A DNA stretch of 60,574 nt, taken from an uncultured Thomasclavelia sp. (GTDB taxonomy: Bacteria; Bacillota_I; Bacilli_A; Erysipelotrichales; Coprobacillaceae). The notes beneath the pieces are model-generated. The model made no database searches and was not told where the DNA came from. It worked only from the letters and a program-made list of their open reading frames with translations. Numbering within the stretch: the first letter of the stretch is position 1; every line of letters starts with the position of its first letter. Of the stretch, positions 1 through 60,574 are shown in pieces. The stretch lies in contig NZ_CALUXO010000044.1 of NCBI RefSeq assembly GCF_944324745.1, positions 1 to 60,574 of the forward strand, written 5' to 3'. The position numbers were made by a program, and so were the translations under genes.

Positions 1-126
1 CTGAATATTGCCTAAAGAGCGATAGCTGCGATGCTTTGTACCCTTGGTTTCAGGGGAATAGAAGCTCTCGTATATAGAGAGATAGGTACGAGACTGCTGT
101 TTTGTAATCTTAAGAAAGTAAGCCAT
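1..126 (-). CDS. Transposase, IS1634/IS4-like, N-terminal 42 codons (cut by window edge)
   Basis: Reading leftward from an ATG at 126, 42 codons stay open to the window edge. A GGAGGTG ribosome binding site at 132-138 lies 5 bases upstream. The peptide begins MAYFLKITKQQSRTYLSIYE and continues with a short Pro-Glu-Thr-Lys, Ser-Tyr-Arg-Ser-Leu-Gly stretch. This resembles the N-terminus of IS1634-type (IS4 superfamily, DDE) transposases, which open with MAYFLK and an IYES.Y.PE pattern. The catalytic part lies outside the window, so it cannot be said whether the element is intact. No terminal inverted repeat was recognised in 127-382. Confidence 0.7.
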   Translation of the reverse strand, partial: MAYFLKITKQQSRTYLSIYESFYSPETKGTKHRSYRSLGNIQ

Positions 127-382
127 AAGAACACCTCCGATATATAACACCATTACACCACTATTATAACACAAAAGAAAAAAATAATAAAATAATTTTT
201 AAATAAAAAAAGCCCATAAAATGGACTTAATTTAAATTTTTTAAAAAAGTTTACAAAAGAAACATGGTGCTAACTGCCAAAGACGGGTTATTACTTATTT
301 GTTACTTTATATGAATCATTAATTATATATCATGTTATAATACTTGTAAAATAATTATCTATATTAATGTAAAGGAGCGGTT

Positions 383-850
383 ATGCTAATTCGTCAATTT
401 CAAGCAAGTGATTTAAATGAAATTCTTAATCTATTTTATCAAACAGTTCATACTATTAATCTAAAAGATTATTCCAAAGAACAGCTAGATGCCTGGGCCA
501 GCCATGATATTGATATAGAACGATGGCAAAAATCATTAACAAAAAATTATGCATTGGTTGCAATTATTAATGATAAAATTGTTGGATTTGGAGATATAGA
601 TGATTCCGGATATCTTGATCATTTATATGTTCATAAAGATTATCAAAATCAACATATTGCCACTAAAATCACGGAACAGTTAGTAAAACATAAAAACTTT
701 AATAAAATTGTAACTCATGCTTCAATTACAGCTTTACCTTTTTTTCTAAAGCAAGGTTATCAAATCATGAAAAAGCAGCAAGTTTTAAGAAAAGGAGTTT
801 ATTTAACTAACTATGTAATGGAAAAAACTAATAATAAAAATGATACTTAA
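383..850 (+). CDS. GNAT family N-acetyltransferase
   Basis: A 155-residue single-domain GNAT protein, which would transfer an acetyl group from acetyl-CoA to an unknown amine. The order is typical: N-terminal beta strand (MLIRQFQASD), a mid strand around residues 60-72 (VAIINDKIVGFGD), then the CoA-binding segment near residues 82-100 (HLYVHKDYQNQHIATKI, a variant of the Q/R-x-x-G-x-A loop). The C-terminal FFLKQGYQ strand-turn is also typical. The start has an AAAGGAG site just upstream. The gene is monocistronic and converges with the next gene. The substrate cannot be inferred. Confidence 0.85.
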   Translation: MLIRQFQASDLNEILNLFYQTVHTINLKDYSKEQLDAWASHDIDIERWQKSLTKNYALVAIINDKIVGFGDIDDSGYLDHLYVHKDYQNQHIATKITEQLVKHKNFNKIVTHASITALPFFLKQGYQIMKKQQVLRKGVYLTNYVMEKTNNKNDT

Positions 851-866
851 GAATCTTTAAGTATCA
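841..866. terminator. Hairpin overlapping convergent stop codons
   Basis: TGATACTTAA at 841-850 pairs with TTAAGTATCA at 857-866. On the minus strand the hairpin runs into a T-rich stretch, so it would end the 141-aa membrane protein gene. It overlaps the stop codons of both convergent genes. Confidence 0.55.
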
Positions 867-1272
867 CTCGTCGATGATCAATTGATATTATCTTTAAATC
901 GGATTGGTTTTTTCGTAAATATTTATTAATGGTGACTATATCTTGTTTACTTACCACTTCCAACCAGTTATTAAGTTCTTTTTTCAAAACGAAATACAGC
1001 ATCAGACTCATTAAAATTGATACAGTCATAACCAAAAATAAAAAACCGGTAATAATAAATGGAAGGGAAACTAGTAAACAAAAAGCAAAAATCTGCATCA
1101 AAAAAGCAGTAATCAAATAAAATAATCGTTCAAACCGTATGCCTAATCTTTTTATTTCTAAAATATCATCATACAGATCTTTGGCCTGACAGATTATCTG
1201 TAACATAGCTTCGTCTTCTTTTAAAGCAACTATCAAATTACTTTCATTTTCAATACTTTCAAAACTTTCCAT
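847..1272 (-). CDS. Hypothetical membrane protein with two transmembrane helices
   Basis: A 141-residue protein that I do not recognise. It has an acidic helical N-terminus (residues 1-45), two closely spaced hydrophobic helices at about 50-75 and 76-98 separated by a short turn, and a basic C-terminal tail. This suggests a hairpin membrane protein with both soluble ends on one side, probably cytoplasmic. A GGAGGGG site precedes the ATG at 1272. It sits alone between a GNAT gene and a 530-bp region with little coding. No function is assigned. Confidence 0.65.
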   Translation of the reverse strand: MESFESIENESNLIVALKEDEAMLQIICQAKDLYDDILEIKRLGIRFERLFYLITAFLMQIFAFCLLVSLPFIITGFLFLVMTVSILMSLMLYFVLKKELNNWLEVVSKQDIVTINKYLRKNQSDLKIISIDHRRVILKDS

Positions 1273-1320
1273 TGAGCCCCTCCAATACTTTGATTATTAA
1301 AAATTAAATATTATCTAAAA

Positions 1321-1345
1321 ACCATGTACTATTTTCATACATGGT
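1321..1345 (-). terminator. Intrinsic terminator-like hairpin, minus strand
   Basis: ACCATGTA at 1321-1328 pairs with TACATGGT at 1338-1345. On the minus strand the stem is followed by TTTTT. It lies downstream of the 37-codon ORF at 1479-1592, which is the only candidate gene it could serve. Confidence 0.5.
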
Positions 1346-1478
1346 CCAATCTTTATTTTCAAAAAAATTAACTTACGTCAATAGACTACTATTAAATACC
1401 TAGTAATTTTTTCGATATTGCCAAATAGAACCTTTTGATTGACTATTCGTATTTATTCGATTTTGATTATCAACAATA

Positions 1479-1592
1479 TTAGATACTTAAAAAAATAAAT
1501 CCAACCATCACCAAAATCACAATAAACCAAAATTTTTGTCCTTTCATCATTTTCATTTCAGTACTTGTTATATTCATCGCATCGAAAATCAT
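1479..1592 (-). CDS. Possible small membrane peptide (32-37 aa)
   Basis: An open frame from ATG at 1592 (or 1577) to TAA at 1479. It encodes a peptide with a short polar N-terminus containing MKMMKGQK, then about 18 hydrophobic residues (FWFIVILVMVGFIFLSI) ending the protein. This is a single transmembrane helix. There is no convincing ribosome binding site, but a terminator-like hairpin follows at 1321-1345. It may be a real micro-protein or the tail of a decayed membrane-anchored regulator. The rest of 1273-1804 shows nothing else codable. Confidence 0.3.
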   Translation of the reverse strand: MIFDAMNITSTEMKMMKGQKFWFIVILVMVGFIFLSI

Positions 1593-1753
1593 CTATACAA
1601 AATAAATAACTATAATCAAACTTTAAATGATTAAAAATAGTTTAAAATAGTTAATCTAGCATATAATTTTCGATAAATCTGGCATCCTTTAACAGCTTAC
1701 TTTTATTCAGATATTGTTTATTTATAAAACACTTCTCTATGTAAAAAAATTAC

Positions 1754-1780
1754 TGCTATAAAAATATTATTTTTATAGCA
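1754..1780 (-). terminator. Intrinsic terminator of the SIS regulator gene
   Basis: TGCTATAAAAAT and ATTTTTATAGCA form a 12-bp stem with a 3-base loop. On the minus strand it is followed by TAATTTTTTTAC. It lies 25 bp beyond the stop codon of the gene at 1805. Confidence 0.75.
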
Positions 1781-1804
1781 TAATGCTGTTATTAAAACTT
1801 AAGC

Positions 1805-2557
1805 TTAGCGATAATATTTTTGATAATACTTAATTCTTAAGATATCAAAAATCATCATAATTTGATAATTAAATTGAATTCCATCAAATTTACCTAAAAC
1901 CTCAATTGCATAATCAGCGCAAACATTTTCATATTCACGATATTTGATATTTTGGGTAATCAAGACCAAATAAGCTTCACAAATATTTTGTGGTTTAAGT
2001 TTTTTGACATTTTGTTCCATCAATCTACCAGTAGCTGTAATAAAGAAAACAACATCATCATCACCAAATTCAAAATCATTATCAAATGAATGGTATTCTA
2101 CGACTTCTTTCCCTAGTGTAATTAAATCTGTCTGAAAATCAACTGCAACGCTACTAGGATATAAAGCTCCAATAATAATTATCCGATTTTTCTTGAAAAT
2201 CAAATCACAAATCTCATCTATTAATTTCTTTAATTCTTCTTTATTATAACAAGTATCTAAATGGTCAAAAAATGGTTCAATATCCAAATTAAGCATCCGC
2301 GCATGAATTTGTTCCAAACGACTTTGATGATCTGCTAACAACCGCTGTTTAAAATCATCATAATTATCAATTCCAAAATGTCTAGTAAAATCCAATAAAT
2401 CATCCAGTTTAAAATTTCCAGCTTGTAGAAAAGTATCCAAATCATAATTTTCCATTTCAGTATAGTGAGAAATTACAAAGTTACCAATACGATACATATG
2501 ATCATCGTCAAGACAGCCGTTTAAGTATTTTAAAATTCTTGATATCATTAGCTCCAT
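1805..2557 (-). CDS. MurR/RpiR family regulator (HTH plus divergent SIS domain)
   Basis: A 250-residue regulator. The N-terminal half (about 1-100) is helical and looks like a weakly conserved RpiR helix-turn-helix. The C-terminal half holds a degenerate SIS sugar-phosphate-binding fold, with a strand NRIIIIGALYPSSVAVDFQ followed by DDDVVFFITATGRLMEQN. The usual Ser-rich phosphate loop is only partly kept. I chose ATG 2557 because AGAGAG lies 9 bases upstream; an in-frame ATG at 2581 lacks any site. It is divergent from another RpiR gene at 2729. No sugar enzyme is adjacent, so the effector is unknown. Confidence 0.7.
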   Translation of the reverse strand: MELMISRILKYLNGCLDDDHMYRIGNFVISHYTEMENYDLDTFLQAGNFKLDDLLDFTRHFGIDNYDDFKQRLLADHQSRLEQIHARMLNLDIEPFFDHLDTCYNKEELKKLIDEICDLIFKKNRIIIIGALYPSSVAVDFQTDLITLGKEVVEYHSFDNDFEFGDDDVVFFITATGRLMEQNVKKLKPQNICEAYLVLITQNIKYREYENVCADYAIEVLGKFDGIQFNYQIMMIFDILRIKYYQKYYR

Positions 2558-2728
2558 AATTATTTTCTCTCTTTCTAACATATATTTGAGGATTTATTTC
2601 TACATATAGTATATAACAAATCAAAAGAAAATGAAAATAAAGTTCTGATAGACTAAGTAAAATAAATTATCTTGTGTTGATGATGATTATTTTTTATAAT
2701 TAGCTTAAGAATATTTAAGGAGTCAAAG

Positions 2729-3565
2729 ATGAATATTTTAACAAAATTATCGTCATTAACCAAATTAACTGAAAATGAGCGAATCCTAACTGAATATATT
2801 ATCAATCACCCTGAACAAATATTGACCATGAACGCAAAAGAATTAGCCCATAAAACGTTTGTTTCTCAAACAACTGTCTATCGTCTCTGTAATAAATTAG
2901 CGTTATCTAATTTCAGTGATCTTAAAGTTTTAATTGCTATGCAAAAAGATGATTTTTCAAAAGAAAAAAGTTCAACTGATTTTAATTATCCTTTTTATCA
3001 TCATCAAACCCAATACCAAATTATCAATAACATGGAAGAGCTGTACCAGCAAACAATCATAGCTACTAAAAATTTGTTAGATTTGGAAACACTTCGCCTA
3101 ATTGTTCAAGAAATGTATCATGCTCATTCAATCGCTATTTATCCATCAGTTGGAAATATAAACATTGCTGAAAACTTTCGACAAAATATGCAAGAGATTG
3201 GTAAACCAGTAGAAATTGCCAGCAATCGATTTGATCAACATTGGTCGGCTACAATCAAAAAACCTGGTGATTTGGTTTTTGTAATTTCATATTTAGGCAA
3301 AACACCACAAATTATTGATACCGTAGCTACTTTAAAAGAAAAAGGTTGCACTATTGTATTAATTTCAGCAACTTACGAAGAAAAAATATCACCACTAGCT
3401 AATTATCGCTTATATTTATGTTCTTATGAAAATTTTAGAGAAAAAATTGGTTCTTTTTCTTCAAGAATTTCATTACAATATATTTTAGATTGTCTCTATT
3501 CGTGTTATTTTGAACGTAATTTTGATCAATTTTTGAAATTTAAAATTGATAATTACATAGATTAA
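2729..3565 (+). CDS. MurR/RpiR family transcriptional regulator
   Basis: A 278-residue RpiR-type regulator. Residues 1-75 form the HTH_6 domain; the recognition helix is in FVSQTTVYRLCNKLALSNFS. Residues about 120-255 form a SIS domain (HSIAIYPSVGNINIAENF, then DLVFVISYLGKTPQIIDTV), expected to sense a phosphorylated sugar. AAGGAG precedes the ATG by 6 bases. It is transcribed divergently from the SIS regulator at 1805-2557 across about 170 bp, so the two may cross-regulate. There is no metabolic partner on this strand. Confidence 0.85.
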   Translation: MNILTKLSSLTKLTENERILTEYIINHPEQILTMNAKELAHKTFVSQTTVYRLCNKLALSNFSDLKVLIAMQKDDFSKEKSSTDFNYPFYHHQTQYQIINNMEELYQQTIIATKNLLDLETLRLIVQEMYHAHSIAIYPSVGNINIAENFRQNMQEIGKPVEIASNRFDQHWSATIKKPGDLVFVISYLGKTPQIIDTVATLKEKGCTIVLISATYEEKISPLANYRLYLCSYENFREKIGSFSSRISLQYILDCLYSCYFERNFDQFLKFKIDNYID

Positions 3566-3587
3566 AAGATGGGAATTTCCCATCTTT
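3565..3587. terminator. Bidirectional intrinsic terminator
   Basis: AAAGATGGG pairs with CCCATCTTT across an AATTT loop, between the convergent RpiR (ends 3565) and PHP phosphatase (ends 3586) genes. The arms carry A- and T-rich flanks on both strands. Confidence 0.7.
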
Positions 3588-4410
3588 ATAAATTATGAAA
3601 TCTTGGTTCCATTTTTTTAAAAGTACAAAATTGCTTAAAACCGATTTTTTTCAATTCATCTTTCATTTCTTCAATATATGCACCTAGATGTGCTGATTCA
3701 TGACTATCACTGCCAATTGTAATGATACGCCCACCTAAATCATAATAAAGTTTTAATATTTTTCGTGAAGGCATCAGATCATCTAAACCATAACGAACTG
3801 AAGAGGTGTTAAGTTCAATTCCTTTACCATCTTTAATAATATATTTTAAAATATCAGTAATAATTTCCTGATGATTTTCAAAAGCAAGATAACCATCTTT
3901 ATCATCATATCTTTTAATCAAATCTAAATGACCTAAAACACTATAATGATGATAGTTTCTAACCACATCATATAATTCTTGATAATAACGCTGATAATAT
4001 TGAGCTTCACTGCGACCTTTTTGAAAATCACCAGTCCAAAACTCTTTATCTTCAACTTGATGAATTGATAAAATCACAAAATCAAAATCATATCTATTAA
4101 ATAATTGTTCATATTTAGCTATGGTATGTTTTTGAACACCAAATTCAATTCCACGACGAATTTTAATTTGACCATAATATTTTTTAGATAAATATTCAAT
4201 TTTTTGAAAATAAGCAGGGTAATTAACATTGGCAATGAACTCACCTTCGACAAATTCTGGATCGTCCCAATCTAACTTAATCCCATAGTCAACATGATCA
4301 GTAAAACAAATCTCCTCTATCCCCTTTTTAATAGCATCTTTAATGACATCTTCCATTAAATAATCAGAATCATCGCTAAATTCTGTATGCACATGATAAT
4401 CACAAAACAT
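3586..4410 (-). CDS. hisJ: Histidinol-phosphatase, PHP family
   Basis: A 274-residue PHP-domain phosphohydrolase of the HisJ/HisK type, which dephosphorylates L-histidinol phosphate in histidine biosynthesis. Metal-binding motifs are visible: DYHVHTEFSDDS (residues 4-15), EICFTDHVD near 33-41, FDFVILSIHQV near 108-118, a conserved GHLDLIKRY near 162-170, and IGSDSHE near 238-244. It is about the family length. It stands alone, far from the his operon at 30-37 kb. The operon's HisB is monofunctional, so a separate phosphatase is required and this is the natural candidate. A related PHP phosphatase role cannot be excluded. Confidence 0.85.
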   Translation of the reverse strand: MFCDYHVHTEFSDDSDYLMEDVIKDAIKKGIEEICFTDHVDYGIKLDWDDPEFVEGEFIANVNYPAYFQKIEYLSKKYYGQIKIRRGIEFGVQKHTIAKYEQLFNRYDFDFVILSIHQVEDKEFWTGDFQKGRSEAQYYQRYYQELYDVVRNYHHYSVLGHLDLIKRYDDKDGYLAFENHQEIITDILKYIIKDGKGIELNTSSVRYGLDDLMPSRKILKLYYDLGGRIITIGSDSHESAHLGAYIEEMKDELKKIGFKQFCTFKKMEPRFHNL

Positions 4411-4674
4411 TAGACTATCCTCCTTTGATAATATAATTATACCAGTTAATAGCTAAATGTTTCGTAAATTTCCTGAATTTTAGTAAAATTCTATCAAAAA
4501 TATTAAAATTCTTATTTATTTTTTGCAAAAAAATTCCCATTTCCCCTAAAACCATATGGAAATTTTTAATAAACGCTATAATTAAACTTGCATTGATTGA
4601 TAAAAATCGTCAAACTATTACTAATTTTTCATAACTAGACACTCTATTAAATAATACATGATTTTTATCTTTCA
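4411..4674. other. Intergenic region, no gene seen
   Basis: An AT-rich spacer upstream of the PHP phosphatase. Both strands are broken by frequent stops. It presumably contains the phosphatase promoter, but no convincing -35/-10 pair stands out. Confidence 0.5.
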
Positions 4675-4680
4675 AAAAAA

Positions 4681-4701
4681 ACAAGTAGAAAGACTACTTG
4701 T
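4681..4701 (-). terminator. Intrinsic terminator of the cupin/CMD operon
   Basis: ACAAGTAG pairs with CTACTTGT across a 5-base loop. It is followed on the minus strand by a run of seven Ts. It lies 3 bp beyond the cupin stop codon. Confidence 0.85.
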
Positions 4702-4703
4702 TT

Positions 4704-5102
4704 TTATAATGAATTATATTGTTCATCATCAACTGGTTCACACCATTCATTTGAAGAACCTTCAGCAGGAACTTCAATAGCAATATGAGCAAACCAAGAA
4801 TCTTTTGCTGCTCCATGCCAATGTTTAACTTCAGGTGCGATATTGACTACATCACCAGGTTTTAATTCTTGAGCTGGCTTTCCCCATTCTTGATACCAAC
4901 CTTTTCCATCAGTTACTAATAAGATTTGGCCACCTTTATGATGAATATGCCAATTATTACGGCATCCTGGTTCAAATGTTACATTTGCTACCCCAACGCC
5001 ATTACTTTTAGCTAACATATTCAAATAACTTTTTCCAATAAAATATTGTGCAAATCCACTATTTTCTTCACCTTTTTTAAACATACTTTCAAAATCGTTC
5101 AT
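4704..5102 (-). CDS. Cupin domain protein
   Basis: A 132-residue single-domain cupin. Motif 1 is seen around residues 45-65 (GCRNNWHIHHKGGQILLVTDGKG split by the usual spacing of metal-binding His and Glu/Gln). Motif 2 lies around 82-100 (PGDVVNIAPEVKHWHGA). The His residues fit a mononuclear metal site. AGGAGGAG precedes the ATG. It follows the CMD gene by 12 bp and is surely co-transcribed with it. Cupin plus carboxymuconolactone-decarboxylase pairs are common in Firmicutes, often with redox or detoxification roles, but no substrate can be named. Confidence 0.85.
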   Translation of the reverse strand: MNDFESMFKKGEENSGFAQYFIGKSYLNMLAKSNGVGVANVTFEPGCRNNWHIHHKGGQILLVTDGKGWYQEWGKPAQELKPGDVVNIAPEVKHWHGAAKDSWFAHIAIEVPAEGSSNEWCEPVDDEQYNSL

Positions 5103-5114
5103 TTTAAACTCCTC

Positions 5115-5852
5115 CTATTTATTTGTAATTTCATTAATAATATTGATTGCATTTAATGTTCTAGGGAACCCAATATATGGTTGACATTGAGTAATTGTTT
5201 CTAAAAGCATTTCACGAGTATTTCCAACTGTCAAATTAGCCTGAGTATGAGCTCTAAGCTGATTTTCACAACCACCTAAACTAGCTAACATTACAAAAGT
5301 TATTAATTCTCTAGTTGGTAAATCAAGTCCCTTACGAGTATAAAAATCACCAAAACAATATTCAGATAAATAATTTTGAATATGTTTTAGTTCTGGAGCG
5401 GCATTATCGTGGTTAGCCTGAATATTTTCGCGACCAAACGCAGCACTTTGAACATCAAAACCCTTTTCAAAACGAGTTTCCTTAGTTACTGTAGCTTGTG
5501 ATTCTAATGGTAATTTAATATTTTTTGCTTCAAAAACCGTATTAACAACTTCTAAAGCATCTTGCACTTTACCAATACCAACATAAGGGCTACATTGATA
5601 AATAGCTTCTTTAATACTTACTGGATCACATTTAGCATTAACAGCCCCAATAACATGTTCTTTTAAAGTATTTAAAGTATGATTGGTAGTATCAACAACA
5701 ATTAATATTAATTGTCTTAATTTTAAATCCAAAGTTCCATGTTGATATACATCACCATATAAATAATTTTTAATAATTTCATTATATTCTTGATCATATT
5801 TTGATTCATTTGGTTCATCATGTAATAACTCATCTAATTCTTTAATATTCAT
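5115..5852 (-). CDS. Carboxymuconolactone decarboxylase (CMD) family protein, two CMD domains
   Basis: A 245-residue protein made of two CMD/AhpD-like halves (about 25-110 and 150-240). Each has the motif of a helix, DL(K/P)xRxL, then a conserved His-containing helix (TLKEHVIGAVN; ENQLRAHTQANL). The classical CxxC of peroxidase-type AhpD is absent: the second half has GGCENQ with a single Cys. A hydrolase or decarboxylase-like or purely structural role is therefore as likely as thiol peroxidase. It lies between a MerR regulator 11 bp upstream and a cupin gene 12 bp downstream. Confidence 0.8.
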   Translation of the reverse strand: MNIKELDELLHDEPNESKYDQEYNEIIKNYLYGDVYQHGTLDLKLRQLILIVVDTTNHTLNTLKEHVIGAVNAKCDPVSIKEAIYQCSPYVGIGKVQDALEVVNTVFEAKNIKLPLESQATVTKETRFEKGFDVQSAAFGRENIQANHDNAAPELKHIQNYLSEYCFGDFYTRKGLDLPTRELITFVMLASLGGCENQLRAHTQANLTVGNTREMLLETITQCQPYIGFPRTLNAINIINEITNK

Positions 5853-5863
5853 AACTTTCTCCT

Positions 5864-6205
5864 TTACTTGTTTTTTAGTTGATAAATAAGATAATCAATG
5901 ACATCTAAATTTTTCTGTTGTAGATGAATATCATCCAAAATCAATTGTCGCTGCTTCGTTAAAATCTGTTGCCGGCCAATTTCATTTTGTTTTAAATACT
6001 CACCTATTTTCTCTTTTTTTAACCCAATTTTCTTTAGTGATAATATTAAACTTAATCGTTCGATTTCTTTATCACTATATTCATAAACAGAAATCTCAGG
6101 TGATCGATCAAAAAGATTATCTTTTTCAAAACTTAATAATGTTGTTTTAGCAACATTAAACTTTTTACTAACTTCATCAATTGTCACTTGATCACCAGCT
6201 TTCAT
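5864..6205 (-). CDS. MerR-family transcriptional regulator
   Basis: A 113-residue MerR-type protein. The winged helix-turn-helix is at residues 7-75 (VTIDEVSKKFNVAKTTLLSF, then EYSDKEIERLSLILSLKKIG), followed by a coiled-coil helix (about 80-110). There is no large effector domain. It heads the operon with CMD and cupin genes and probably controls it. The ATG at 6205 has no obvious ribosome binding site; an in-frame GTG at 6187, with GGTGAT just upstream, is a plausible alternative start. Confidence 0.8.
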   Translation of the reverse strand: MKAGDQVTIDEVSKKFNVAKTTLLSFEKDNLFDRSPEISVYEYSDKEIERLSLILSLKKIGLKKEKIGEYLKQNEIGRQQILTKQRQLILDDIHLQQKNLDVIDYLIYQLKNK

Positions 6206-6403
6206 TTTTTACAAGTAAATTGTAAGACGAAAGTTCAAATATGTCTAATACTCATTTTGTATTGTCTTTCATGTTTTAAAAGCATGATAAAAAACTATAT
6301 GTATCAAGAGGTTTGGCTAATTTATTAAAGTTTAATATACGCTAATTAACCCATTTTTACCCATCAATTAACGAATTTCACTAACATGTAAGTATTTATT
6401 TAT

Positions 6404-6430
6404 CAAGGTAACTGTAGATTATCTTGATAT
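6404..6430. repeat. Imperfect inverted repeat beyond the LysR stop
   Basis: ATCAAGGTAA and TTATCTTGAT can pair with one G-T wobble around a 7-base loop, about 20 bp past the LysR stop. No T-run follows on the minus strand, so it is only a weak terminator candidate. Confidence 0.3.
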
Positions 6431-6445
6431 TTCTTCAACAATCTT

Positions 6446-7324
6446 TTATTTTAATTCCTGTTTTAATTTTTCAATAAAGCGAGCTGTAGCCGGTGAAAAG
6501 ATTTGATGTTTTTTCCAGACAAGAACGGTTCCTGTTTGCATTTTGGGATAAAAAGGGACGAAACTAATTTTTGGATTACCTAAAGTATCGATTAATTTTT
6601 CAAAACAAAGGGCATATCCAATGCCATTTTCTACCATAATAGCAGCATTATATATTAGATTATAAGTACAAATAATATTTAGCTTTTCATAATCTTCACC
6701 AAACCAGTTGGCTATTTCATTTTGAACAACGGAACGATGAGTAGATAATAACGGATAATCTCTAAGTTGTGCCGGGGTTACATATTCTTGTTTAGCCAAA
6801 TCACAATCACTAGGTACTAATACACCCCAAACCTCTTTATAATCAAGCCGAATAAATTCATATTTTTCAATATCAACTGGTTCACTTAATAATCCAATGT
6901 CAACTAAGCCTTTATCAATTCTTTCTTTAATGTCATCTGCACTACCACTATACAAATGATATTTAATTTGGGGATACTCTTGGGTAAATTCTTTAATTAC
7001 TCGACCTAAAAGATGCATCGCATTTGTTTCACCACTACCAATAAATATTTCACCAGATAATAAATTGTCATGTTCCAAAAATTCTTTTTCAGTTTTATCA
7101 GCTAAATCAACTATTTCCTCAGCTCTTCTTCTAAGCAACATCCCTTCATCAGTTAAAACAATCCGATTTTTTCCGCGAATGAAAAGCTTAGCGTCCAATT
7201 CATCTTCCAATTGCATCAGCTGTCTAGATAAAGTTGGTTGCGTTATATGTAAAAATTTAGCAGCACGTGTAATATTTTCTTCACGAGCTACTGCTAAAAA
7301 ATATTTTAAAGTTCTAATTTCCAT
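6446..7324 (-). CDS. LysR-family transcriptional regulator
   Basis: A 292-residue LTTR of normal length. The N-terminal HTH spans residues 1-60 (MEIRTLKYFLAVAREENITR; AAKFLHITQPTLSRQLMQLE). The periplasmic-binding-protein-like co-inducer domain spans about 90-290 (SGEIFIGSGE, then GLVDIGLLSEPVD). It is on the same strand as the MerR-CMD-cupin genes but separated by 240 bp with a possible hairpin, so it is a separate unit. The nearby operon is the likely target, although LTTRs usually regulate a divergent gene and none is present here. Confidence 0.9.
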   Translation of the reverse strand: MEIRTLKYFLAVAREENITRAAKFLHITQPTLSRQLMQLEDELDAKLFIRGKNRIVLTDEGMLLRRRAEEIVDLADKTEKEFLEHDNLLSGEIFIGSGETNAMHLLGRVIKEFTQEYPQIKYHLYSGSADDIKERIDKGLVDIGLLSEPVDIEKYEFIRLDYKEVWGVLVPSDCDLAKQEYVTPAQLRDYPLLSTHRSVVQNEIANWFGEDYEKLNIICTYNLIYNAAIMVENGIGYALCFEKLIDTLGNPKISFVPFYPKMQTGTVLVWKKHQIFSPATARFIEKLKQELK

Positions 7325-7423
7325 AATGACACCTACCTTGTATGCTTATCATTTTATCAAATTTTATTAAAATACGATAGCTAGATTTAACTACCAGCAA
7401 ACTAATCTTTGTTTTCAAACAAA

Positions 7424-7453
7424 AAAGCAATCAATGTTTTCATCAATCGCTTT
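7424..7453 (-). terminator. Intrinsic terminator of the TVP38-like gene
   Basis: A 13-bp stem with three G-T wobbles (AAAGCGATTGATG against CATTGATTGCTTT on the minus strand) and an AAAA loop. It is followed by TTTTTTG. It lies between the TVP38-like gene end and the LysR start. Confidence 0.75.
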
Positions 7454-7509
7454 TAAACAAGAATATTTATTAAAAATTATTTTTTGGATATTTATACCCT
7501 TCAATCAAA

Positions 7510-8091
7510 TTAGATCATATTTCCTACAAAAAATAATAATTCTTTGATTCCATAAGAATATAATATTAATCCAGCTGGTTTACATAAAATATTAATCAGC
7601 ATATATTTTTTAGTTGACATATTTGTCAGTGCCGATAACATACATAATAAATCATCCGGCATACCTGGTAATAAGATTGCCAGCGCAAAAAAGATTTCAA
7701 ATTTCTTTCCTTTATCTAACCAGCCAATATATTTATCATAAGTTTTTTTATTTGCTACTTTTAAAATAAACGCCTGACCATATTTTCGTACCAAAATAAA
7801 AACTAAATAGGAACCTATCAATAAACCGATGTAATTATATACAAAACCCCAAAATGCTCCAAAAACAATTACACCAATACCACTACTGACACCTCCAGGG
7901 ATAATCGGTATAATCACTTGAACTATTTGAATTACTATAAATAATATTGGAGCTAAGGGTCCAATTCCCTCTAATAGTATCTGTAAATTTTCAGGATTAG
8001 TAAGATAATTATGTTGCGCTAAATATATTACCAACCAACAAAGTCCTAAAGTACCGGCTATTGTAAGCCATTTTGTCGTTTTAAGTGTCAT
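7510..8091 (-). CDS. TVP38/TMEM64 family membrane protein
   Basis: A 193-residue integral membrane protein of the SNARE-associated/DedA-like superfamily. It has an N-terminal helix, a re-entrant Pro-rich loop (residues about 55-85, QVIIPIIPGGVSSGIGVIVF), the loop FILKVANKKTYDKYIGWL, then the conserved LLPGMPDDLLCMLSAL (about 140-158) typical of TVP38 proteins. Members are implicated in lipid or undecaprenyl-phosphate handling; the substrate here is unknown. It is monocistronic with its own terminator. Confidence 0.8.
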   Translation of the reverse strand: MTLKTTKWLTIAGTLGLCWLVIYLAQHNYLTNPENLQILLEGIGPLAPILFIVIQIVQVIIPIIPGGVSSGIGVIVFGAFWGFVYNYIGLLIGSYLVFILVRKYGQAFILKVANKKTYDKYIGWLDKGKKFEIFFALAILLPGMPDDLLCMLSALTNMSTKKYMLINILCKPAGLILYSYGIKELLFFVGNMI

Positions 8092-8262
8092 TATTTTTCA
8101 CCTCAACTATAAGTATAACGATTAAAATATAATAAAAATGGTAAATATTCTTAATTTTTCCTAAACAATTTATTATCATTTATTAATTATTATTAGTTAT
8201 TTACTTAAAGTAAGGTTTTAATCATTATAATATTGTAATAAATACCAATAAAACTAACTGGA

Positions 8263-10831
<2,569 letters not shown>

Positions 10832-10860
10832 TTACGATTATTAAACTTTAAATCTAAATA

Positions 10861-10888
10861 AAACCGACAATTTATTACGACTCGGTTT
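10861..10888 (-). terminator. Terminator overlapping the end of the RpiR gene
   Basis: AAACCGA (10861-10867) pairs with TCGGTTT (10882-10888) across a 14-base loop. The stem spans the RpiR stop codon and on the minus strand is followed by ATTTAG. It separates the RpiR gene from the GH1 gene. Confidence 0.55.
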
Positions 10889-11762
10889 CTTCTTTCATAA
10901 TTTCCAATGTCGCTTGACGATTTATTTCAGCTTCTTTTGAAATATTGATTCTTCGATTACTGTTTTTTTGATAATCTAAAGCATAATAACAAGAGTATAA
11001 GATATCTAAAATTAATTTAATACTATACTCATTACTAAAACCACCAATTTTAGAATACAATTTTTCTCGAGTTGACACTCGTAAAATCACATCAGCATAA
11101 TCAACTAATCGATTGTCGCCTAGACTAGTAATAACAATTACACTGGCCTGTTTTTCTCTGGCTTTTTTAGCTATTTGAACTAAATTATCAATACTTCCCG
11201 AATAAGAAACAACTAATAAACAATCGCCCTGATTAATGATAGCCGTTGAAAAAAGTTCTTCACCATTTATGTGGCAGACATTAACATTAACCCCGATTCT
11301 TAACATATCCAATTGAAATATTTGTCCTAATAAAAGACTATATGAAATAGCTGCCAAATGGATATTTTTTGCTTTGTGCAACAATAAAACCGCTTTTTGT
11401 AAACTGTCGTGTTCAATTAATGATAATGTATCATTAAGAGTTTCTTTAGCTAAAATAGTGATTTTACTGGCAATCTTTTGAATATTATCATTTTGATTGA
11501 AAGGATAATTGGGATCAATATGATTAAAATGCGATTCTAAATAATTAAGTTCTTTGATAAATGCTTCTTTAAACTCATTAAAGCCCTGAAAATCCAGCTT
11601 TTTTATCAACCGCATGATCGTTCCTGTTGAAGTATATGAGGCCTCCGCAACTTCTTTAATTGTTTGATTTTTTATTTTACTTCCTTGATCATATAAATAG
11701 TCAATCACAGCTTTTTGACCTGAAGACAATTTAACTTTTTCTATTTTTTGACTAATAAGCAT
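10875..11762 (-). CDS. MurR/RpiR family transcriptional regulator
   Basis: A 295-residue regulator. The HTH domain (about 1-80) includes EVAEASYTSTGTIMRLIKKL. The SIS domain (about 125-250) has LAAISYSLLLGQIFQ and DCLLVVSYSGSIDNLVQIAKK, keeping the Ser-rich sugar-phosphate loop (SYSGS). The C-terminus is a charged helix. It lies upstream of the GH1 beta-glucosidase on the same strand, so it is the likely regulator responding to a phosphorylated glucoside or glucose-6-phosphate (inference). It is closely related in layout to the RpiR gene at 14337. Confidence 0.88.
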   Translation of the reverse strand: MLISQKIEKVKLSSGQKAVIDYLYDQGSKIKNQTIKEVAEASYTSTGTIMRLIKKLDFQGFNEFKEAFIKELNYLESHFNHIDPNYPFNQNDNIQKIASKITILAKETLNDTLSLIEHDSLQKAVLLLHKAKNIHLAAISYSLLLGQIFQLDMLRIGVNVNVCHINGEELFSTAIINQGDCLLVVSYSGSIDNLVQIAKKAREKQASVIVITSLGDNRLVDYADVILRVSTREKLYSKIGGFSNEYSIKLILDILYSCYYALDYQKNSNRRINISKEAEINRQATLEIMKEETES

Positions 11763-11807
11763 CTTTTCATTTCTCCTCTAGCATCATTATAAACAGATAA
11801 TCAGCAA

Positions 11808-12289
11808 TTATCTAGATAACAAATCAAAACAATCAAAAAGGTTGTTTTGTATTATATTTTTTATAATAATCAAAACACTCACAAATATCGAAACCACCGC
11901 TATTCCTAATAGAGCACCAGATATAAAATCACTAAAATTAGAATCACTAAAACTATATGATAATGTCATCAAAAACATTGCCATAACTAAAATAACTATT
12001 CCTAATAACATATCTTTTTGTTTTTCTAGTTCTTGAATCCGTTTTAATAAATCCATCAGCTGGTCTTTAGTATTATCTCCATCTTCTTGACCATTTATCA
12101 ATTCACCAATCGTAATATCTAGTACTTGGCATAAATTGGTTATTATGGCATAATCTGGCATACTTCTACCGGTTTCATATTTAGAAATCGTCTTATTGGA
12201 AAGACCTAATTTACTGGCCAACTGTTCTTGAGTTAAGTTTTTCTCTTTTCCTTTTTAGCTATAAATTTGCCAATTGCCTGTTGATTCAT
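11808..12289 (-). pseudogene. XRE-family regulator with C-terminal membrane anchor, frameshifted near codon 14
   Basis: The natural start is ATG at 12289, with GGAGGGAG just upstream. It reads MNQQAIGKFIAKKEKRKT and then hits TAA at about 12231. One base back, the frame continues KNLTQEQLASKLGLSNKTIS and runs to 11808. Joining the frames by a -1 shift in the A5-G2-A4 stretch restores an ordinary HTH_XRE (residues about 1-65), followed by a charged helix and two membrane segments (about 90-135 of the downstream frame). The 137-codon downstream frame alone lacks HTH helix 1 and has no ribosome binding site. A sequencing error, a true deletion and programmed slippage are all possible. Confidence 0.75.
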
Positions 12290-12461
12290 AATACTCCCTC
12301 CTTCTAACACATTCCTTCTTTAGATAATATTCCTGAACCAGAGAACTTCGATAGAATTTATCATTTTTTATCTAAAGTTTACAATTTAATTCGATCATTA
12401 AACTTATTTATTATCGCTATTTTAAATATCATAGATTTCTGTAAAATTTAGTTAAATAAAA

Positions 12462-12487
12462 AGAAAACAGCCATAAAGGCTATTTTC
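12462..12487 (-). terminator. Intrinsic terminator of the MBL-fold gene
   Basis: AGAAAACAGCC pairs with GGCTATTTTCT around ATAA. On the minus strand it is followed by TTTTTATTT. It lies 86 bp past the stop of the gene at 12573. Confidence 0.8.
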
Positions 12488-12572
12488 TAATTTTAGATTG
12501 ATAACTTTAATCAAGCAAATTTAATCCCAAGATATTGATCAAATAAAAATTAAGTATATCGATATAATATAA

Positions 12573-13373
12573 CTATGAATTTACTTTCTTTTTATGTTTA
12601 TGCATTTTAAGCAAATTATAGAATTGTTTTTCATAATATTTATAACCATCTTTACCAATGATGAAAGGATTATAAACGCTATTTGTAATATTTCTAATAA
12701 TTGATAATCTTTCAAGTCCCATATCTAAGCATGAATGGGTATCTATTTCACTATCAACATCCTCTTTATCACAAATTTTACTGAATTCATACCAAGAATT
12801 TTCATAATCTTCAATACTAGTATCCAGTAAAATCCCAAAACCACCCCATAAAGCCATTTTATGTTTGCGTCCTTCATCAGTAACTGGAATAATAAATGAA
12901 AAGCAACCAACTGAATGACCTGGAGTAAAAACACACTTAATTTGACCAAATTCTAATGTTTCACCATCAGTTAGATAATGATCTACCTCAAATTTTATCG
13001 GTTCCCATGGAAAAGTTTTCGACATATTTTTCGCAAATTCACAATCGAGCTTTGACATAAATATCTTGGCACCATATTTTTCTTTAAAATAACCGGCATT
13101 ACCAAAATGATCACCATGACCATGAGATATGACTATAGCAGACAAATTATTAATATCATATCCTAGACTTTTAAAATCTTCTTCAATCGTTTTTTTAGAA
13201 TCTTCATCAGGATTCATACAATCAATTAAAACATACCCCGCAGTTGTTTCTAAAACAAAACATCCAACAATCTCATTTCCAATAAATGATAACTGATCAA
13301 AAAATTTTGTTGCTGGAAAAGGCTTTATTTCCTTTTTATTAAAATCAGGCTTAGCAAAGCGTTTTTTCTCCAA
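12573..13373 (-). CDS. MBL-fold metallo-hydrolase (TTG or disrupted start)
   Basis: A 266-residue metallo-beta-lactamase-fold hydrolase. The zinc motif HGHGDHFGNAGYF lies near residues 84-96, the second His in PGHSVGCFSFIIP near 151, an Asp-rich segment follows, and a late His is in DTHSC. The layout resembles subclass B3-like or arylsulfatase-like MBL proteins; the substrate is unknown. The open frame can only start at TTG 13373. The AAGGAG site and a properly spaced ATG (13381) are in another frame, so a one-base loss near codon 3 is suspected. It is monocistronic with its own terminator. Confidence 0.75.
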   Translation of the reverse strand: MEKKRFAKPDFNKKEIKPFPATKFFDQLSFIGNEIVGCFVLETTAGYVLIDCMNPDEDSKKTIEEDFKSLGYDINNLSAIVISHGHGDHFGNAGYFKEKYGAKIFMSKLDCEFAKNMSKTFPWEPIKFEVDHYLTDGETLEFGQIKCVFTPGHSVGCFSFIIPVTDEGRKHKMALWGGFGILLDTSIEDYENSWYEFSKICDKEDVDSEIDTHSCLDMGLERLSIIRNITNSVYNPFIIGKDGYKYYEKQFYNLLKMHKHKKKVNS

Positions 13374-13571
13374 CTTGACATTTTAAATTACTCCTTTCTA
13401 TCCAATAACAACAATTAGAATTATAACTATTAGAATTCTAATCGTCAATCTTGCAACATTAAGCAACTAATTTTTATTATCTATAATTAATAATATGACC
13501 GGTTTTTAATTCAATTAATATAAAAAATACTAGTAACTTAGAATATCATATTAAAAAAGCATATTTAATAT

Positions 13572-14078
13572 TTAGAGTTTAATTTCATATCCATACTCAT
13601 TTAAAATCATCATATCATCGATTTTTTCATGATAGATTCCTATAGCTTTAATAAACCCATTTTTTTGATATAACTTGATTGCAGGATAATTATCTGTCAC
13701 AACAAATAACCTTAGATATTCCATCTTATTTTCTTCAGCTAGCTCTTTAGCCTTTTCCAACATCAAACTTCCAATACCCATATTTGCATAATTAATATTT
13801 ACCCCTAAACGATCTAAATACAAAACTCGCTTAGTATTTTCATTCCAGACAACTTTATTTTGACCATGATGTTTATTATTTAAAGAAAAAGCTGCCACAA
13901 TTACTTGTTTATCAACCAAAACATATAATCTTTGATTAACAAGATCTTCTTTAAAAAATTCCAGGGGATAAATATCATCCCAAATATTGAGACCTTGACT
14001 TTTCATTTTTCTAATAATTTGTTTATATGTTTGTTTAATTTGCGGTAAATCACTTAATGTTCCTAACCGAAATTCCAT
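13572..14078 (-). CDS. GNAT family N-acetyltransferase
   Basis: A 168-residue acetyltransferase. The start at 14078 (MEFRLGTLSDLPQI) was chosen because AAGGAG lies 9-10 bases upstream; an in-frame ATG 36 bases earlier has no site. It has the acetyl-CoA segment LDRLGVNINYANMGIGSLML (residues about 90-109) with the G-x-G turn, followed by LRLFVVTDNYPAIKLYQKNGF, the classic C-terminal GNAT motif (about 124-144). The substrate is unknown; a small-molecule or antibiotic-type amine is possible. It lies between the MBL gene and tRNA-Glu. Confidence 0.88.
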   Translation of the reverse strand: MEFRLGTLSDLPQIKQTYKQIIRKMKSQGLNIWDDIYPLEFFKEDLVNQRLYVLVDKQVIVAAFSLNNKHHGQNKVVWNENTKRVLYLDRLGVNINYANMGIGSLMLEKAKELAEENKMEYLRLFVVTDNYPAIKLYQKNGFIKAIGIYHEKIDDMMILNEYGYEIKL

Positions 14079-14152
14079 ACTAACGCACTCCTTAATAATA
14101 AATGTTTCCATCATTTATCTATAATAAACAGTTATATCATAAATAAATAAAA

Positions 14153-14176
14153 AAAGTTCTGATAAATCAGGACTTT
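14153..14176 (-). terminator. Terminator of tRNA-Glu
   Basis: AAAGTTCTGA pairs with TCAGGACTTT around TAAA. It is followed on the minus strand by TTTTATTTATT. It lies 11 bp beyond the CCA end of the tRNA. Confidence 0.7.
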
Positions 14177-14186
14177 ACTTTATTAT

Positions 14187-14262
14187 TGGTAGTCCGTAGG
14201 GGGTTCGAACCCCTGAATGCTAGGATGAGAACCTAGTGTGTTGACCACTTCACCAACGGACC
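14187..14262 (-). tRNA. tRNA-Glu (CTC)
   Basis: A 76-nt cloverleaf with encoded CCA. The acceptor GGTCCGT pairs with ACGGACT-type bases, and the D arm is typical of Glu (GGTGAAGTGGTCAACAC). The anticodon arm is CTAGG-TTCTCAT-CCTAG, with anticodon CTC at loop positions 3-5. The T arm is GGGGGTTCGAACCCC-like. It reads GAG. It is followed by its own terminator. Confidence 0.92.
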
Positions 14263-14307
14263 GTATACATATATAATAACACTTTTTCAAATTTTATAAA
14301 GTAAAAA

Positions 14308-14340
14308 ATAGAAATATGATCATTTTTCTCATATTTCTAT
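14308..14340 (-). terminator. Terminator of the RpiR gene at 14337
   Basis: ATAGAAATATGA pairs with TCATATTTCTAT around a 9-base loop. It overlaps the stop codon and is followed on the minus strand by TTTTTTAC. Confidence 0.75.
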
Positions 14341-15212
14341 TCATCTTCATCAATATACTCATAACCTGAATGACGATCATCAACCATTTTTGCAATCTGT
14401 ATTTTATAATCAAGATTCTTTTGGTAATCGAAAGCAAAGATACCTGAATATAAAGTATCTAAAAGATATTTAATTGATGTCGTAGTAGCAAAATCACCAA
14501 TTTTGGTCAATAACATCTCTCGAGAAGATATTCTTAAGGTAACATCTGCTAATTTTGACAAATTATTATCTGCAATACTGGTAATTGCTATTATTGGTGT
14601 ATTCATCTTTTTTAATAACTTAGCAACATCAATAATATAATTAGTTTCACCAGAATACGAAATCATAATAGCACAATGCTTTTCATCGCTCATTGCCGCC
14701 TGCAGTTTAGCATTACCTGGTAAATGACAGATGTTAACATTTTTATGCAAATAAAATAATTTAGCTTTAAATTCTTCAGCAATTAATAAATTATTAGCAA
14801 CACCATAAATATCTAATTCTTTACAATCACGTAAATAACGTAAAGCCTGCTGCAAATCATCATGGTTAATTAAAGATATCGTATCTTGAATCGTTTCTAT
14901 TTCTAACTGTCCAATATTATGAGCGATAGTCATGATATCATCACTTACAACAAAAGGAATACTAGCATCGATATTTTGCTCTTTAAATAAATATTCCAAT
15001 TCTTCCAGGTATGCCTCTTTAAAATCATTCCAACCATGATACCCTAATTTTTTGGCAATCCTGACTAATAGTGGTGGTGAAGTATATGTTGCTTTGGCAA
15101 TACTATTGGCAGACATATTTTTAATATTCAACCCTTGTTCCAAGATATAATCAATTATGGTAGCTTCACTAGCAGAAAAATGAGTTTGTTCGATTCTATG
15201 GATTAGTAACAT
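14337..15212 (-). CDS. MurR/RpiR family transcriptional regulator
   Basis: A 291-residue regulator. The HTH lies in residues about 1-80 (NSIAKATYTSPPLLVRIAKKL). The SIS domain (about 125-250) has LDIYGVANNLLIAEEF and CAIMISYSGETNYIIDVAKLL, with SYSGE as the phosphosugar loop. It shares overall layout with the protein at 10875-11762 (both end in an acidic tail after a YQKN-containing helix), suggesting paralogy. AGGAGG precedes the ATG at 15212. No sugar genes are adjacent, so the target is unknown. Confidence 0.87.
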   Translation of the reverse strand: MLLIHRIEQTHFSASEATIIDYILEQGLNIKNMSANSIAKATYTSPPLLVRIAKKLGYHGWNDFKEAYLEELEYLFKEQNIDASIPFVVSDDIMTIAHNIGQLEIETIQDTISLINHDDLQQALRYLRDCKELDIYGVANNLLIAEEFKAKLFYLHKNVNICHLPGNAKLQAAMSDEKHCAIMISYSGETNYIIDVAKLLKKMNTPIIAITSIADNNLSKLADVTLRISSREMLLTKIGDFATTTSIKYLLDTLYSGIFAFDYQKNLDYKIQIAKMVDDRHSGYEYIDEDE

Positions 15213-15233
15213 ATTCCCTCCTTAATTAACAAA

Positions 15234-15253
15234 AAAGCAGCTTGAACTGCTTT
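15234..15253 (-). terminator. Intrinsic terminator of the nitroreductase gene
   Basis: AAAGCAG pairs with CTGCTTT around a 6-base loop. It is followed on the minus strand by TTTGTTAATT. It overlaps the last bases of the nitroreductase gene. Confidence 0.7.
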
Positions 15254-15752
15254 ATTTAATATACCTTACTTTACTTACATCATAAGTATTAATTAACGGC
15301 CTTTTTTCATTGCTATAGCCAACTGCTACAACTCCCACCGGATATTCATTATCAGCTAAATGATAATATTTTTTAAAGTTTTCAATTCTTTCACTGACTG
15401 GAGCAATCCCGCACCAGCAAGTACCTAATCCAATATGAGTTGCTTCGATGATCATATTTTCAATTGCTGCGGAACAATTAACTAAACCATATTCAACATT
15501 AATAGCTTTATCAAGATCTGCTAGTACTAATATAGCACATGGGGCTTCTTTCATCATCGTTGTATATGGTGAAAGAGTACATAAATCATCTAAAGCTTGA
15601 CGATTTGTAATTACGATAAATTTCCATTCCTGAGTATTTCTTGCTGATGGTGCATTCATCGCCGCTTCTAAAATAGTATTAATTTTTTCTGGTTCCACCG
15701 GTGTATTTTGATATTTTCTAATACTTTGTCGACATTTTATAGCTTCTAACAT
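15252..15752 (-). CDS. Nitroreductase family protein (FMN-dependent)
   Basis: A 166-residue small nitroreductase. The FMN phosphate-binding N-terminus CRQSIRKYQNTPVEPEKI lies at residues 7-24, followed by AAMNAPSARNTQEWKFIVI (30-48). The C-terminal half has the conserved IEATHIGLGTCWCGI (about 105-119) and GVVAVGYSNEKRP. Such enzymes reduce nitro-compounds, quinones or flavins with NAD(P)H. The length matches the shortest clade. No redox partner is adjacent. It is a single gene between an RpiR gene and a divergent phosphatase. Confidence 0.9.
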   Translation of the reverse strand: MLEAIKCRQSIRKYQNTPVEPEKINTILEAAMNAPSARNTQEWKFIVITNRQALDDLCTLSPYTTMMKEAPCAILVLADLDKAINVEYGLVNCSAAIENMIIEATHIGLGTCWCGIAPVSERIENFKKYYHLADNEYPVGVVAVGYSNEKRPLINTYDVSKVRYIK

Positions 15753-15890
15753 TTTAATTACCTCACTTTATCTTTATTATACAGATTCTTAAGAAAAATT
15801 ACAAATTAACATAACTTATAGAAAAAATGTCGGTAATAATATAAGTAAAAGTAAAAGAATTGTGTTAAGATGTAATCTGAGGTGATAACA

Positions 15891-17009
15891 ATGATAGAAG
15901 TCAGACATGTTACCAAAAAAATTAGTGGTAAATATCGTTGTATCGTTATTAGTGATATCCATAGTCATTTAGATCGTTTTATTGACTTGTTAAATAAAGT
16001 TAATTATTGTCATGAAGATTATTTAGTAATCCTTGGTGATTTTATTGAAAAAGGAACCCAAGCATTAGAAATAGTAGCTTTCTTACAAGAACTCCAGGCT
16101 AAAAGTGACCGGGTTTTTGTTTTACTTGGAAATTGTGAATACGCTATTGAAAAAATCGTTACGAATAAAGAATATGCCAGCCATGTTACGCATTATTTAA
16201 ATCATGTTGGTAAAGGTGGATTGATTCGTCAAGCTCTTGCAAATCTTAAAATTGATTATCATCAAGCTAATGCTTTACAATTACAGCAGTTAGTTGCTGA
16301 TTATTTAGAGCCATGCTTTAATTATTTTCGTACTTTACCAACTACTTTACATTTAAATAACTTTATCTTTGTTCATGCCGGAATTGAAAATCGACCTGAC
16401 TGGCAAAATTCAAACTGGCATTCTTTTATTGAAATGCGGACGTTTTATCAAGATGGTCATTGTTTAGACGATTATGTTGTTGTTGGTCATCTGCCAACTT
16501 CAAATCAATTCCAAAATCGAATTGATAATAATATTATTATCGATGACGCTAAAAGAATCATTTGCATTGATGGAGGAACCGGTGTTAAATCAATCAGTCA
16601 GTTAAATGCTTTGATTATCGAAGGTAATGGCAATCATTTTAATCTTACTACCGATTATGTTCAGCCTTTACCATTATACCAAGTCATAGTTGACATTAAA
16701 GCCAGTGAACAAGAACCCCACAAGATTGCCTGGCCAAATTTTGAAGTAAAGATAATTAAGCAAGGGAAAAATTTTACATTATGTCAACAATTAAATACTA
16801 ACCAAAAGATTAAAATAAAAAATGAATTTCTATATTCAAAAAATGATAAAATCTATTGTTTAGATGACTATGTTGATTTAATGCTTACTCTTTCAAAAGG
16901 ACAAATTGTAAAATTAATCGGTATCTTTGGTCCCTATGCCTATGTTATTAAAGATAATGAAATTGGCTGGGTACGTTATCGCTATTTAAAAAGATTAAAA
17001 AAGAAATAA
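15891..17009 (+). CDS. Calcineurin-like metallophosphoesterase with extra C-terminal domain
   Basis: A 372-residue protein whose first ~240 residues form a PPP-type metallophosphatase. Motifs in order: VISDIHSHLDRF (about 19-30), ILGDFIEKG (about 47-55), LLGNCEYAIE (about 80-89), FIFVHAGIE (about 164-172), VVGHLPTS (about 200-207) and CIDGGTG (about 226-232). The last ~120 residues are an unrecognised beta-rich region ending in GWVRYRYLKRLKKK, possibly SH3-like. ATG 15891 is preferred because GAGGTG lies 6 bases upstream; the in-frame GTG at 15882 is within that site. It may act as a Ser/Thr-protein or dinucleotide phosphatase. Confidence 0.85.
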   Translation: MIEVRHVTKKISGKYRCIVISDIHSHLDRFIDLLNKVNYCHEDYLVILGDFIEKGTQALEIVAFLQELQAKSDRVFVLLGNCEYAIEKIVTNKEYASHVTHYLNHVGKGGLIRQALANLKIDYHQANALQLQQLVADYLEPCFNYFRTLPTTLHLNNFIFVHAGIENRPDWQNSNWHSFIEMRTFYQDGHCLDDYVVVGHLPTSNQFQNRIDNNIIIDDAKRIICIDGGTGVKSISQLNALIIEGNGNHFNLTTDYVQPLPLYQVIVDIKASEQEPHKIAWPNFEVKIIKQGKNFTLCQQLNTNQKIKIKNEFLYSKNDKIYCLDDYVDLMLTLSKGQIVKLIGIFGPYAYVIKDNEIGWVRYRYLKRLKKK

Positions 17010-17036
17010 AAAATGGAGACTAATTATCTCCATTTT
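17010..17036. terminator. Bidirectional intrinsic terminator
   Basis: AAAATGGAGA pairs with TCTCCATTTT around a 7-base loop. It lies between the convergent phosphatase (ends 17009) and the helical protein gene (ends 17044). Confidence 0.75.
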
Positions 17037-17043
17037 ATACTAT

Positions 17044-17397
17044 TTATTTACTAGTTTTTTCTGCTTTTAATTTGCTCATCATTTCCATTTGATGTTCTTT
17101 TTCTTCATTAAGTTTTTGTTCCATTTCATCAGTATTTAACCGTTCATGTTTTGGTTCTTCTTTAGCTTTTCCAAAAACTTTTTCAAATGATTCTTCAGCT
17201 TCTAAAGCAATCTTATGTTTTAATTCATTTAATTCATTAATTTTAGATTCATATCTAGAAATTTCATCATCAACAATTTTAGTAACTTGTTCCTTTGATA
17301 AGGGTTCTAAATCTTGATTAACTAAATCTTCTTTGTTTTCACTAAAATATTTTTTTAAAGATTCAATAGCACGTTGATTAATTGATTTTTTATCCAT
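17044..17397 (-). CDS. Hypothetical small helical protein, paralogue A
   Basis: A 117-residue, highly charged, all-helical cytoplasmic protein with no Cys and a Lys/Glu-rich C-terminus (about 85-117) likely to form a coiled coil. Its first 75 residues align by eye with the adjacent smaller gene: INQRAIESLKKYF against INDKAVNSLHQYF, then LSKEQVTKIVDDEI against MNQEEITNLVKNQA, then helix KINELNELKHKI against KIASLEVLRKNI. No family is recognised. It lies 49 bp after the paralogue, probably as the second gene of one operon. Confidence 0.7.
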   Translation of the reverse strand: MDKKSINQRAIESLKKYFSENKEDLVNQDLEPLSKEQVTKIVDDEISRYESKINELNELKHKIALEAEESFEKVFGKAKEEPKHERLNTDEMEQKLNEEKEHQMEMMSKLKAEKTSK

Positions 17398-17446
17398 AAT
17401 ATTTTCCTTCTTTCTTAATTTATCTTTACATTAAACAATTTATTTA

Positions 17447-17677
17447 TTAATAATATCTAGCCATCGATGATTTTGCTTTAACATTAATATTTTTTCTTAA
17501 AACTTCTAATGAAGCAATTTTCTCACGATGTTGATCAGCTTGATTTTTTACTAAGTTAGTGATTTCTTCTTGATTCATTTGCTTAGCATCAATCTCATTG
17601 ATATCTCTAGTATAATCGTCTTCAAAGTACTGATGTAATGAATTAACAGCTTTATCATTGATTTGATTTAAATTCAT
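17447..17677 (-). CDS. Hypothetical small helical protein, paralogue B
   Basis: A 76-residue charged helical protein, a tandem paralogue of the gene at 17044. ATG 17677 (MNLNQINDK) is chosen because AGAAGG lies about 8 bases upstream; an in-frame start 45 bases earlier has no site. It lacks the long C-terminal coiled coil of its neighbour. Upstream, between this gene and the gltX terminator, are two palindromic AT-rich sites that may be operators. Function unknown. Confidence 0.65.
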   Translation of the reverse strand: MNLNQINDKAVNSLHQYFEDDYTRDINEIDAKQMNQEEITNLVKNQADQHREKIASLEVLRKNINVKAKSSMARYY

Positions 17678-17756
17678 CTTAATTACCTTCTTTCTATCGA
17701 TTACGAGATTATAGTAATCCAATCTTAATTATTTTGCTACAGCTTAGTAATCAGTT

Positions 17757-17816
17757 TTAATGTTATTAACAAAAATCTATTATTGTAAAAATAAAATTTG
17801 TTAATAATATTAACAA
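17757..17816. promoter_or_regulatory. Two palindromic operator-like sites upstream of the small paralogue pair
   Basis: TTGTTAATA-A-TATTAACAA (17798-17816) is a perfect 19-bp palindrome. A related site with core GTTATTAAC and a shared TTAACAA half lies at about 17757-17773. They sit 80-140 bp upstream of the gene starting at 17677. A transcription-factor site is the simplest reading; no binding protein can be named. Confidence 0.4.
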
Positions 17817-17836
17817 AATTCGACTTTAAATATTAA

Positions 17837-17857
17837 AAGCCATCAAAATGATGGCTT
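17837..17857 (-). terminator. gltX terminator
   Basis: AAGCCATCA pairs with TGATGGCTT around a 3-base loop. It overlaps the gltX stop codon and is followed on the minus strand by TTAATATTT. Confidence 0.75.
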
Positions 17858-19262
17858 ATAAATTCTGTAATTGTTCAATTGCCAGATTTAACCGTCTTAA
17901 CGTTTCATCTTTACCTAAAATATGGGCAATTTCTACCGCACCACCTGGTGTAAAAGCTTTAAATGTTAAAGCCACCCGAAGTGGAAACATGATTCTTCCA
18001 TTTTTAACTTCTTTTTCTTTAGCCAGATCAACAAATAATTGATGTAGTTTTTCATCATTATCAAAATCATTGAAATCAATTAAAGCTTCTTTTAACCACA
18101 ATAAAGCTTCTAGTGAGTTTTCTGGTGTTGTTTTCATTTTTTTATTTTTAAATAATGAAGCATCAAATGAACATGGTTCGTCAATAAAATCAATCATCGT
18201 ATCAATCTCTGCTAAATAAGAAATTCTTAATTGTAAAACTTTACTTAATTCCATTAAATCAACATCACGATGAATCAGACGTTGATAATAAGGCAATACT
18301 AATTGATGAAAATCATCCAAACTTAATTTACGAAGATAAATTCCATTTAACCATTTTAATTTTTCTAAATCAAAAATAGCTGGAGCTTTAGAAATTCTTT
18401 TAACATCAAATTGTTTAACTAGTTCATCTAAAGAAAAGATTTCTTCCTCTCCTTCAGGAGCCCATCCCAGTAAAGCCAGGTAATTAATAATTGCTTCATT
18501 TAAATAACCTTGGTTTACTAAATCTTGATATGAGGCATCACCATTACGTTTTGACAACTTATGTTGTTCATCTTTCATAACTGGTGGAACATGAATATAT
18601 GTCGGAATTTCCCAATTAAAAGCCTGATAAATCAAATTATATTTTGGCGTACTAGCTAAATATTCATTTCCACGAGCTACATGAGTAATATGCATCAAAT
18701 GATCATCAACAATATTGGCAAAATTATAGGTAGGATATCCATCGCTTTTTAATAAGACTCCTTCATCTAAAGTATCATTATCGACAGTAATTTCACCATA
18801 GACTTCATCATTAAAAGTCGTAGTACCTTGAGGAATCGTCTGTCTAATAACATAGCTTTTCCCCTCTGCAATCATCTTTTTGGCCATTTCTAATGAGATC
18901 TGGTGACAAGGATCAACTTCATTTTCATCATTACTATCACAAAAACAATAATGTGCTCCACCTAGTTCTACTAACTGGTGGGCATATTTTTGATAAATAT
19001 CTAAGCGTTGTGATTGAATATAGGGACCATACGGTCCTGAAATATCGGGACCTTCATCATAGTTCAATCCCGTGTTTTTTAACGTTTGGTAAATTACATC
19101 AATAGCGCCTTCTACCTGTCTAGCTTTATCAGTATCTTCGATTCTTAAAACAAATTTCCCATTATTTTTTTTAGCAATCAAATATTCATATAAAGCAGTT
19201 CTTAAATTTCCTATATGCATAAATCCGGTTGGACTTGGTGCAAATCGTGTTCTAATTTCCAT
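17856..19262 (-). CDS. gltX: Glutamyl-tRNA synthetase
   Basis: A 468-residue class I synthetase that charges tRNA-Glu with glutamate. The HIGH-type motif is in RFAPSPTGFMHIGNLRTAL (residues 6-24) and the KMSKS-type motif is KLSKRNGD (about 239-246). The C-terminal helical anticodon-binding domain is complete (about 320-468). It is monofunctional and of typical bacterial length. In most Firmicutes this enzyme also mischarges tRNA-Gln, which is then amidated by GatCAB (family knowledge). A tRNA-Gln gene lies divergently 62 bp upstream. Confidence 0.97.
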   Translation of the reverse strand: MEIRTRFAPSPTGFMHIGNLRTALYEYLIAKKNNGKFVLRIEDTDKARQVEGAIDVIYQTLKNTGLNYDEGPDISGPYGPYIQSQRLDIYQKYAHQLVELGGAHYCFCDSNDENEVDPCHQISLEMAKKMIAEGKSYVIRQTIPQGTTTFNDEVYGEITVDNDTLDEGVLLKSDGYPTYNFANIVDDHLMHITHVARGNEYLASTPKYNLIYQAFNWEIPTYIHVPPVMKDEQHKLSKRNGDASYQDLVNQGYLNEAIINYLALLGWAPEGEEEIFSLDELVKQFDVKRISKAPAIFDLEKLKWLNGIYLRKLSLDDFHQLVLPYYQRLIHRDVDLMELSKVLQLRISYLAEIDTMIDFIDEPCSFDASLFKNKKMKTTPENSLEALLWLKEALIDFNDFDNDEKLHQLFVDLAKEKEVKNGRIMFPLRVALTFKAFTPGGAVEIAHILGKDETLRRLNLAIEQLQNL

Positions 19263-19323
19263 AAAAATATTCCTCTTATCCCTTGTATTTTATTTCAAAA
19301 AGTTATAGAATAGTATTTGTCGT

Positions 19324-19399
19324 TGGGGTATAGCCAAGCGGTAAGGCATCAGACTCTGAATCTGACATTTCCTTGGTTCGAATCCAAGTACCCCAGCCA
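19324..19399 (+). tRNA. tRNA-Gln (CTG)
   Basis: A 76-nt cloverleaf with encoded CCA. The acceptor TGGGGTA pairs with TACCCCA. The D arm is TAGCCAAGCGGTAAGGCA, typical of Gln. The anticodon arm is TCAGA-CTCTGAA-TCTGA with anticodon CTG (reads CAG). The T arm is CTTGGTTCGAATCCAAG. It is divergent from gltX and followed by its own terminator. Confidence 0.93.
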
Positions 19400-19411
19400 A
19401 AATAACTAGTT

Positions 19412-19435
19412 AGCAGGATTTTTCCTGCTTTTTTA
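19412..19435 (+). terminator. Terminator of tRNA-Gln
   Basis: AGCAGG pairs with CCTGCT around ATTTTT, followed by TTTTTATT. It lies 12 bp past the tRNA CCA end. Confidence 0.8.
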
Positions 19436-19455
19436 TTATATTCCAACTTAACATA

Positions 19456-19483
19456 AAAAGAAACTGAAAATTCAGTTTCTTTT
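19456..19483 (-). terminator. Terminator of the 35-aa small protein gene
   Basis: AAAAGAAACTGAA pairs perfectly with TTCAGTTTCTTTT around AA. On the minus strand the T-rich arm comes from the stem itself. It lies just after the TAA at 19490. Confidence 0.75.
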
Positions 19484-19489
19484 TAACAT

Positions 19490-19597
19490 TTATTGATTAT
19501 GTTGTTTGTCTTCGTTAGAATAATGTTTTTGGTTACTAACCCATTGGTTATCATAAGCTGATTTTTTTTCTTGCTTTTGCTTATTTTGTTGTTTCAT
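19490..19597 (-). CDS. Small basic/hydrophilic protein, 35 aa
   Basis: An ORF from ATG 19597 to TAA 19490. The protein begins MKQQNKQKQEKKSAYDNQWV and ends SNEDKQHNQ, so it is very rich in Gln, Asn and Lys. A GGGTGAT site lies 4-5 bases upstream and a 13-bp terminator hairpin follows the stop within 10 bp. Together these make it a genuine small gene rather than noise. I do not recognise a family. Its composition recalls small soluble stress or spore-type peptides, but that is only an impression. Confidence 0.6.
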   Translation of the reverse strand: MKQQNKQKQEKKSAYDNQWVSNQKHYSNEDKQHNQ

Positions 19598-19641
19598 TTT
19601 ATCACCCAATTTAGTTTAACCAAAATTAAATTTTCTATACC

Positions 19642-20625
19642 CTAACAAATTTTAAATTTATTTTCCTTCCCGTCACGTTTAGCACAAATACTGGCAATTG
19701 AATGTTCAACCATATCACTTACCGCCTGTTCCGTATAAAAAGCTAAATGTGGTGTTAATAAAACATTTGGCATATCTCTTAAAATTGATAACTCATGATT
19801 ACCAATTACCTGATATTTATAATCATTATAATATAATCCTAATTCATTTTCGATTACATCTAATGCACAAGCTCCAATTTTTCCATTTTCTAAGTTTTTA
19901 ATTAAATCTTGAGTATTTATTACACTACCACGAGCCGTATTAACAATAATGACTCCATCTTTCATTTGATCAATTGTTTTTTGGGATACTAAATGGTATG
20001 TATCTTGTAAGGCTGGAACATGAAAAGTAATGATATCACTTTTTTGAAATAATTCATCCATGGTTACATATGTAGCATATTTTTTTACTTCTTCTTTAAC
20101 ATAAGGATCATTGGCTAAAATTTTGCAGCCAAAACCACTTAGATTCTGAATTACTTTTTGGCCAATTGCTCCAGTTCCCACTACTCCTACCGTTTTATTT
20201 TCCAATTCCATTCCCATACTGCCAGGTAAAGAATAATCAAAGCCAACTGCTCTTCGCATAACCATTTTCATTTTTCTTAGTGCCATTAGCATTATCATAA
20301 CTGTATAATTAGCAACACTAGCCGTTGAATAAGTAACGTTGCTGACAGTCATTTTAAATTCTTTAGCTGCCTGTAAATCAATATGATCATAACCAATCGT
20401 TCTAGTTGATACATGTTCAACCTTTAATTCATGCCATATTTTTAAAATATCTTTGGTAATTGGCGTTGTAATAACACTAACCCCAACACAACCTTTAGCT
20501 AAACTGGCATTATTTACATCTGGTGTCTCATCAATTCTGACAATTTCAACATTATATTGTTTAGCGTATTTTTCAAAATAAATTCCTTCATCAAACTCAC
20601 GATAATTATAAACTGCTATTTTCAT
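19642..20625 (-). CDS. ldhD: D-lactate dehydrogenase (D-2-hydroxyacid dehydrogenase family)
   Basis: A 327-residue NAD-dependent D-2-hydroxyacid dehydrogenase, most like fermentative D-LDH, which reduces pyruvate to D-lactate. The Rossmann motif VGVVGTGAIGQKVIQNL lies at about 144-160, followed by ILANDPY. The catalytic Arg is in VNTARGSVINT (about 231-241), Glu near 260, and catalytic His in LLTPHLAFYTEQA (about 292-304). The N-terminal region has STRTIGYDHIDLQAAKEF. It is followed by the small 35-aa gene. Related hydroxyisocaproate dehydrogenases cannot be excluded. Confidence 0.92.
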   Translation of the reverse strand: MKIAVYNYREFDEGIYFEKYAKQYNVEIVRIDETPDVNNASLAKGCVGVSVITTPITKDILKIWHELKVEHVSTRTIGYDHIDLQAAKEFKMTVSNVTYSTASVANYTVMIMLMALRKMKMVMRRAVGFDYSLPGSMGMELENKTVGVVGTGAIGQKVIQNLSGFGCKILANDPYVKEEVKKYATYVTMDELFQKSDIITFHVPALQDTYHLVSQKTIDQMKDGVIIVNTARGSVINTQDLIKNLENGKIGACALDVIENELGLYYNDYKYQVIGNHELSILRDMPNVLLTPHLAFYTEQAVSDMVEHSIASICAKRDGKENKFKIC

Positions 20626-20688
20626 GCTATACCTCCAAACGAATATAGTTTACCACTGAAAAATAATGATGTAAATAATATCATGTTT

Positions 20689-21324
20689 TTAAAGCTGCTT
20701 AATCGGCAAACGTATTACAGTTTTTAAATTTTCAGTTTTGCATCGCCTAGGATCACTTAAATAGATTTCATGATGTTTTCGATTTTCATTAAAATCAGTT
20801 TCTAAATGATTAGCTTTTAAATATTGCTTGATAATATCTAAAGTAACGCTTTCATTATCATAGCTGCCAATATGCATCATTTGGACACATTTGCCTTCAT
20901 CAATTATTTCATATTTAGCTTTATCAACATTTAAATAAGGCTTTTTTAATAACAGCTTTGCTTTAGCCTGATTAAAAATTGTAACAGTTACAAACTCTGG
21001 TAATCGAATCATTGACTTCCACAAATACTGATCTTTATTAGCAGGTAACTCACTATAACTATCATCACTCCACCACAATCCTTCTAGTGGTGGTACTACA
21101 TAATCAAAATAACCAGGAATTTGTTCATCAGTCATTTTAGACATTTTAATAGTAAATGATAACCCATATAACAATTCCAAAGCTTCTTGATATTCATGAC
21201 TAGTATTGGGATTTCCTTTCCCCACAACTGTAACATATGTTATTGGTGGTACTTCAATTATCATTGGTTTTGTTTTTGGTAAATATAAGTCACGATATTC
21301 TTTTTTATAATCTATTTTACCCAT
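20689..21324 (-). CDS. GyrI-like small-molecule-binding domain protein
   Basis: A 211-residue protein of the GyrI-like/SOUL-type effector fold. Strands are MIIEVPPITYVTVVGKGNPN (about 20-39), VTVTIFNQAKAKLLLKKPY and EGKCVQMMHIGSYDNESVT. The end, HHEIYLSDPRRCKTENLKTV, is typical of this family. ATG 21324 is chosen because of AGGAGG 6 bases upstream. It sits about 40 bp downstream of a WYL-domain regulator, whose hairpin partly separates them; in many Firmicutes such pairs form a drug- or ligand-sensing unit. Confidence 0.85.
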   Translation of the reverse strand: MGKIDYKKEYRDLYLPKTKPMIIEVPPITYVTVVGKGNPNTSHEYQEALELLYGLSFTIKMSKMTDEQIPGYFDYVVPPLEGLWWSDDSYSELPANKDQYLWKSMIRLPEFVTVTIFNQAKAKLLLKKPYLNVDKAKYEIIDEGKCVQMMHIGSYDNESVTLDIIKQYLKANHLETDFNENRKHHEIYLSDPRRCKTENLKTVIRLPIKQL

Positions 21325-21363
21325 TCTATCGCCTCCTGACACTTTCATTATAACAAAACGAAC

Positions 21364-21380
21364 CTGACATCCTCTGTCAG
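21364..21380 (-). terminator. Terminator or attenuating hairpin at the end of the WYL gene
   Basis: CTGACA pairs with TGTCAG around a 5-base loop, overlapping the TGA stop at 21377. On the minus strand it is followed by GTTCGTTTTG. It is weak, so read-through to the GyrI-like gene is possible. Confidence 0.5.
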
Positions 21381-22285
21381 TTTCCTCTATATAAATTATT
21401 TATTTTTTCATATTCTAATAATATTTGTTTTTGCAGCGACTTTGGCGCCAGTACCTTAATCTTAGAACCAAATGATAAAATAAAACTTAACAACCACGTA
21501 CCATCAGCAACTTTGGCTTTAACGATAACATTGCCCATGTTATCTTTGCTAATTGCGGCACTTTCAAATTCATCATATGCCACGCTGGCAATACTGGAAT
21601 CAAAGTACAAGACAATATCTATCATTGACTCTTTTAAACCATAATCATTATTATTTTCATCGATTATGATCACATCTTTATCAAAGGTTTTCGCATCAAT
21701 TTTTAAATTCTGAATTCTTGAAAGACGAAAAACTCTTAACTTTTGACGCTTTAAACAATATGCTTGCAAATACCAGGTTGCTGCTTTAAAAATTAATTTT
21801 AACGGATAAACCTGGCGCCAAGAATCATTGCCTTTTAAATCAAGGTAATTAAATGACACTTGCAAATTATTAATGATAGCATATTTTAAATGTTCGAAGC
21901 GAGCATTTAAATCATTTTTATGATGCCAGGAATTAAAATCAACTGCAATCCAATCATAATCACTAAGATTAAATAAAGAAGATATCTTTTTAGATAACTG
22001 ATTGTCTTGATCTTTAAGCATATCCAATGCCTGCAATGATGTTAATATTTCTAATTGTTCCTGATGATTTAACAACGTACGATCCATGACAAAGTTTTCA
22101 TCCAAATAAACACCACCTTCATAACCCGGTTTATTGATAATTGGTACCCCAGCTAAAATTAGCTGCTGCAAATCACGATAAATTGTTCTTAACGATACTT
22201 CAAAGACCTCAGCAAGCTGCTTAGCTGTGGTTTGTCGATGTTCTAATAGATAATATAATAATTCAAATAATCGCTTACCGGCCAT
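21377..22285 (-). CDS. HTH/WYL-domain transcriptional regulator (YafY-like)
   Basis: A 302-residue regulator. The DeoR-type HTH_11 is at residues about 5-60 (QLAEVFEVSLRTIYRDLQQL), followed by a helical linker. The WYL domain (about 130-210) has WRQVYPLKLIFKAATWYLQA and FRLSRIQNL. A WCX-type C-terminal extension follows. WYL domains bind nucleotides or other ligands. ATG 22285 is chosen for the AAGGAG site 6 bases upstream. It is probably co-transcribed with the GyrI-like gene downstream, and perhaps with the HAD gene 50 bp upstream. Confidence 0.9.
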   Translation of the reverse strand: MAGKRLFELLYYLLEHRQTTAKQLAEVFEVSLRTIYRDLQQLILAGVPIINKPGYEGGVYLDENFVMDRTLLNHQEQLEILTSLQALDMLKDQDNQLSKKISSLFNLSDYDWIAVDFNSWHHKNDLNARFEHLKYAIINNLQVSFNYLDLKGNDSWRQVYPLKLIFKAATWYLQAYCLKRQKLRVFRLSRIQNLKIDAKTFDKDVIIIDENNNDYGLKESMIDIVLYFDSSIASVAYDEFESAAISKDNMGNVIVKAKVADGTWLLSFILSFGSKIKVLAPKSLQKQILLEYEKINNLYRGN

Positions 22286-22336
22286 TATAATCTCCTTAAT
22301 TACTATCAAGCCTTACAACATCTTAGAAATAAATAA

Positions 22337-23113
22337 CTAATCGATCCAATTAAAATGTTTACAGGCATTATAAATACCATCTTGATCACAGGCATCTGTA
22401 ACATATGTAGCTTTAGCTTTTAACTCATCAATTGCATTTCCCATTGCAATACTAGTCCATTCATCTTTAAACATACTTAAATCATTTTTTTCATCACCAA
22501 AAACTACAACATCACGATAATCTCCATTGAAATAGTCAACCATCGCTTTAATTCCTACCGATTTATCCCCCGGCTCAACAAAGATATATTCTTTATGAAA
22601 ACGACACCATGGTAATTCCTTTAGTGAAACTAATTTTTGTTCATCTGGTGCAAAACAGGCAACATATACTTTAAAAATCTGATCATAATCTCGCGGATTT
22701 AAACCCGATTTTACTACGGTATCCATATAAATATCATGTGTAAATTCATAAAAACGATCATCAGGTGCCAGTCTTCTAGTAGCATTGTCTGGTGACAAAG
22801 CCCAGATAAAATCTTTTTCAATACACTCATCAATTAAATTCAGGCATTTTTGATAATCAAGTGGTTTGATTTCAATTAATTTGCCATTAATGGTAATTCC
22901 ATTACCACCATCACTGACCATGTTTTCAAATCCCAGTTCTTTCATATGATTATAAGCCATCGCATAGCTGCGACCAGTTGCAATGGCCACAAAATGACCA
23001 GCTTCTTTTAACTTTTCAATTGCAACTTTTGTTGATTCAGGAACATATTGGTCTCCCGGTGTTCCTACAGCAATTGTTCCATCAATATCAAAAAAGAAAA
23101 ATTTCCGTTTCAT
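22337..23113 (-). CDS. HAD-IIB (Cof-type) phosphatase
   Basis: A 258-residue HAD hydrolase. Motif I is FFDIDGTIAVG (residues 7-17), motif II is IATGRSYAM (about 44-52), the Lys of motif III is in GDKSVGIKAMVDYF (about 192-205), and motif IV is VVFGDEKNDLSMF (about 213-225). A C2-type cap lies between motifs II and III. It would dephosphorylate a sugar phosphate or flavin-type substrate in the cytoplasm; the specific substrate cannot be read from sequence. A fair ribosome binding site precedes ATG 23113. Confidence 0.92.
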   Translation of the reverse strand: MKRKFFFFDIDGTIAVGTPGDQYVPESTKVAIEKLKEAGHFVAIATGRSYAMAYNHMKELGFENMVSDGGNGITINGKLIEIKPLDYQKCLNLIDECIEKDFIWALSPDNATRRLAPDDRFYEFTHDIYMDTVVKSGLNPRDYDQIFKVYVACFAPDEQKLVSLKELPWCRFHKEYIFVEPGDKSVGIKAMVDYFNGDYRDVVVFGDEKNDLSMFKDEWTSIAMGNAIDELKAKATYVTDACDQDGIYNACKHFNWID

Positions 23114-23217
23114 CGTTACCTCCCATTATTTAAATATTTGTTAGTTAAATAGTATAATAAAACAAAATAGTTTTCTTACTTTTTCAGTTTTAGAAAGTTA
23201 TTAAAAGAAATATTAAA

Positions 23218-23247
23218 AGCCATCTCATCATTATAACGGCGATGGCT
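23218..23247 (-). terminator. Terminator of the metNIQ operon
   Basis: AGCCATC pairs with GATGGCT around a longer loop with further partial pairing. It is followed on the minus strand by TTTTAATATTTC. It lies about 50 bp beyond the metQ stop. Confidence 0.65.
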
Positions 23248-23294
23248 ATAAAATATAAATATTTTTTAGCTATTTTAATAGCAAAAATTGTAAT

Positions 23295-24113
23295 CTAATT
23301 AGATACTGGAATTACTGATCCATCACTGTATGTAGTGGTGATAAATTCTTTAATTTGATCAGATTGTAAAACTGATACTAAAGCCTTGATTCTTTCATCA
23401 TCTTGATCTTCACTGCGACAAGCAACAATATTTACATAAGGGTTATTTTCATCAGCCGATTCAATAATTACCGCATCTTTTGTAGGATTCAATCCAGCAT
23501 CAATTGCATAATTACCGTTAATGGCGACCAAAGCTCCTTCATTATTTTCATAAGCTGTTGTTAAGATTTCTGGTTTGATTTCTTCAAATTGTAAATTTAA
23601 AGGATTAGATGTAATATCTTCAATAGTCGCATCTTGAATTTTAACATCACTGCTTAATTCAATCACTCCCGCATTAGCTAAAATTGCTAAAATACGTCCA
23701 TGATCAGCAACCGAATTAGAGATAACAATCGTATCATTTTCTTTCAGTTCACTAACATCACTAATAGTTTTTGAATAAAAACCAAATGGCTCAATATGGA
23801 TCCCACCAGCATTGACTAAATCATAACCATTAGTAGCTACATCTTCTTCAAAGAATGGTAAATGCTGAAAATAATTAGCATCAACATCACCATTATCTAA
23901 AGACTTATTGAAAATATAATAATCATCTAAAATCTCAATTTTTAAATCAATATCATATTCATCTTTTAAAATTGATTTAGCTTCTTCTAAAATATCTCCA
24001 TGTGGCTTTGAAGTAGCTGCAACAGTTAAAGTATTTTCATCATCACTGCTTTTACAAGCGGTTAATCCTAATACTAATAATAAACAAGTTAAAATCGTCA
24101 ATATTTTTTTCAT
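23295..24113 (-). CDS. metQ: Methionine ABC transporter substrate-binding lipoprotein
   Basis: A 272-residue NlpA/MetQ-type lipoprotein. The signal peptide (MKKILTILTCLLLVLGLTAC) ends in a lipobox with Cys20 as the lipidation site. The binding domain includes VAATSKPHGDILEEAKSIL, YYIFNKSLDNGDVDANYFQH, and VAINGNYAIDAGLNPTKDA, all typical of MetQ. It captures D/L-methionine outside the membrane for MetNI. It is third in the operon, 21 bp after metI. Confidence 0.95.
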   Translation of the reverse strand: MKKILTILTCLLLVLGLTACKSSDDENTLTVAATSKPHGDILEEAKSILKDEYDIDLKIEILDDYYIFNKSLDNGDVDANYFQHLPFFEEDVATNGYDLVNAGGIHIEPFGFYSKTISDVSELKENDTIVISNSVADHGRILAILANAGVIELSSDVKIQDATIEDITSNPLNLQFEEIKPEILTTAYENNEGALVAINGNYAIDAGLNPTKDAVIIESADENNPYVNIVACRSEDQDDERIKALVSVLQSDQIKEFITTTYSDGSVIPVSN

Positions 24114-24134
24114 TCTACTTTCTCCTTTTCATTT

Positions 24135-24800
24135 CTATCTTTTATCAATTTTTTTAACGGCATAATCTCCAATAAATTGGATAATAAAAACAATAATTAA
24201 AATTAAGATCGTTGCAGTATACATAACATAATTATTACGCCGAACAAATCCGTATAAATATGCCAGATTTCCTAAACCACCAGCACCAATAGCCCCAGCC
24301 ATAGCAGTATAACCAATTAACGAAATCCCCATGACCGCAATAGATGAAATCAAGGCTGGTTTAGCTTCCGGAATCAATATTTTAGTAATAATTTGAAAAT
24401 TACTAGCTCCCATGGCTTTACTGGCTTCAATCGTTCCTTTATCTACTTCATTTAATGCAATCATGACCATCCGTCCATAAAATGGGGCACTAGATAAAAT
24501 CAGTGACGGTAGCGCTGCCTTGGCTCCTAACATCGATCCCATCATGGCTGAAGTTAAGGGAATTAATAAAATCAACAAGATAATATAAGGAATCGCCCTT
24601 AATAAATTTACGATCCAATTTAGGATCTTATTAATCACTACGTTAGGATATAAACCATCTCTTTGAGTCAAATAAATTAAAATCCCTATAATCATCCCAA
24701 TCACAACCGCAAAGATCAAAGAAACAACTGTCATAAATAGCGTTTCTTTTAAAGCCTCAATCATTTGTTCAATATTAATATTCTCTAAAATACTCTGCAT
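24135..24800 (-). CDS. metI: Methionine ABC transporter permease
   Basis: A 221-residue permease with five or so transmembrane helices. The EAA loop is IEASKAMGASNFQIITKILI (about 141-160). The C-terminus is typical of MetI (SLIGYTAMAGAIGAGGLGNL, about 178-197). It forms the homodimeric membrane channel of the methionine importer. Its start overlaps the metN stop by a base, so the genes are translationally coupled. Confidence 0.95.
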   Translation of the reverse strand: MQSILENINIEQMIEALKETLFMTVVSLIFAVVIGMIIGILIYLTQRDGLYPNVVINKILNWIVNLLRAIPYIILLILLIPLTSAMMGSMLGAKAALPSLILSSAPFYGRMVMIALNEVDKGTIEASKAMGASNFQIITKILIPEAKPALISSIAVMGISLIGYTAMAGAIGAGGLGNLAYLYGFVRRNNYVMYTATILILIIVFIIQFIGDYAVKKIDKR

Positions 24801-25804
24801 TATATCACCTCCACTCTAGCACCATATTGACTAAACAACTCGATTACTTTTTGATCATCATTGACAATTTGAATAACCATTACTCCAATTGAACTATCAA
24901 GCGTATTCGACAAATTAGCAGCAATAACATTAACATCACCCTGACTTTGACGAATTACTTTAGTTAAAATTGGTAAACGACTAATATTTTCATCAAAAAT
25001 TACTTTGATTAATATTCCTTCAGGATAAATCTGTTTTAACATCGCTTCATCAAACTCATTATGAGTGGCGACTTCAGATACAAATTTTTTAGTTACTGAA
25101 TGTTTTGGATTCATGAAAACATCTTTTACTTTACCTTGTTCAATTATTTTACCTTGCGACATAATAGCAATTTTGGTACATATTTTTTGAACTACTTCCA
25201 TTTGATGAGTAATCATAACTATTGTAATGTTTAATTTTAGATTTATTTCTTTTAATAAATCTAAAATTGCTTTCGTCGTTTCTGGATCTAAAGCACTGGT
25301 TGCTTCATCACATAATAGAATTTTAGGATCATTAGCTAAAGCCCTGGCAATTCCTACTCGCTGTTTTTGTCCACCAGATAGTTCACTAGGATAAGCATTT
25401 TCTCGTCCTTTTAATCCTACTAAATCGATTAATTCCTGAACTTTTGCTCTTCGTTTTGCCTTATCTTTATGACCAGCAATTTCTAAAGCCAATTCAACGT
25501 TTTGGCTAACTGTCCGTGACCACAATAAATTAAAATGTTGAAAGATCATCCCAATTTTGGTTCGCAGCTGACGTAATTGATGATTAGATAAACTTTTTAC
25601 ATCTTGTCCATTAATTATAATTTGACCACTATCTTGAATTTCTAATTGATTAATCATTCTAACCAATGTTGATTTTCCAGCCCCGCTATAACCAATGATT
25701 CCAAAAATACTTCCATCTTCAATCGTTAATGAAACGTCATCAACAGCTTTAACATCTTTATGTTTTAGATGAAATGTTTTATTTACATGTCTTATTTCAA
25801 TCAT
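24800..25804 (-). CDS. metN: Methionine ABC transporter ATP-binding protein
   Basis: A 334-residue ABC ATPase. Walker A is GYSGAGKST (about 38-46), the signature is LSGGQKQRVGIARAL (about 142-156), and Walker B with D-loop is ILLCDEATSALDPETT. The C-terminal ~90 residues are the NIL domain, which in MetN proteins binds methionine and trans-inhibits transport. It is the first gene of the operon and is preceded by a methionine T-box leader. Confidence 0.96.
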   Translation of the reverse strand: MIEIRHVNKTFHLKHKDVKAVDDVSLTIEDGSIFGIIGYSGAGKSTLVRMINQLEIQDSGQIIINGQDVKSLSNHQLRQLRTKIGMIFQHFNLLWSRTVSQNVELALEIAGHKDKAKRRAKVQELIDLVGLKGRENAYPSELSGGQKQRVGIARALANDPKILLCDEATSALDPETTKAILDLLKEINLKLNITIVMITHQMEVVQKICTKIAIMSQGKIIEQGKVKDVFMNPKHSVTKKFVSEVATHNEFDEAMLKQIYPEGILIKVIFDENISRLPILTKVIRQSQGDVNVIAANLSNTLDSSIGVMVIQIVNDDQKVIELFSQYGARVEVI

Positions 25805-25831
25805 ATTATTCCTCCTGTAAAAATAAAAAAA

Positions 25832-26068
25832 CTCGTCCTATATAAGGACGAGCATTACCCGTGTTACCACCTTAATTCGCTATTATCTTACAATAATAAC
25901 CTCATCGAGTACCATCATACTCTAGCGCAATAACGGGCGCCCCCGTTATAGACTAAATATCGCCTATAAGACTCCAAGACCATCTTCATTTACCCTCATA
26001 CATCCTTTTCCACCACCCAAGGACTCTCTATCGTAATCTTGTAAACTACTCTTCTTTTCACTGTCGTT
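25832..26068 (-). promoter_or_regulatory. T-box leader (methionine) controlling metNIQ
   Basis: The conserved T-box core AAGGTGGTAACACGGG (complement of about 25857-25873) is followed by the terminator CTCGTCC-loop-GGACGAG (25832-25852) and a T-run. Stem I elements are present: an AGTAG-type segment, AGAGAG, a GGTGG terminal region and the CTTGGAGTC closing strand. The triplet just before it is ATG at 25981-25983, the expected specifier for methionine. In the bulge, TGGT can pair with the ACCA end of tRNA-Met, whose discriminator is A in both Met tRNAs here. Uncharged tRNA-Met would thus turn on the importer. Confidence 0.9.
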
Positions 26069-26074
26069 GGGGTT

Positions 26075-26103
26075 ATCTTACCGAAAATAATCTTAAAAGT
26101 CAA
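26075..26103 (-). promoter_or_regulatory. Promoter of the metNIQ T-box transcript
   Basis: On the minus strand, TTGACT (26098-26103) and TAAGAT (26075-26080) are separated by 17 bp. This places the transcript start near 26068, just before stem I of the T-box. Confidence 0.7.
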
Positions 26104-26166
26104 GAAATAGATATAAATTGTTTAATTCTTTTAACATAATTATTATAATGATAATAGGAGGTCGTT

Positions 26167-26448
26167 ATGAAAGAAATTAGTGAGGAAATTATTACCTTTG
26201 TCAAAGAACGTCATTGGGATCAATTAGAACATCCCGACAGTTTAATTAAAAGCATTGTTGTTGAAGCTGGTGAATTGCTAGAATGTATTCAATGGGATAT
26301 TAACTATGATATCAATCAAGTCAGTGAAGAACTAGCTGATGTATTGATTTATTGTTTTCAATTAGCTTATTCATTAGATTTGGACATTAAAACAATTATT
26401 GAAGCTAAACTGGCTAAAAATCGTCTAAAATACCCAGTTGAAAAGTAA
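26167..26448 (+). CDS. MazG-like nucleotide pyrophosphohydrolase
   Basis: A 93-residue all-alpha NTP pyrophosphohydrolase of the short MazG/dUTPase-like type. The metal-binding motif E-x-x-E-(12-28)-E-x-x-D appears as EAGELLECIQW (about 37-47) and SEELADVLIYCF (about 58-69). The leading HWDQLEHPDSLIKSIV is typical of the short family. It probably cleans non-canonical nucleoside triphosphates. AGGAGG precedes the start. It is divergent from the met T-box. Confidence 0.88.
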   Translation: MKEISEEIITFVKERHWDQLEHPDSLIKSIVVEAGELLECIQWDINYDINQVSEELADVLIYCFQLAYSLDLDIKTIIEAKLAKNRLKYPVEK

Positions 26449-26473
26449 CTTTATCAAATCTTAACGCAAAGTT

Positions 26474-26505
26474 AACTTGACACAAAAAGACAAGTTTACT
26501 ATACT
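26474..26505 (+). promoter_or_regulatory. Promoter with operator-like repeat upstream of the XRE-NatAB unit
   Basis: TTGACA (26477-26482) and TATACT (26500-26505) are spaced 17 bp. The arms AACTTG (26474-26479) and CAAGTT (26491-26496) form an inverted repeat over the -35 and spacer, as expected for autoregulation by the XRE protein. Confidence 0.7.
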
Positions 26506-26535
26506 TAAATTAAGATAGATTATCAGGTGATACTA

Positions 26536-26742
26536 ATGAAAAATAGAATAAAAGAATTAAGAAAACAATATCATATTACTCAAGAGGGTCTAGCTAAGTC
26601 TGTCGGGGTATCCCGACAGACTATTACCTCAATTGAGGTAGGCAAATATACGGCATCTTTACTTTTAGCCCATAAGATTGCCCAATATTTCCACCTTACA
26701 ATTGAAGAAGTTTTCATATTCGATGATCAGTTGGATGATTGA
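26536..26742 (+). CDS. XRE/Cro-type small regulator
   Basis: A 68-residue single-domain HTH protein of the YvaO/YgzD-like group (KNRIKELRKQYHITQEGLAK; SVGVSRQTITSIEVGKYTAS). The ending AHKIAQYFHLTIEEVFIF is typical of the group. ATG 26536 is chosen over the in-frame GTG 26527, which lies inside the AGGTGA ribosome binding site. It lies about 100 bp before the ABC exporter genes. In this family such small regulators usually repress the adjacent exporter and themselves. Confidence 0.9.
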   Translation: MKNRIKELRKQYHITQEGLAKSVGVSRQTITSIEVGKYTASLLLAHKIAQYFHLTIEEVFIFDDQLDD

Positions 26743-26848
26743 TTAAATTCTTAATAATTCTTAATAGATATTTTTTTATCAAAATAAGATATCTTATCAA
26801 GAGTAATAAGTTTATAATTAATTCATCTAATGATATAGGGAGGTATTT

Positions 26849-27580
26849 ATGTTAAAAGTTGAAAACTTGACCAAAAAATTTAAAAAGATCACGGCTGTTA
26901 ATAACGTGTCTTTTGAGGTCAAACCTGGTGAAATCGTTGGTTTACTAGGAGAAAACGGCGCTGGTAAAACCACAACCCTTAGGATGATTGCCACAATGCT
27001 AAAGCCTACAAGTGGTAATGCCTATATTGATGAATTCAATATCATCGATCACCCGGCTAAAATCCGAAGCCATATTGGAATTTTATTCGGTGGGGATGTG
27101 GCACTATATGATCGATTAACCGGACGCGAAAACATGACTTATTTTGCTAAACTTAATGGCATGAGTGACGAGATGGCTAAAGAAGCAGTTGAAAAAATTT
27201 CTTCTGATTTAGATATGCTTGACTATATTGATCGTCCCGTAGGTAAATATAGCCGTGGGATGAAGCAAAAAGTTTCGCTTGCTCGTAGTATTATTCATAG
27301 TCCTGATGTCATGTTATTCGATGAACCAACTACCGGGCTTGATGTTATGTCCAGTAAATTGATTCATGATTTTATTTTAAACTGTAAACAGGAAAATAAA
27401 GCAATTGTTTTTTCTAGTCATAATATGTATGAAACAGAAAAACTCTGTGATCGTATTGTCATTATTCATAAAGGTAATGTCGTTGCCAGCGGCACTATCG
27501 ACCAATTAAAACAAGATTATCGTAAAGATAATTTAGAGGATTTATTTATTGAGTGTATTGGGGGAAATAATGATGAATAA
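26849..27580 (+). CDS. ABC exporter ATP-binding protein (NatA-like)
   Basis: A 243-residue ABC ATPase. Walker A is LGENGAGKTTT (about 33-43), the signature is YSRGMKQKVSLARSI (about 133-147), Walker B is VMLFDEPTTGLDVMS (about 153-167), and the H-loop is FSSHNMYETEKLCD. It is the NatA-like class that pairs with a two-domain ABC-2 permease. An AGGGAGG-type site precedes it. It overlaps the next gene by about 11 bp. Substrate candidates are Na+, a peptide or a lipid; sequence alone does not decide. Confidence 0.93.
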   Translation: MLKVENLTKKFKKITAVNNVSFEVKPGEIVGLLGENGAGKTTTLRMIATMLKPTSGNAYIDEFNIIDHPAKIRSHIGILFGGDVALYDRLTGRENMTYFAKLNGMSDEMAKEAVEKISSDLDMLDYIDRPVGKYSRGMKQKVSLARSIIHSPDVMLFDEPTTGLDVMSSKLIHDFILNCKQENKAIVFSSHNMYETEKLCDRIVIIHKGNVVASGTIDQLKQDYRKDNLEDLFIECIGGNNDE

Positions 27581-28745
27581 TATAATTACGATTGTAAAAA
27601 AAGAATTCAAAGATATTTTAAGGGATCGGAAGACTTTATTAATGACTTTTGTTATTCCAATTGTCATTATGCCACTGTTATTTACTTTTATTTTTTCATC
27701 AGTAGCTGATATGGCCGCTCCTAGTGAAGATAATCGATATCAAATCGTTCTAGAAACCAATGATGAGCAAATTAAAGCATTATTTGAACAATCTGGAATT
27801 TATGAACTGGTTACTAATAATGATCCTGTCAATGCCGCTTATGATGGTGAGATTACTGCATATATCGTTGCTAATGATATCCAAGAATCATTATTAGAAA
27901 ATCAGATTCCAACGATTGATTTATATTATGATACCACTTCACAACGAGCTTTGACAGCTATCAGCACTGTTCAAACTATTTTTAATAGCTATCAAAATAC
28001 CTATTTAGCTAGCTATTTAGAAGCAAATAATTTATCAAGTAACATCTTACAGCCTTTTAATTATCAGGAACACGCTAAAGATAGTGAAAGTGATGGATTA
28101 TCAATGATGATGTTAGGTATGTTGATTCCAATGATGTTAATTGGATATGCTGGCTCTGGCATCACTCCTATTGCAACTGATTTAGGAGCCGGAGAAAAAG
28201 AACGGGGAACTTTAGAACCATTACTTTCTACTGGAGTATCTAGAAGCTCAATTATCATTGCCAAACTCATTGTTACAGCTACTTTTGGCACAATTACATC
28301 GATCTTTTCAGGAATTGGATTGCTATTAGCCATTAAATTTGGTCTTGGTGATGCCATGCCAATAACCATTAATTTATCAATCCAAAGTATGCTATTAATC
28401 TTAGTTTTAGCAATTTTGTATGTATTATTTATTTCGGCCATTATGCTATTAGTTTCTACTTATGCCAGATCGCTTAAAGAAGCTAATACATACTTGACTC
28501 CAGTTACTTTGATACCAGTTTTATTATCGGTTATTACTATGTACATGGAACCAAGCACTGTTGCTACTTCAATGATGAATATTCCAATTTTAAATGTTGT
28601 CATTGTAATTAAAGAAATAATTTTCAATCAATTAAATTATACTCACTTCTACATTACGTTAGCCTGGTCAATAGCTTATGTAATTATTGCTTTATTTTTA
28701 GCTAAATTAATGTATGAAAAAGAAGAAGTAGTCTTTAGAGCCTAA
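27570..28745 (+). CDS. ABC-2 type permease (NatB-like)
   Basis: A 391-residue permease. The N-terminal helix (TLLMTFVIPIVIMPLLFTFI, about 27-46) is followed by a ~130-residue extracytoplasmic loop, then five helices (about 175-390) with the signature GAGEKERGTLEPLLSTGVSR (about 215-234). This loop-plus-signature layout is that of NatB/CcmB-like ABC-2 permeases. Start 27570/27573 is chosen because GGGGG lies 6-9 bases upstream; it overlaps the ATPase gene. It forms the exporter with the preceding ATPase. Confidence 0.92.
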   Translation: MMNNIITIVKKEFKDILRDRKTLLMTFVIPIVIMPLLFTFIFSSVADMAAPSEDNRYQIVLETNDEQIKALFEQSGIYELVTNNDPVNAAYDGEITAYIVANDIQESLLENQIPTIDLYYDTTSQRALTAISTVQTIFNSYQNTYLASYLEANNLSSNILQPFNYQEHAKDSESDGLSMMMLGMLIPMMLIGYAGSGITPIATDLGAGEKERGTLEPLLSTGVSRSSIIIAKLIVTATFGTITSIFSGIGLLLAIKFGLGDAMPITINLSIQSMLLILVLAILYVLFISAIMLLVSTYARSLKEANTYLTPVTLIPVLLSVITMYMEPSTVATSMMNIPILNVVIVIKEIIFNQLNYTHFYITLAWSIAYVIIALFLAKLMYEKEEVVFRA

Positions 28746-28769
28746 AAAAGCCACATTAGTGGCTTTTTT
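28744..28769. terminator. Bidirectional intrinsic terminator
   Basis: AAAAAAGCCAC pairs with GTGGCTTTTTT around ATTA, between the convergent NatB-like and CDF genes. It has A/T runs on both sides. Confidence 0.9.
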
Positions 28770-29934
28770 AAATATAACTATGTTCAATTTGCATAACGGT
28801 AAAACAGCTAGGATTAACAGCTTTAATTTTATCATTGATCATCTTACGTAATACTTTATGATCGATTTCATCAGTGACCGGCAATAAGACATCAAAAATC
28901 AAATTTGTATGCGTTGGTCCAGTAACTACCCGAAAATCATGAATACTATAATCAGGATTGATTTCTTTGACAATTTTAATTACCATCTCTTTTAATTCAT
29001 TAGTTAATTCATCATTACTATCGATTGGATCCATATGAATCGTTGTTAAGATTTGATATTTATCTAAAATAGCTCTTTCAATAACATCAATAGCATCATG
29101 AACTTCCATGATATCTTCATTGCAATCTACTTCAGCATGTAAAGTCATGAAACGGCGACCAGGACCATAATCATGCATCATTAGATCATGAATTCCTAAA
29201 ACTTCAGGATATGATAAAATATACTTTTCAATTTCTTTGATCAAAGCTTTATCTGGTGCTTTACCAAGCAGAGGATCAACAGTATCTTTAAATATTTCAA
29301 TTCCTGATTTTAATACGATAATAGAAACTAAAGCTCCAATAATACCATCAACAGGTAAATCAGTATAAATAGAAGCAATTAAAGCAACCAATGAAGCACC
29401 GGTACTTAAACAGTCATTTAAACTATCTTGGCTGGCTGCCTGTAATGTCGTTGAATTAATTTTAACAGCGACTACCCGATTAAAACGCGCCATATACAGT
29501 TTAATTAAAATAGAGACAACTAAAATAATTGCTGCTACATAAGTAAAGATTACTTTTTCAGGATTAAAGATTTTTACTATCGAATCTCTTAATGCCTGAA
29601 ATCCAACTAACAGGATTAAAAAAGCAATAATCAATCCAGCTACATATTCAATACGTCCATGACCATAAGGATGTTCAGCATCTGGATGACGATTAGCTAA
29701 CTTGAATCCAAATAACGAAGCTAAATTACTACCAACATCCGATAAATTGTTTAATCCATCGGCAATAATAGCAACACTATGAGTAATGCTACCCATTGTT
29801 AATTTAAACAAGACTAAAATAATATTACAAACAATTGAAAAGATGGAACAAAGAGTTCCATATTGTTCTCGAACATTATTATTTTGATAGTCCTGATAAT
29901 TTTTAATAAACTTTTTAGCTAATAAATTAACCAT
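28768..29934 (-). CDS. Cation diffusion facilitator family transporter
   Basis: A 388-residue CDF-type metal/proton antiporter. Six membrane helices occupy residues about 25-220. Metal-site residues are seen in HSVAIIADGLNNLSDVGSN (about 48-66) and QDSLNDCLSTGASLVALIAS (about 170-189). The motif HPDAEHPYGHGRIEYVAG lies about 82-99. The cytoplasmic domain (about 225-385) contains further His/Asp and is longer than usual, with a second ferredoxin-like part. It would export Zn, Mn, Fe or a similar divalent ion. It lies 1 bp after the RepA_N-like gene, in one operon. Confidence 0.92.
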   Translation of the reverse strand: MVNLLAKKFIKNYQDYQNNNVREQYGTLCSIFSIVCNIILVLFKLTMGSITHSVAIIADGLNNLSDVGSNLASLFGFKLANRHPDAEHPYGHGRIEYVAGLIIAFLILLVGFQALRDSIVKIFNPEKVIFTYVAAIILVVSILIKLYMARFNRVVAVKINSTTLQAASQDSLNDCLSTGASLVALIASIYTDLPVDGIIGALVSIIVLKSGIEIFKDTVDPLLGKAPDKALIKEIEKYILSYPEVLGIHDLMMHDYGPGRRFMTLHAEVDCNEDIMEVHDAIDVIERAILDKYQILTTIHMDPIDSNDELTNELKEMVIKIVKEINPDYSIHDFRVVTGPTHTNLIFDVLLPVTDEIDHKVLRKMINDKIKAVNPSCFTVMQIEHSYI

Positions 29935-29935
29935 C

Positions 29936-30283
29936 TTAATCTAAATTATAAACAAAAATATCCTGTTTATTAATTAAAATTAATTTAGCTTCATATAATT
30001 CTAATAAATATTTATCCATTTTAGCATTATCAACTTCTTTATTAGCTAATTTGGCTAAAGTATTAGCAATCATTGGATTATCACGCTTTAAAAAAGCTAG
30101 ATTATCATTGTTAAAATTAGGTTTATTCAATAAAGTATCCAAAATAGCTACATATGCTAATTTAGTTTCTAAACGAATATTAGCAAATTCACCACCGTTA
30201 AATAGTACTTTAGGCATATAATATTCATGTCCACTGATACTTTCTTTTAACGATTTTAAACTTCCTTTATCATATAATTCCAT
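29936..30283 (-). CDS. RepA_N-like small protein
   Basis: A 115-residue protein. The segment EYYMPKVLFNGGEFANIRLE, then TKLAYVAILDTLLNK (residues about 21-55), resembles the start of RepA_N plasmid replication initiators (YYqiPK.LF ... Y..LS...KllYa.LLdr). The rest is a short helical tail ending IFVYNLD, so only the winged-helix-like N-terminal domain could be present. It is located one base before a cation transporter gene, with no plasmid functions nearby. It may be a domesticated replication-initiator domain acting as a DNA-binding regulator. The assignment is tentative. Confidence 0.5.
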   Translation of the reverse strand: MELYDKGSLKSLKESISGHEYYMPKVLFNGGEFANIRLETKLAYVAILDTLLNKPNFNNDNLAFLKRDNPMIANTLAKLANKEVDNAKMDKYLLELYEAKLILINKQDIFVYNLD

Positions 30284-30400
30284 TAGAATTCCTCCTTGTA
30301 AAAACTATCTTATTTATTATACCACAAATAAAATAAAGATTAAGTTAAAATTATCGAAATCAACCAAAACGGTTTCAATGACCTGACCAAATATTAAAAA

Positions 30401-30432
30401 ACTAGTAGACAGATTTTATTCTATCTACTAGT
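30401..30432 (-). terminator. Terminator of the histidine operon
   Basis: ACTAGTAGACAGA pairs with TCTATCTACTAGT (one G-U on the RNA) around a 6-base loop. It is followed on the minus strand by TTTTTTAATATT. It lies 12 bp beyond the hisIE stop. Confidence 0.9.
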
Positions 30433-30443
30433 AATTACTTAAA

Positions 30444-31082
30444 TTAATACTGTCCCCTAGTATGAAATTCTTTTTTATTTCCATTAATTTTATGACGCTC
30501 TTTTAATTTATTTTCAATATCAGATAAACTAATACCTTGATTATTCATTAAAACAAAGACATGATAAAATAAGTCGCTGATTTCCCCAATTAGCTCTTGT
30601 TTATCATCATTTTTAGCAGCAATGATCGTTTCACTAGCTTCTTCACCAACTTTTTTACAGATCTTATCAACTCCTTGATCTAATAGATAATTTGTATAAG
30701 ATTTTTCAATTGGATGAACTTTTCGATCAGCTATCAATTTTTCTAAGCTATAAAAAATATTAGTATTATCATAAGGCATTACTTCATTGAAAAAACATGA
30801 ATATGCCCCCGTATGACAGGCAGCCCCAATTTGTTCAACAAGAATTAATAAAGTGTCATAATCACAGTCAAGATACATTCCTTTGATATTTTGGTAATGA
30901 CCTGATGTTTCTCCTTTATGCCATAACTGTTTTCGAGACCGAGAATAGAAACAAGTTTGTTTTGTTTCTAACATTTTTTGATAAGACTCTTCATTAACAT
31001 ATGCCAGCATCAAAACCTGATTAGTTTGATAATCTTGAACAATTGCTGGAATTAATTCCATTTTTTTAAAATCTGGTTGCAT
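30444..31082 (-). CDS. hisI: Bifunctional phosphoribosyl-AMP cyclohydrolase / phosphoribosyl-ATP pyrophosphatase
   Basis: A 212-residue HisIE fusion. HisI domain (about 1-115): [20 protein letters not shown] (about 43-62), the zinc ligands in LDCDYDTLL, and [12 protein letters not shown] (about 92-103). HisE domain (about 120-212): [20 protein letters not shown] then [13 protein letters not shown], the MazG-like metal site. It carries out steps 2 and 3 of histidine biosynthesis. It is last in the operon; its start overlaps the hisF stop by one base. Confidence 0.96.
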
Positions 31083-31846
31083 TACATTGCCCTCCTTACA
31101 TTAATTCCCTGTTTTCTTAATTCATTTCTAACATCTTCTACTGTTGCTTCACCAAAATGAAATAATGAAGCGACCAAAGCCGCATCACAATTGGTTTGTT
31201 TAAAAACATCGACAATATCTTGAATACTGCCACAGCCCCCACTGGCAATTACTGGAATATCGACGACATCACAAACAGCATTGATCATATCGATATCATA
31301 ACCGGCTTTAGTTCCATCAGCATCCATCGAAGTTAATAAAATTTCTCCGGCTCCTAATTGTCGGCATTTTTTTACCCATTCAATTAGATCAATCCCAGTA
31401 TTTTCACGGCCTCCTTTAACATAGACATCATAACCGCCATCAGCTCTCTTTTTTGCATCGATGGCCACCACGACACATTGCACTCCAAATTCATCGGCAG
31501 CTTCTTTAATCAAAGATGGATTAGCAATAGCCGCGGAATTAATCGAAACTTTATCAGCGCCACAAGCTAGAATCGTTCTAAAATCATCTAAAGTTCGAAT
31601 CCCACCACCGACAGCTAATGGAATTGATAATTCTTTGGCACCACGTTCGATTAAATCTTTAATAATATCTCTTTCTTCATAACTGGCAGTAATATCCAAA
31701 AATACTACTTCATCGGCACATTGTTGATCATAGCGTTTAGCTAATTCAATCGGATCTCCAACATCTTTTAACCCAACAAAGTTTATTCCCTTAACAACTT
31801 TACCATTTTTAATATCCAAACATGGAATTATCCGTTTTGTAAGCAT
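31082..31846 (-). CDS. hisF: Imidazole glycerol phosphate synthase, cyclase subunit
   Basis: A 254-residue TIM barrel. The N-terminus is [20 protein letters not shown] (residues 5-24) with the catalytic Asp11; the second catalytic Asp is in [16 protein letters not shown] (about 126-141). Phosphate-binding motifs are [12 protein letters not shown] and VIASGGCGS. It pairs with HisH to make imidazole glycerol phosphate and AICAR. It overlaps hisA by 19 bp. Confidence 0.97.
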
Positions 31847-32553
31847 GAAATGACCTCCTTTAAATCAACCTTACCTTCATAGTAAGCTTTCCCGACAATA
31901 CAAGCATAATAATTTTTATTAGCTGCATCGATGATATTCTGTTGATTTTTGATGCCCCCAGAAACTACAAAATTGATTTTAGAAGTTTGCGCTATTTTTT
32001 CATACATTTCAAAATTAGGGCCTTGTAAAGTGCCATCTTTACTAATATCAGTCGCCACTATATATTTAATACCTAGATCCTCTAAATATTTAATAAATTC
32101 CAAATAAGGAACATTACTGGTTTCCAGCCAGCCTGATGTCGAAACAAAACCATCTTTGACATCGACTCCAACAACTATTTTTTCAGGACCATATTTATTT
32201 AACGCTGCTTTTAAAAATTCTGGATCATTAATTGCTGCAGTTCCTAAAATAACTCGATCAATTTTAACTTCATCTAAATATAAAGAAACTGTCGCCATTG
32301 TTCGAATACCGCCACCAAGTTCAATTTGCATCTTAGTATTTTCTTTGATCTTTTTTATCGTCTCTAAATTAACACATTTACCATCTTTCGCCCCATCTAA
32401 ATCAACTACATGTAATAACTTAGCTCCCATTGATTCAAATTGTTTTGCTAATAGCTCGGGCTGTTGACTATATACTGTTTTTTGCTGATAGTCACCTTTA
32501 TACAATCGAACTGCTTGACCATCTTTTAAATCGATTGCTGGAATAACTAACAT
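31828..32553 (-). CDS. hisA: ProFAR isomerase
   Basis: A 241-residue TIM barrel homologous to HisF. It isomerises the aminoaldose ProFAR to the ketose PRFAR. Catalytic Asp is in [20 protein letters not shown] (residues 3-22), the second Asp in [15 protein letters not shown] (about 165-179); phosphate loops are [12 protein letters not shown] and [10 protein letters not shown]. Its start overlaps hisH by 7 bp. Confidence 0.97.
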
Positions 32554-33155
32554 TTGATCATCTCCTTAAAAGCTAATAATATTTGTTGTCCCACGGCCCC
32601 ACTTTTTTCAGGGTGGAACTGACAGCCAATCACGTTATCCTTAGCCGCAATAGCCGTAATGTTGGCTTTACCATAGTCAGTATAAGCAATCAGCTGTTTA
32701 TCAGGACATTTGGCCATATATGAATGAACAAAATAAACATCATCATTTTCATGAATATTTTTTAAAATTGGATGGTCGTGGTTGAAATGCAACTGATTCC
32801 AGCCCATATGGGGCACTTTTTCGTCAATATCCATGAACACAACTTCACCATCTAAAAAACCTAATCCAGCAGTTTCTTGAACTTCATAACCTTTTTGAAA
32901 TAAAATCTGCATTCCTAAACAAATACCTAAAATTGGGACTCCAGCTTCTTTTCTTGCAGTTAAAATGCCAATTAAATCATATTTTTTTAAATTATTCATC
33001 GCTACTGGAAAAGCTCCAACCCCTGGTAAAACAATCGCATCAGCCTGTTTAATAATTTCATGATCACGAGATACGATTGCCTCTAGTCCAATTCGTTTTA
33101 ACGCTGAAGTAACACTGCTTAAATTTCCGATATTATAATCAATGATTACTACCAT
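32547..33155 (-). CDS. hisH: Imidazole glycerol phosphate synthase, glutamine amidotransferase subunit
   Basis: A 202-residue class I amidotransferase. It has VIIDYNIGNLSSVTSALKRI at the start, nucleophile Cys in PILGICLGMQILF (about 75-87), and the His/Glu of the triad in IGCQFHPEKSG (about 175-185). It supplies ammonia to HisF. It lies 12 bp after hisB. Confidence 0.97.
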   Translation of the reverse strand: MVVIIDYNIGNLSSVTSALKRIGLEAIVSRDHEIIKQADAIVLPGVGAFPVAMNNLKKYDLIGILTARKEAGVPILGICLGMQILFQKGYEVQETAGLGFLDGEVVFMDIDEKVPHMGWNQLHFNHDHPILKNIHENDDVYFVHSYMAKCPDKQLIAYTDYGKANITAIAAKDNVIGCQFHPEKSGAVGQQILLAFKEMIKC

Positions 33156-33167
33156 TTAAATTCCTCC

Positions 33168-33755
33168 TTATAATACTCCTTTTGAAGAAACAATTTTATC
33201 AGGATTAGTTTCATCAATACTTACGGCCTCTTTTAAAGCTCGTCCTAGACTTTTAAAAATGGCCTCAACAATATGATGATTATTTAAACCATAATGTTGA
33301 TTTATATGTAATGTCATCATGGAATTAAAAGCAAAAGCTCTAAAAAATTCAACTGCCATTTCAGTTTCAAACGTCCCGATTCGTTCGCAGGTTAAATTAA
33401 CATTAAAAACTAGATAAGGACGATTAGACAAGTCTAAATTTGTAGAAACTAAAGTTTCATCCATCGGAATAGTAAAAGCCCCGTAACGTTTTATTCCTTT
33501 TTTATCACCTAAAGCTTCTTTTAAACAAGTACCTAAAACGATTCCTAAATCTTCAATTGTATGATGAGTATCAACATTTAAATCACCTTGACATTTTACT
33601 ACTAAATCAAAATTACTATGAAAAGCTAATAGCGTTAACATGTGATCTAAAAAACCAATCCCAGTATCAATTTCACTTTGACCATTTCCATCAAGATTTA
33701 GATCCACTAAAATCTTAGTTTCTAAAGTAGATCGTTCAATATGACTAGTTCTCAT
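33168..33755 (-). CDS. hisB: Imidazoleglycerol-phosphate dehydratase
   Basis: A 195-residue monofunctional dehydratase. The start at 33755 ([14 protein letters not shown]) is chosen because AGGAGG lies just upstream; longer in-frame starts reach into hisD. Metal-binding motifs are GIGFLDHMLTLLAFHS (about 37-52), DTHHTIEDLGIVLG (about 65-78), and NNHHIVEAIFKSLGRALKEA (about 163-182). The lack of a phosphatase half means that histidinol phosphatase must be a separate protein; the PHP gene at 3586 fits. It overlaps hisD by 11 bp. Confidence 0.97.
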   Translation of the reverse strand: MRTSHIERSTLETKILVDLNLDGNGQSEIDTGIGFLDHMLTLLAFHSNFDLVVKCQGDLNVDTHHTIEDLGIVLGTCLKEALGDKKGIKRYGAFTIPMDETLVSTNLDLSNRPYLVFNVNLTCERIGTFETEMAVEFFRAFAFNSMMTLHINQHYGLNNHHIVEAIFKSLGRALKEAVSIDETNPDKIVSSKGVL

Positions 33756-35055
33756 CTCCATCCTCCTCAAAGCGCACAGCAATCGAATTGGCATGTCCAT
33801 CTAATCCTTCACTTTTAGCAAAAGTCATGACATCATCCTTAAATTCAGCCAAAATATTTTTAGGATAATAACTATAAGATGAGTACTTAACAAAATCATA
33901 AACTCCTAAAGATGAATAAAACTTCGCCGTTCCTCCAGTTGGTAAAACATGGTTAGTTCCACTCATATAATCACCTAATGGTTCTGGTGAATATTCACCT
34001 AAAAAGATTGATCCGGCATTTTTGATTTTTGGAAGATAATTAATTGGATTATCAACTAATACTTCTAAATGCTCAGGTGCCAAGTAGTTAGAAACTTCAA
34101 AAGCCTGATCTAGATTATCAACAATAATCGCCCCACCATAATTAGTTAAAGAACTTTCAATAATTTCTTTTCGAGATAAATATCCCATTTGTCTAACTAA
34201 TTCTTTATTAACTTCTTCAACTAATTCTTGGCTGGTAGTTACCAACATCGCACTAGCTAATTTATCATGTTCAGCCTGAGAAATTAAATCAGCTGCAATA
34301 TATTTACTGTTAGCTTTTTTATCTGCAATAATTAAAACTTCACTTGGTCCCGCTACCATATCAATATCCACTAAACCATAACTAAACTTTTTAGCTGTGG
34401 CTACATAAATATTACCTGGTCCAACAATTTTATCTGCTTTTTTTATTGTTTTAGTACCATGGGCCATCACTGCTACCCCTTGAGCTCCACCAAACTTATA
34501 GATGGTATCAACACCGCTAATTTTAGCCGCAGCTATAATAACCGGATTAACTTTTCCATCGGCTTTTACTGGTGTAATAATTACTAAATCTTTAACACCA
34601 GCTAATTTTGCAGGAACGGCATTCATTAATACCGTTGAAGGATAGCTGGCAGTCCCACCAGGAACATAAAGAGCAACTCTTTCAATTGGACGAACCATCT
34701 GCCCCATAATAACCCCATTATCTTTAAATAACGACCATGATTTATCAATTTGATTTTTATGAAACTCGATGATTTGGTCTTTAGTTCGCTGTAAGATCCG
34801 TAAATAATCAGCATCTACTTCTTGTAAAGCTGCTTCTTTTTCAGCTTCACTAACGATTAAGTCACTTTCATCATTTATTTGATAACCATCAAATTTTAAA
34901 CAATATTCAAATAAAGCTTCATTACCGCGACTATTAATATCCTCAATGATTTTTAATACTGCTTCATTAACTTCTTTACTGACACTTTCCTTACGGTTAT
35001 CTAATTTAGCGGCAACATTTTCTAAATTACCCTTATAATCAATTATTTTTAACAT
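33745..35055 (-). CDS. hisD: Histidinol dehydrogenase
   Basis: A 436-residue enzyme that oxidises L-histidinol twice to L-histidine with NAD and a zinc ion. Visible motifs: [19 protein letters not shown] (about 124-142), [20 protein letters not shown] (about 207-226), the zinc/catalytic region [17 protein letters not shown] (about 252-268), [11 protein letters not shown] (about 325-335) and [11 protein letters not shown] (about 365-375). Length and order are those of a complete enzyme. It overlaps hisG by 7 bp. Confidence 0.97.
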
Positions 35056-35684
35056 TCTTTCTCCTCCGTAACTGCTTCTAATTTATTAATCAAATCAATT
35101 ATTTCATCTTTTTTAAACTTAAAGCTTACTTTATTAGCAATTAATCTAGTTGAAACATCACTAACTTTTTCAATTACTTCCAGACCATTAGCCCTTAAAG
35201 TTGATCCCGTTTCTACAATATCAACAATAGCATCACTAATTCCAACGATCGGACCTAATTCAACTGATCCCTCTAACTTAATAATTTCAACATCTTCTTG
35301 TTTACTTTCAAAATAACTTTTAGCAACCTTTGGATACTTGCTGGCAATTCTTTTACGACGAACAAACTTTTTATTTCGATATTCAGGATATGCGGCAACC
35401 GCAAAATAACACTTACCTATATTTAAATCTAATAATTCATAATAATCCTCAAAATCACTATCATCTAATGTATCTTTACCCACAAAACCAATATCAACGA
35501 TTCCATGTTCCAAAAACGTAACTACATCATTAGCTTTTCCGAAAATCATCTGAATCCCATCTTTAGTAGTAATCAATAATTCCCGGTCTTTATTAAAAAT
35601 TGGTTCCATGTCAAATCCAGCCTGATGGAGTAATTTACATACTTGTTTTTCTATTCGACCTTTAGTAATGGCAATTTTAATCAT
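35049..35684 (-). CDS. hisG: ATP phosphoribosyltransferase, short form
   Basis: A 211-residue short-form HisG, which needs HisZ for activity and feedback control. It has [20 protein letters not shown] (residues 4-23), [20 protein letters not shown] (about 53-72), and the PRPP-binding [20 protein letters not shown] (about 145-164). It lacks the C-terminal regulatory domain of long HisG. It catalyses the first committed step of the pathway. It overlaps hisZ by 8 bp. Confidence 0.97.
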
Positions 35685-36654
35685 TATTCTCGTCCTCCTT
35701 ATCTAATGCTTTTAAAATATGATTCATGTGATAACAAAAACCAATAGCACTGACATTTTTATTAAAACGAGGTAATAAATCATCATAGCGTCCTCCAGAA
35801 ATAATTGGCTGCGCGCTAGTATCACAATAACCTTTGATCATTAATCCCGTATAATATTTCATACTTGGCACCATGCCTAAATCAAAAATAATTTTATCTT
35901 TACTATCTAGGGTGTTATAGACTTCTTTTAAATTTTGCATTGCTTCAATTAAAATTGGATCACTGATATTTTCAATAGCCTCATTTAATAACCTTATATC
36001 ACCAAAAGCAACTGGAAGTTTTAATAATAGACTATTTAAACTATCACTAAAATTATTTTGAGCAACAAATCTTTTCATACCACTAATATTACGATATTTT
36101 AATATTTCCGTTAATTCTTCAGCTTTATCCTTTACCAGATAACAAATTCGGTTAAAAAACTGAGCTGAACCTATTTCAATTAAAATATTTTTTAATCCTA
36201 AATGTGGTAATGACTCTTGAATCATCATTAAACATTCCTGATCACCAGCTAAACCTGGTTTGTTGATCAATTCGACCCCACCTTGGAAAAACTCGCTGGA
36301 ACGACCTTTATGCATGATTTCCTTACGATAGACTTTACCAAAATAACAATAACGAGCTTCTTCATTATCGAAATTATTCGTCGAATAAAATCGCGCTAAT
36401 GGAATCGTAAAATCGCATCGCATAGCAACATTTTTTCCTTCATGATTAATGTATTGAAACATTTTTTCTTGATCAAAGCCACAATCAAGCTGCGTATATA
36501 AATCTACGTATTCAAACGATGGCATCAACACTTCCTGATAATTATTTTTTGAAAAAATGGTTCTCAAACTATTTTCAATTTCTCTTAACTTGGCGACATT
36601 TGTAATAATCGCATCGATACTTTCTTCAGGTATCAGATACTTAAATTTCTCCAT
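35677..36654 (-). CDS. hisZ: ATP phosphoribosyltransferase regulatory subunit
   Basis: A 325-residue HisRS-like paralogue without a tRNA-binding domain. Start 36654 is chosen for the GGGGG site upstream; a longer frame begins inside the attenuator. Class II synthetase-like motifs are present: [20 protein letters not shown] (motif 1 region), [14 protein letters not shown] (motif 2) and [15 protein letters not shown] (motif 3 region). It is the first structural gene of the operon, immediately after the leader terminator. Confidence 0.95.
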
Positions 36655-36673
36655 TTTAGTTCCCCCTTTAGTT

Positions 36674-36760
36674 ATAAAAAAACGAGTCATTTACTAATGA
36701 CTCGTCTTACTTCAAATTGTCATTAGATACACCCAATTAATATAAATACTAACACAAAAT
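36674..36760 (-). promoter_or_regulatory. his operon attenuator: terminator and competing hairpins
   Basis: The terminator is ACGAGTCATT (36682-36691) paired with AATGACTCGT (36696-36705), followed on the minus strand by seven Ts. Upstream, CTAATGAC can pair perfectly with GTCATTAG inside the terminator arm (antiterminator). A further segment GATACAACCCA can pair with TGGGTGTATC, and GGGTTTTATCA can pair with TGATACAACCC next to the leader peptide. This is the classical four-segment arrangement of amino-acid-operon attenuators: stalling at His codons would favour read-through. Confidence 0.88.
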
Positions 36761-36786
36761 GGGTTGTATCATTTGATGATAAAACC

Positions 36787-36837
36787 CTAGGCTATCCAAT
36801 GATGGTGATGTAATTGTTTCATATTTAAACTTGTCAT
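36787..36837 (-). CDS. hisL: his operon leader peptide (four consecutive His codons)
   Basis: ATG at 36837, with AGAGGTGAT upstream, opens a 16-codon frame MTSLNMKQLHHHHWIA ending in TAG at 36787. Four successive CAT/CAC codons precede the segment that pairs as the pause hairpin. Ribosome stalling here when His-tRNA is short would control the terminator at 36674-36705. It is too short for ordinary gene finding. Confidence 0.9.
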   Translation of the reverse strand: MTSLNMKQLHHHHWIA

Positions 36838-37090
36838 AACTATCACCTCTTAATGTATACAATATATCATAGATAAGTTAAAATTAAAAGAAAAAATGAT
36901 AATATTTTCTTATTTAATTTTATTATCTAGTTATCTGTAACATGGGTTATTGCAATAATAATCGATAAATACGGTGGTTTTTAATTTATGTTAATAATTT
37001 TTTATATTTATAATATGTTTTTCTTAAAAGATTTATTTATTATCAAATTAAGAGTATTATATTGAATATAAATAAAGGAGGACAATTTAA

Positions 37091-38458
37091 ATGACTAAAC
37101 CTGCTGAAGTTAAAACAGATTATATTACTAGAGTATTAAATCAGGTTAAAGAAAAAAATGCTGATCAACCAGAATTCATTCAAGCGGTTGAAGAAGTATT
37201 AGAAAGTTTAAGACCAGTAATTGAAGCTCATCCAGAGTATGAAAAACAAGCTATCTTAGAAAGATTAGTTGAACCAGAAAGAACTATTATGTTTAAAGTA
37301 CCATGGATGGATGATAACGGTCAAGTTCACGTTAATCGTGGATACCGTGTTCAATTCTCAAGTGCTATTGGACCTTACAAAGGTGGTTTAAGATTACATC
37401 CAAGTGTTAACTTAGGAATTATAAAATTCTTAGGATTTGAACAAATCTTCAAAAACTCATTAACAACTTTACCAATCGGTGGTGGTAAAGGTGGTTCTGA
37501 CTTTGATCCACAAGGTAAATCAGATAACGAAATCATGCGTTTCTGTCAAAGCTTTATGACTGAATTATATCGTCATATCGGACCAGATGTTGACGTACCT
37601 GCTGGAGATATCGGAACTGGTGCTCGTGAAATCGGATATATGTACGGTCAATATCGTCGAATTCGTGGGGCTTTTGAAAATGGTGTCTTAACTGGTAAAC
37701 CATTACCATATGGTGGAAGTTTGATTAGACCTGAAGCTACTGGATTTGGTGCTTGCTACTACGGAAACGAAGTATTAAAACACTTCAATGACACTTATGA
37801 AGGAAAAACTATTGCATGTTCTGGATACGGAAACGTTGCTTGGGGTGTATGTATCAAAGCCCGTGACTTAGGAGCTAAAGTTGTTTCTATTTCTGGACGT
37901 GATGGATATGTATATGATCCTGAAGGAATCACTACTGATGAAAAAATTGATTTCTTATTAAAAATCCGTGAATCTAATGATGTTAAATTAAAAGATTATG
38001 CTGAAAAATTCGGATGTGAATTCCATCCAGGTGAAAAACCTTGGGGATTAAAAGTAGATATGGCTTTCCCATGTGCTACTCAAAACGAAATCGGATTAGA
38101 AGAAGCAAAACAATTAATCGCTAATGGTGTTAAGTACATTATTGAAGGTGCTAATATGCCAACTACTCCAGAAGCTATGGAATATTTCATCAACAACGGT
38201 GGTACTTTAGGTCCTGCAAAAGCTGCTAACGCTGGTGGGGTAGCCGTTTCTGCCTTAGAAATGTCTCAAAACTCTATGCGTTATAGCTGGACTGCTGAAG
38301 AAGTTGATGCTAAATTAAAAGAAATCATGAAAAACATCCATGATAATTCAAAAGCTGCAGCTGAAAAATACGGTTTAGGATATGATTTAGTTAAAGGTGC
38401 TAATATCGCTGGATTTGAAAAAGTTGTTGCAGCAATGATTTCTCAAGGAATTTATTAA
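37091..38458 (+). CDS. gdhA: NADP-type glutamate dehydrogenase
   Basis: A 455-residue hexameric-type GDH that converts 2-oxoglutarate and ammonia to glutamate. It shows YKGGLRLHPSVNLGIIKFLG (about 96-115), the catalytic Lys region LPIGGGKGGSDFDPQGKSDN (about 130-149), VPAGDIGTGAREIGYMYGQY (about 173-192) and the Rossmann loop ACSGYGNVAWGVCIKA (about 240-255). The perfect AAAGGAGG site and the biased codon use suggest high expression. It is divergent from the his operon across 430 bp that also hold the attenuator. Its glutamate product links to nitrogen assimilation and histidine synthesis. Confidence 0.97.
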   Translation: MTKPAEVKTDYITRVLNQVKEKNADQPEFIQAVEEVLESLRPVIEAHPEYEKQAILERLVEPERTIMFKVPWMDDNGQVHVNRGYRVQFSSAIGPYKGGLRLHPSVNLGIIKFLGFEQIFKNSLTTLPIGGGKGGSDFDPQGKSDNEIMRFCQSFMTELYRHIGPDVDVPAGDIGTGAREIGYMYGQYRRIRGAFENGVLTGKPLPYGGSLIRPEATGFGACYYGNEVLKHFNDTYEGKTIACSGYGNVAWGVCIKARDLGAKVVSISGRDGYVYDPEGITTDEKIDFLLKIRESNDVKLKDYAEKFGCEFHPGEKPWGLKVDMAFPCATQNEIGLEEAKQLIANGVKYIIEGANMPTTPEAMEYFINNGGTLGPAKAANAGGVAVSALEMSQNSMRYSWTAEEVDAKLKEIMKNIHDNSKAAAEKYGLGYDLVKGANIAGFEKVVAAMISQGIY

Positions 38459-38466
38459 TCATTATC

Positions 38467-38503
38467 AAAAAAGCGTTATTCTATTTAAGAACAACGCTTT
38501 TTT
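38467..38503 (+). terminator. gdhA terminator
   Basis: AAAAAGCGTT-A-TTCT pairs with AGAA-C-AACGCTTTTT around a short loop, followed by more Ts. It overlaps the end of the convergent gene at 38481. Confidence 0.85.
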
Positions 38504-38870
38504 TATACTCTTCAATTGCCTGATTTAACTCTTGATAAAAAGAATTGGCATCTTTTAAATATAGCATCGATTTATTTTTATGTTGTAACTTAAGCCGATG
38601 CTTACTAACTAATTCAATTTCTTTAATATCTTTAAAATCAACAATAGCTGGTAAAATTCCAATTCCTTTAAATTCATAAACCAAAACAAAGTCTTTATCA
38701 ATTTTCATATTATAACGAGCTGATAAAATTATTATGATCGTTAATGATAAAATCACGCCAATAATTACTTTTGTCATATTGTTGTTCATTGCAAAATAAA
38801 GGCAAGCAATGACGATTGCAATGAAAAAAACAATAGTAAAGATAAACATTCTATACTCTTTATATTTCAT
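38481..38870 (-). CDS. Hypothetical membrane protein, PH-like domain
   Basis: A 129-residue protein. Two membrane helices occupy about 8-28 and 33-55 (FTIVFFIAIVIACLYFAM; VIIGVILSLTIIIILSA). The remainder is a strand-rich cytoplasmic part (NMKIDKDFVLVYEFKGIGIL, then DFKDIKEIELVSKHRLKL) that resembles small bacterial PH-like domains. Start 38870 is chosen because GGGGTGAT lies 5 bases upstream. It is a single gene converging on gdhA. Function unknown. Confidence 0.65.
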   Translation of the reverse strand: MKYKEYRMFIFTIVFFIAIVIACLYFAMNNNMTKVIIGVILSLTIIIILSARYNMKIDKDFVLVYEFKGIGILPAIVDFKDIKEIELVSKHRLKLQHKNKSMLYLKDANSFYQELNQAIEEYKKSVVLK

Positions 38871-39085
38871 CATATCACCCCTTAAACACAAGAAACAGTA
38901 TAACATAATCAATCAAAAAAACAAAGCAAACAACCAAATATAAATATCATTAATATATGCATTAATTAGGCTTTATAACGCCTATACGATTAATAATTTA
39001 AATTTAGTATAAAATATTCTATTTTCAGTTATTGGCCCTATAAACGTTTTTTACGCCCAATGCAAACAGCTAATAAAGTATTTAG

Positions 39086-39685
39086 TTATCTTCTTATTTT
39101 TTTAAGACACTTATACATCTGTTCATTAGATGATTTATCTTTTTTCAAAATATTTTTTAACTTATCAATTGTTTTCTCCCGTATACCTTTTTCCTCTTTT
39201 TGATATTTTTCTAAGGAAATATGACTGTTCTTTTCTAAATCATCTAAAATTAAAACAATTTCATCATCCGTCAACACAAGTTCATCATCTTCTTGCAATT
39301 CATTCATCTTCTCAGTGAAATTGCTATTTTCAGACTCTTGAATTTTTCGATCAATAACTTTATCAATATAATCATTAAGATCATTTTTAAAATTTTCTAA
39401 TGATTGTATTGTATTAAGATCACCATTATCAATCGCTAAAGTTTCTGTGAAATAGCTTTCTTCTTTTTTAGATTTAAATTTAAGATATAAATCATAATCC
39501 AAACAATCAAGTAATTTTTTTATGTCATCATTATTAATATTTTTCTTTAAATTAAGTAAATTATATAAATTTTGTCTAGTCATGTTTAGTCTTTTAGCCA
39601 AATCATTCATACTGTAGTCACTTTTTTTAATTAACATTCTTAAATTTTCTTGAATATCTTGATTATTATTATATTTAAATTCCAT
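39086..39685 (-). CDS. XRE-like HTH protein with long acidic/helical tail
   Basis: A 199-residue cytoplasmic protein. Residues 10-75 form a helix-turn-helix (MNDLAKRLNMTRQNLYNLLN with the following helix). Residues 90-199 are charged and helical, including an acidic patch (ELQEDDELVLTDDEIVLILD, about 130-149) and a Lys-rich C-terminus. The tail matches no family I know and may be a protein-interaction or antitoxin-like region. A -35/-10 promoter flanked by a long inverted repeat (39712-39751) suggests autoregulation. No partner toxin gene is adjacent. Confidence 0.7.
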   Translation of the reverse strand: MEFKYNNNQDIQENLRMLIKKSDYSMNDLAKRLNMTRQNLYNLLNLKKNINNDDIKKLLDCLDYDLYLKFKSKKEESYFTETLAIDNGDLNTIQSLENFKNDLNDYIDKVIDRKIQESENSNFTEKMNELQEDDELVLTDDEIVLILDDLEKNSHISLEKYQKEEKGIREKTIDKLKNILKKDKSSNEQMYKCLKKIRR

Positions 39686-39711
39686 TTTGATGCCTCCATG
39701 TAAATTATTTT

Positions 39712-39751
39712 CTTTACATAAAGTATATCATTTTAATATACACATGTAAAG
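39712..39751 (-). promoter_or_regulatory. Promoter embedded in a long inverted repeat (XRE-like gene)
   Basis: On the minus strand, TTTACA (39745-39750) and TATACT (39722-39727) are spaced 17 bp. Half-sites CTTTACAT (39712-39719) and ATGTAAAG (39744-39751) flank the core as perfect inverted arms; an inner GTATAT/ATATAC pair adds symmetry. A third TTTACAT copy lies next to the ribosome binding site. Confidence 0.65.
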
Positions 39752-39781
39752 AATTTAATTTACAAAAAACATATAAAAAAA

Positions 39782-39805
39782 GACATCTATCAAACGATAG
39801 ATGTC
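39782..39805 (-). terminator. Terminator of the tRNA cluster
   Basis: GACATCTATC pairs perfectly with GATAGATGTC around AAAC. It is followed on the minus strand by TTTTTTTATATG. It lies 22 bp beyond tRNA-Phe. Confidence 0.92.
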
Positions 39806-39826
39806 ATGAATTTATGTTTAGTTTCA

Positions 39827-39902
<76 letters not shown>

Positions 39903-39905
39903 ATA

Positions 39906-39982
39906 TGGCGGTCTGGACGGGACTCGAACCCGCGACCTCCGCCGTGACAGGGCGGCATTCTAACCAACTGAACTACCAGACC
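39906..39982 (-). tRNA. tRNA-Asp (GTC)
   Basis: A 77-nt cloverleaf with CCA and discriminator G. The acceptor GGTCTGG pairs with CCAGACC. The anticodon arm is CCGCC-CTGTCAC-GGCGG, anticodon GTC. Confidence 0.96.
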
Positions 39983-39986
39983 TTTT

Positions 39987-40063
<77 letters not shown>

Positions 40064-40081
40064 ATATTCTTTTTTAATAAA

Positions 40082-40174
40082 TGGCGAGGGATGAGGGATT
40101 CGAACCCCCGCGGGACGTTAATCCCCTGTCGGTTTTCAAGACCGATCCCTTCAGCCGGACTTGGGTAATCCCTC
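40082..40174 (-). tRNA. tRNA-Ser (TGA)
   Basis: A 93-nt class II tRNA with a long variable arm and CCA. The acceptor GAGGGAT pairs with ATCCCTC; the discriminator is G. The anticodon arm is TCGGT-CTTGAAA-ACCGA, anticodon TGA. Confidence 0.94.
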
Positions 40175-40184
40175 GCATTATTTT

Positions 40185-40261
40185 TGGTGGACCCTGTTGG
40201 ACTCGAACCAACGACCGATCGGTTATGAGCCGATAGCTCTAACCAGCTGAGCTAAGGGTCC
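40185..40261 (-). tRNA. tRNA-Ile2 (CAT anticodon, lysidine type)
   Basis: A 77-nt cloverleaf with CCA. The anticodon loop is CTCATAA on an ATCGG/CCGAT stem, with acceptor GGACCCT and discriminator A. Acceptor and loop resemble Firmicute tRNA-Ile2, whose C34 is changed to lysidine by TilS to read ATA. The neighbouring CAT tRNA with loop TTCATAC fits elongator Met, which supports this split. Assignment to Met cannot be fully excluded. Confidence 0.72.
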
Positions 40262-40295
40262 TTGTTCTTTCTTTATTAGGGTTCCTCTATTTAAT

Positions 40296-40372
40296 TGGTA
40301 GCGGGGAAGGGATTCGAACCCCCGACCCACCGGGTATGAACCGATTGCTCTAGCCAACTGAGCTACCCCGCC
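40296..40372 (-). tRNA. Elongator tRNA-Met (CAT)
   Basis: A 77-nt cloverleaf with CCA. The acceptor GGCGGGG faces CCCCGCT with a G1-U72 pair; the discriminator is A. The anticodon loop TTCATAC is typical of elongator Met in Firmicutes. Confidence 0.85.
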
Positions 40373-40411
40373 GTAATCAACTACAGCAACGCTATAATTA
40401 TTTCTTTTTAT

Positions 40412-40487
40412 TGGTGGAGCCTAGCGGGATCGAACCGCTGACCCCCTGCGTGCAAAGCAGGTGCTCTCCCAGCTGAGCTAAGGCCCC
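40412..40487 (-). tRNA. tRNA-Ala (TGC)
   Basis: A 76-nt cloverleaf with CCA. The anticodon arm is CCTGC-TTTGCAC-GCAGG, anticodon TGC. The acceptor GGGGCCT pairs with AGGCTCC; the G3-U70 identity pair of alanine tRNAs is present. Confidence 0.95.
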
Positions 40488-40495
40488 TTTTTAAA

Positions 40496-40572
40496 TGGTC
40501 GGGAAGACAGGATTTGAACCTGCGACCCCCTGGTCCCAAACCAGGTGCACTACCAAGCTGTGCTACTTCCCG
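40496..40572 (-). tRNA. tRNA-Pro (TGG)
   Basis: A 77-nt cloverleaf with CCA. The acceptor CGGGAAG pairs with CTTCCCG. The anticodon arm is CCTGG-TTTGGGA-CCAGG, anticodon TGG. Confidence 0.95.
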
Positions 40573-40576
40573 AAAA

Positions 40577-40653
40577 TGGCGCGCTAGGCAGGAATCGAAC
40601 CCACAACCTCTTGATCCGTAGTCAAGCACTCTATCCAGTTGAGCTACTAGCGC
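40577..40653 (-). tRNA. tRNA-Arg (ACG)
   Basis: A 77-nt cloverleaf with CCA and discriminator G. The acceptor GCGCTAG pairs with CTAGCGC. The anticodon arm is CTTGA-CTACGGA-TCAAG, anticodon ACG (A34 expected to become inosine). Confidence 0.95.
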
Positions 40654-40668
40654 AATTTAATTTTTAAA

Positions 40669-40758
40669 TGGTGCCCAGGGCCGGAATCGAACCGGCACGG
40701 ATTTTAAAGGTCCGCAGGATTTTAAGTCCTGTGCGTCTACCAGTTTCGCCACCTGGGC
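40669..40758 (-). tRNA. tRNA-Leu (TAA)
   Basis: A 90-nt class II tRNA with CCA. The acceptor GCCCAGG pairs with CCTGGGC. The anticodon arm is CAGGA-CTTAAAA-TCCTG, anticodon TAA. A long variable arm follows. Confidence 0.95.
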
Positions 40759-40767
40759 AACATTCCT

Positions 40768-40842
40768 TGGAGGTTCCAACCGGACTCGAACCGATGATAA
40801 CAGAGTTGCAGTCTGTTGCCTTACCAACTTGGCCATGGAACC
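40768..40842 (-). tRNA. tRNA-Cys (GCA)
   Basis: A 75-nt cloverleaf with CCA and the U discriminator typical of Cys. The acceptor GGTTCCA pairs with TGGAACC. The anticodon arm is ACAGA-CTGCAAC-TCTGT, anticodon GCA. It is the first gene of the cluster. Confidence 0.95.
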
Positions 40843-40900
40843 GAATTTTTTATTTCTTTTTGTTTTTTTTGTTTTTGCTTCCTCGTCGGACTGCTTTTTT

Positions 40901-40929
40901 ATTATATGTTATCCTTGCGAAAATTGCAA
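40901..40929 (-). promoter_or_regulatory. Promoter of the tRNA cluster
   Basis: On the minus strand, TTGCAA (40924-40929), a 17-bp spacer and a perfect TATAAT (40901-40906). It lies 59 bp upstream of tRNA-Cys, with only a T-rich leader between. Confidence 0.8.
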
Positions 40930-41030
40930 GCCTTTTTTACAAAAAAATTATTATCTTTTTATTGAAAATTAACAAAATTGCAATTTTTCCTTATTATTAC
41001 TACATTTTTTTAATTATAAAAAATTAAAAA

Positions 41031-41056
41031 AAGTTTGAGTTTTTATCCTCAAACTT
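41031..41056 (-). terminator. Terminator of the polyamine transport operon
   Basis: AAGTTTGAG pairs with CTCAAACTT around an 8-base loop. It is followed on the minus strand by TTTTTAATTTTT. It directly abuts the last stop codon. Confidence 0.88.
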
Positions 41057-41058
41057 AA

Positions 41059-42897
41059 TTATTTAGCCTTAACTTTAGTCCATCTTGAATTATACATCTC
41101 TTTTACCGCATTATCTTGATAAGAAAAAATCTCATCATTAGTATCAGTTCTAATAGCATACGCACTAATTCCGGCAAAATCTTCTTGTCTAGCTTTATCA
41201 GCTGCATTGACATTAGCCGTTAGATACCCAACCTCAACAGTATTACGATAAGATATTTCATCTGATATCATAAAATTAATAAATTGATTAGCTAATTCTA
41301 CTTGCGTACAGTATTTAGAGATGACAAAACCATCAAACCAGACATTAGTTCCTTCATCAGGCATATAGAAAGCCATATTTTCATTTTCCAGCATTACTGA
41401 GGCCGCGTCACCTGAATACATGATTGCCATTGCTTTGACCCCACTGATCATCGTATCGATCATTTCATCACCAACATAGACAGGATCCATTTCATTTCTT
41501 TGATCGATCAGCCATTGATATGCTTCATCAATCTCTTTTTCATCAGTACTATTCATTGAATAGCCTAAAGCCTTCAAAGCCACCATAAAACTATCACGCT
41601 CTGAATCATACATATATAATTGACCTTTATATTTAGTATTGCGTAAAATATCCCATCCCTGCTGTAAATCGGCTTCATCGATAACTGTCTTATCATATAA
41701 GATACCTACATTACCACAAAAATATGGAACCCAATAATCATTATTAGGGTCAAATGATTGTCCTAAAATTCCTTGATTAATATTATCCATATTAGTAATA
41801 ATATCTTTATCAATCTTTTGTAACTGATCTTCACGAATCAAACGTTCAATCATATATTCTGATGGAACCATAATATCATAGGAATTTCCGCTCATATATT
41901 TTGTATACATAATTTCATTTGAATCGAAAGTTTCATAGACAATTCGACAATCATATTCTTCTTCAAATTCATCTAAAACCGTTTTATCAATATACTCACC
42001 CCAATTATAAACTTTTAGGGTTCTTTTAGTATTTCCTGCTGAAATTGACCAGCCAACTGCAAAAATTAGACAGCAAGCCACGATTACCTTAACAGCTTTA
42101 CTGCGAGTGATCTTCTTAGTAAAATTTGGAAATATTTTAGGAATTACAGTTCCAACCACCACAAACATCAAAACAAAAACTAAAATAATCGTTGCCAGTG
42201 CATAAATACTTGGATTAGTTCGTTTTGACATGTTGTAAATTACAATTGAAATATTTTCAATTCCATTTCCACTGACAAAATATGAAATAATAAAGTCATC
42301 AAATGACATGGTAAAAGCTAACAGTGCTCCAGAGATTATTCCAGGTTTAATTTGCGGTAATATTACTTTCATTAAAGCTTGAAAAGGAGTAGCTCCTAAA
42401 TCCATAGCTGCATCAGCTAAATTAACATCCAGCTGGCGTACTTTAGGTAAAACGTTAGTAATAACAAACGGTGCACAAAATGCTATATGTGCTAATAACA
42501 ACGTTAAATAACCTTTTTCAATTTTAATAAATGAAAATAATAACATTAATGAAATTCCCGTAACAATATCCGGATTCATAATTGGTAAATTATTAATCTG
42601 TAAAATCAGTTTTCTTAAAAATGGACGTGAATTAGAAATACCAATTGCTGTAATAGTTCCCAAAATCGTCGAAATCACTGTTGATAAAACAGCAATACTA
42701 ACTGAAATAATAATCGCATCGATCATTTGCTGATTATTGATCAATTCAACATACCATCTAATCGAAAAACCGCTCCAGCTAGATAATGACTTAGAATCAT
42801 TAAACGAAAAGATAGCCATTATTACTAATGGTAAATATAAAAATGCTAACGTTAAGCCGATACCAAGCGATCCTTTAATCCTTTTTAGTCTTTTCAC
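41059..42897 (-). CDS. potC: Spermidine/putrescine transporter permease fused to substrate-binding protein (PotC-PotD)
   Basis: A 612-residue fusion. Residues about 1-260 are a PotC permease with six helices; the EAA loop is ADAAMDLGATPFQALMKVIL. A last helix (about 262-285, VKVIVACCLIFAVGWSISAG) acts as a membrane anchor. It is followed by a complete PotD-type periplasmic-binding domain (starting LKVYNWGEYIDKTVLDEFEE), which would face outward. GTG 42897 is preferred: AGGAGG lies 9 bases upstream, and it cuts the overlap with potB to 23 bp. The receptor is thus tethered to the channel instead of being a lipoprotein. Confidence 0.92.
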   Translation of the reverse strand: MKRLKRIKGSLGIGLTLAFLYLPLVIMAIFSFNDSKSLSSWSGFSIRWYVELINNQQMIDAIIISVSIAVLSTVISTILGTITAIGISNSRPFLRKLILQINNLPIMNPDIVTGISLMLLFSFIKIEKGYLTLLLAHIAFCAPFVITNVLPKVRQLDVNLADAAMDLGATPFQALMKVILPQIKPGIISGALLAFTMSFDDFIISYFVSGNGIENISIVIYNMSKRTNPSIYALATIILVFVLMFVVVGTVIPKIFPNFTKKITRSKAVKVIVACCLIFAVGWSISAGNTKRTLKVYNWGEYIDKTVLDEFEEEYDCRIVYETFDSNEIMYTKYMSGNSYDIMVPSEYMIERLIREDQLQKIDKDIITNMDNINQGILGQSFDPNNDYWVPYFCGNVGILYDKTVIDEADLQQGWDILRNTKYKGQLYMYDSERDSFMVALKALGYSMNSTDEKEIDEAYQWLIDQRNEMDPVYVGDEMIDTMISGVKAMAIMYSGDAASVMLENENMAFYMPDEGTNVWFDGFVISKYCTQVELANQFINFMISDEISYRNTVEVGYLTANVNAADKARQEDFAGISAYAIRTDTNDEIFSYQDNAVKEMYNSRWTKVKAK

Positions 42898-43732
42898 GTT
42901 TAGTTTCCTCCTGATATCCAGCATATTTTTCAAAACGATTGATTAATCCCATCGAAACAATAACTAAAACAGCTAAAATCAAAGACACAGCACTACCAAA
43001 ATGCCAATCACCAACATTTATAAATTGTTGTTCAATAAAATTACCGATCAATGAATACTGACCACCACCTAATAATTTAGGAATAACAAATGATGAAATT
43101 GATGGTAAAAAGACCATCGTAATTCCCGTTAAGACACCACCTAAAGATAGACGGAAAGTAATTTTCCAAAAGGTAGTTACCGGATTAGCTCCCAAATCAT
43201 TACTGGCTTCGATTAACGATTTATCCATTTTAGTTAATGATGTATGGATTGGTAAAATCATAAATGGTAGAAAATCATACACCATTCCTAATACAACTGC
43301 AAAATCAGTATATAACAAACTAACTTCACCAAAACCAAATAACTGTACAAAATTACTAATAACTCCTTTACTGCTTAATATGTTTATCCAGGCATATGTA
43401 CGCATCAACATATTGATCCAGGTCGGAAAAGTTATTAACAAAATTAAAATTGTCTGGGTCTTTTCACGACACTTAGAAATTGCATAAGCCACTGGATAAC
43501 CAATCAATAAACATAAAACTGTAGTTATCAGTCCTAAAATAAATGATTTAATTAATACTGAAATAAAAATTGGATCGAAAAATTTAATAAAATTATCCAA
43601 AGTAAATTTAAAAGTAACAATATTATTACCTTTAGCCATAAAAGCGTAGATCATAATTAAAAACATTGGTACAACTGTTAAAACAAACAGCCAAAAACAA
43701 TATGGACCAACTAATTTACGAAAATGTTTCAT
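42875..43732 (-). CDS. potB: Spermidine/putrescine ABC transporter permease
   Basis: A 285-residue PotB permease with six transmembrane helices. The EAA loop is LIEASNDLGANPVTTFWKIT (about 171-190). The N-terminal helix is PYCFWLFVLTVVPMFLIMIY. The C-terminus is charged and ends in KTKKD. It pairs with the PotC part of the downstream fusion. Its start overlaps the potA stop by one base. Confidence 0.94.
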   Translation of the reverse strand: MKHFRKLVGPYCFWLFVLTVVPMFLIMIYAFMAKGNNIVTFKFTLDNFIKFFDPIFISVLIKSFILGLITTVLCLLIGYPVAYAISKCREKTQTILILLITFPTWINMLMRTYAWINILSSKGVISNFVQLFGFGEVSLLYTDFAVVLGMVYDFLPFMILPIHTSLTKMDKSLIEASNDLGANPVTTFWKITFRLSLGGVLTGITMVFLPSISSFVIPKLLGGGQYSLIGNFIEQQFINVGDWHFGSAVSLILAVLVIVSMGLINRFEKYAGYQEETKREKTKKD

Positions 43733-44775
43733 TAATAAGTACCCATTTTTTCCATGACATGAATATCTTCAGGCCAGAAATCTAAATTAACTTCTTTTCC
43801 CACTTCAGATAAATCGGTTGTATGTACCATATAATTACGATCTTTTGTTTCTACAATTATTTCATAATGTACCCCTTTGAAGACAATTGACCTAACAATT
43901 CCAGCTATTTTACCTTTCCCTACTTCAACGATATCTAAATCTTCAGGACGTAAAACAATATCAACATCTTGTCCTTCATCAAATCCTTTATCAACACATT
44001 CAAACTCTTGATTATCAAATGAAACTAAATAATCTTTGACAAAAGTCCCCTCAATAATATTCGAATCACCAATAAATTGCGCAACAAACCGGTTTTCAGG
44101 TTCATTATAAATATCAATTGGAGTCCCTATCTGTTGAATCTGTCCCTCATTCATAACGACGATCGTATCTGACATTGTCAATGCTTCTTCTTGATCATGA
44201 GTAACATAAACAAAGGTAATTCCTACTTCTTGTTGAATATTTTTAAGTTCAATCTGCATGGCTTTTCGAAGCTTTAAATCCAACGCTCCTAATGGCTCAT
44301 CTAAAAGTAAAACCTTAGGTTCATTAACAAGAGCTCGTGCAATAGCAACCCGTTGTTGTTGACCACCTGACAACTGATTAATATTACGAGTCCCAAAGCC
44401 TTCAAGCCCTACCAGCTTTAGCATTCTTTCTACTTTATGTTTAATCGTATCTTTATCCATTTTTTTGATTTTTAAACCAAAAGCAATATTATCAAAAACA
44501 TTCATATGTGGAAATAATGCATATTTTTGAAATACTGTATTTAATTCTCGTTTATAAGGTGGTAAAGTGCTGATATCTTGTCCATCAAATAAAACACGAC
44601 CACCGTTAGCCTCTTCGAAACCACCCATAATTCGCAAAGTTGTTGTTTTACCACAACCACTAGGACCTAACAAAGTTACAAATTCTTTCTCATTGATGTC
44701 TAAGTGAATTCCCTTTAACACCACTTGACCATTATACTCTTTTGTCAAGTTATCTAACTCAATTAACTTTCCCAT
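43732..44775 (-). CDS. potA: Spermidine/putrescine ABC transporter ATP-binding protein
   Basis: A 347-residue ATPase. Walker A is [15 protein letters not shown] (about 35-49), the Q-loop is [17 protein letters not shown], the signature is [16 protein letters not shown] (about 134-149) and Walker B is [15 protein letters not shown]-terminal TOBE-type region spans about 240-347 ([15 protein letters not shown]). Start 44775 is chosen for the AAGGAGAG site upstream; a longer frame overlaps the regulator gene. It energises uptake by PotB and PotC-D. Confidence 0.95.
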
Positions 44776-44786
44776 ATTCTCTCCTT

Positions 44787-45320
44787 TTAAAATAATGGTG
44801 GTGTTGTTACCCAAATAACTTTAGCTTTTGCTTCACCAGGATTAACTAAATAATGAGCTACTTGCCCTCTTAAATAAAAAGTTTCTCCCTTTTTTATTGC
44901 AAATTCTTTTTCACCACATACTAATTTAATTCTTCCTTGTACTACAAAACCAAATTCTTCACCCTCATGAGGATCAATCGTCATCGAGTGTCCCCCTTTT
45001 TCAAGTTCAATTAAGATTGGTTCCATCTCATTCTTTTGAGCATTAGGAATAATATAGCTGATCTTATATTCATCTTGAATATTTTCAAAAAAATCGTTCT
45101 TTTTAAAAACAATTTGTTCTTCTTCTTTCTCACTGAAAAACTCTTGGAGATTAGTTCCTAATGCTTCTAAAATATCTTCTAATGTTGCAACCGAAGGTGA
45201 TGTCAAATCACGTTCTAGCTGTGACAAAAAACCTTTTGTCAGCTCACTGCGATTTGCCAGATCTTCTAATGTCAATCCATTAGCCTGCCTTAATCTTTTT
45301 ACTTTACTGCCAATATCCAT
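44787..45320 (-). CDS. XRE-cupin transcriptional regulator of the polyamine operon
   Basis: A 177-residue regulator. The N-terminal HTH (about 1-62) has [20 protein letters not shown] and [20 protein letters not shown]. The C-terminal cupin (about 105-175) has [20 protein letters not shown] and [20 protein letters not shown]. This is the PuuR-like architecture that often senses polyamines or related amines. It is the first gene of the operon, 11 bp before potA, with an operator-like palindrome over its promoter. Confidence 0.93.
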
Positions 45321-45352
45321 AAAACACCTCCATTAGATTTCATACCTACCCT

Positions 45353-45387
45353 ATTATAATGAATATTGTCAATAATTCAACAATATT
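45353..45387 (-). promoter_or_regulatory. Promoter with palindromic operator of the pot operon
   Basis: On the minus strand, TTGAAT (45375-45380), a 16-bp spacer and a perfect TATAAT (45353-45358). AATATTGT (45362-45369) and ACAATATT (45380-45387) form perfect inverted arms covering the -35 and spacer. The XRE-cupin protein encoded 30 bp downstream is the natural binder. Confidence 0.7.
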
Positions 45388-45516
45388 TAACAATTTGTTT
45401 AATATATCATACAAAAACTTGTTTATAATACTAAATTAATTATTTAATATTATTATCACAAAACATATACAAAATACCTCATAGTCATTATAATAAAAGA
45501 AAAAAGGAGTGGAACA

Positions 45517-46038
45517 ATGGCTAAAATAAAAAAGACTCTTGGTGATATCAATAGTCCTCAATGTCAAAAACTGATGCATTTGATTGAAAGTCAAAATCAA
45601 ATAACGCTGGCAAATTGGGCAATTGATTATGCTACTAATAATTACCTGCCAATTTATCAAAAATCTTATAACGAAGCTATAATGAATCAATGTTTAATCT
45701 GTAAAAAGGCTATTAATGATAAAAATCAGCTAAAGCCAGCCAAAGAAGCCATTAAACAAATTAGAAACCTGGCTAAAGAATTTACCAGTCAACCAGAAAT
45801 CGAAGCATCAATTAAAGCTATAGCTACTGCTTGTGCTACTATTGTAACCCCAAGCAATGCTTTAGGATTTTTATTTTATGGAAACGCCGCTTTGGCCTAC
45901 GATACTTTAGGATTAAAAGCTACTGATGAAGAATATGCCATTTTTAGTCAACAACAGCTGCAAAAAGCTTTAGATTTATTAAAAAAGATTGCAATTCAAA
46001 ACGAAAAGAATCCAGTAAAAATAAAATGGAACTGTTAA
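45517..46038 (+). CDS. Imm-5-like family protein (orphan)
   Basis: A 173-residue helical cytoplasmic protein. The N-terminal pattern LGDINSPQCQKLMHLIESQN (about 8-27), then ANWAIDYATNNYLPIYQKSY, resembles the Imm-5 family of putative immunity proteins associated with polymorphic toxins. A second helical part (about 95-165) has SIKAIATACATIVTPSNALG and FYGNAALAYDTLGLKA. No toxin or secretion gene lies next to it, so in this genome it may be an orphan immunity gene or serve another role. A good AAAAGGAG site precedes it. The assignment rests on motif memory. Confidence 0.55.
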   Translation: MAKIKKTLGDINSPQCQKLMHLIESQNQITLANWAIDYATNNYLPIYQKSYNEAIMNQCLICKKAINDKNQLKPAKEAIKQIRNLAKEFTSQPEIEASIKAIATACATIVTPSNALGFLFYGNAALAYDTLGLKATDEEYAIFSQQQLQKALDLLKKIAIQNEKNPVKIKWNC

Positions 46039-46043
46039 AAAAA

Positions 46044-46064
46044 GCACCAGCTCTTTGCTGGTGC
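46044..46064. terminator. Bidirectional intrinsic terminator
   Basis: GCACCAGC pairs with GCTGGTGC around TCTTT, followed by ATTATTTTT on the plus strand and preceded by seven As. It lies between the convergent Imm-5-like and tyrA genes. Confidence 0.9.
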
Positions 46065-46065
46065 A

Positions 46066-46896
46066 TTATTTTTCTAATTTTTCTCTTCTTTTTGAAGATT
46101 CAATAAATAACTCTTTTAACCGCTTTTCATCATCTGTCTGTAAAGCTTGCTTAATTAAATCAAGTTGTTGTTCAAAATAATCAATCGATTCCAATAAATA
46201 CTGTTTATTTTTAAAAAATAACTCTGACCATAAATCCTCATTAATATTGGCAATTCTAGTTAAATCGCGAAAAGAATCACCAATATACTTACCAGTATCG
46301 TATTTTTGCTGATCACTATTGATCAAAGCCACTGCAATTGCATGAGGCAATTGCGAAGTAAAAGAAATAATTTCATCATGAGCTTTAGGAGAAACAATTT
46401 TTACACTCTTGAATCCTAAAGTTCCAACAAAATCTTCCATAAACTTAATTGACTCTTTTTTATTTAATGGATGTTCAATCAAAATATAATTAGCATTTTT
46501 AAATACTTCCTTGCTGGCATATTCATACCCTTTTTTCTCTCTACCAGCCATTGGATGTCCACTAACTAATTCAACATCATCATCAATTAATTTAAAAGCT
46601 TCTTCTAAAAAATATGATTTAATTCCAGTAGCATCAGTAATAATACTACCCTTTTTAAACTGATTTTCCTTAATAAAATCTAATACCAATGAAGGATATA
46701 AGCAAATAATCGTCAGATCACATTCTGGAATAATTTCATGACCATCCGTATACCCTTCAATTATTGTTCCATCATCTTTAGCCATCTGGAGCGTTGTATG
46801 ACTAATATCAATTCCATACACCTGATGATTTTGTCCTTTTAATGCTTTAGCAAAACTACCACCAACAACTCCTAAACCTACAATTGCAATTTTCAT
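46066..46896 (-). CDS. tyrA: Prephenate dehydrogenase
   Basis: A 276-residue NAD-dependent prephenate dehydrogenase that makes 4-hydroxyphenylpyruvate for tyrosine. The Rossmann loop is IAIVGLGVVGGSFAKALKGQ (residues 3-22). Other motifs are SGHPMAGREKKGYEYAS (about 112-128) and the catalytic His in TSQLPHAIAVALI (about 172-184). The protein is single-domain, without ACT or chorismate mutase. No other aromatic genes are nearby. It is followed upstream by a small membrane protein and pncB, probably in one operon. Confidence 0.93.
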   Translation of the reverse strand: MKIAIVGLGVVGGSFAKALKGQNHQVYGIDISHTTLQMAKDDGTIIEGYTDGHEIIPECDLTIICLYPSLVLDFIKENQFKKGSIITDATGIKSYFLEEAFKLIDDDVELVSGHPMAGREKKGYEYASKEVFKNANYILIEHPLNKKESIKFMEDFVGTLGFKSVKIVSPKAHDEIISFTSQLPHAIAVALINSDQQKYDTGKYIGDSFRDLTRIANINEDLWSELFFKNKQYLLESIDYFEQQLDLIKQALQTDDEKRLKELFIESSKRREKLEK

Positions 46897-46906
46897 TTAT
46901 CTTCTC

Positions 46907-47287
46907 CTAAACAAACCATAGAATTACAAAAGAAACTAGACCAATGATTAAAACTGCAAAACAATAACGAGCAAACAATCCCCATAACGATGGTTTATCT
47001 TTGTAAAATATGTAGAAAGATAAGACAATCAATAAACTAGTAATTAATCCATGTCCGATAATGAAAGCAATTTGCTGTGAAAAGAAATTCATAAAAAGTG
47101 GAATAACTAATAAACTCGGTACTAAAAAATCAACCACTAAAATTAAAATTGATTTCCAATCTGTCTGGATCCATTTGAAATTAAAATTTTCTTTAAATTC
47201 CTGGAATTTAGTTTTCTTAACCGGCTGTTTTTTTGAAAACTGAAATTCATTTTTTTGCCGTTCTATTTGTCGTTTATATCTAGCCAT
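46907..47287 (-). CDS. Hypothetical membrane protein, three transmembrane helices
   Basis: A 126-residue protein. A highly basic N-terminus (residues 1-40, Lys/Arg/Gln-rich) is followed by helices at about 45-68, 70-92 and 103-125 (LILVVDFLVPSLLVIPLFMN; LITSLLIVLSFYIFY; CFAVLIIGLVSFVILWFV). The start overlaps the 3' end of pncB by 8 bp and the stop lies 11 bp before tyrA, so it is co-transcribed. No family is recognised; the basic tail should be cytoplasmic. Confidence 0.7.
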   Translation of the reverse strand: MARYKRQIERQKNEFQFSKKQPVKKTKFQEFKENFNFKWIQTDWKSILILVVDFLVPSLLVIPLFMNFFSQQIAFIIGHGLITSLLIVLSFYIFYKDKPSLWGLFARYCFAVLIIGLVSFVILWFV

Positions 47288-48764
47288 TTTTACCCTCTTG
47301 TATTTTTCTATTGTGTTCTTCTAACATTTTTAATTTATAATCTAATAATGATTTTGTTAAATCAACATAATAATCATGTGGATATTCTAATCTAAAAATT
47401 TCATCCCATAAACGATGTCTTTCTTTTTTAGCATATTCACGAATTTCATCAACAGTATATTCGGGATAGACGCACTTACCATCGATAAAAATTGGTACTT
47501 GTAATTCTTCAACAGTATATGTATTAGCTGTAATTGTTTTAAATTTCCAAATATTAGATTGATGATAAATTGTTAGATCTTTATTATTATCAATCACTTC
47601 ATCATGGAAAGCAATAACATCGGCAATTGCTTTTCCAGTCTCATTTTCAAATAAACGATAAACCCGTTTGTAACCAGGATTAGTAATTTTTTCAGTATTT
47701 TCTGAAATTTTAATTTTAGGAATAATCTGATTATCTTTTTCTAATGCAACTAATTTATAAACACCACCAAAAACTGGTGAACTTTGAGAAACAATTAGAT
47801 TTTCACCTACGCCAAAAGCATCTATTTGCGCTCCTTGATCTAATAAAGAACGAATTAGATATTCATCTAAAGCATTAGATGCCGTAATCGTTGTATCTTT
47901 TAAACCAGCAACATCCAACATCATACGAGCCCGTTTAGAAAGATAGGCAATATCACCACTATCTAACCGAATTCCTTTTAATTTTTTACCCATTGGTGCC
48001 AAGACTTCTTCAGCAACTCTGATAGCATTAGGAACCCCACTTTTTAAAGTATCATATGTATCAACTAATAAAACACAATCATCAGGATATGTTAAGGCAT
48101 AGGTTTTAAAAGCTTCAAACTCACTATCAAATGATTGAACAAACGAATGCGCCATCGTTCCTAAAACGGGAATCCCAAACATCAAACCAGCTGATACTGT
48201 AGCGCTACCAGCTACACCACCAATATAAGCTGCCCGGGCACCATAAGTAGCACTATCATAACCTTGAGCCCGACGAGCCCCAAATTCCATTACCGGTCTA
48301 CCTTTAGCTTCTCTAACAATTCGATGAGCTTTAGTTGCAATTAAAGATTGATGATTGATCGTTACTAATAGTAAGGTTTCAATCAATTGAGCTTCAATAA
48401 ATTTAGCTCTAATTGTAATTAATGGTTCATTAGGAAATACAGGTGTTCCTTCTTTGACAGCATAAATTGAACCAGTAAATTTAAAATTTCTTAAATAATC
48501 AAAGAAATCTTCATCAAACTTATTCAGTGAACGGAGATAAGCAATATCTCCTTCACTGAAATGTAAATTTTTAACGCATTCTATCAATTGTTGCAAACCA
48601 GCAAAAATTGAAAAACCGCCATTATCCGGATTTTTACGATAATACATATCAAAATAAACATATTCGTCTTTAGTTCCTTGTTTAAAATAATTATATGACA
48701 TTGTTAATTCATACAAGTCCATTACTAACGTTAAATTACGTTCACTACCTGCACAATAATCCAT
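47280..48764 (-). CDS. pncB: Nicotinate phosphoribosyltransferase
   Basis: A 494-residue enzyme of NAD salvage that makes nicotinate mononucleotide from nicotinate and PRPP. The N-terminus is LTLVMDLYELTMSYNYFKQG (about 10-29). It has PVMEFGARRAQGYDSATYGA (about 154-173), the catalytic His region MFGIPVLGTMAHSFVQSF (about 194-211), IRLDSGDIAYLSKRAR, and the PRPP/phosphate region FGVGENLIVSQSSPVFGGVY. It is full length. AGGAGG precedes the start; it overlaps the small membrane protein gene. Confidence 0.96.
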   Translation of the reverse strand: MDYCAGSERNLTLVMDLYELTMSYNYFKQGTKDEYVYFDMYYRKNPDNGGFSIFAGLQQLIECVKNLHFSEGDIAYLRSLNKFDEDFFDYLRNFKFTGSIYAVKEGTPVFPNEPLITIRAKFIEAQLIETLLLVTINHQSLIATKAHRIVREAKGRPVMEFGARRAQGYDSATYGARAAYIGGVAGSATVSAGLMFGIPVLGTMAHSFVQSFDSEFEAFKTYALTYPDDCVLLVDTYDTLKSGVPNAIRVAEEVLAPMGKKLKGIRLDSGDIAYLSKRARMMLDVAGLKDTTITASNALDEYLIRSLLDQGAQIDAFGVGENLIVSQSSPVFGGVYKLVALEKDNQIIPKIKISENTEKITNPGYKRVYRLFENETGKAIADVIAFHDEVIDNNKDLTIYHQSNIWKFKTITANTYTVEELQVPIFIDGKCVYPEYTVDEIREYAKKERHRLWDEIFRLEYPHDYYVDLTKSLLDYKLKMLEEHNRKIQEGKNG

Positions 48765-48827
48765 CTTTATAATTCCTCCAATATTTATTCTAATAATAAA
48801 CTCTTTCTAGGTAAAAATCCAGTTATT

Positions 48828-49118
48828 TTAGAAATATAGTTCATATGATTGCCGTGGTTGTGGTGGCATTGGTGGTTTTACCGGTGGTATCTTTTCAAAT
48901 AAAACCGGAATTAATAATTGTTGTCCCGGATAGATCATCAATTTATCATTTAGATTATTGATGTCTTTGATATAGTCAACTCTGGTATTAAAACGTCTGG
49001 CAATAGCATATACATTATCACCACGATTTACCGTATATAAAAAGATATCACCTACTTTTGGGGCCACGATAGGTGCTGGCCGACGATCAAATAAATTATC
49101 CATGTAATCTTCGTACAT
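48828..49118 (-). CDS. LysM-domain protein
   Basis: A 96-residue protein with one LysM domain at about 27-73 (LYTVNRGDNVYAIARRFNTR; DYIKDINNLNDKLMIYPGQQ; LLIPV) and a proline-rich tail. There is no signal peptide, as in spore-coat or forespore LysM proteins of the SafA type, so location is uncertain. ATG 49118 is chosen because TAGGAGGG lies 7 bases upstream; ATG 49124 overlaps that site. It lies between rnc and pncB. Confidence 0.82.
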   Translation of the reverse strand: MYEDYMDNLFDRRPAPIVAPKVGDIFLYTVNRGDNVYAIARRFNTRVDYIKDINNLNDKLMIYPGQQLLIPVLFEKIPPVKPPMPPQPRQSYELYF

Positions 49119-49172
49119 GTTCATCCCTCCTACTTTAACCTATTCAATCACCCAAAAAATAACTAGGCAAAA

Positions 49173-49192
49173 AAACAGACCGAAGTCTGTTT
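49173..49192 (-). terminator. Terminator of the plsX-rnc unit
   Basis: AAACAGAC pairs with GTCTGTTT around CGAA (a stable tetraloop), followed on the minus strand by TTTTTGCC. It touches the rnc stop codon. Confidence 0.85.
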
Positions 49193-49871
49193 ATCTAGCT
49201 AACTTATTTAAAGCATCTTTTGCCGCCTGTTGTTCCGCCCGTTTCTTTGAAGAACCGACACCAGTTCCTAAAACCATATCATCCATCTTAACCGCCATTT
49301 CAAAAACAGGGTTGTTTGATGGTCCACTAGCGGAAATTAAATCATATGTAACTGTTTTACGCTGATCAGCTTGGATCAATTCCTGAAGTTTAGTTTTAAA
49401 ATCAGTAATATTATCATAATTTACATCATCAACATGTTTATAAATCGTAATATCTAGAATCTTTTCAACTACATCTGGTCCACAATCATGACACACTGCC
49501 CCAACAAATGCCTCAAAGATATCAGCTAGAACACTGTCACGGTCGCGGCCACCATTATTGATTTCTCCAGCTCCTAGATAAATTAAAGGTCCTAAATTTA
49601 ACTCTCGAGCAAAACGAGCTAATGATTCTTCACGAACCAGCTTTGCTCTTAACTTTGTCAAGCGACCCTCAGGCATATCAGGATATAAATCAAATAAATG
49701 ACGCGAAACATGATACTGCAAAACAGCATCTCCTAAAAACTCTAATCGTTCATAATCGTGCTTTTTAGTTTTATTTTCATTGGCATATGAGGGATGGGTA
49801 AATGCCTCTTTAAATAACTCTAAATGCTGATAGGGAACTTCAAGTTTATTTAAAAAATCTATTAATTCCAC
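49191..49871 (-). CDS. rnc: Ribonuclease III
   Basis: A 226-residue class 1 RNase III. The nuclease domain (about 1-145) has the signature ERLEFLGDAVLQYHVSRHLF (about 42-61) and DIFEAFVGAVCHDCG. The double-stranded RNA-binding domain (about 153-225) ends GSSKKRAEQQAAKDALNKLA. It processes rRNA and mRNA. The stop of plsX lies only 1 bp upstream, and acpP, often found between them, is missing. Confidence 0.96.
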   Translation of the reverse strand: MELIDFLNKLEVPYQHLELFKEAFTHPSYANENKTKKHDYERLEFLGDAVLQYHVSRHLFDLYPDMPEGRLTKLRAKLVREESLARFARELNLGPLIYLGAGEINNGGRDRDSVLADIFEAFVGAVCHDCGPDVVEKILDITIYKHVDDVNYDNITDFKTKLQELIQADQRKTVTYDLISASGPSNNPVFEMAVKMDDMVLGTGVGSSKKRAEQQAAKDALNKLAR

Positions 49872-49872
49872 T

Positions 49873-50856
49873 TTATTTCAATCCTTCTTTCATTTTTTCC
49901 ACCACATTGCTCGATACCATTTCAAAAGCTAAATGAATCGCATTTTCAAAAGCAATAGCATCACTAGCCCCATGAGCTTTAATGACCGGCTTTTCAAATC
50001 CCATCATCAAAGCACCACCAGCGGCTTTGGTATCAAATTTTACCATTAATTGTTTTAATGCCGGTTTAGCCAATAATGCACCAACTTTAGTACGTGATGA
50101 AGACATAAAACCATCTTTTAAACTTTTCATCAGTACTTTGGCCACACCTTCTAATGTTTTTAATGCTACGTTACCAGTAAAACCATCAGTAACAATAACA
50201 TCAACATTACCATCTAAGACTTCTTTACCTTCAATATTACCCACAAAATTAATGTCAGACATTTTTTCTAACATTTGATAAGTTGTTTGATGAACTTCGT
50301 CACCTTTATGATGCTCACTTCCAATATTTAATAAACCAATTTTAGGATCAGCAATCTTACGAACATTTTTCGCATACACATTTCCCATGATTGCAAATGA
50401 AACTAATTGCTCAGGCGTGTTTTCAGCATTCGCTCCCACATCCAACATGGCCACTCCATGATCATTATATGTAGGCAGCATCGCCATTAAACAAGATTTT
50501 TCAATTCCTTCAATTCGTTTTAAAAATAACATAGCACAAGCATAATATGCACCTGTGTTACCGCATGATAAAACAGCGTCAACTTCATTTTTCCGTGCAA
50601 GCATCATGGTTTTAACCATGCTGGATTCTTTTTTACGACGAATCGCCAAAATATTTTCCGTCATTTCAAGTATCTCACGAGCATCAATCAAAACTACTTG
50701 AGGATGATCTTTAAGCGCCTGTAGCTCTTCAATTTTTCCAACTACATATAATTGATCGGTTTTATTTTTTTTTAAAAACGATAAGCAGGCATTAACCACA
50801 ATTTCACTGCCTAAATCACCGCTCATCGCATCTATTCCTAATTTCATTTCTTTCAC
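49873..50856 (-). CDS. plsX: Phosphate acyltransferase PlsX
   Basis: A 327-residue acyl-ACP:phosphate transacylase that makes acyl-phosphate for phospholipid synthesis. The N-terminus is KLGIDAMSGDLGSEIVVNAC (about 5-24). It has LSCGNTGAYYACAMLFLKRI (about 95-114), MLDVGANAENTPEQLVSFAI (about 136-155), VIVTDGFTGNVALKTLEGVA (about 221-240) and the end VIKAHGASDAIAFENAI. It is complete. It is paired with rnc, with recG upstream. Confidence 0.96.
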   Translation of the reverse strand: MKEMKLGIDAMSGDLGSEIVVNACLSFLKKNKTDQLYVVGKIEELQALKDHPQVVLIDAREILEMTENILAIRRKKESSMVKTMMLARKNEVDAVLSCGNTGAYYACAMLFLKRIEGIEKSCLMAMLPTYNDHGVAMLDVGANAENTPEQLVSFAIMGNVYAKNVRKIADPKIGLLNIGSEHHKGDEVHQTTYQMLEKMSDINFVGNIEGKEVLDGNVDVIVTDGFTGNVALKTLEGVAKVLMKSLKDGFMSSSRTKVGALLAKPALKQLMVKFDTKAAGGALMMGFEKPVIKAHGASDAIAFENAIHLAFEMVSSNVVEKMKEGLK

Positions 50857-50888
50857 CTCATACTAGCTAACATTATAACATAATTTAA

Positions 50889-50931
50889 TAAACCTCACCA
50901 CCTAAACAATCATCATTATCAGTGAAGTTTA
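50889..50931 (-). terminator. Possible recG terminator
   Basis: TAAACTTCAC and GTGAGGTTTA (minus strand, one G-U) form a 10-bp stem with a 23-base loop, followed by TTAAATTATG. It is weak because of the large loop and poor T-run. Confidence 0.45.
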
Positions 50932-50942
50932 TGACCATATTT

Positions 50943-52961
50943 TTAATCAATATATTTATTATTATTGCGTAATTGTTCTTCTATCTGTTCAATTAGTTTT
51001 AAATAAACAGGATCATTGCAGGGACTTTGCAATAATTCAATTGCGTCATCACGCGATACTTCTAGAATATTGGCATCTTGAAAAATATTTCCAATTTGAA
51101 AAACTGGCAAACCACTTTGCTGGCTCCCTAAAACATCGCCAGGGCCTCGCATCTTTAAATCATATAAAGAAACTTCAAAGCCATCATTACATTTAGTTAA
51201 AAATTCTAATCGTTCAATTGCCTCATCAGCAGTTGAATTGCTTAACAGAAAACAGTATCCTTGCTGATTACCACGACCAATGCGACCCCGTAACTGATGA
51301 ATCTGACTCAATCCAAATCGTTCCGCATTATAAATAACCATCCAATTAGCATTGCTGACATCGACCCCAACTTCAATAACGGTTGTCGAAACTAAAATTT
51401 GAATTTCGTTATTTTTAAATTGCATCATTACCTGATCTTTAGTTTCATCGTCCATTTGACCATGTAATAAACCAATTTGATATTTATCTTTAAAATATTT
51501 TTTCATGCCCTGATAAATGCTCGTGGCATCACGGCTGGATATAGCTTCACTTTCACTAACTAAAGGGCAAACTACATAACATTGACCACCACTAGCTAAA
51601 TAATCCAACAAATCTTTTAAGATTGGTTTCATACTTAATGATTTCACCAGTCTGGTAATTACCGGTTTACGCCCGGCTGGCATCGTTTTGATCGTCGATA
51701 CATCCATATCACCATATAAACTGATTGCCAGAGTTCGAGGAATCGGAGTTGCCGACATGATCATAAAGTCAACTTGTTTACCTTTATCCTTTAGAGCTTT
51801 TCGCTGTTTCACTCCAAAACGATGCTGTTCATCAGTAATAACTAATCCTAATTTATTGTAATTAACTTTTTCTTGAAACAACGCATGAGTACCAATGACA
51901 ATATCAATTTTACCTGATTCTAATTCCTGATAGATTTCCTGCTTTTTACCTGCCGACAAATGGCCTGTTAATAATGCCATTTTAATATTGGTTTTGTCAA
52001 ATAGTTTTGTCAGTGATTGAAAATGCTGGGTAGCCAGAATTTCTGTCGGTGCCATCAAAGCACCCTGATATCCACTTAAATAATTGGCATATAAACCAAT
52101 GGCACCAACTACCGTTTTACCACTACCAACATCGCCTTGGACAAAGCGATACATCACGGTTTCTTTTTGTAAATCATGTAAAATATCATGACTAGCTTTA
52201 ATTTGATCTGCAGTTAATTTAAACGGTAAATTCTGAACAAATTCATTTAATTTTTGCTGATCAAAAATCTTTTTGATACCAATATTTTTATTTCGAGACA
52301 ATTTGATATATTGCATCGTTAATTGAAATCTCAAAAATTCTTCATATTTTAAATACCGCAATGCTTCCTTAACATCTTGTTTACAACTAGGAAAATGAAC
52401 CAAGTTCAAGGCTAATTCCTTATGAATCAAGTGATGTTTGATCATTAAACTAATCGGTACTTCATCTTGGATATGCCCTTGATAAAACTTTAAGGCCTTT
52501 TTTACGTAACCTTGAAATGATTTTTGGGTAATTCCCTCTTTCAAAGAATAAACCGGGCTAATTCCAGTTACTCCATTAAGTGGTTTTAGCTTAACATCAC
52601 TAGCGGTAATACTTTTATTTTTCTTAGTGTATTTACCAATGATCGTCAATTTCATTCCCTGATACATGTTTTTTTTTAAAAAATGACGATTAAAAATCGT
52701 TACCCGATAGTTTTCATCATGATATAATACCATAAATGTCAGTCGTGAAAAACGTCCTTTATAAAATAATTTAGGTTCATCAATTAAAACACCTTCAATA
52801 ATAACTTTTTCATTATCAACTAATGGTGTCTCTTCAATAATTTCATAACGATAAGGATAATGTAAAACCAAATCTCTAACTGAATATATTTCCATTTCAT
52901 TTAATAAACGAACCCGATTTTCTGCTATTTTAATTTGTTTCAACAGTATTTCTTTAGACAT
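50943..52961 (-). CDS. recG: ATP-dependent DNA helicase RecG
   Basis: A 672-residue RecG that remodels stalled forks and Holliday junctions. The N-terminal wedge/OB domain spans about 1-230. Helicase motifs: VQGDVGSGKTVVGAIGLYAN (motif I, about 275-294), LVITDEQHRFGVKQR (motif II), MSATPIPRTLAISLYGDM (motif III), STTVIEVGVDVSNANWM (motif V) and QLRGRIGRGNQQGYCFL (motif VI). The C-terminal TRCF-like tail includes DLKMRGPGDVLGSQQSGLP. Length is normal. Confidence 0.97.
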   Translation of the reverse strand: MSKEILLKQIKIAENRVRLLNEMEIYSVRDLVLHYPYRYEIIEETPLVDNEKVIIEGVLIDEPKLFYKGRFSRLTFMVLYHDENYRVTIFNRHFLKKNMYQGMKLTIIGKYTKKNKSITASDVKLKPLNGVTGISPVYSLKEGITQKSFQGYVKKALKFYQGHIQDEVPISLMIKHHLIHKELALNLVHFPSCKQDVKEALRYLKYEEFLRFQLTMQYIKLSRNKNIGIKKIFDQQKLNEFVQNLPFKLTADQIKASHDILHDLQKETVMYRFVQGDVGSGKTVVGAIGLYANYLSGYQGALMAPTEILATQHFQSLTKLFDKTNIKMALLTGHLSAGKKQEIYQELESGKIDIVIGTHALFQEKVNYNKLGLVITDEQHRFGVKQRKALKDKGKQVDFMIMSATPIPRTLAISLYGDMDVSTIKTMPAGRKPVITRLVKSLSMKPILKDLLDYLASGGQCYVVCPLVSESEAISSRDATSIYQGMKKYFKDKYQIGLLHGQMDDETKDQVMMQFKNNEIQILVSTTVIEVGVDVSNANWMVIYNAERFGLSQIHQLRGRIGRGNQQGYCFLLSNSTADEAIERLEFLTKCNDGFEVSLYDLKMRGPGDVLGSQQSGLPVFQIGNIFQDANILEVSRDDAIELLQSPCNDPVYLKLIEQIEEQLRNNNKYID

Positions 52962-53114
52962 ATTATCACCACAAATAATTGTATATTATTTCTACTAAAA
53001 TATCTAGGATAATAATTTCCATTTAATATTTACGATACCACATAAGAAAATCATCATCTTTTTATTAATACCATGCTATACTGGTAGTAAATAATATCAT
53101 ATAAGGAGAAAACT

Positions 53115-53917
53115 ATGGAGCCAAAATTATTATTATTTGATGTTGATGGAACTTTAATAAGTTATGATGGAATTGTTCCTGATAGCTGTGTTAAAGCTTT
53201 AAAACAGGCAAAAGCTAATGGCCATTATGTTTTTGTTGTTACTGGAAGGACCAAAAACCGGGCTACCGTTGGCAATATTGATGTTAGTGGCATGATTTGT
53301 GGTAATGGGGCTTATATAGAAATTGATGGCAAAGTATTACAAGATAAAAGCTTATCATTGTCACAAATCAAAGAGATTACTGATTATTTAGAGCAACACA
53401 ATCTTTGTTACTTTCTCGAAGGTAATGATGGATTATATGGATCCCATGATTTTGAAACTAGAGCGATCCCAGCTTATAAAAAATATGGAATCGAAAACCC
53501 TAATATTCGTGAACTGTATCCAATGATGACTTTTCCTGACAGTATGTACCAGGAGCATATTACTAAAGTTAATTATGTTTTAAATTCCTATCAAGACTAT
53601 CTTGATTTTAAACAAAAATTTTCTAATTATCAATGTTTAACTTGGGGTGGCCAAGGAGAAGAAGCTTTATTTGGTGATTGTGGTTTACCAGGAATCGACA
53701 AGCAATTTGCCAGTTGATCGATTATCTAAAAATCGATAAAAGAAATATTTATGCTTTTGGTGATGCTGAAGTGGATATTCCCATGTTTAATATTGCTGGT
53801 ACTAGTATTTGTGTTAACAGTGGTCGTCAATTAGCTAAAGAAGCAGCAGATTATGTTACTGATGATGTCTTAAATGATGGGATTTTTAAAGCTTTACAAC
53901 ATTTTAAACTGATTTAA
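53115..53917 (+). pseudogene. HAD-IIB (Cof-type) phosphatase, split by a frameshift
   Basis: The first frame (53115-53717) carries HAD motif I (LLFDVDGTLISYDG), motif II (VVTGRTKNRATV) and the cap, then stops after GIDKQFAS. A second frame, one base back, continues RQAICQLIDYLKIDKRNIYAFGD (in two pieces here) with motif IV AFGDAEVDIPMFN and ends at 53917. Inserting one base at GACAA-GCAATT (about 53700) restores GIDKAICQLIDYLK, the motif III Lys region. The 79-codon second frame lacks its own ribosome binding site. It may be a true pseudogene or a sequence error. Confidence 0.8.
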
Positions 53918-53943
53918 AAGGACATTAGCTTCCTTTAAATCAG
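53909..53943 (+). terminator. Terminator of the HAD gene
   Basis: CTGATTTAAAAGGA pairs with TCCTTTAAATCAG (one bulged base) around an 8-base loop, followed by ACTTTTTTTAG. It overlaps the stop codon. Confidence 0.85.
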
Positions 53944-54459
53944 ACTTTTTTTAGTTTCATTTTCTTACCATGAATCAGTATTTGTAGAAATTAGTACGAT
54001 AATTAAATACCTGACTTATTTTAATCAAAATCATTTTTTATAATTATGATTGAATAGATGATTAAAGTGAAACTGAAGGTTTTTAAATATCTACTGATGA
54101 TAAAAAAAACTTATCATCAAGATATCGATCTAATTTATTTTATCATTCCTTCTGAAATGGTTGGTCAAATAGAAGAATATGCATTAACGCACCATTTATT
54201 ACTCACCAATTTAAAAAGATGTTCTGTAAGATTAATTTTAATGCTAATGCTAATTATTCTAAAGATCAATTATAGAACTATCTTTTATTGCCTTTGTCGA
54301 CCATCATTCAATGCATGGTAAATTAGTAAGTACTACCAACGCTTATTCAATTAGTTTGCCAATCAAAACCCAGAGTTAAAAATGATTGCTTATGAAATTC
54401 GGCGTAACACTAACAAAAACAATCCTCTCTATAATCAATATCGATCTTTAATTAAAAAA

Positions 54460-54476
54460 AGAGCTCATCGAGCTCT
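54460..54476 (-). terminator. Terminator-like hairpin in the debris zone
   Basis: AGAGCTC pairs perfectly with GAGCTCT around ATC. On the minus strand it is followed by TTTTTTAATT. No intact minus-strand gene lies directly before it. Confidence 0.45.
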
Positions 54477-54483
54477 AAATAAA

Positions 54484-54557
54484 AAAATGAAGTCACTTAA
54501 TAAAATTGGTTTAAAATAGGATAAATTATTGAAAGGAAAAATTTGTGACTTCATTTT
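54484..54557. repeat. 13-bp perfect inverted repeat, 48 bp apart
   Basis: AAAATGAAGTCAC (54484-54496) and GTGACTTCATTTT (54545-54557) are exact reverse complements. They enclose a 48-bp AT-rich spacer. They could be remnants of a small mobile element or a long-loop hairpin. Confidence 0.55.
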
Positions 54558-54841
54558 CCTATGTCATCTTTGACAAAAACAATATATCGATAATTTATTA
54601 AAAGATGTTTTAAATTATATTAAAATAATATTAATAACTGCTGTTTCACCTCAAAAACGCTTCATACTAATACTTCATGACAATTCACTCATTCAAGAAT
54701 AAAAACTCATATGCGCTTTTACCATCTATGATCATGTTCAAGATAATACTGAAATCCCATCATGATATTTTTTTCGTATTACAAGATCAAGATGTCATTT
54801 AGATAGCGAATATGCTAATTTTCACTTTTTTTAAATAAAAA

Positions 54842-54885
54842 GCCTCCTGGCAAATAGTACTTTAAAGGACTATCTGCTAGAAGGC
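54842..54885 (-). terminator. Terminator of the pectinesterase gene
   Basis: A long imperfect stem (GCCTTCTAGCAGATAGT against ACTATTTGCCAGGAGGC on the minus strand) with a 10-base loop is followed by TTTTTATTT. It lies about 40 bp beyond the stop codon. Confidence 0.85.
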
Positions 54886-54925
54886 CATCATATCAATTTG
54901 TCTTAATCACATATTAGTATTATTT

Positions 54926-57703
54926 TTATTTTTTACTAGATAATCTTTTTTTACTTTCATAAGTAATAACGATACTAGCACCAGTTATAAACAGAGCCAT
55001 AGTGTATAATGCAAGATCATTATTATCCCCAGTAGCTACTGAAACATCAGCTTTGTTAGTTTCGCTTACTTGGGTACTACTATTTTCTTTATTAGCAGTA
55101 TCATCACTACCACTAGGAGTCACTTCTCCAGTAGGATCATCTGGTTGATTAGGAGTAGTCTCCTCTCCTGGATTATCTGGATCAGTCACTTCTCCTCCTG
55201 GATTGTCTGGATCAGTTACTTCTCCTCCTGGATTATCTGGATCAGTTACTTCTCCTCCTGGGTTATCTGGATCAGTTACTTCTCCTGGTAATTCAACTGT
55301 AAAATCTGGAAGCCATAAGTTAGCACCAATTCGCATATTGTTTAAATATGTATTTAATTCACTTTGAACATCATCAACGACTACCATTGGTTCAAATCCA
55401 GTTCGAATATATGGAATATCAGGATAATCACTAGGATTTAATAATTGTCCACTAGCATCCTTACTGTTAATTTCTTTAAAGAATACTGAATCATGATAAG
55501 TAACATCAATCATATTTCCATTTACATCTCTTCGACGCCACAATGACCATCTTTCGTCAATGATTTTATCATTCATTGTACAATTTATATATGTAGATTT
55601 CGAAGAAATATTTTCATAATTAGGATGTTTTTTAGTGCTGTCATAATCTACAACAACCGAACTTCCATTAATAATTTCTGTTTTGTTATCAATTTCGTTT
55701 TGCCAAGGACGACCTAAGCTGATTTCTTTTAAACTTTCATCAGCTGTCAAAGTACAGTTATAGAATACTAATCCCTCTCCATCTTCAGTGTTTGGTGCTG
55801 TATAATAACCACTATCACGTCCTGGATAACTTGCCATATGTAATGTACAATCATTAAAGAACGCATCAGCTTTACCAAAAACAAAATCTACTGTACCTTC
55901 AATATAACAATCATCAAAATATACTCGATTTCCTGATCCATTAACATACAATGTATCTTGGCGACCGATAATACGACAATTGCTTAAAGCTACTCGATCA
56001 GCACCAGTATATAAAGCGACTGCCGGGGTTTGTCCACCTACTTCAGTTACAAATTCAATATTGTAACTATTTTCAATCGTAATATTTGTAGCTGTAAAAT
56101 TTCTTCCGTTAGCAGTAACCAAAACCGTGGCGCAATCATTAGTTCCAACATCATATCCATCTTGAGGAATGAAATTACCCTCAGCATCAAAAGTGTTAGA
56201 TGAATAATATCGATCTTTAATAATAACCTTACTTGGATCACCACTTAAAGATGTCAAAGTTACATTTGGCATATCAATCGTTACTTTTTCTTCATAAACC
56301 CCATTTTCTAAAGCAATAATTAATGGTGTTTGAGAAGAAGATGTTTCATTTGTCAAAGCTTCATTAATAGTTGCATAATCAGCATCTACACTTGATCCTA
56401 CAACAACTGTATGACTGATTGAATCATCATAGCTAGTGTAATCAATAACAATGTTGTAAAGATAGCAACTTCCATCTCCTTCAAAAGTTAAAGGGATATA
56501 TCTTGTCTCATCATTAGTAAAAGATGTTTCAAAGTTAACAGAAATTGGATTTCCATCAAAAGTGATATCTAAATCACCATTGTTATTGGCATTAACTGTA
56601 ATATTGATTGAACTGCTATCAGCAGCTACTGGAATATATAAAGTAGTTCCACCGTTGATTTGAGTATCACCTTCACGGGGACCAAATTTACCTAAAGTAG
56701 CGTCAACATGAATACCATCATAATCTCCAGTATTTCCCTGTAAATTAGGTCTGGCTACTGCATTGTCATCAGTAAAATACCATGTTTTATCCTGAACATT
56801 CACTTCAGGTGTTTCTAAACCAGTATCACTGGCATAATCGATATTTAATGCATTTAAATATCCATTTTGGTTGATTTCAATCGTAACATATCTTAATCCA
56901 TCAACTGCAAGATCAATCGATGAATTAGCTAAAGTTTCCTGACCATCTACAGTAATACTTAATGGAGTACTACCATCAACAGTTCCTGAAATCACTAATG
57001 AAACTCCTGCCTCATCAACAGTAACTGGAACATACAAAATTGTTCCTGCATTTACCTGAATATCACTAGTTCGAGGAGCAAATTTACCATTTGTAGCATC
57101 GACTTTAATGTCATCAAACGTACCTATGCTTTGTTGCAGTCCATTAGGATCAGTTACTAAGATGCCATTTTCATCAAGCAATTCTGTCGTTTGATTTAAA
57201 GTATATGTTTTATCCTCCAAATCAACTGGTGCTGGATCCCCAGGGAATACAACAGGTTGTTCATTGTAAACTATTTCAATCGATTCTAAATAGGCGTTAC
57301 TTTCAAAAGTTACAGCAACTACGGTATCTTCGGTGTTATTTAATTCCATACGAGGTGGATTTTGAGAGTTACCATTTGCCACAAAATATGGTGCACTAAT
57401 AGTAGCACTGCCACCAGATAAATTGAACACGATAGTTGCCCCATACTCATTTCCAGAAACCGGAATAGACAGAATTGTACCAGCGTTAATTTGTACATCT
57501 GCTTCACGTGGTGAGAATTTACCATTTGTAGCATCAATTTGGATACCTTCCCACTCACCGGTATTTTGTTCATAAGATGTAATTCCTGGTTGACTCGCAT
57601 TAAGGATCCACTGTTGATCTTCTAATGCCTGAACTGACATAGAACCATAAGCAAGACTTACAACCATTGCCAGTACGGTCAAAATCGAAAAAACCTTCTT
57701 CAT
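54926..57703 (-). CDS. Cell-surface pectinesterase with three N-terminal repeat modules
   Basis: A 925-residue secreted protein. A signal peptide occupies residues 1-27. Three related ~120-residue modules follow (about 28-150, 165-290, 305-425), each with a Gly-Lys-Phe-x-Pro-Arg core then V/IN-A/G-GT-I/L; their role is unknown, perhaps carbohydrate binding. The pectin methylesterase domain (about 430-770) shows the catalytic region TPAVALYTGADRVALSN, GRQDTLYVNG, EGTVDFVFGKADAFF and SLGRPW. Then come four DPDNPGGEVT-type repeats (about 806-845), a Ser/Thr-rich spacer, ATGDN, a hydrophobic helix and a basic end, i.e. a non-canonical sortase-like anchor. It would demethylate pectin at the cell surface. 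Confidence 0.9.
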   Translation of the reverse strand: MKKVFSILTVLAMVVSLAYGSMSVQALEDQQWILNASQPGITSYEQNTGEWEGIQIDATNGKFSPREADVQINAGTILSIPVSGNEYGATIVFNLSGGSATISAPYFVANGNSQNPPRMELNNTEDTVVAVTFESNAYLESIEIVYNEQPVVFPGDPAPVDLEDKTYTLNQTTELLDENGILVTDPNGLQQSIGTFDDIKVDATNGKFAPRTSDIQVNAGTILYVPVTVDEAGVSLVISGTVDGSTPLSITVDGQETLANSSIDLAVDGLRYVTIEINQNGYLNALNIDYASDTGLETPEVNVQDKTWYFTDDNAVARPNLQGNTGDYDGIHVDATLGKFGPREGDTQINGGTTLYIPVAADSSSINITVNANNNGDLDITFDGNPISVNFETSFTNDETRYIPLTFEGDGSCYLYNIVIDYTSYDDSISHTVVVGSSVDADYATINEALTNETSSSQTPLIIALENGVYEEKVTIDMPNVTLTSLSGDPSKVIIKDRYYSSNTFDAEGNFIPQDGYDVGTNDCATVLVTANGRNFTATNITIENSYNIEFVTEVGGQTPAVALYTGADRVALSNCRIIGRQDTLYVNGSGNRVYFDDCYIEGTVDFVFGKADAFFNDCTLHMASYPGRDSGYYTAPNTEDGEGLVFYNCTLTADESLKEISLGRPWQNEIDNKTEIINGSSVVVDYDSTKKHPNYENISSKSTYINCTMNDKIIDERWSLWRRRDVNGNMIDVTYHDSVFFKEINSKDASGQLLNPSDYPDIPYIRTGFEPMVVVDDVQSELNTYLNNMRIGANLWLPDFTVELPGEVTDPDNPGGEVTDPDNPGGEVTDPDNPGGEVTDPDNPGEETTPNQPDDPTGEVTPSGSDDTANKENSSTQVSETNKADVSVATGDNNDLALYTMALFITGASIVITYESKKRLSSKK
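55167..55286. repeat. Four 30-bp tandem repeats in the pectinesterase stalk
   Basis: Four near-identical 30-bp units (TCTCCTCCTGGATTATCTGG, then ATCAGTTACT) encode DPDNPGGEVT in the wall-spanning stalk. They are separated by only a few substitutions, so copy number may vary between strains. Confidence 0.85.
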
Positions 57704-57717
57704 TTAATTTCTCCTTT

Positions 57718-57733
57718 CTCATAATTTTATGAG
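57718..57733. promoter_or_regulatory. Small palindrome upstream of the pectinesterase ribosome binding site
   Basis: CTCATAA-TT-TTATGAG is a perfect inverted repeat immediately before the AGAAAGGAG site. It may be an operator or a short 5' mRNA hairpin; the sequence does not decide. Confidence 0.35.
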
Positions 57734-58122
57734 AATAGTCTATCACTTTAGAAAAAATGATACAACACAATCAAAATGCAAAATATTACGATTATATCGC
57801 AGTTTTTTACAATCATCACATTTATTTCCCAAAAATATCACAAGTCAAAAAATTTAATTTAAGCGCACTATAAGTGCCATTTACAAGATAAAATATCGTT
57901 TTTTACTTGGATGCTAATATTATTTTTTTGTTATTATTTGATATAAATTTTAATTTATTCACTTCTTTTTAAAAATTTATTATAAAATTTTTAAAATCAG
58001 TGCTAACCAAGCATATTAATATTTAATGTTTTGATTAAATCATGAGATTTTGATCATTGATAAAATTGTTCAAAAAAATGTTGATTATTTGCCAAAAAAA
58101 AGATTACTGAATAATAAAAAAA
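57734..58122. other. Intergenic region, no gene seen
   Basis: An AT-rich spacer between the pectinesterase start and the AEC gene terminator. It must hold the pectinesterase promoter, but no clear -35/-10 pair, small ORF or repeat stands out. Confidence 0.5.
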
Positions 58123-58154
58123 ACAATATCTTTTAGATTGAACCGAGATATTGT
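58123..58154 (-). terminator. Terminator of the AEC transporter gene
   Basis: ACAATATCT pairs with AGATATTGT around a 14-base loop, followed on the minus strand by TTTTTTTTATTA. It lies 28 bp past the stop codon. Confidence 0.85.
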
Positions 58155-58182
58155 CTTTTAAATATATGTAATTTTAAAGCAT

Positions 58183-59094
58183 CTAAACAAACAGCAATAG
58201 CAACAAAACCAAAACTCCAATACCAATTAGAATGGAAATGGAATTAGCCACAGCTGCTACTTCGCCTTCATAACGACACTGCTTAGTAAAAACAGCGGCA
58301 ACCGTACTTATAGGAGCTGCCAAAGCAATCGTTAAGATCTGGCGTGCCAATAATGGCAATGGTAAAAACATATAACAAATAAACATCAAACTAAAATTTC
58401 CTAATAATCTAATTCCCAAAATTTTAATCAGATCTTTAAAATCACTAGGTGATATCTTTATTTCTAATAACAACCCAATCATCAACATCGCTAAAAAGCC
58501 ATTTCCAGCTCCAATAAAATTAGTAATTAATAATATTCCATCAGGAATTCGAATTTTAAACAAGGCTAAAAAGAAAATGATGATATAGACATCAAAAGGA
58601 ATTGATGAAAAAAGTTTTTTAGCTACATTTTTTACCGATAATTTTTCTTGTTTATTAACTATACTAGAAGCAATTGCAAATGTACCTCCTAGTCCCATTA
58701 AAGCATTTCCAACATCAAACATACATAAATAAGCTACTCCCATTCCCGGAAAGAAAGCCTGAACAAATGGTAAAACAAAATTTCCAATATTATAACCCGA
58801 ACAGTTGATCATATAAGCAGCCCGTGTCGGTGCCGGTTTACCTGCACTTGTCAAATAACCAACAATAACCATCATTACATTCATTAAAATTCCAATGACA
58901 ATTAACACTATCATCGCGGCATTGATAGTTATTCCATTGGCATTAGAAAATAAGGCACACGGCAAAGTTACATTCATGATAATTGTCGCTAAAATATAAC
59001 CGTCTTCTTTTCGCAAAATTTTAAACTGTTTTAAAGCAAAGCCAATAATAATGACAATGACAAATCCCAATGCTTTAATTAATACATCAATCAT
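58183..59094 (-). CDS. AEC (auxin efflux carrier) family transporter
   Basis: A 303-residue membrane protein with about ten helices in two repeats of five. The N-terminal helix is ALGFVIVIIIGFALKQFKIL and the C-terminal pattern is ALAAPISTVAAVFTKQCRYE then SISILIGIGVLVLLLLLFV. A broken-helix motif NCSGYNIGNFVLPFVQAFF (about 92-110) is typical of the AEC/bile-acid-transporter superfamily. Bacterial members carry malate, lactate, citrate or similar anions; the substrate is unknown. It is monocistronic. Confidence 0.9.
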   Translation of the reverse strand: MIDVLIKALGFVIVIIIGFALKQFKILRKEDGYILATIIMNVTLPCALFSNANGITINAAMIVLIVIGILMNVMMVIVGYLTSAGKPAPTRAAYMINCSGYNIGNFVLPFVQAFFPGMGVAYLCMFDVGNALMGLGGTFAIASSIVNKQEKLSVKNVAKKLFSSIPFDVYIIIFFLALFKIRIPDGILLITNFIGAGNGFLAMLMIGLLLEIKISPSDFKDLIKILGIRLLGNFSLMFICYMFLPLPLLARQILTIALAAPISTVAAVFTKQCRYEGEVAAVANSISILIGIGVLVLLLLLFV

Positions 59095-59214
59095 TTTAAT
59101 CTCCTCTGTTTCTAATTACATTTATTTTATCATTGTAGTTATTATTTTTAAATACCAAAATCAATTAAACAAAACATTGACTACAAATTAATAAACTTAA
59201 ATAAAGATAATAAA

Positions 59215-59242
59215 AAGACTATTGTTTTTTAACAACAGTCTT
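59215..59242 (-). terminator. Terminator of the PTS EIIB gene
   Basis: AAGACTATTGTT and AACAACAGTCTT form a 12-bp stem (one G-U in the RNA) around TTTT, followed on the minus strand by TTTATTATC. Confidence 0.85.
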
Positions 59243-59262
59243 CTGCCCTGTTTTGAATTCAT

Positions 59263-59568
59263 TTAGCTATTCAATAAATGCATAGCTTGATCTAATACTG
59301 CTTTACCATCCATGGTTACAAAGCAATCACGATCAATTACATCAACTGGGATAGCACCATCTACTAAGTCTTTTATCTTATCTAGATCACCAGCATTTTG
59401 AGGTGCCACTAAGATGCAATCAGCATTACCCCAGCTTAATTCAATAGAGTTTTCTGCAATTGCCCAAATCAAAGCATTTATATCTTGATTGCGCGCCTCT
59501 TTTTTCATGTTATTTACAAGCATGCTAGTAGTTATCCCAGATTTACAACATAGCAAAATCTTATACAT
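59263..59568 (-). CDS. PTS lactose/cellobiose-type EIIB (orphan)
   Basis: A 101-residue EIIB domain. Start 59568 (MYKILLCCKSGITTSMLV) is chosen because GGGGG lies 8 bases upstream; a longer frame adds 31 unlikely residues. The phosphorylatable Cys is Cys8 in CCKSGITTSML, matching the C-x-x-G-x-x-T-S motif of the Lac/Cel family. The rest follows the family (SIELSWGNADCILVAPQNAG; PVDVIDRDCFVTMDGKAVLD). No EIIA or EIIC is in the window, so it must partner with components elsewhere or have a regulatory role. Confidence 0.87.
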   Translation of the reverse strand: MYKILLCCKSGITTSMLVNNMKKEARNQDINALIWAIAENSIELSWGNADCILVAPQNAGDLDKIKDLVDGAIPVDVIDRDCFVTMDGKAVLDQAMHLLNS

Positions 59569-59737
59569 AATATACCCCCATTTCAAATATCGGAAAGATT
59601 TTATCACAATGATAATAAAATTGCCATAATTTTCATAATTTAAAAAACTTTTCTTTGACAAATAACTAGCTTTTAGCTAAATTTTAAGTAATATTAACGA
59701 AAGGAAAATAAATCAGCAATGATTTACCATTTATTAT

Positions 59738-60475
59738 ATGAAAAAGAATTTAATTTTATTAATCATGATCATTTTTATTAATATTATTGCCAGCTTATCA
59801 AGTGATTTTGCATCATGGTATGCCAAAAATATATCCAAAATCTTTATTAATACTCTAGGACGCTTATTTAGCATCTTTCCCTTTTCAGTGTTTGAATGGC
59901 TGGTTATTGCTTTAATTATCGGTTTATTAGTTATTATCTTTAAATATTGCTCCCTTACTTTAACACTTAGATTTTTACTGATATTAGTTTTATTTTTTTC
60001 TTTAACAACTGGTATCAATTACCATCGTAAGCCATTAGAAACTGAAATGAATTTTACACGGCTAACCTATAATAATGACGATTTAAAAAATCTAGCTAAT
60101 TATCTAACCACTAAATTAGAAACCGCTAATATAAGCGAACTTGATGAACAAACAATTAAAGATACTGCTAAGATTGCCATCAATCAGATAATTCCAGGAT
60201 ATTATCCTAATGCTAAACCAATGTTTTTTTCTAATTTTATGACGGTGTGCAATTTATCAGGAATTTTTTCACCCTTTACAATTGAAGCTAACTACAATCA
60301 AAAAATGCCCACTTATAATAAACCTTTTTCAATTTGTCATGAACTAAGTCATTTAGCCGGTTATATGTCAGAAGATGAAGCTAATTTTCTTGGTTATTTA
60401 GCCTGCATTAAATCTGATAATTCCTATTTCAATTATAGTGGTTATTTAACCAATGTCATTAAGTTAAGATTTTAA
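59738..60475 (+). CDS. DUF3810-like membrane metallopeptidase-like protein, C-terminally short
   Basis: A 245-residue protein. Two or three N-terminal helices (about 4-25, 48-70, 72-95) include FPFSVFEWLVIALIIGLLVI. The soluble part carries an HELSH motif (about 201-205) followed by EDEANFLGYLACIKSDNSYF and NYSGYL, typical of DUF3810. Family members usually continue another ~100 residues; here the frame stops after LTNVIKLRF and the following sequence does not match in any frame. The ATG lacks a well-spaced ribosome binding site. It is probably truncated and may be non-functional. Confidence 0.75.
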   Translation: MKKNLILLIMIIFINIIASLSSDFASWYAKNISKIFINTLGRLFSIFPFSVFEWLVIALIIGLLVIIFKYCSLTLTLRFLLILVLFFSLTTGINYHRKPLETEMNFTRLTYNNDDLKNLANYLTTKLETANISELDEQTIKDTAKIAINQIIPGYYPNAKPMFFSNFMTVCNLSGIFSPFTIEANYNQKMPTYNKPFSICHELSHLAGYMSEDEANFLGYLACIKSDNSYFNYSGYLTNVIKLRF

Positions 60476-60574
60476 TGACAATCGATGGTTATATTGCAAA
60501 TATGCCCTCTCTTTTTTATAAAATTTTTATCATTTTTAAAAGAAAAATATTGACATTGCAACGATAGTGTGCGG

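What the first reader, a model, noticed from the sequence alone, without database searches (positions are those of the whole stretch)
36674..36837. Histidine operon leader with His4 peptide and transcription attenuator
A 16-codon leader peptide with four consecutive His codons, its own ribosome binding site, a pause hairpin, an antiterminator and an intrinsic terminator precede hisZ. This ribosome-stalling type of control is the textbook enterobacterial mechanism but is uncommon in Firmicutes, where T-boxes usually control amino-acid operons; the same window uses a T-box for methionine. Mixed strategies in one genome are notable.
Basis: partly seen in the sequence, partly recalled or inferred. 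Interest (0 to 1): 0.75.

Follow-up and report, generated by a model that had tools for sequence, protein, structure and literature searches.

The report
Histidine operon ribosome-stalling leader switch
In front of a gut bacterium's histidine-making genes lies a tiny gene with four histidine codons in a row and an RNA switch that probably turns the genes on when histidine runs short; this type was already reported for related bacteria, but the comparison here shows how its parts most likely interlock.

Summary
The finding is real. On the minus strand a 16-codon ORF (36837-36787, MTSLNMKQLHHHHWIA) with its own SD precedes a terminator (36705-36676) and hisZGDBHAF-IE. It is the only SD-preceded short ORF in the window with three or more His in a row. 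The RNA folds far better than shuffles (z -5.1). The same leader, one per genome, lies before hisZ in 39 of 43 genomes of the family (Coprobacillaceae; the window's genus is Thomasclavelia). Three of the other four have no detectable hisZ and the fourth has it cut at a contig end. It was not found in 273 other genomes of the order.

D:E, B:C and 0:CD keep complementarity through sequence change. A ribosome stalled on the His codons covers 0 and frees D for D:E.

This is ribosome-mediated attenuation. Ashniev et al. 2022 (PMC9413887) already reported His attenuators in six Erysipelotrichales species, so this is a new member of a known kind. Function is inferred; nothing was assayed.

The parts
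36861..36871 (-). candidate extended -10 promoter element (TATGATATATT); transcription start would lie about 36855
   Evidence: inference from sequence; similar TATGATATATTG in same-genus leaders; not picked up by the consensus scan
36844..36849 (-). Shine-Dalgarno GAGGTG of the leader peptide
   Evidence: sequence; GAGGTG or GAGGT precedes most leader ORFs in relatives
36787..36837 (-). leader peptide ORF MTSLNMKQLHHHHWIA*, 16 codons
   Evidence: homologous leader ORF in 38 further genomes
36799..36810 (-). four consecutive His codons CAT CAC CAT CAT (control codons)
   Evidence: three to five His conserved in 38 of 39 leaders, sometimes interrupted by one Arg
36788..36803 (-). segment 0 (last His codons, Trp, Ile, Ala and start of stop): pairs with C/D, anti-antiterminator; core UCAUUGGAUA 36802-36793
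   Evidence: MFE; duplex and permutation tests; covariation
36778..36787 (-). segment A, 5' arm of the A:B hairpin
   Evidence: 98.9 percent of cells paired in 21 leaders
36761..36770 (-). segment B, 3' arm of A:B; alternatively pairs with C
36755..36760 (-). conserved unpaired ATTTTG just after A:B, candidate NusG-type pause motif
   Evidence: TTT nearly invariant in 39 leaders; pause role is inference from PMC12288461 geometry and from the NusG residues
36726..36734 (-). segment C, pairs with B or (3' part) with 0
36719..36726 (-). segment D, pairs with E (antiterminator) or with 0
   Evidence: 97.6 percent of cells paired D:E
36694..36701 (-). segment E, shared by antiterminator and terminator
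36676..36705 (-). intrinsic terminator: 10-bp stem ACGAGTCATT/AATGACTCGT, AGTA loop, T7 tract
36661..36669 (-). Shine-Dalgarno region of hisZ (AAAGGGGGA), outside the terminator
   Evidence: sequence
35677..36654 (-). hisZ, first gene of the regulated operon
   Evidence: TIGR00443 E 6e-68, below its curated cut-off; synteny with hisG
30444..35684 (-). hisG, hisD, hisB, hisH, hisA, hisF, hisIE downstream in the same operon
   Evidence: NCBIfam matches, overlapping or near-abutting ORFs

Best explanation
A ribosome-mediated transcription attenuator of the hisZGDBHAF-IE operon. When charged His-tRNA is plentiful, the ribosome finishes the 16-residue peptide and leaves. Segment 0 (last His codons to stop) then pairs with C/D around the A:B hairpin, D cannot pair with E, the E:F terminator forms and transcription stops before hisZ. 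When charged His-tRNA is scarce, the ribosome stalls on the His codons and covers 0. B:C and D:E can then form and E is held away from F, so RNA polymerase reads through. Without any translation the default is termination. A:B plus the T-rich stretch after it may pause polymerase so that the ribosome can catch up. Shown here: the elements, their conservation and the complementarity. Inferred: the order of events, ribosome stalling, pausing and the response to histidine.
For: Leader with His run and terminator directly upstream of hisZ in 39 of 43 family genomes, one per genome; three of the four misses match the query only at HisRS level and one has hisZ at a contig end; hisZ start recognised behind 38 of 39. 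D:E 97.6 percent and A:B 98.9 percent of cells paired. The 0:CD helix shows changes on both sides at 4 of 10 pairs; for the whole terminating structure, which includes 0:CD, 0 of 500 column shuffles reach the observed score. Native duplexes 0:CD, B:C and D:E beat all 5000 partner permutations. Examples: 0:CD is AUCACAG/CUGUGAU in L106/L107 and UCGUG/CACGA in L037; D:E is CTAATAAC/GTTATTAG in L105; B:C is CAGTCC/GGACTG in L106. Ensemble folding of the window leader cut after E: P(D:E) 0.03 free against 0.73-0.76 with a ribosome on His codons 2-4, and P(D with 0) falls from 0.83 to 0.
Against: No expression data. The equilibrium switch is clear in the window leader but weak on average over 39 leaders (mean P(D:E) 0.41 free against 0.55-0.62 stalled on His1-4), and absent or reversed in some (L105, L106, L037, L027). 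0:CD is weak in L039 and L105. Single-leader codon-randomisation p values are mostly above 0.05. The permutation test does not correct for relatedness. A ribosome parked at the stop codon would also free D (P(D:E) 0.65), so termination needs prompt release.
Confidence: 0.88

Rival explanations
1. His-codon attenuator in which only the A:B/B:C and D:E/E:F stems matter; the 0:CD pairing is a by-product of constraint on the peptide (HHHHW) and on C/D.
For: C/D is already constrained by B and E. The Trp codon has no synonym, so its conservation cannot be split into peptide and RNA. 0:CD is weak in L039 and L105.
Against: Where the peptide after the His run differs (RHT, RT, RGSS, KK), the C/D strand or the register differs so that pairing persists. 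The codon after TGG starts with A in nearly all leaders that have the Trp, even when it codes Ile, Asn, Lys, Arg, Ser or Thr. Without 0:CD nothing obvious links ribosome position to D:E.
Confidence: 0.2
2. The peptide HHHHW is a nascent-chain arrest peptide that senses a ligand (free histidine or an antibiotic) rather than His-tRNA charging.
For: The HHHHW motif is common, and Firmicutes have ligand-sensing leader peptides such as tlrB (PMC6851288).
Against: Residues before and after the His run vary freely (HHHHRHT, HHHHHAMT, HRHHHRT, HHHHWKK); only the His codons stay. The gene controlled makes histidine.
Confidence: 0.03
3. A plain terminator read through at a constant rate, or a small protein gene with no regulatory role.
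For: No expression data exist here.
Against: Conserved mutually exclusive stems, a conserved His run and conserved position before hisZ in 39 genomes.
Confidence: 0.03
4. A T-box or another Rfam class of histidine leader.
For: Two hisZ operons in another family of the order (L042, L043) carry a T-box-like leader (GGTGGAACCACG element) with CAC near the specifier position, read by eye.
Against: Rfam reports no T-box here although it finds 19 T-box matches in the genome. RF00514 His_leader has no match while it finds E. coli. Nothing in Rfam reaches its cut-off in this stretch.
Confidence: 0.01

Closest known systems
Erysipelotrichales his attenuators of Ashniev et al. 2022 (PMC9413887; Eggerthia, Erysipelatoclostridium, Catenibacterium, Coprobacillus, [Clostridium])
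   Same: Same order and overlapping genera, same operon, His-rich leader peptide followed by attenuator, antiterminator and terminator; very probably the same element.
   Different: Six species there, 39 genomes here. The main text does not describe the segments; their alignment (Additional file 6) could not be read here, so whether it shows 0:CD is unknown.
His leader peptide before hisZ and hisS* in bacilli (Naville and Gautheret 2010, PMC2965389)
   Same: His-codon leader ORF and terminator before hisZ in Firmicutes.
   Different: Other lineage; the sequences were not compared directly here. The covariance model found nothing outside the family in a sample of 392 phylum genomes.
E. coli/Salmonella his attenuator (Rfam RF00514 His_leader)
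   Same: His codons in a leader peptide, pause-type hairpin, antiterminator and terminator; same logic.
   Different: No covariance-model match; four His codons instead of seven (E. coli from memory); the A:B hairpin begins at the stop codon, and the strand covering the control codons pairs with C/D instead.
B. subtilis tlrB and vmlR leaders (PMC6851288, PMC9226507)
   Same: Firmicute leaders in which a stalled ribosome on a short ORF controls read-through, with NusG-dependent pausing giving the ribosome time.
   Different: They sense antibiotics, not an amino acid; pausing was shown there and is only proposed here.

Membership tests
Ribosome-mediated amino-acid attenuator | Short translatable leader ORF rich in codons of the amino acid made by the operon | tested here: met
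   hisZGDBHAF-IE downstream
Ribosome-mediated amino-acid attenuator | Intrinsic terminator between leader ORF and first gene | tested here: met
   sequence, E:F 97.3 percent of cells paired; note that the consensus scan did not list it
Ribosome-mediated amino-acid attenuator | Antiterminator mutually exclusive with the terminator and conserved | tested here: met
   D:E
Ribosome-mediated amino-acid attenuator | Ribosome position decides which structure forms | tested here: inconclusive
   Ensemble folding agrees for the window leader, only weakly for the set of 39
Ribosome-mediated amino-acid attenuator | Read-through rises on starvation for the amino acid | not testable with these tools
   needs reporter assay
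Ashniev 2022 Erysipelotrichales his attenuator | His-codon leader before the his operon in the named genera, no T-box, no HisR | tested here: inconclusive
   Leader and lack of T-box met; HisR absence is their statement and was not searched; their alignment could not be read
Rfam RF00514 His_leader | Covariance-model match | tested here: not met
T-box (RF00230) | Covariance-model match with specifier and antiterminator bulge | tested here: not met
   one search finds only 25841-26070 in the window

The most novel reading that the evidence does not exclude
A variant layout of amino-acid attenuation: codons after and overlapping the His run act as an anti-antiterminator against C/D around a pause hairpin, with a NusG-type pause letting the ribosome catch up in a lineage where polymerase is thought to outrun ribosomes (Bacillota are classed as runaway in PMC13323073). 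It is conserved across one family, and a very divergent copy in another family of the class (L108) pairs its His codons themselves in the same way.
Probability: 0.35. Interest if true: 0.5.

Novelty: new member of a known kind. Interest (0 to 1): 0.35.

Why it matters
It makes it very likely that this whole family controls histidine synthesis by a translated leader while the same genome has many T-boxes, including one before its own hisS. It also gives an anatomical model with testable mutations. If the pause and release steps hold, it offers a natural test of how a stalled-ribosome switch works in Firmicutes, where transcription and translation are thought to be loosely coupled.

Tried and rejected
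Rfam at loose threshold in the leader: only chance-level matches. Consensus promoter and terminator scan: no useful hit. A model in which only A:B blocks the antiterminator was dropped because A:B lies after the stop codon and A:B formation alone leaves D free. The palindrome-like TTGTATACA before the leader was considered as an operator: it is shared by most leaders of the genus but is not at that place in most other genera, and occurs about as often as chance in the window. Codon randomisation has little power because few synonymous choices exist.

Full report
Observation. The minus strand carries a 16-codon ORF (MTSLNMKQLHHHHWIA, 36837-36787) with SD GAGGTG six bases upstream, four His codons in a row (36810-36799), a 10-bp terminator with seven T (36705-36676) and then hisZ at 36654. 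The operon reads hisZ, hisG, hisD, hisB, hisH, hisA, hisF, hisIE. HisZ scores below its curated cut-off (229 against 272 bits), so its name rests partly on synteny. Runs of four His codons are expected 0.08 times in a shuffled window; three occur, two of them at 2053 and 10462 on the + strand. Only this one lies in a short SD-preceded ORF. The folded leader is 5 s.d. below shuffles.

Who has it. The window's genome shares its genus with Thomasclavelia cocleata and T. saccharogumia (contig lengths and places coincide), family Coprobacillaceae. A covariance model from 21 leaders finds one copy in 39 of 43 genomes of the family. Of the four misses, three (G009, G016, G019) match the HisZ query only at the level of HisRS, and in the fourth (G008) hisZ starts at a contig end. 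It is absent from 273 other genomes of the order and, in samples drawn evenly from the class and the phylum, from every genome outside the family save one. Those large searches use strict filters and would miss distant relatives. Behind 38 of 39 leaders the start of hisZ was recognised automatically; L059 was not checked further.

The exception. G570 (another family of the class) scores 33.8 bits. Its locus L108 has MFTILISVHHHHSTT*, an A:B-like hairpin, a terminator, and behind it a gene resembling HisZ and then one resembling HisG (identified by eye, not by a family search). In its fold the His codons themselves pair with UGAUGAUG around the A:B-like hairpin. This is the same layout with other letters; common origin or convergence cannot be told.

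Alternative structures. Six segments plus one recur: 0 (last His codons to stop), A, B, C, D, E, F. Pairings A:B, B:C, D:E, E:F and 0:CD are found by eye and by folding. In 21 leaders A:B is paired in 98.9 percent of cells, E:F in 97.3, D:E in 97.6, B:C in 92.9 and 0:CD in 81.9. The terminating structure (0:CD with A:B and E:F) exceeds all 500 column shuffles; the antiterminating one does not (71 of 500 reach its covariation score), because C and D hardly vary. In 39 leaders, native partners bind better than permuted ones for 0:CD (-13.6 against -12.0 kcal/mol), B:C (-10.6 against -9.9) and D:E (-9.0 against -8.6), with 0 of 5000 permutations as good in each; A:B shows no such signal (394 of 5000) because it is nearly invariant. 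These tests do not correct for shared ancestry, so the independent cases matter most: L106/L107 (0:CD AUCACAG/CUGUGAU; B:C CAGUCC/GGACUG), L105 (D:E CUAAUAAC/GUUAUUAG), L037 (0:CD UCGUG/CACGA), and L030, L035, L027, L039 and L041 (B position 7 with a matching C base). L039 and L105 have only weak 0:CD.

Mechanism. Cut after E, the free window leader has D paired with 0 (0.83) and little D:E (0.03). With a ribosome over His codons 2-4, D:E is 0.73-0.76. Averaged over 39 leaders the shift is from 0.41 to 0.55-0.62, and some leaders do not switch, so equilibrium folding supports the model only in part. A ribosome at the stop codon would also free D (0.65 in the window leader), so termination needs release. 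The A:B hairpin is followed by a nearly invariant TTT (ATTTTG in most). B. subtilis NusG pauses need a hairpin 11-12 nt upstream of the RNA end and TTNTTT at -11 to -6 (PMC12288461). The match is partial (TTTTGT in the window). This genome's main NusG has RNTSGVTGF, that is the Asn-Thr pair which that paper gives as the pause-recognising residues (N81, T82) of B. subtilis NusG; the residue correspondence was made by eye, using the B. subtilis sequence from memory. Pausing is therefore possible, not shown.

Comparison. Ashniev et al. 2022 (PMC9413887) report His-peptide attenuators before his operons in six Erysipelotrichales species, in the B. cereus group and in Peptostreptococcaceae. Naville and Gautheret 2010 (PMC2965389) report them in bacilli. 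The element is therefore known in kind and almost surely the same one. It matches neither RF00514 nor any Rfam family. In two genomes of another family of the order the hisZ operon has a T-box-like leader instead (L042, L043; read by eye), in line with the 2022 paper; their HisZ proteins are only 27-29 percent identical, so a simple swap of regulator on one operon is not shown.

Mixed strategies. The genome has 19 T-box matches, 15 above the cut-off. One lies directly before hisS, which is followed by the start of aspS (gene names by eye); its specifier region reads GACAC, which holds both GAC (Asp) and CAC (His). So one genome may sense His-tRNA by T-box for the synthetase and by a translating ribosome for biosynthesis; which codon the T-box uses was not settled.

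Verdict. Confirmed observation, supported interpretation, known kind. The added value is the family-wide census and the 0:CD helix.

Noticed in passing
25841-26070 (-): T-box leader, 128 bits, AUG at the specifier position, consistent with methionine.
   Followed up: partly
L009 1501-1704 (-), G000:C54: T-box before hisS (aspS start follows) with overlapping specifier GACAC (GAC Asp or CAC His).
   Followed up: partly
L108 1170-1296 (-): Divergent His4 leader (MFTILISVHHHHSTT) before a hisZ-like gene in another family of the class; its His codons pair directly with a downstream UGAUGAUG.
   Followed up: partly
36854-36862 (-): Palindrome-like TTGTATACA between the candidate promoter and the leader SD, shared by most leaders of the genus but not at that place in most other genera.
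   Followed up: partly
39830-40842 (-): Cluster of 11 tRNA genes.
   Followed up: no
2053-2064 and 10462-10473 (+): Two more runs of four CAY triplets, not in SD-preceded short ORFs.
   Followed up: no
L110, L111, L112 (G000:C2, C91): Three further NusG-domain proteins besides the main NusG, two of them adjacent on C91.
   Followed up: no
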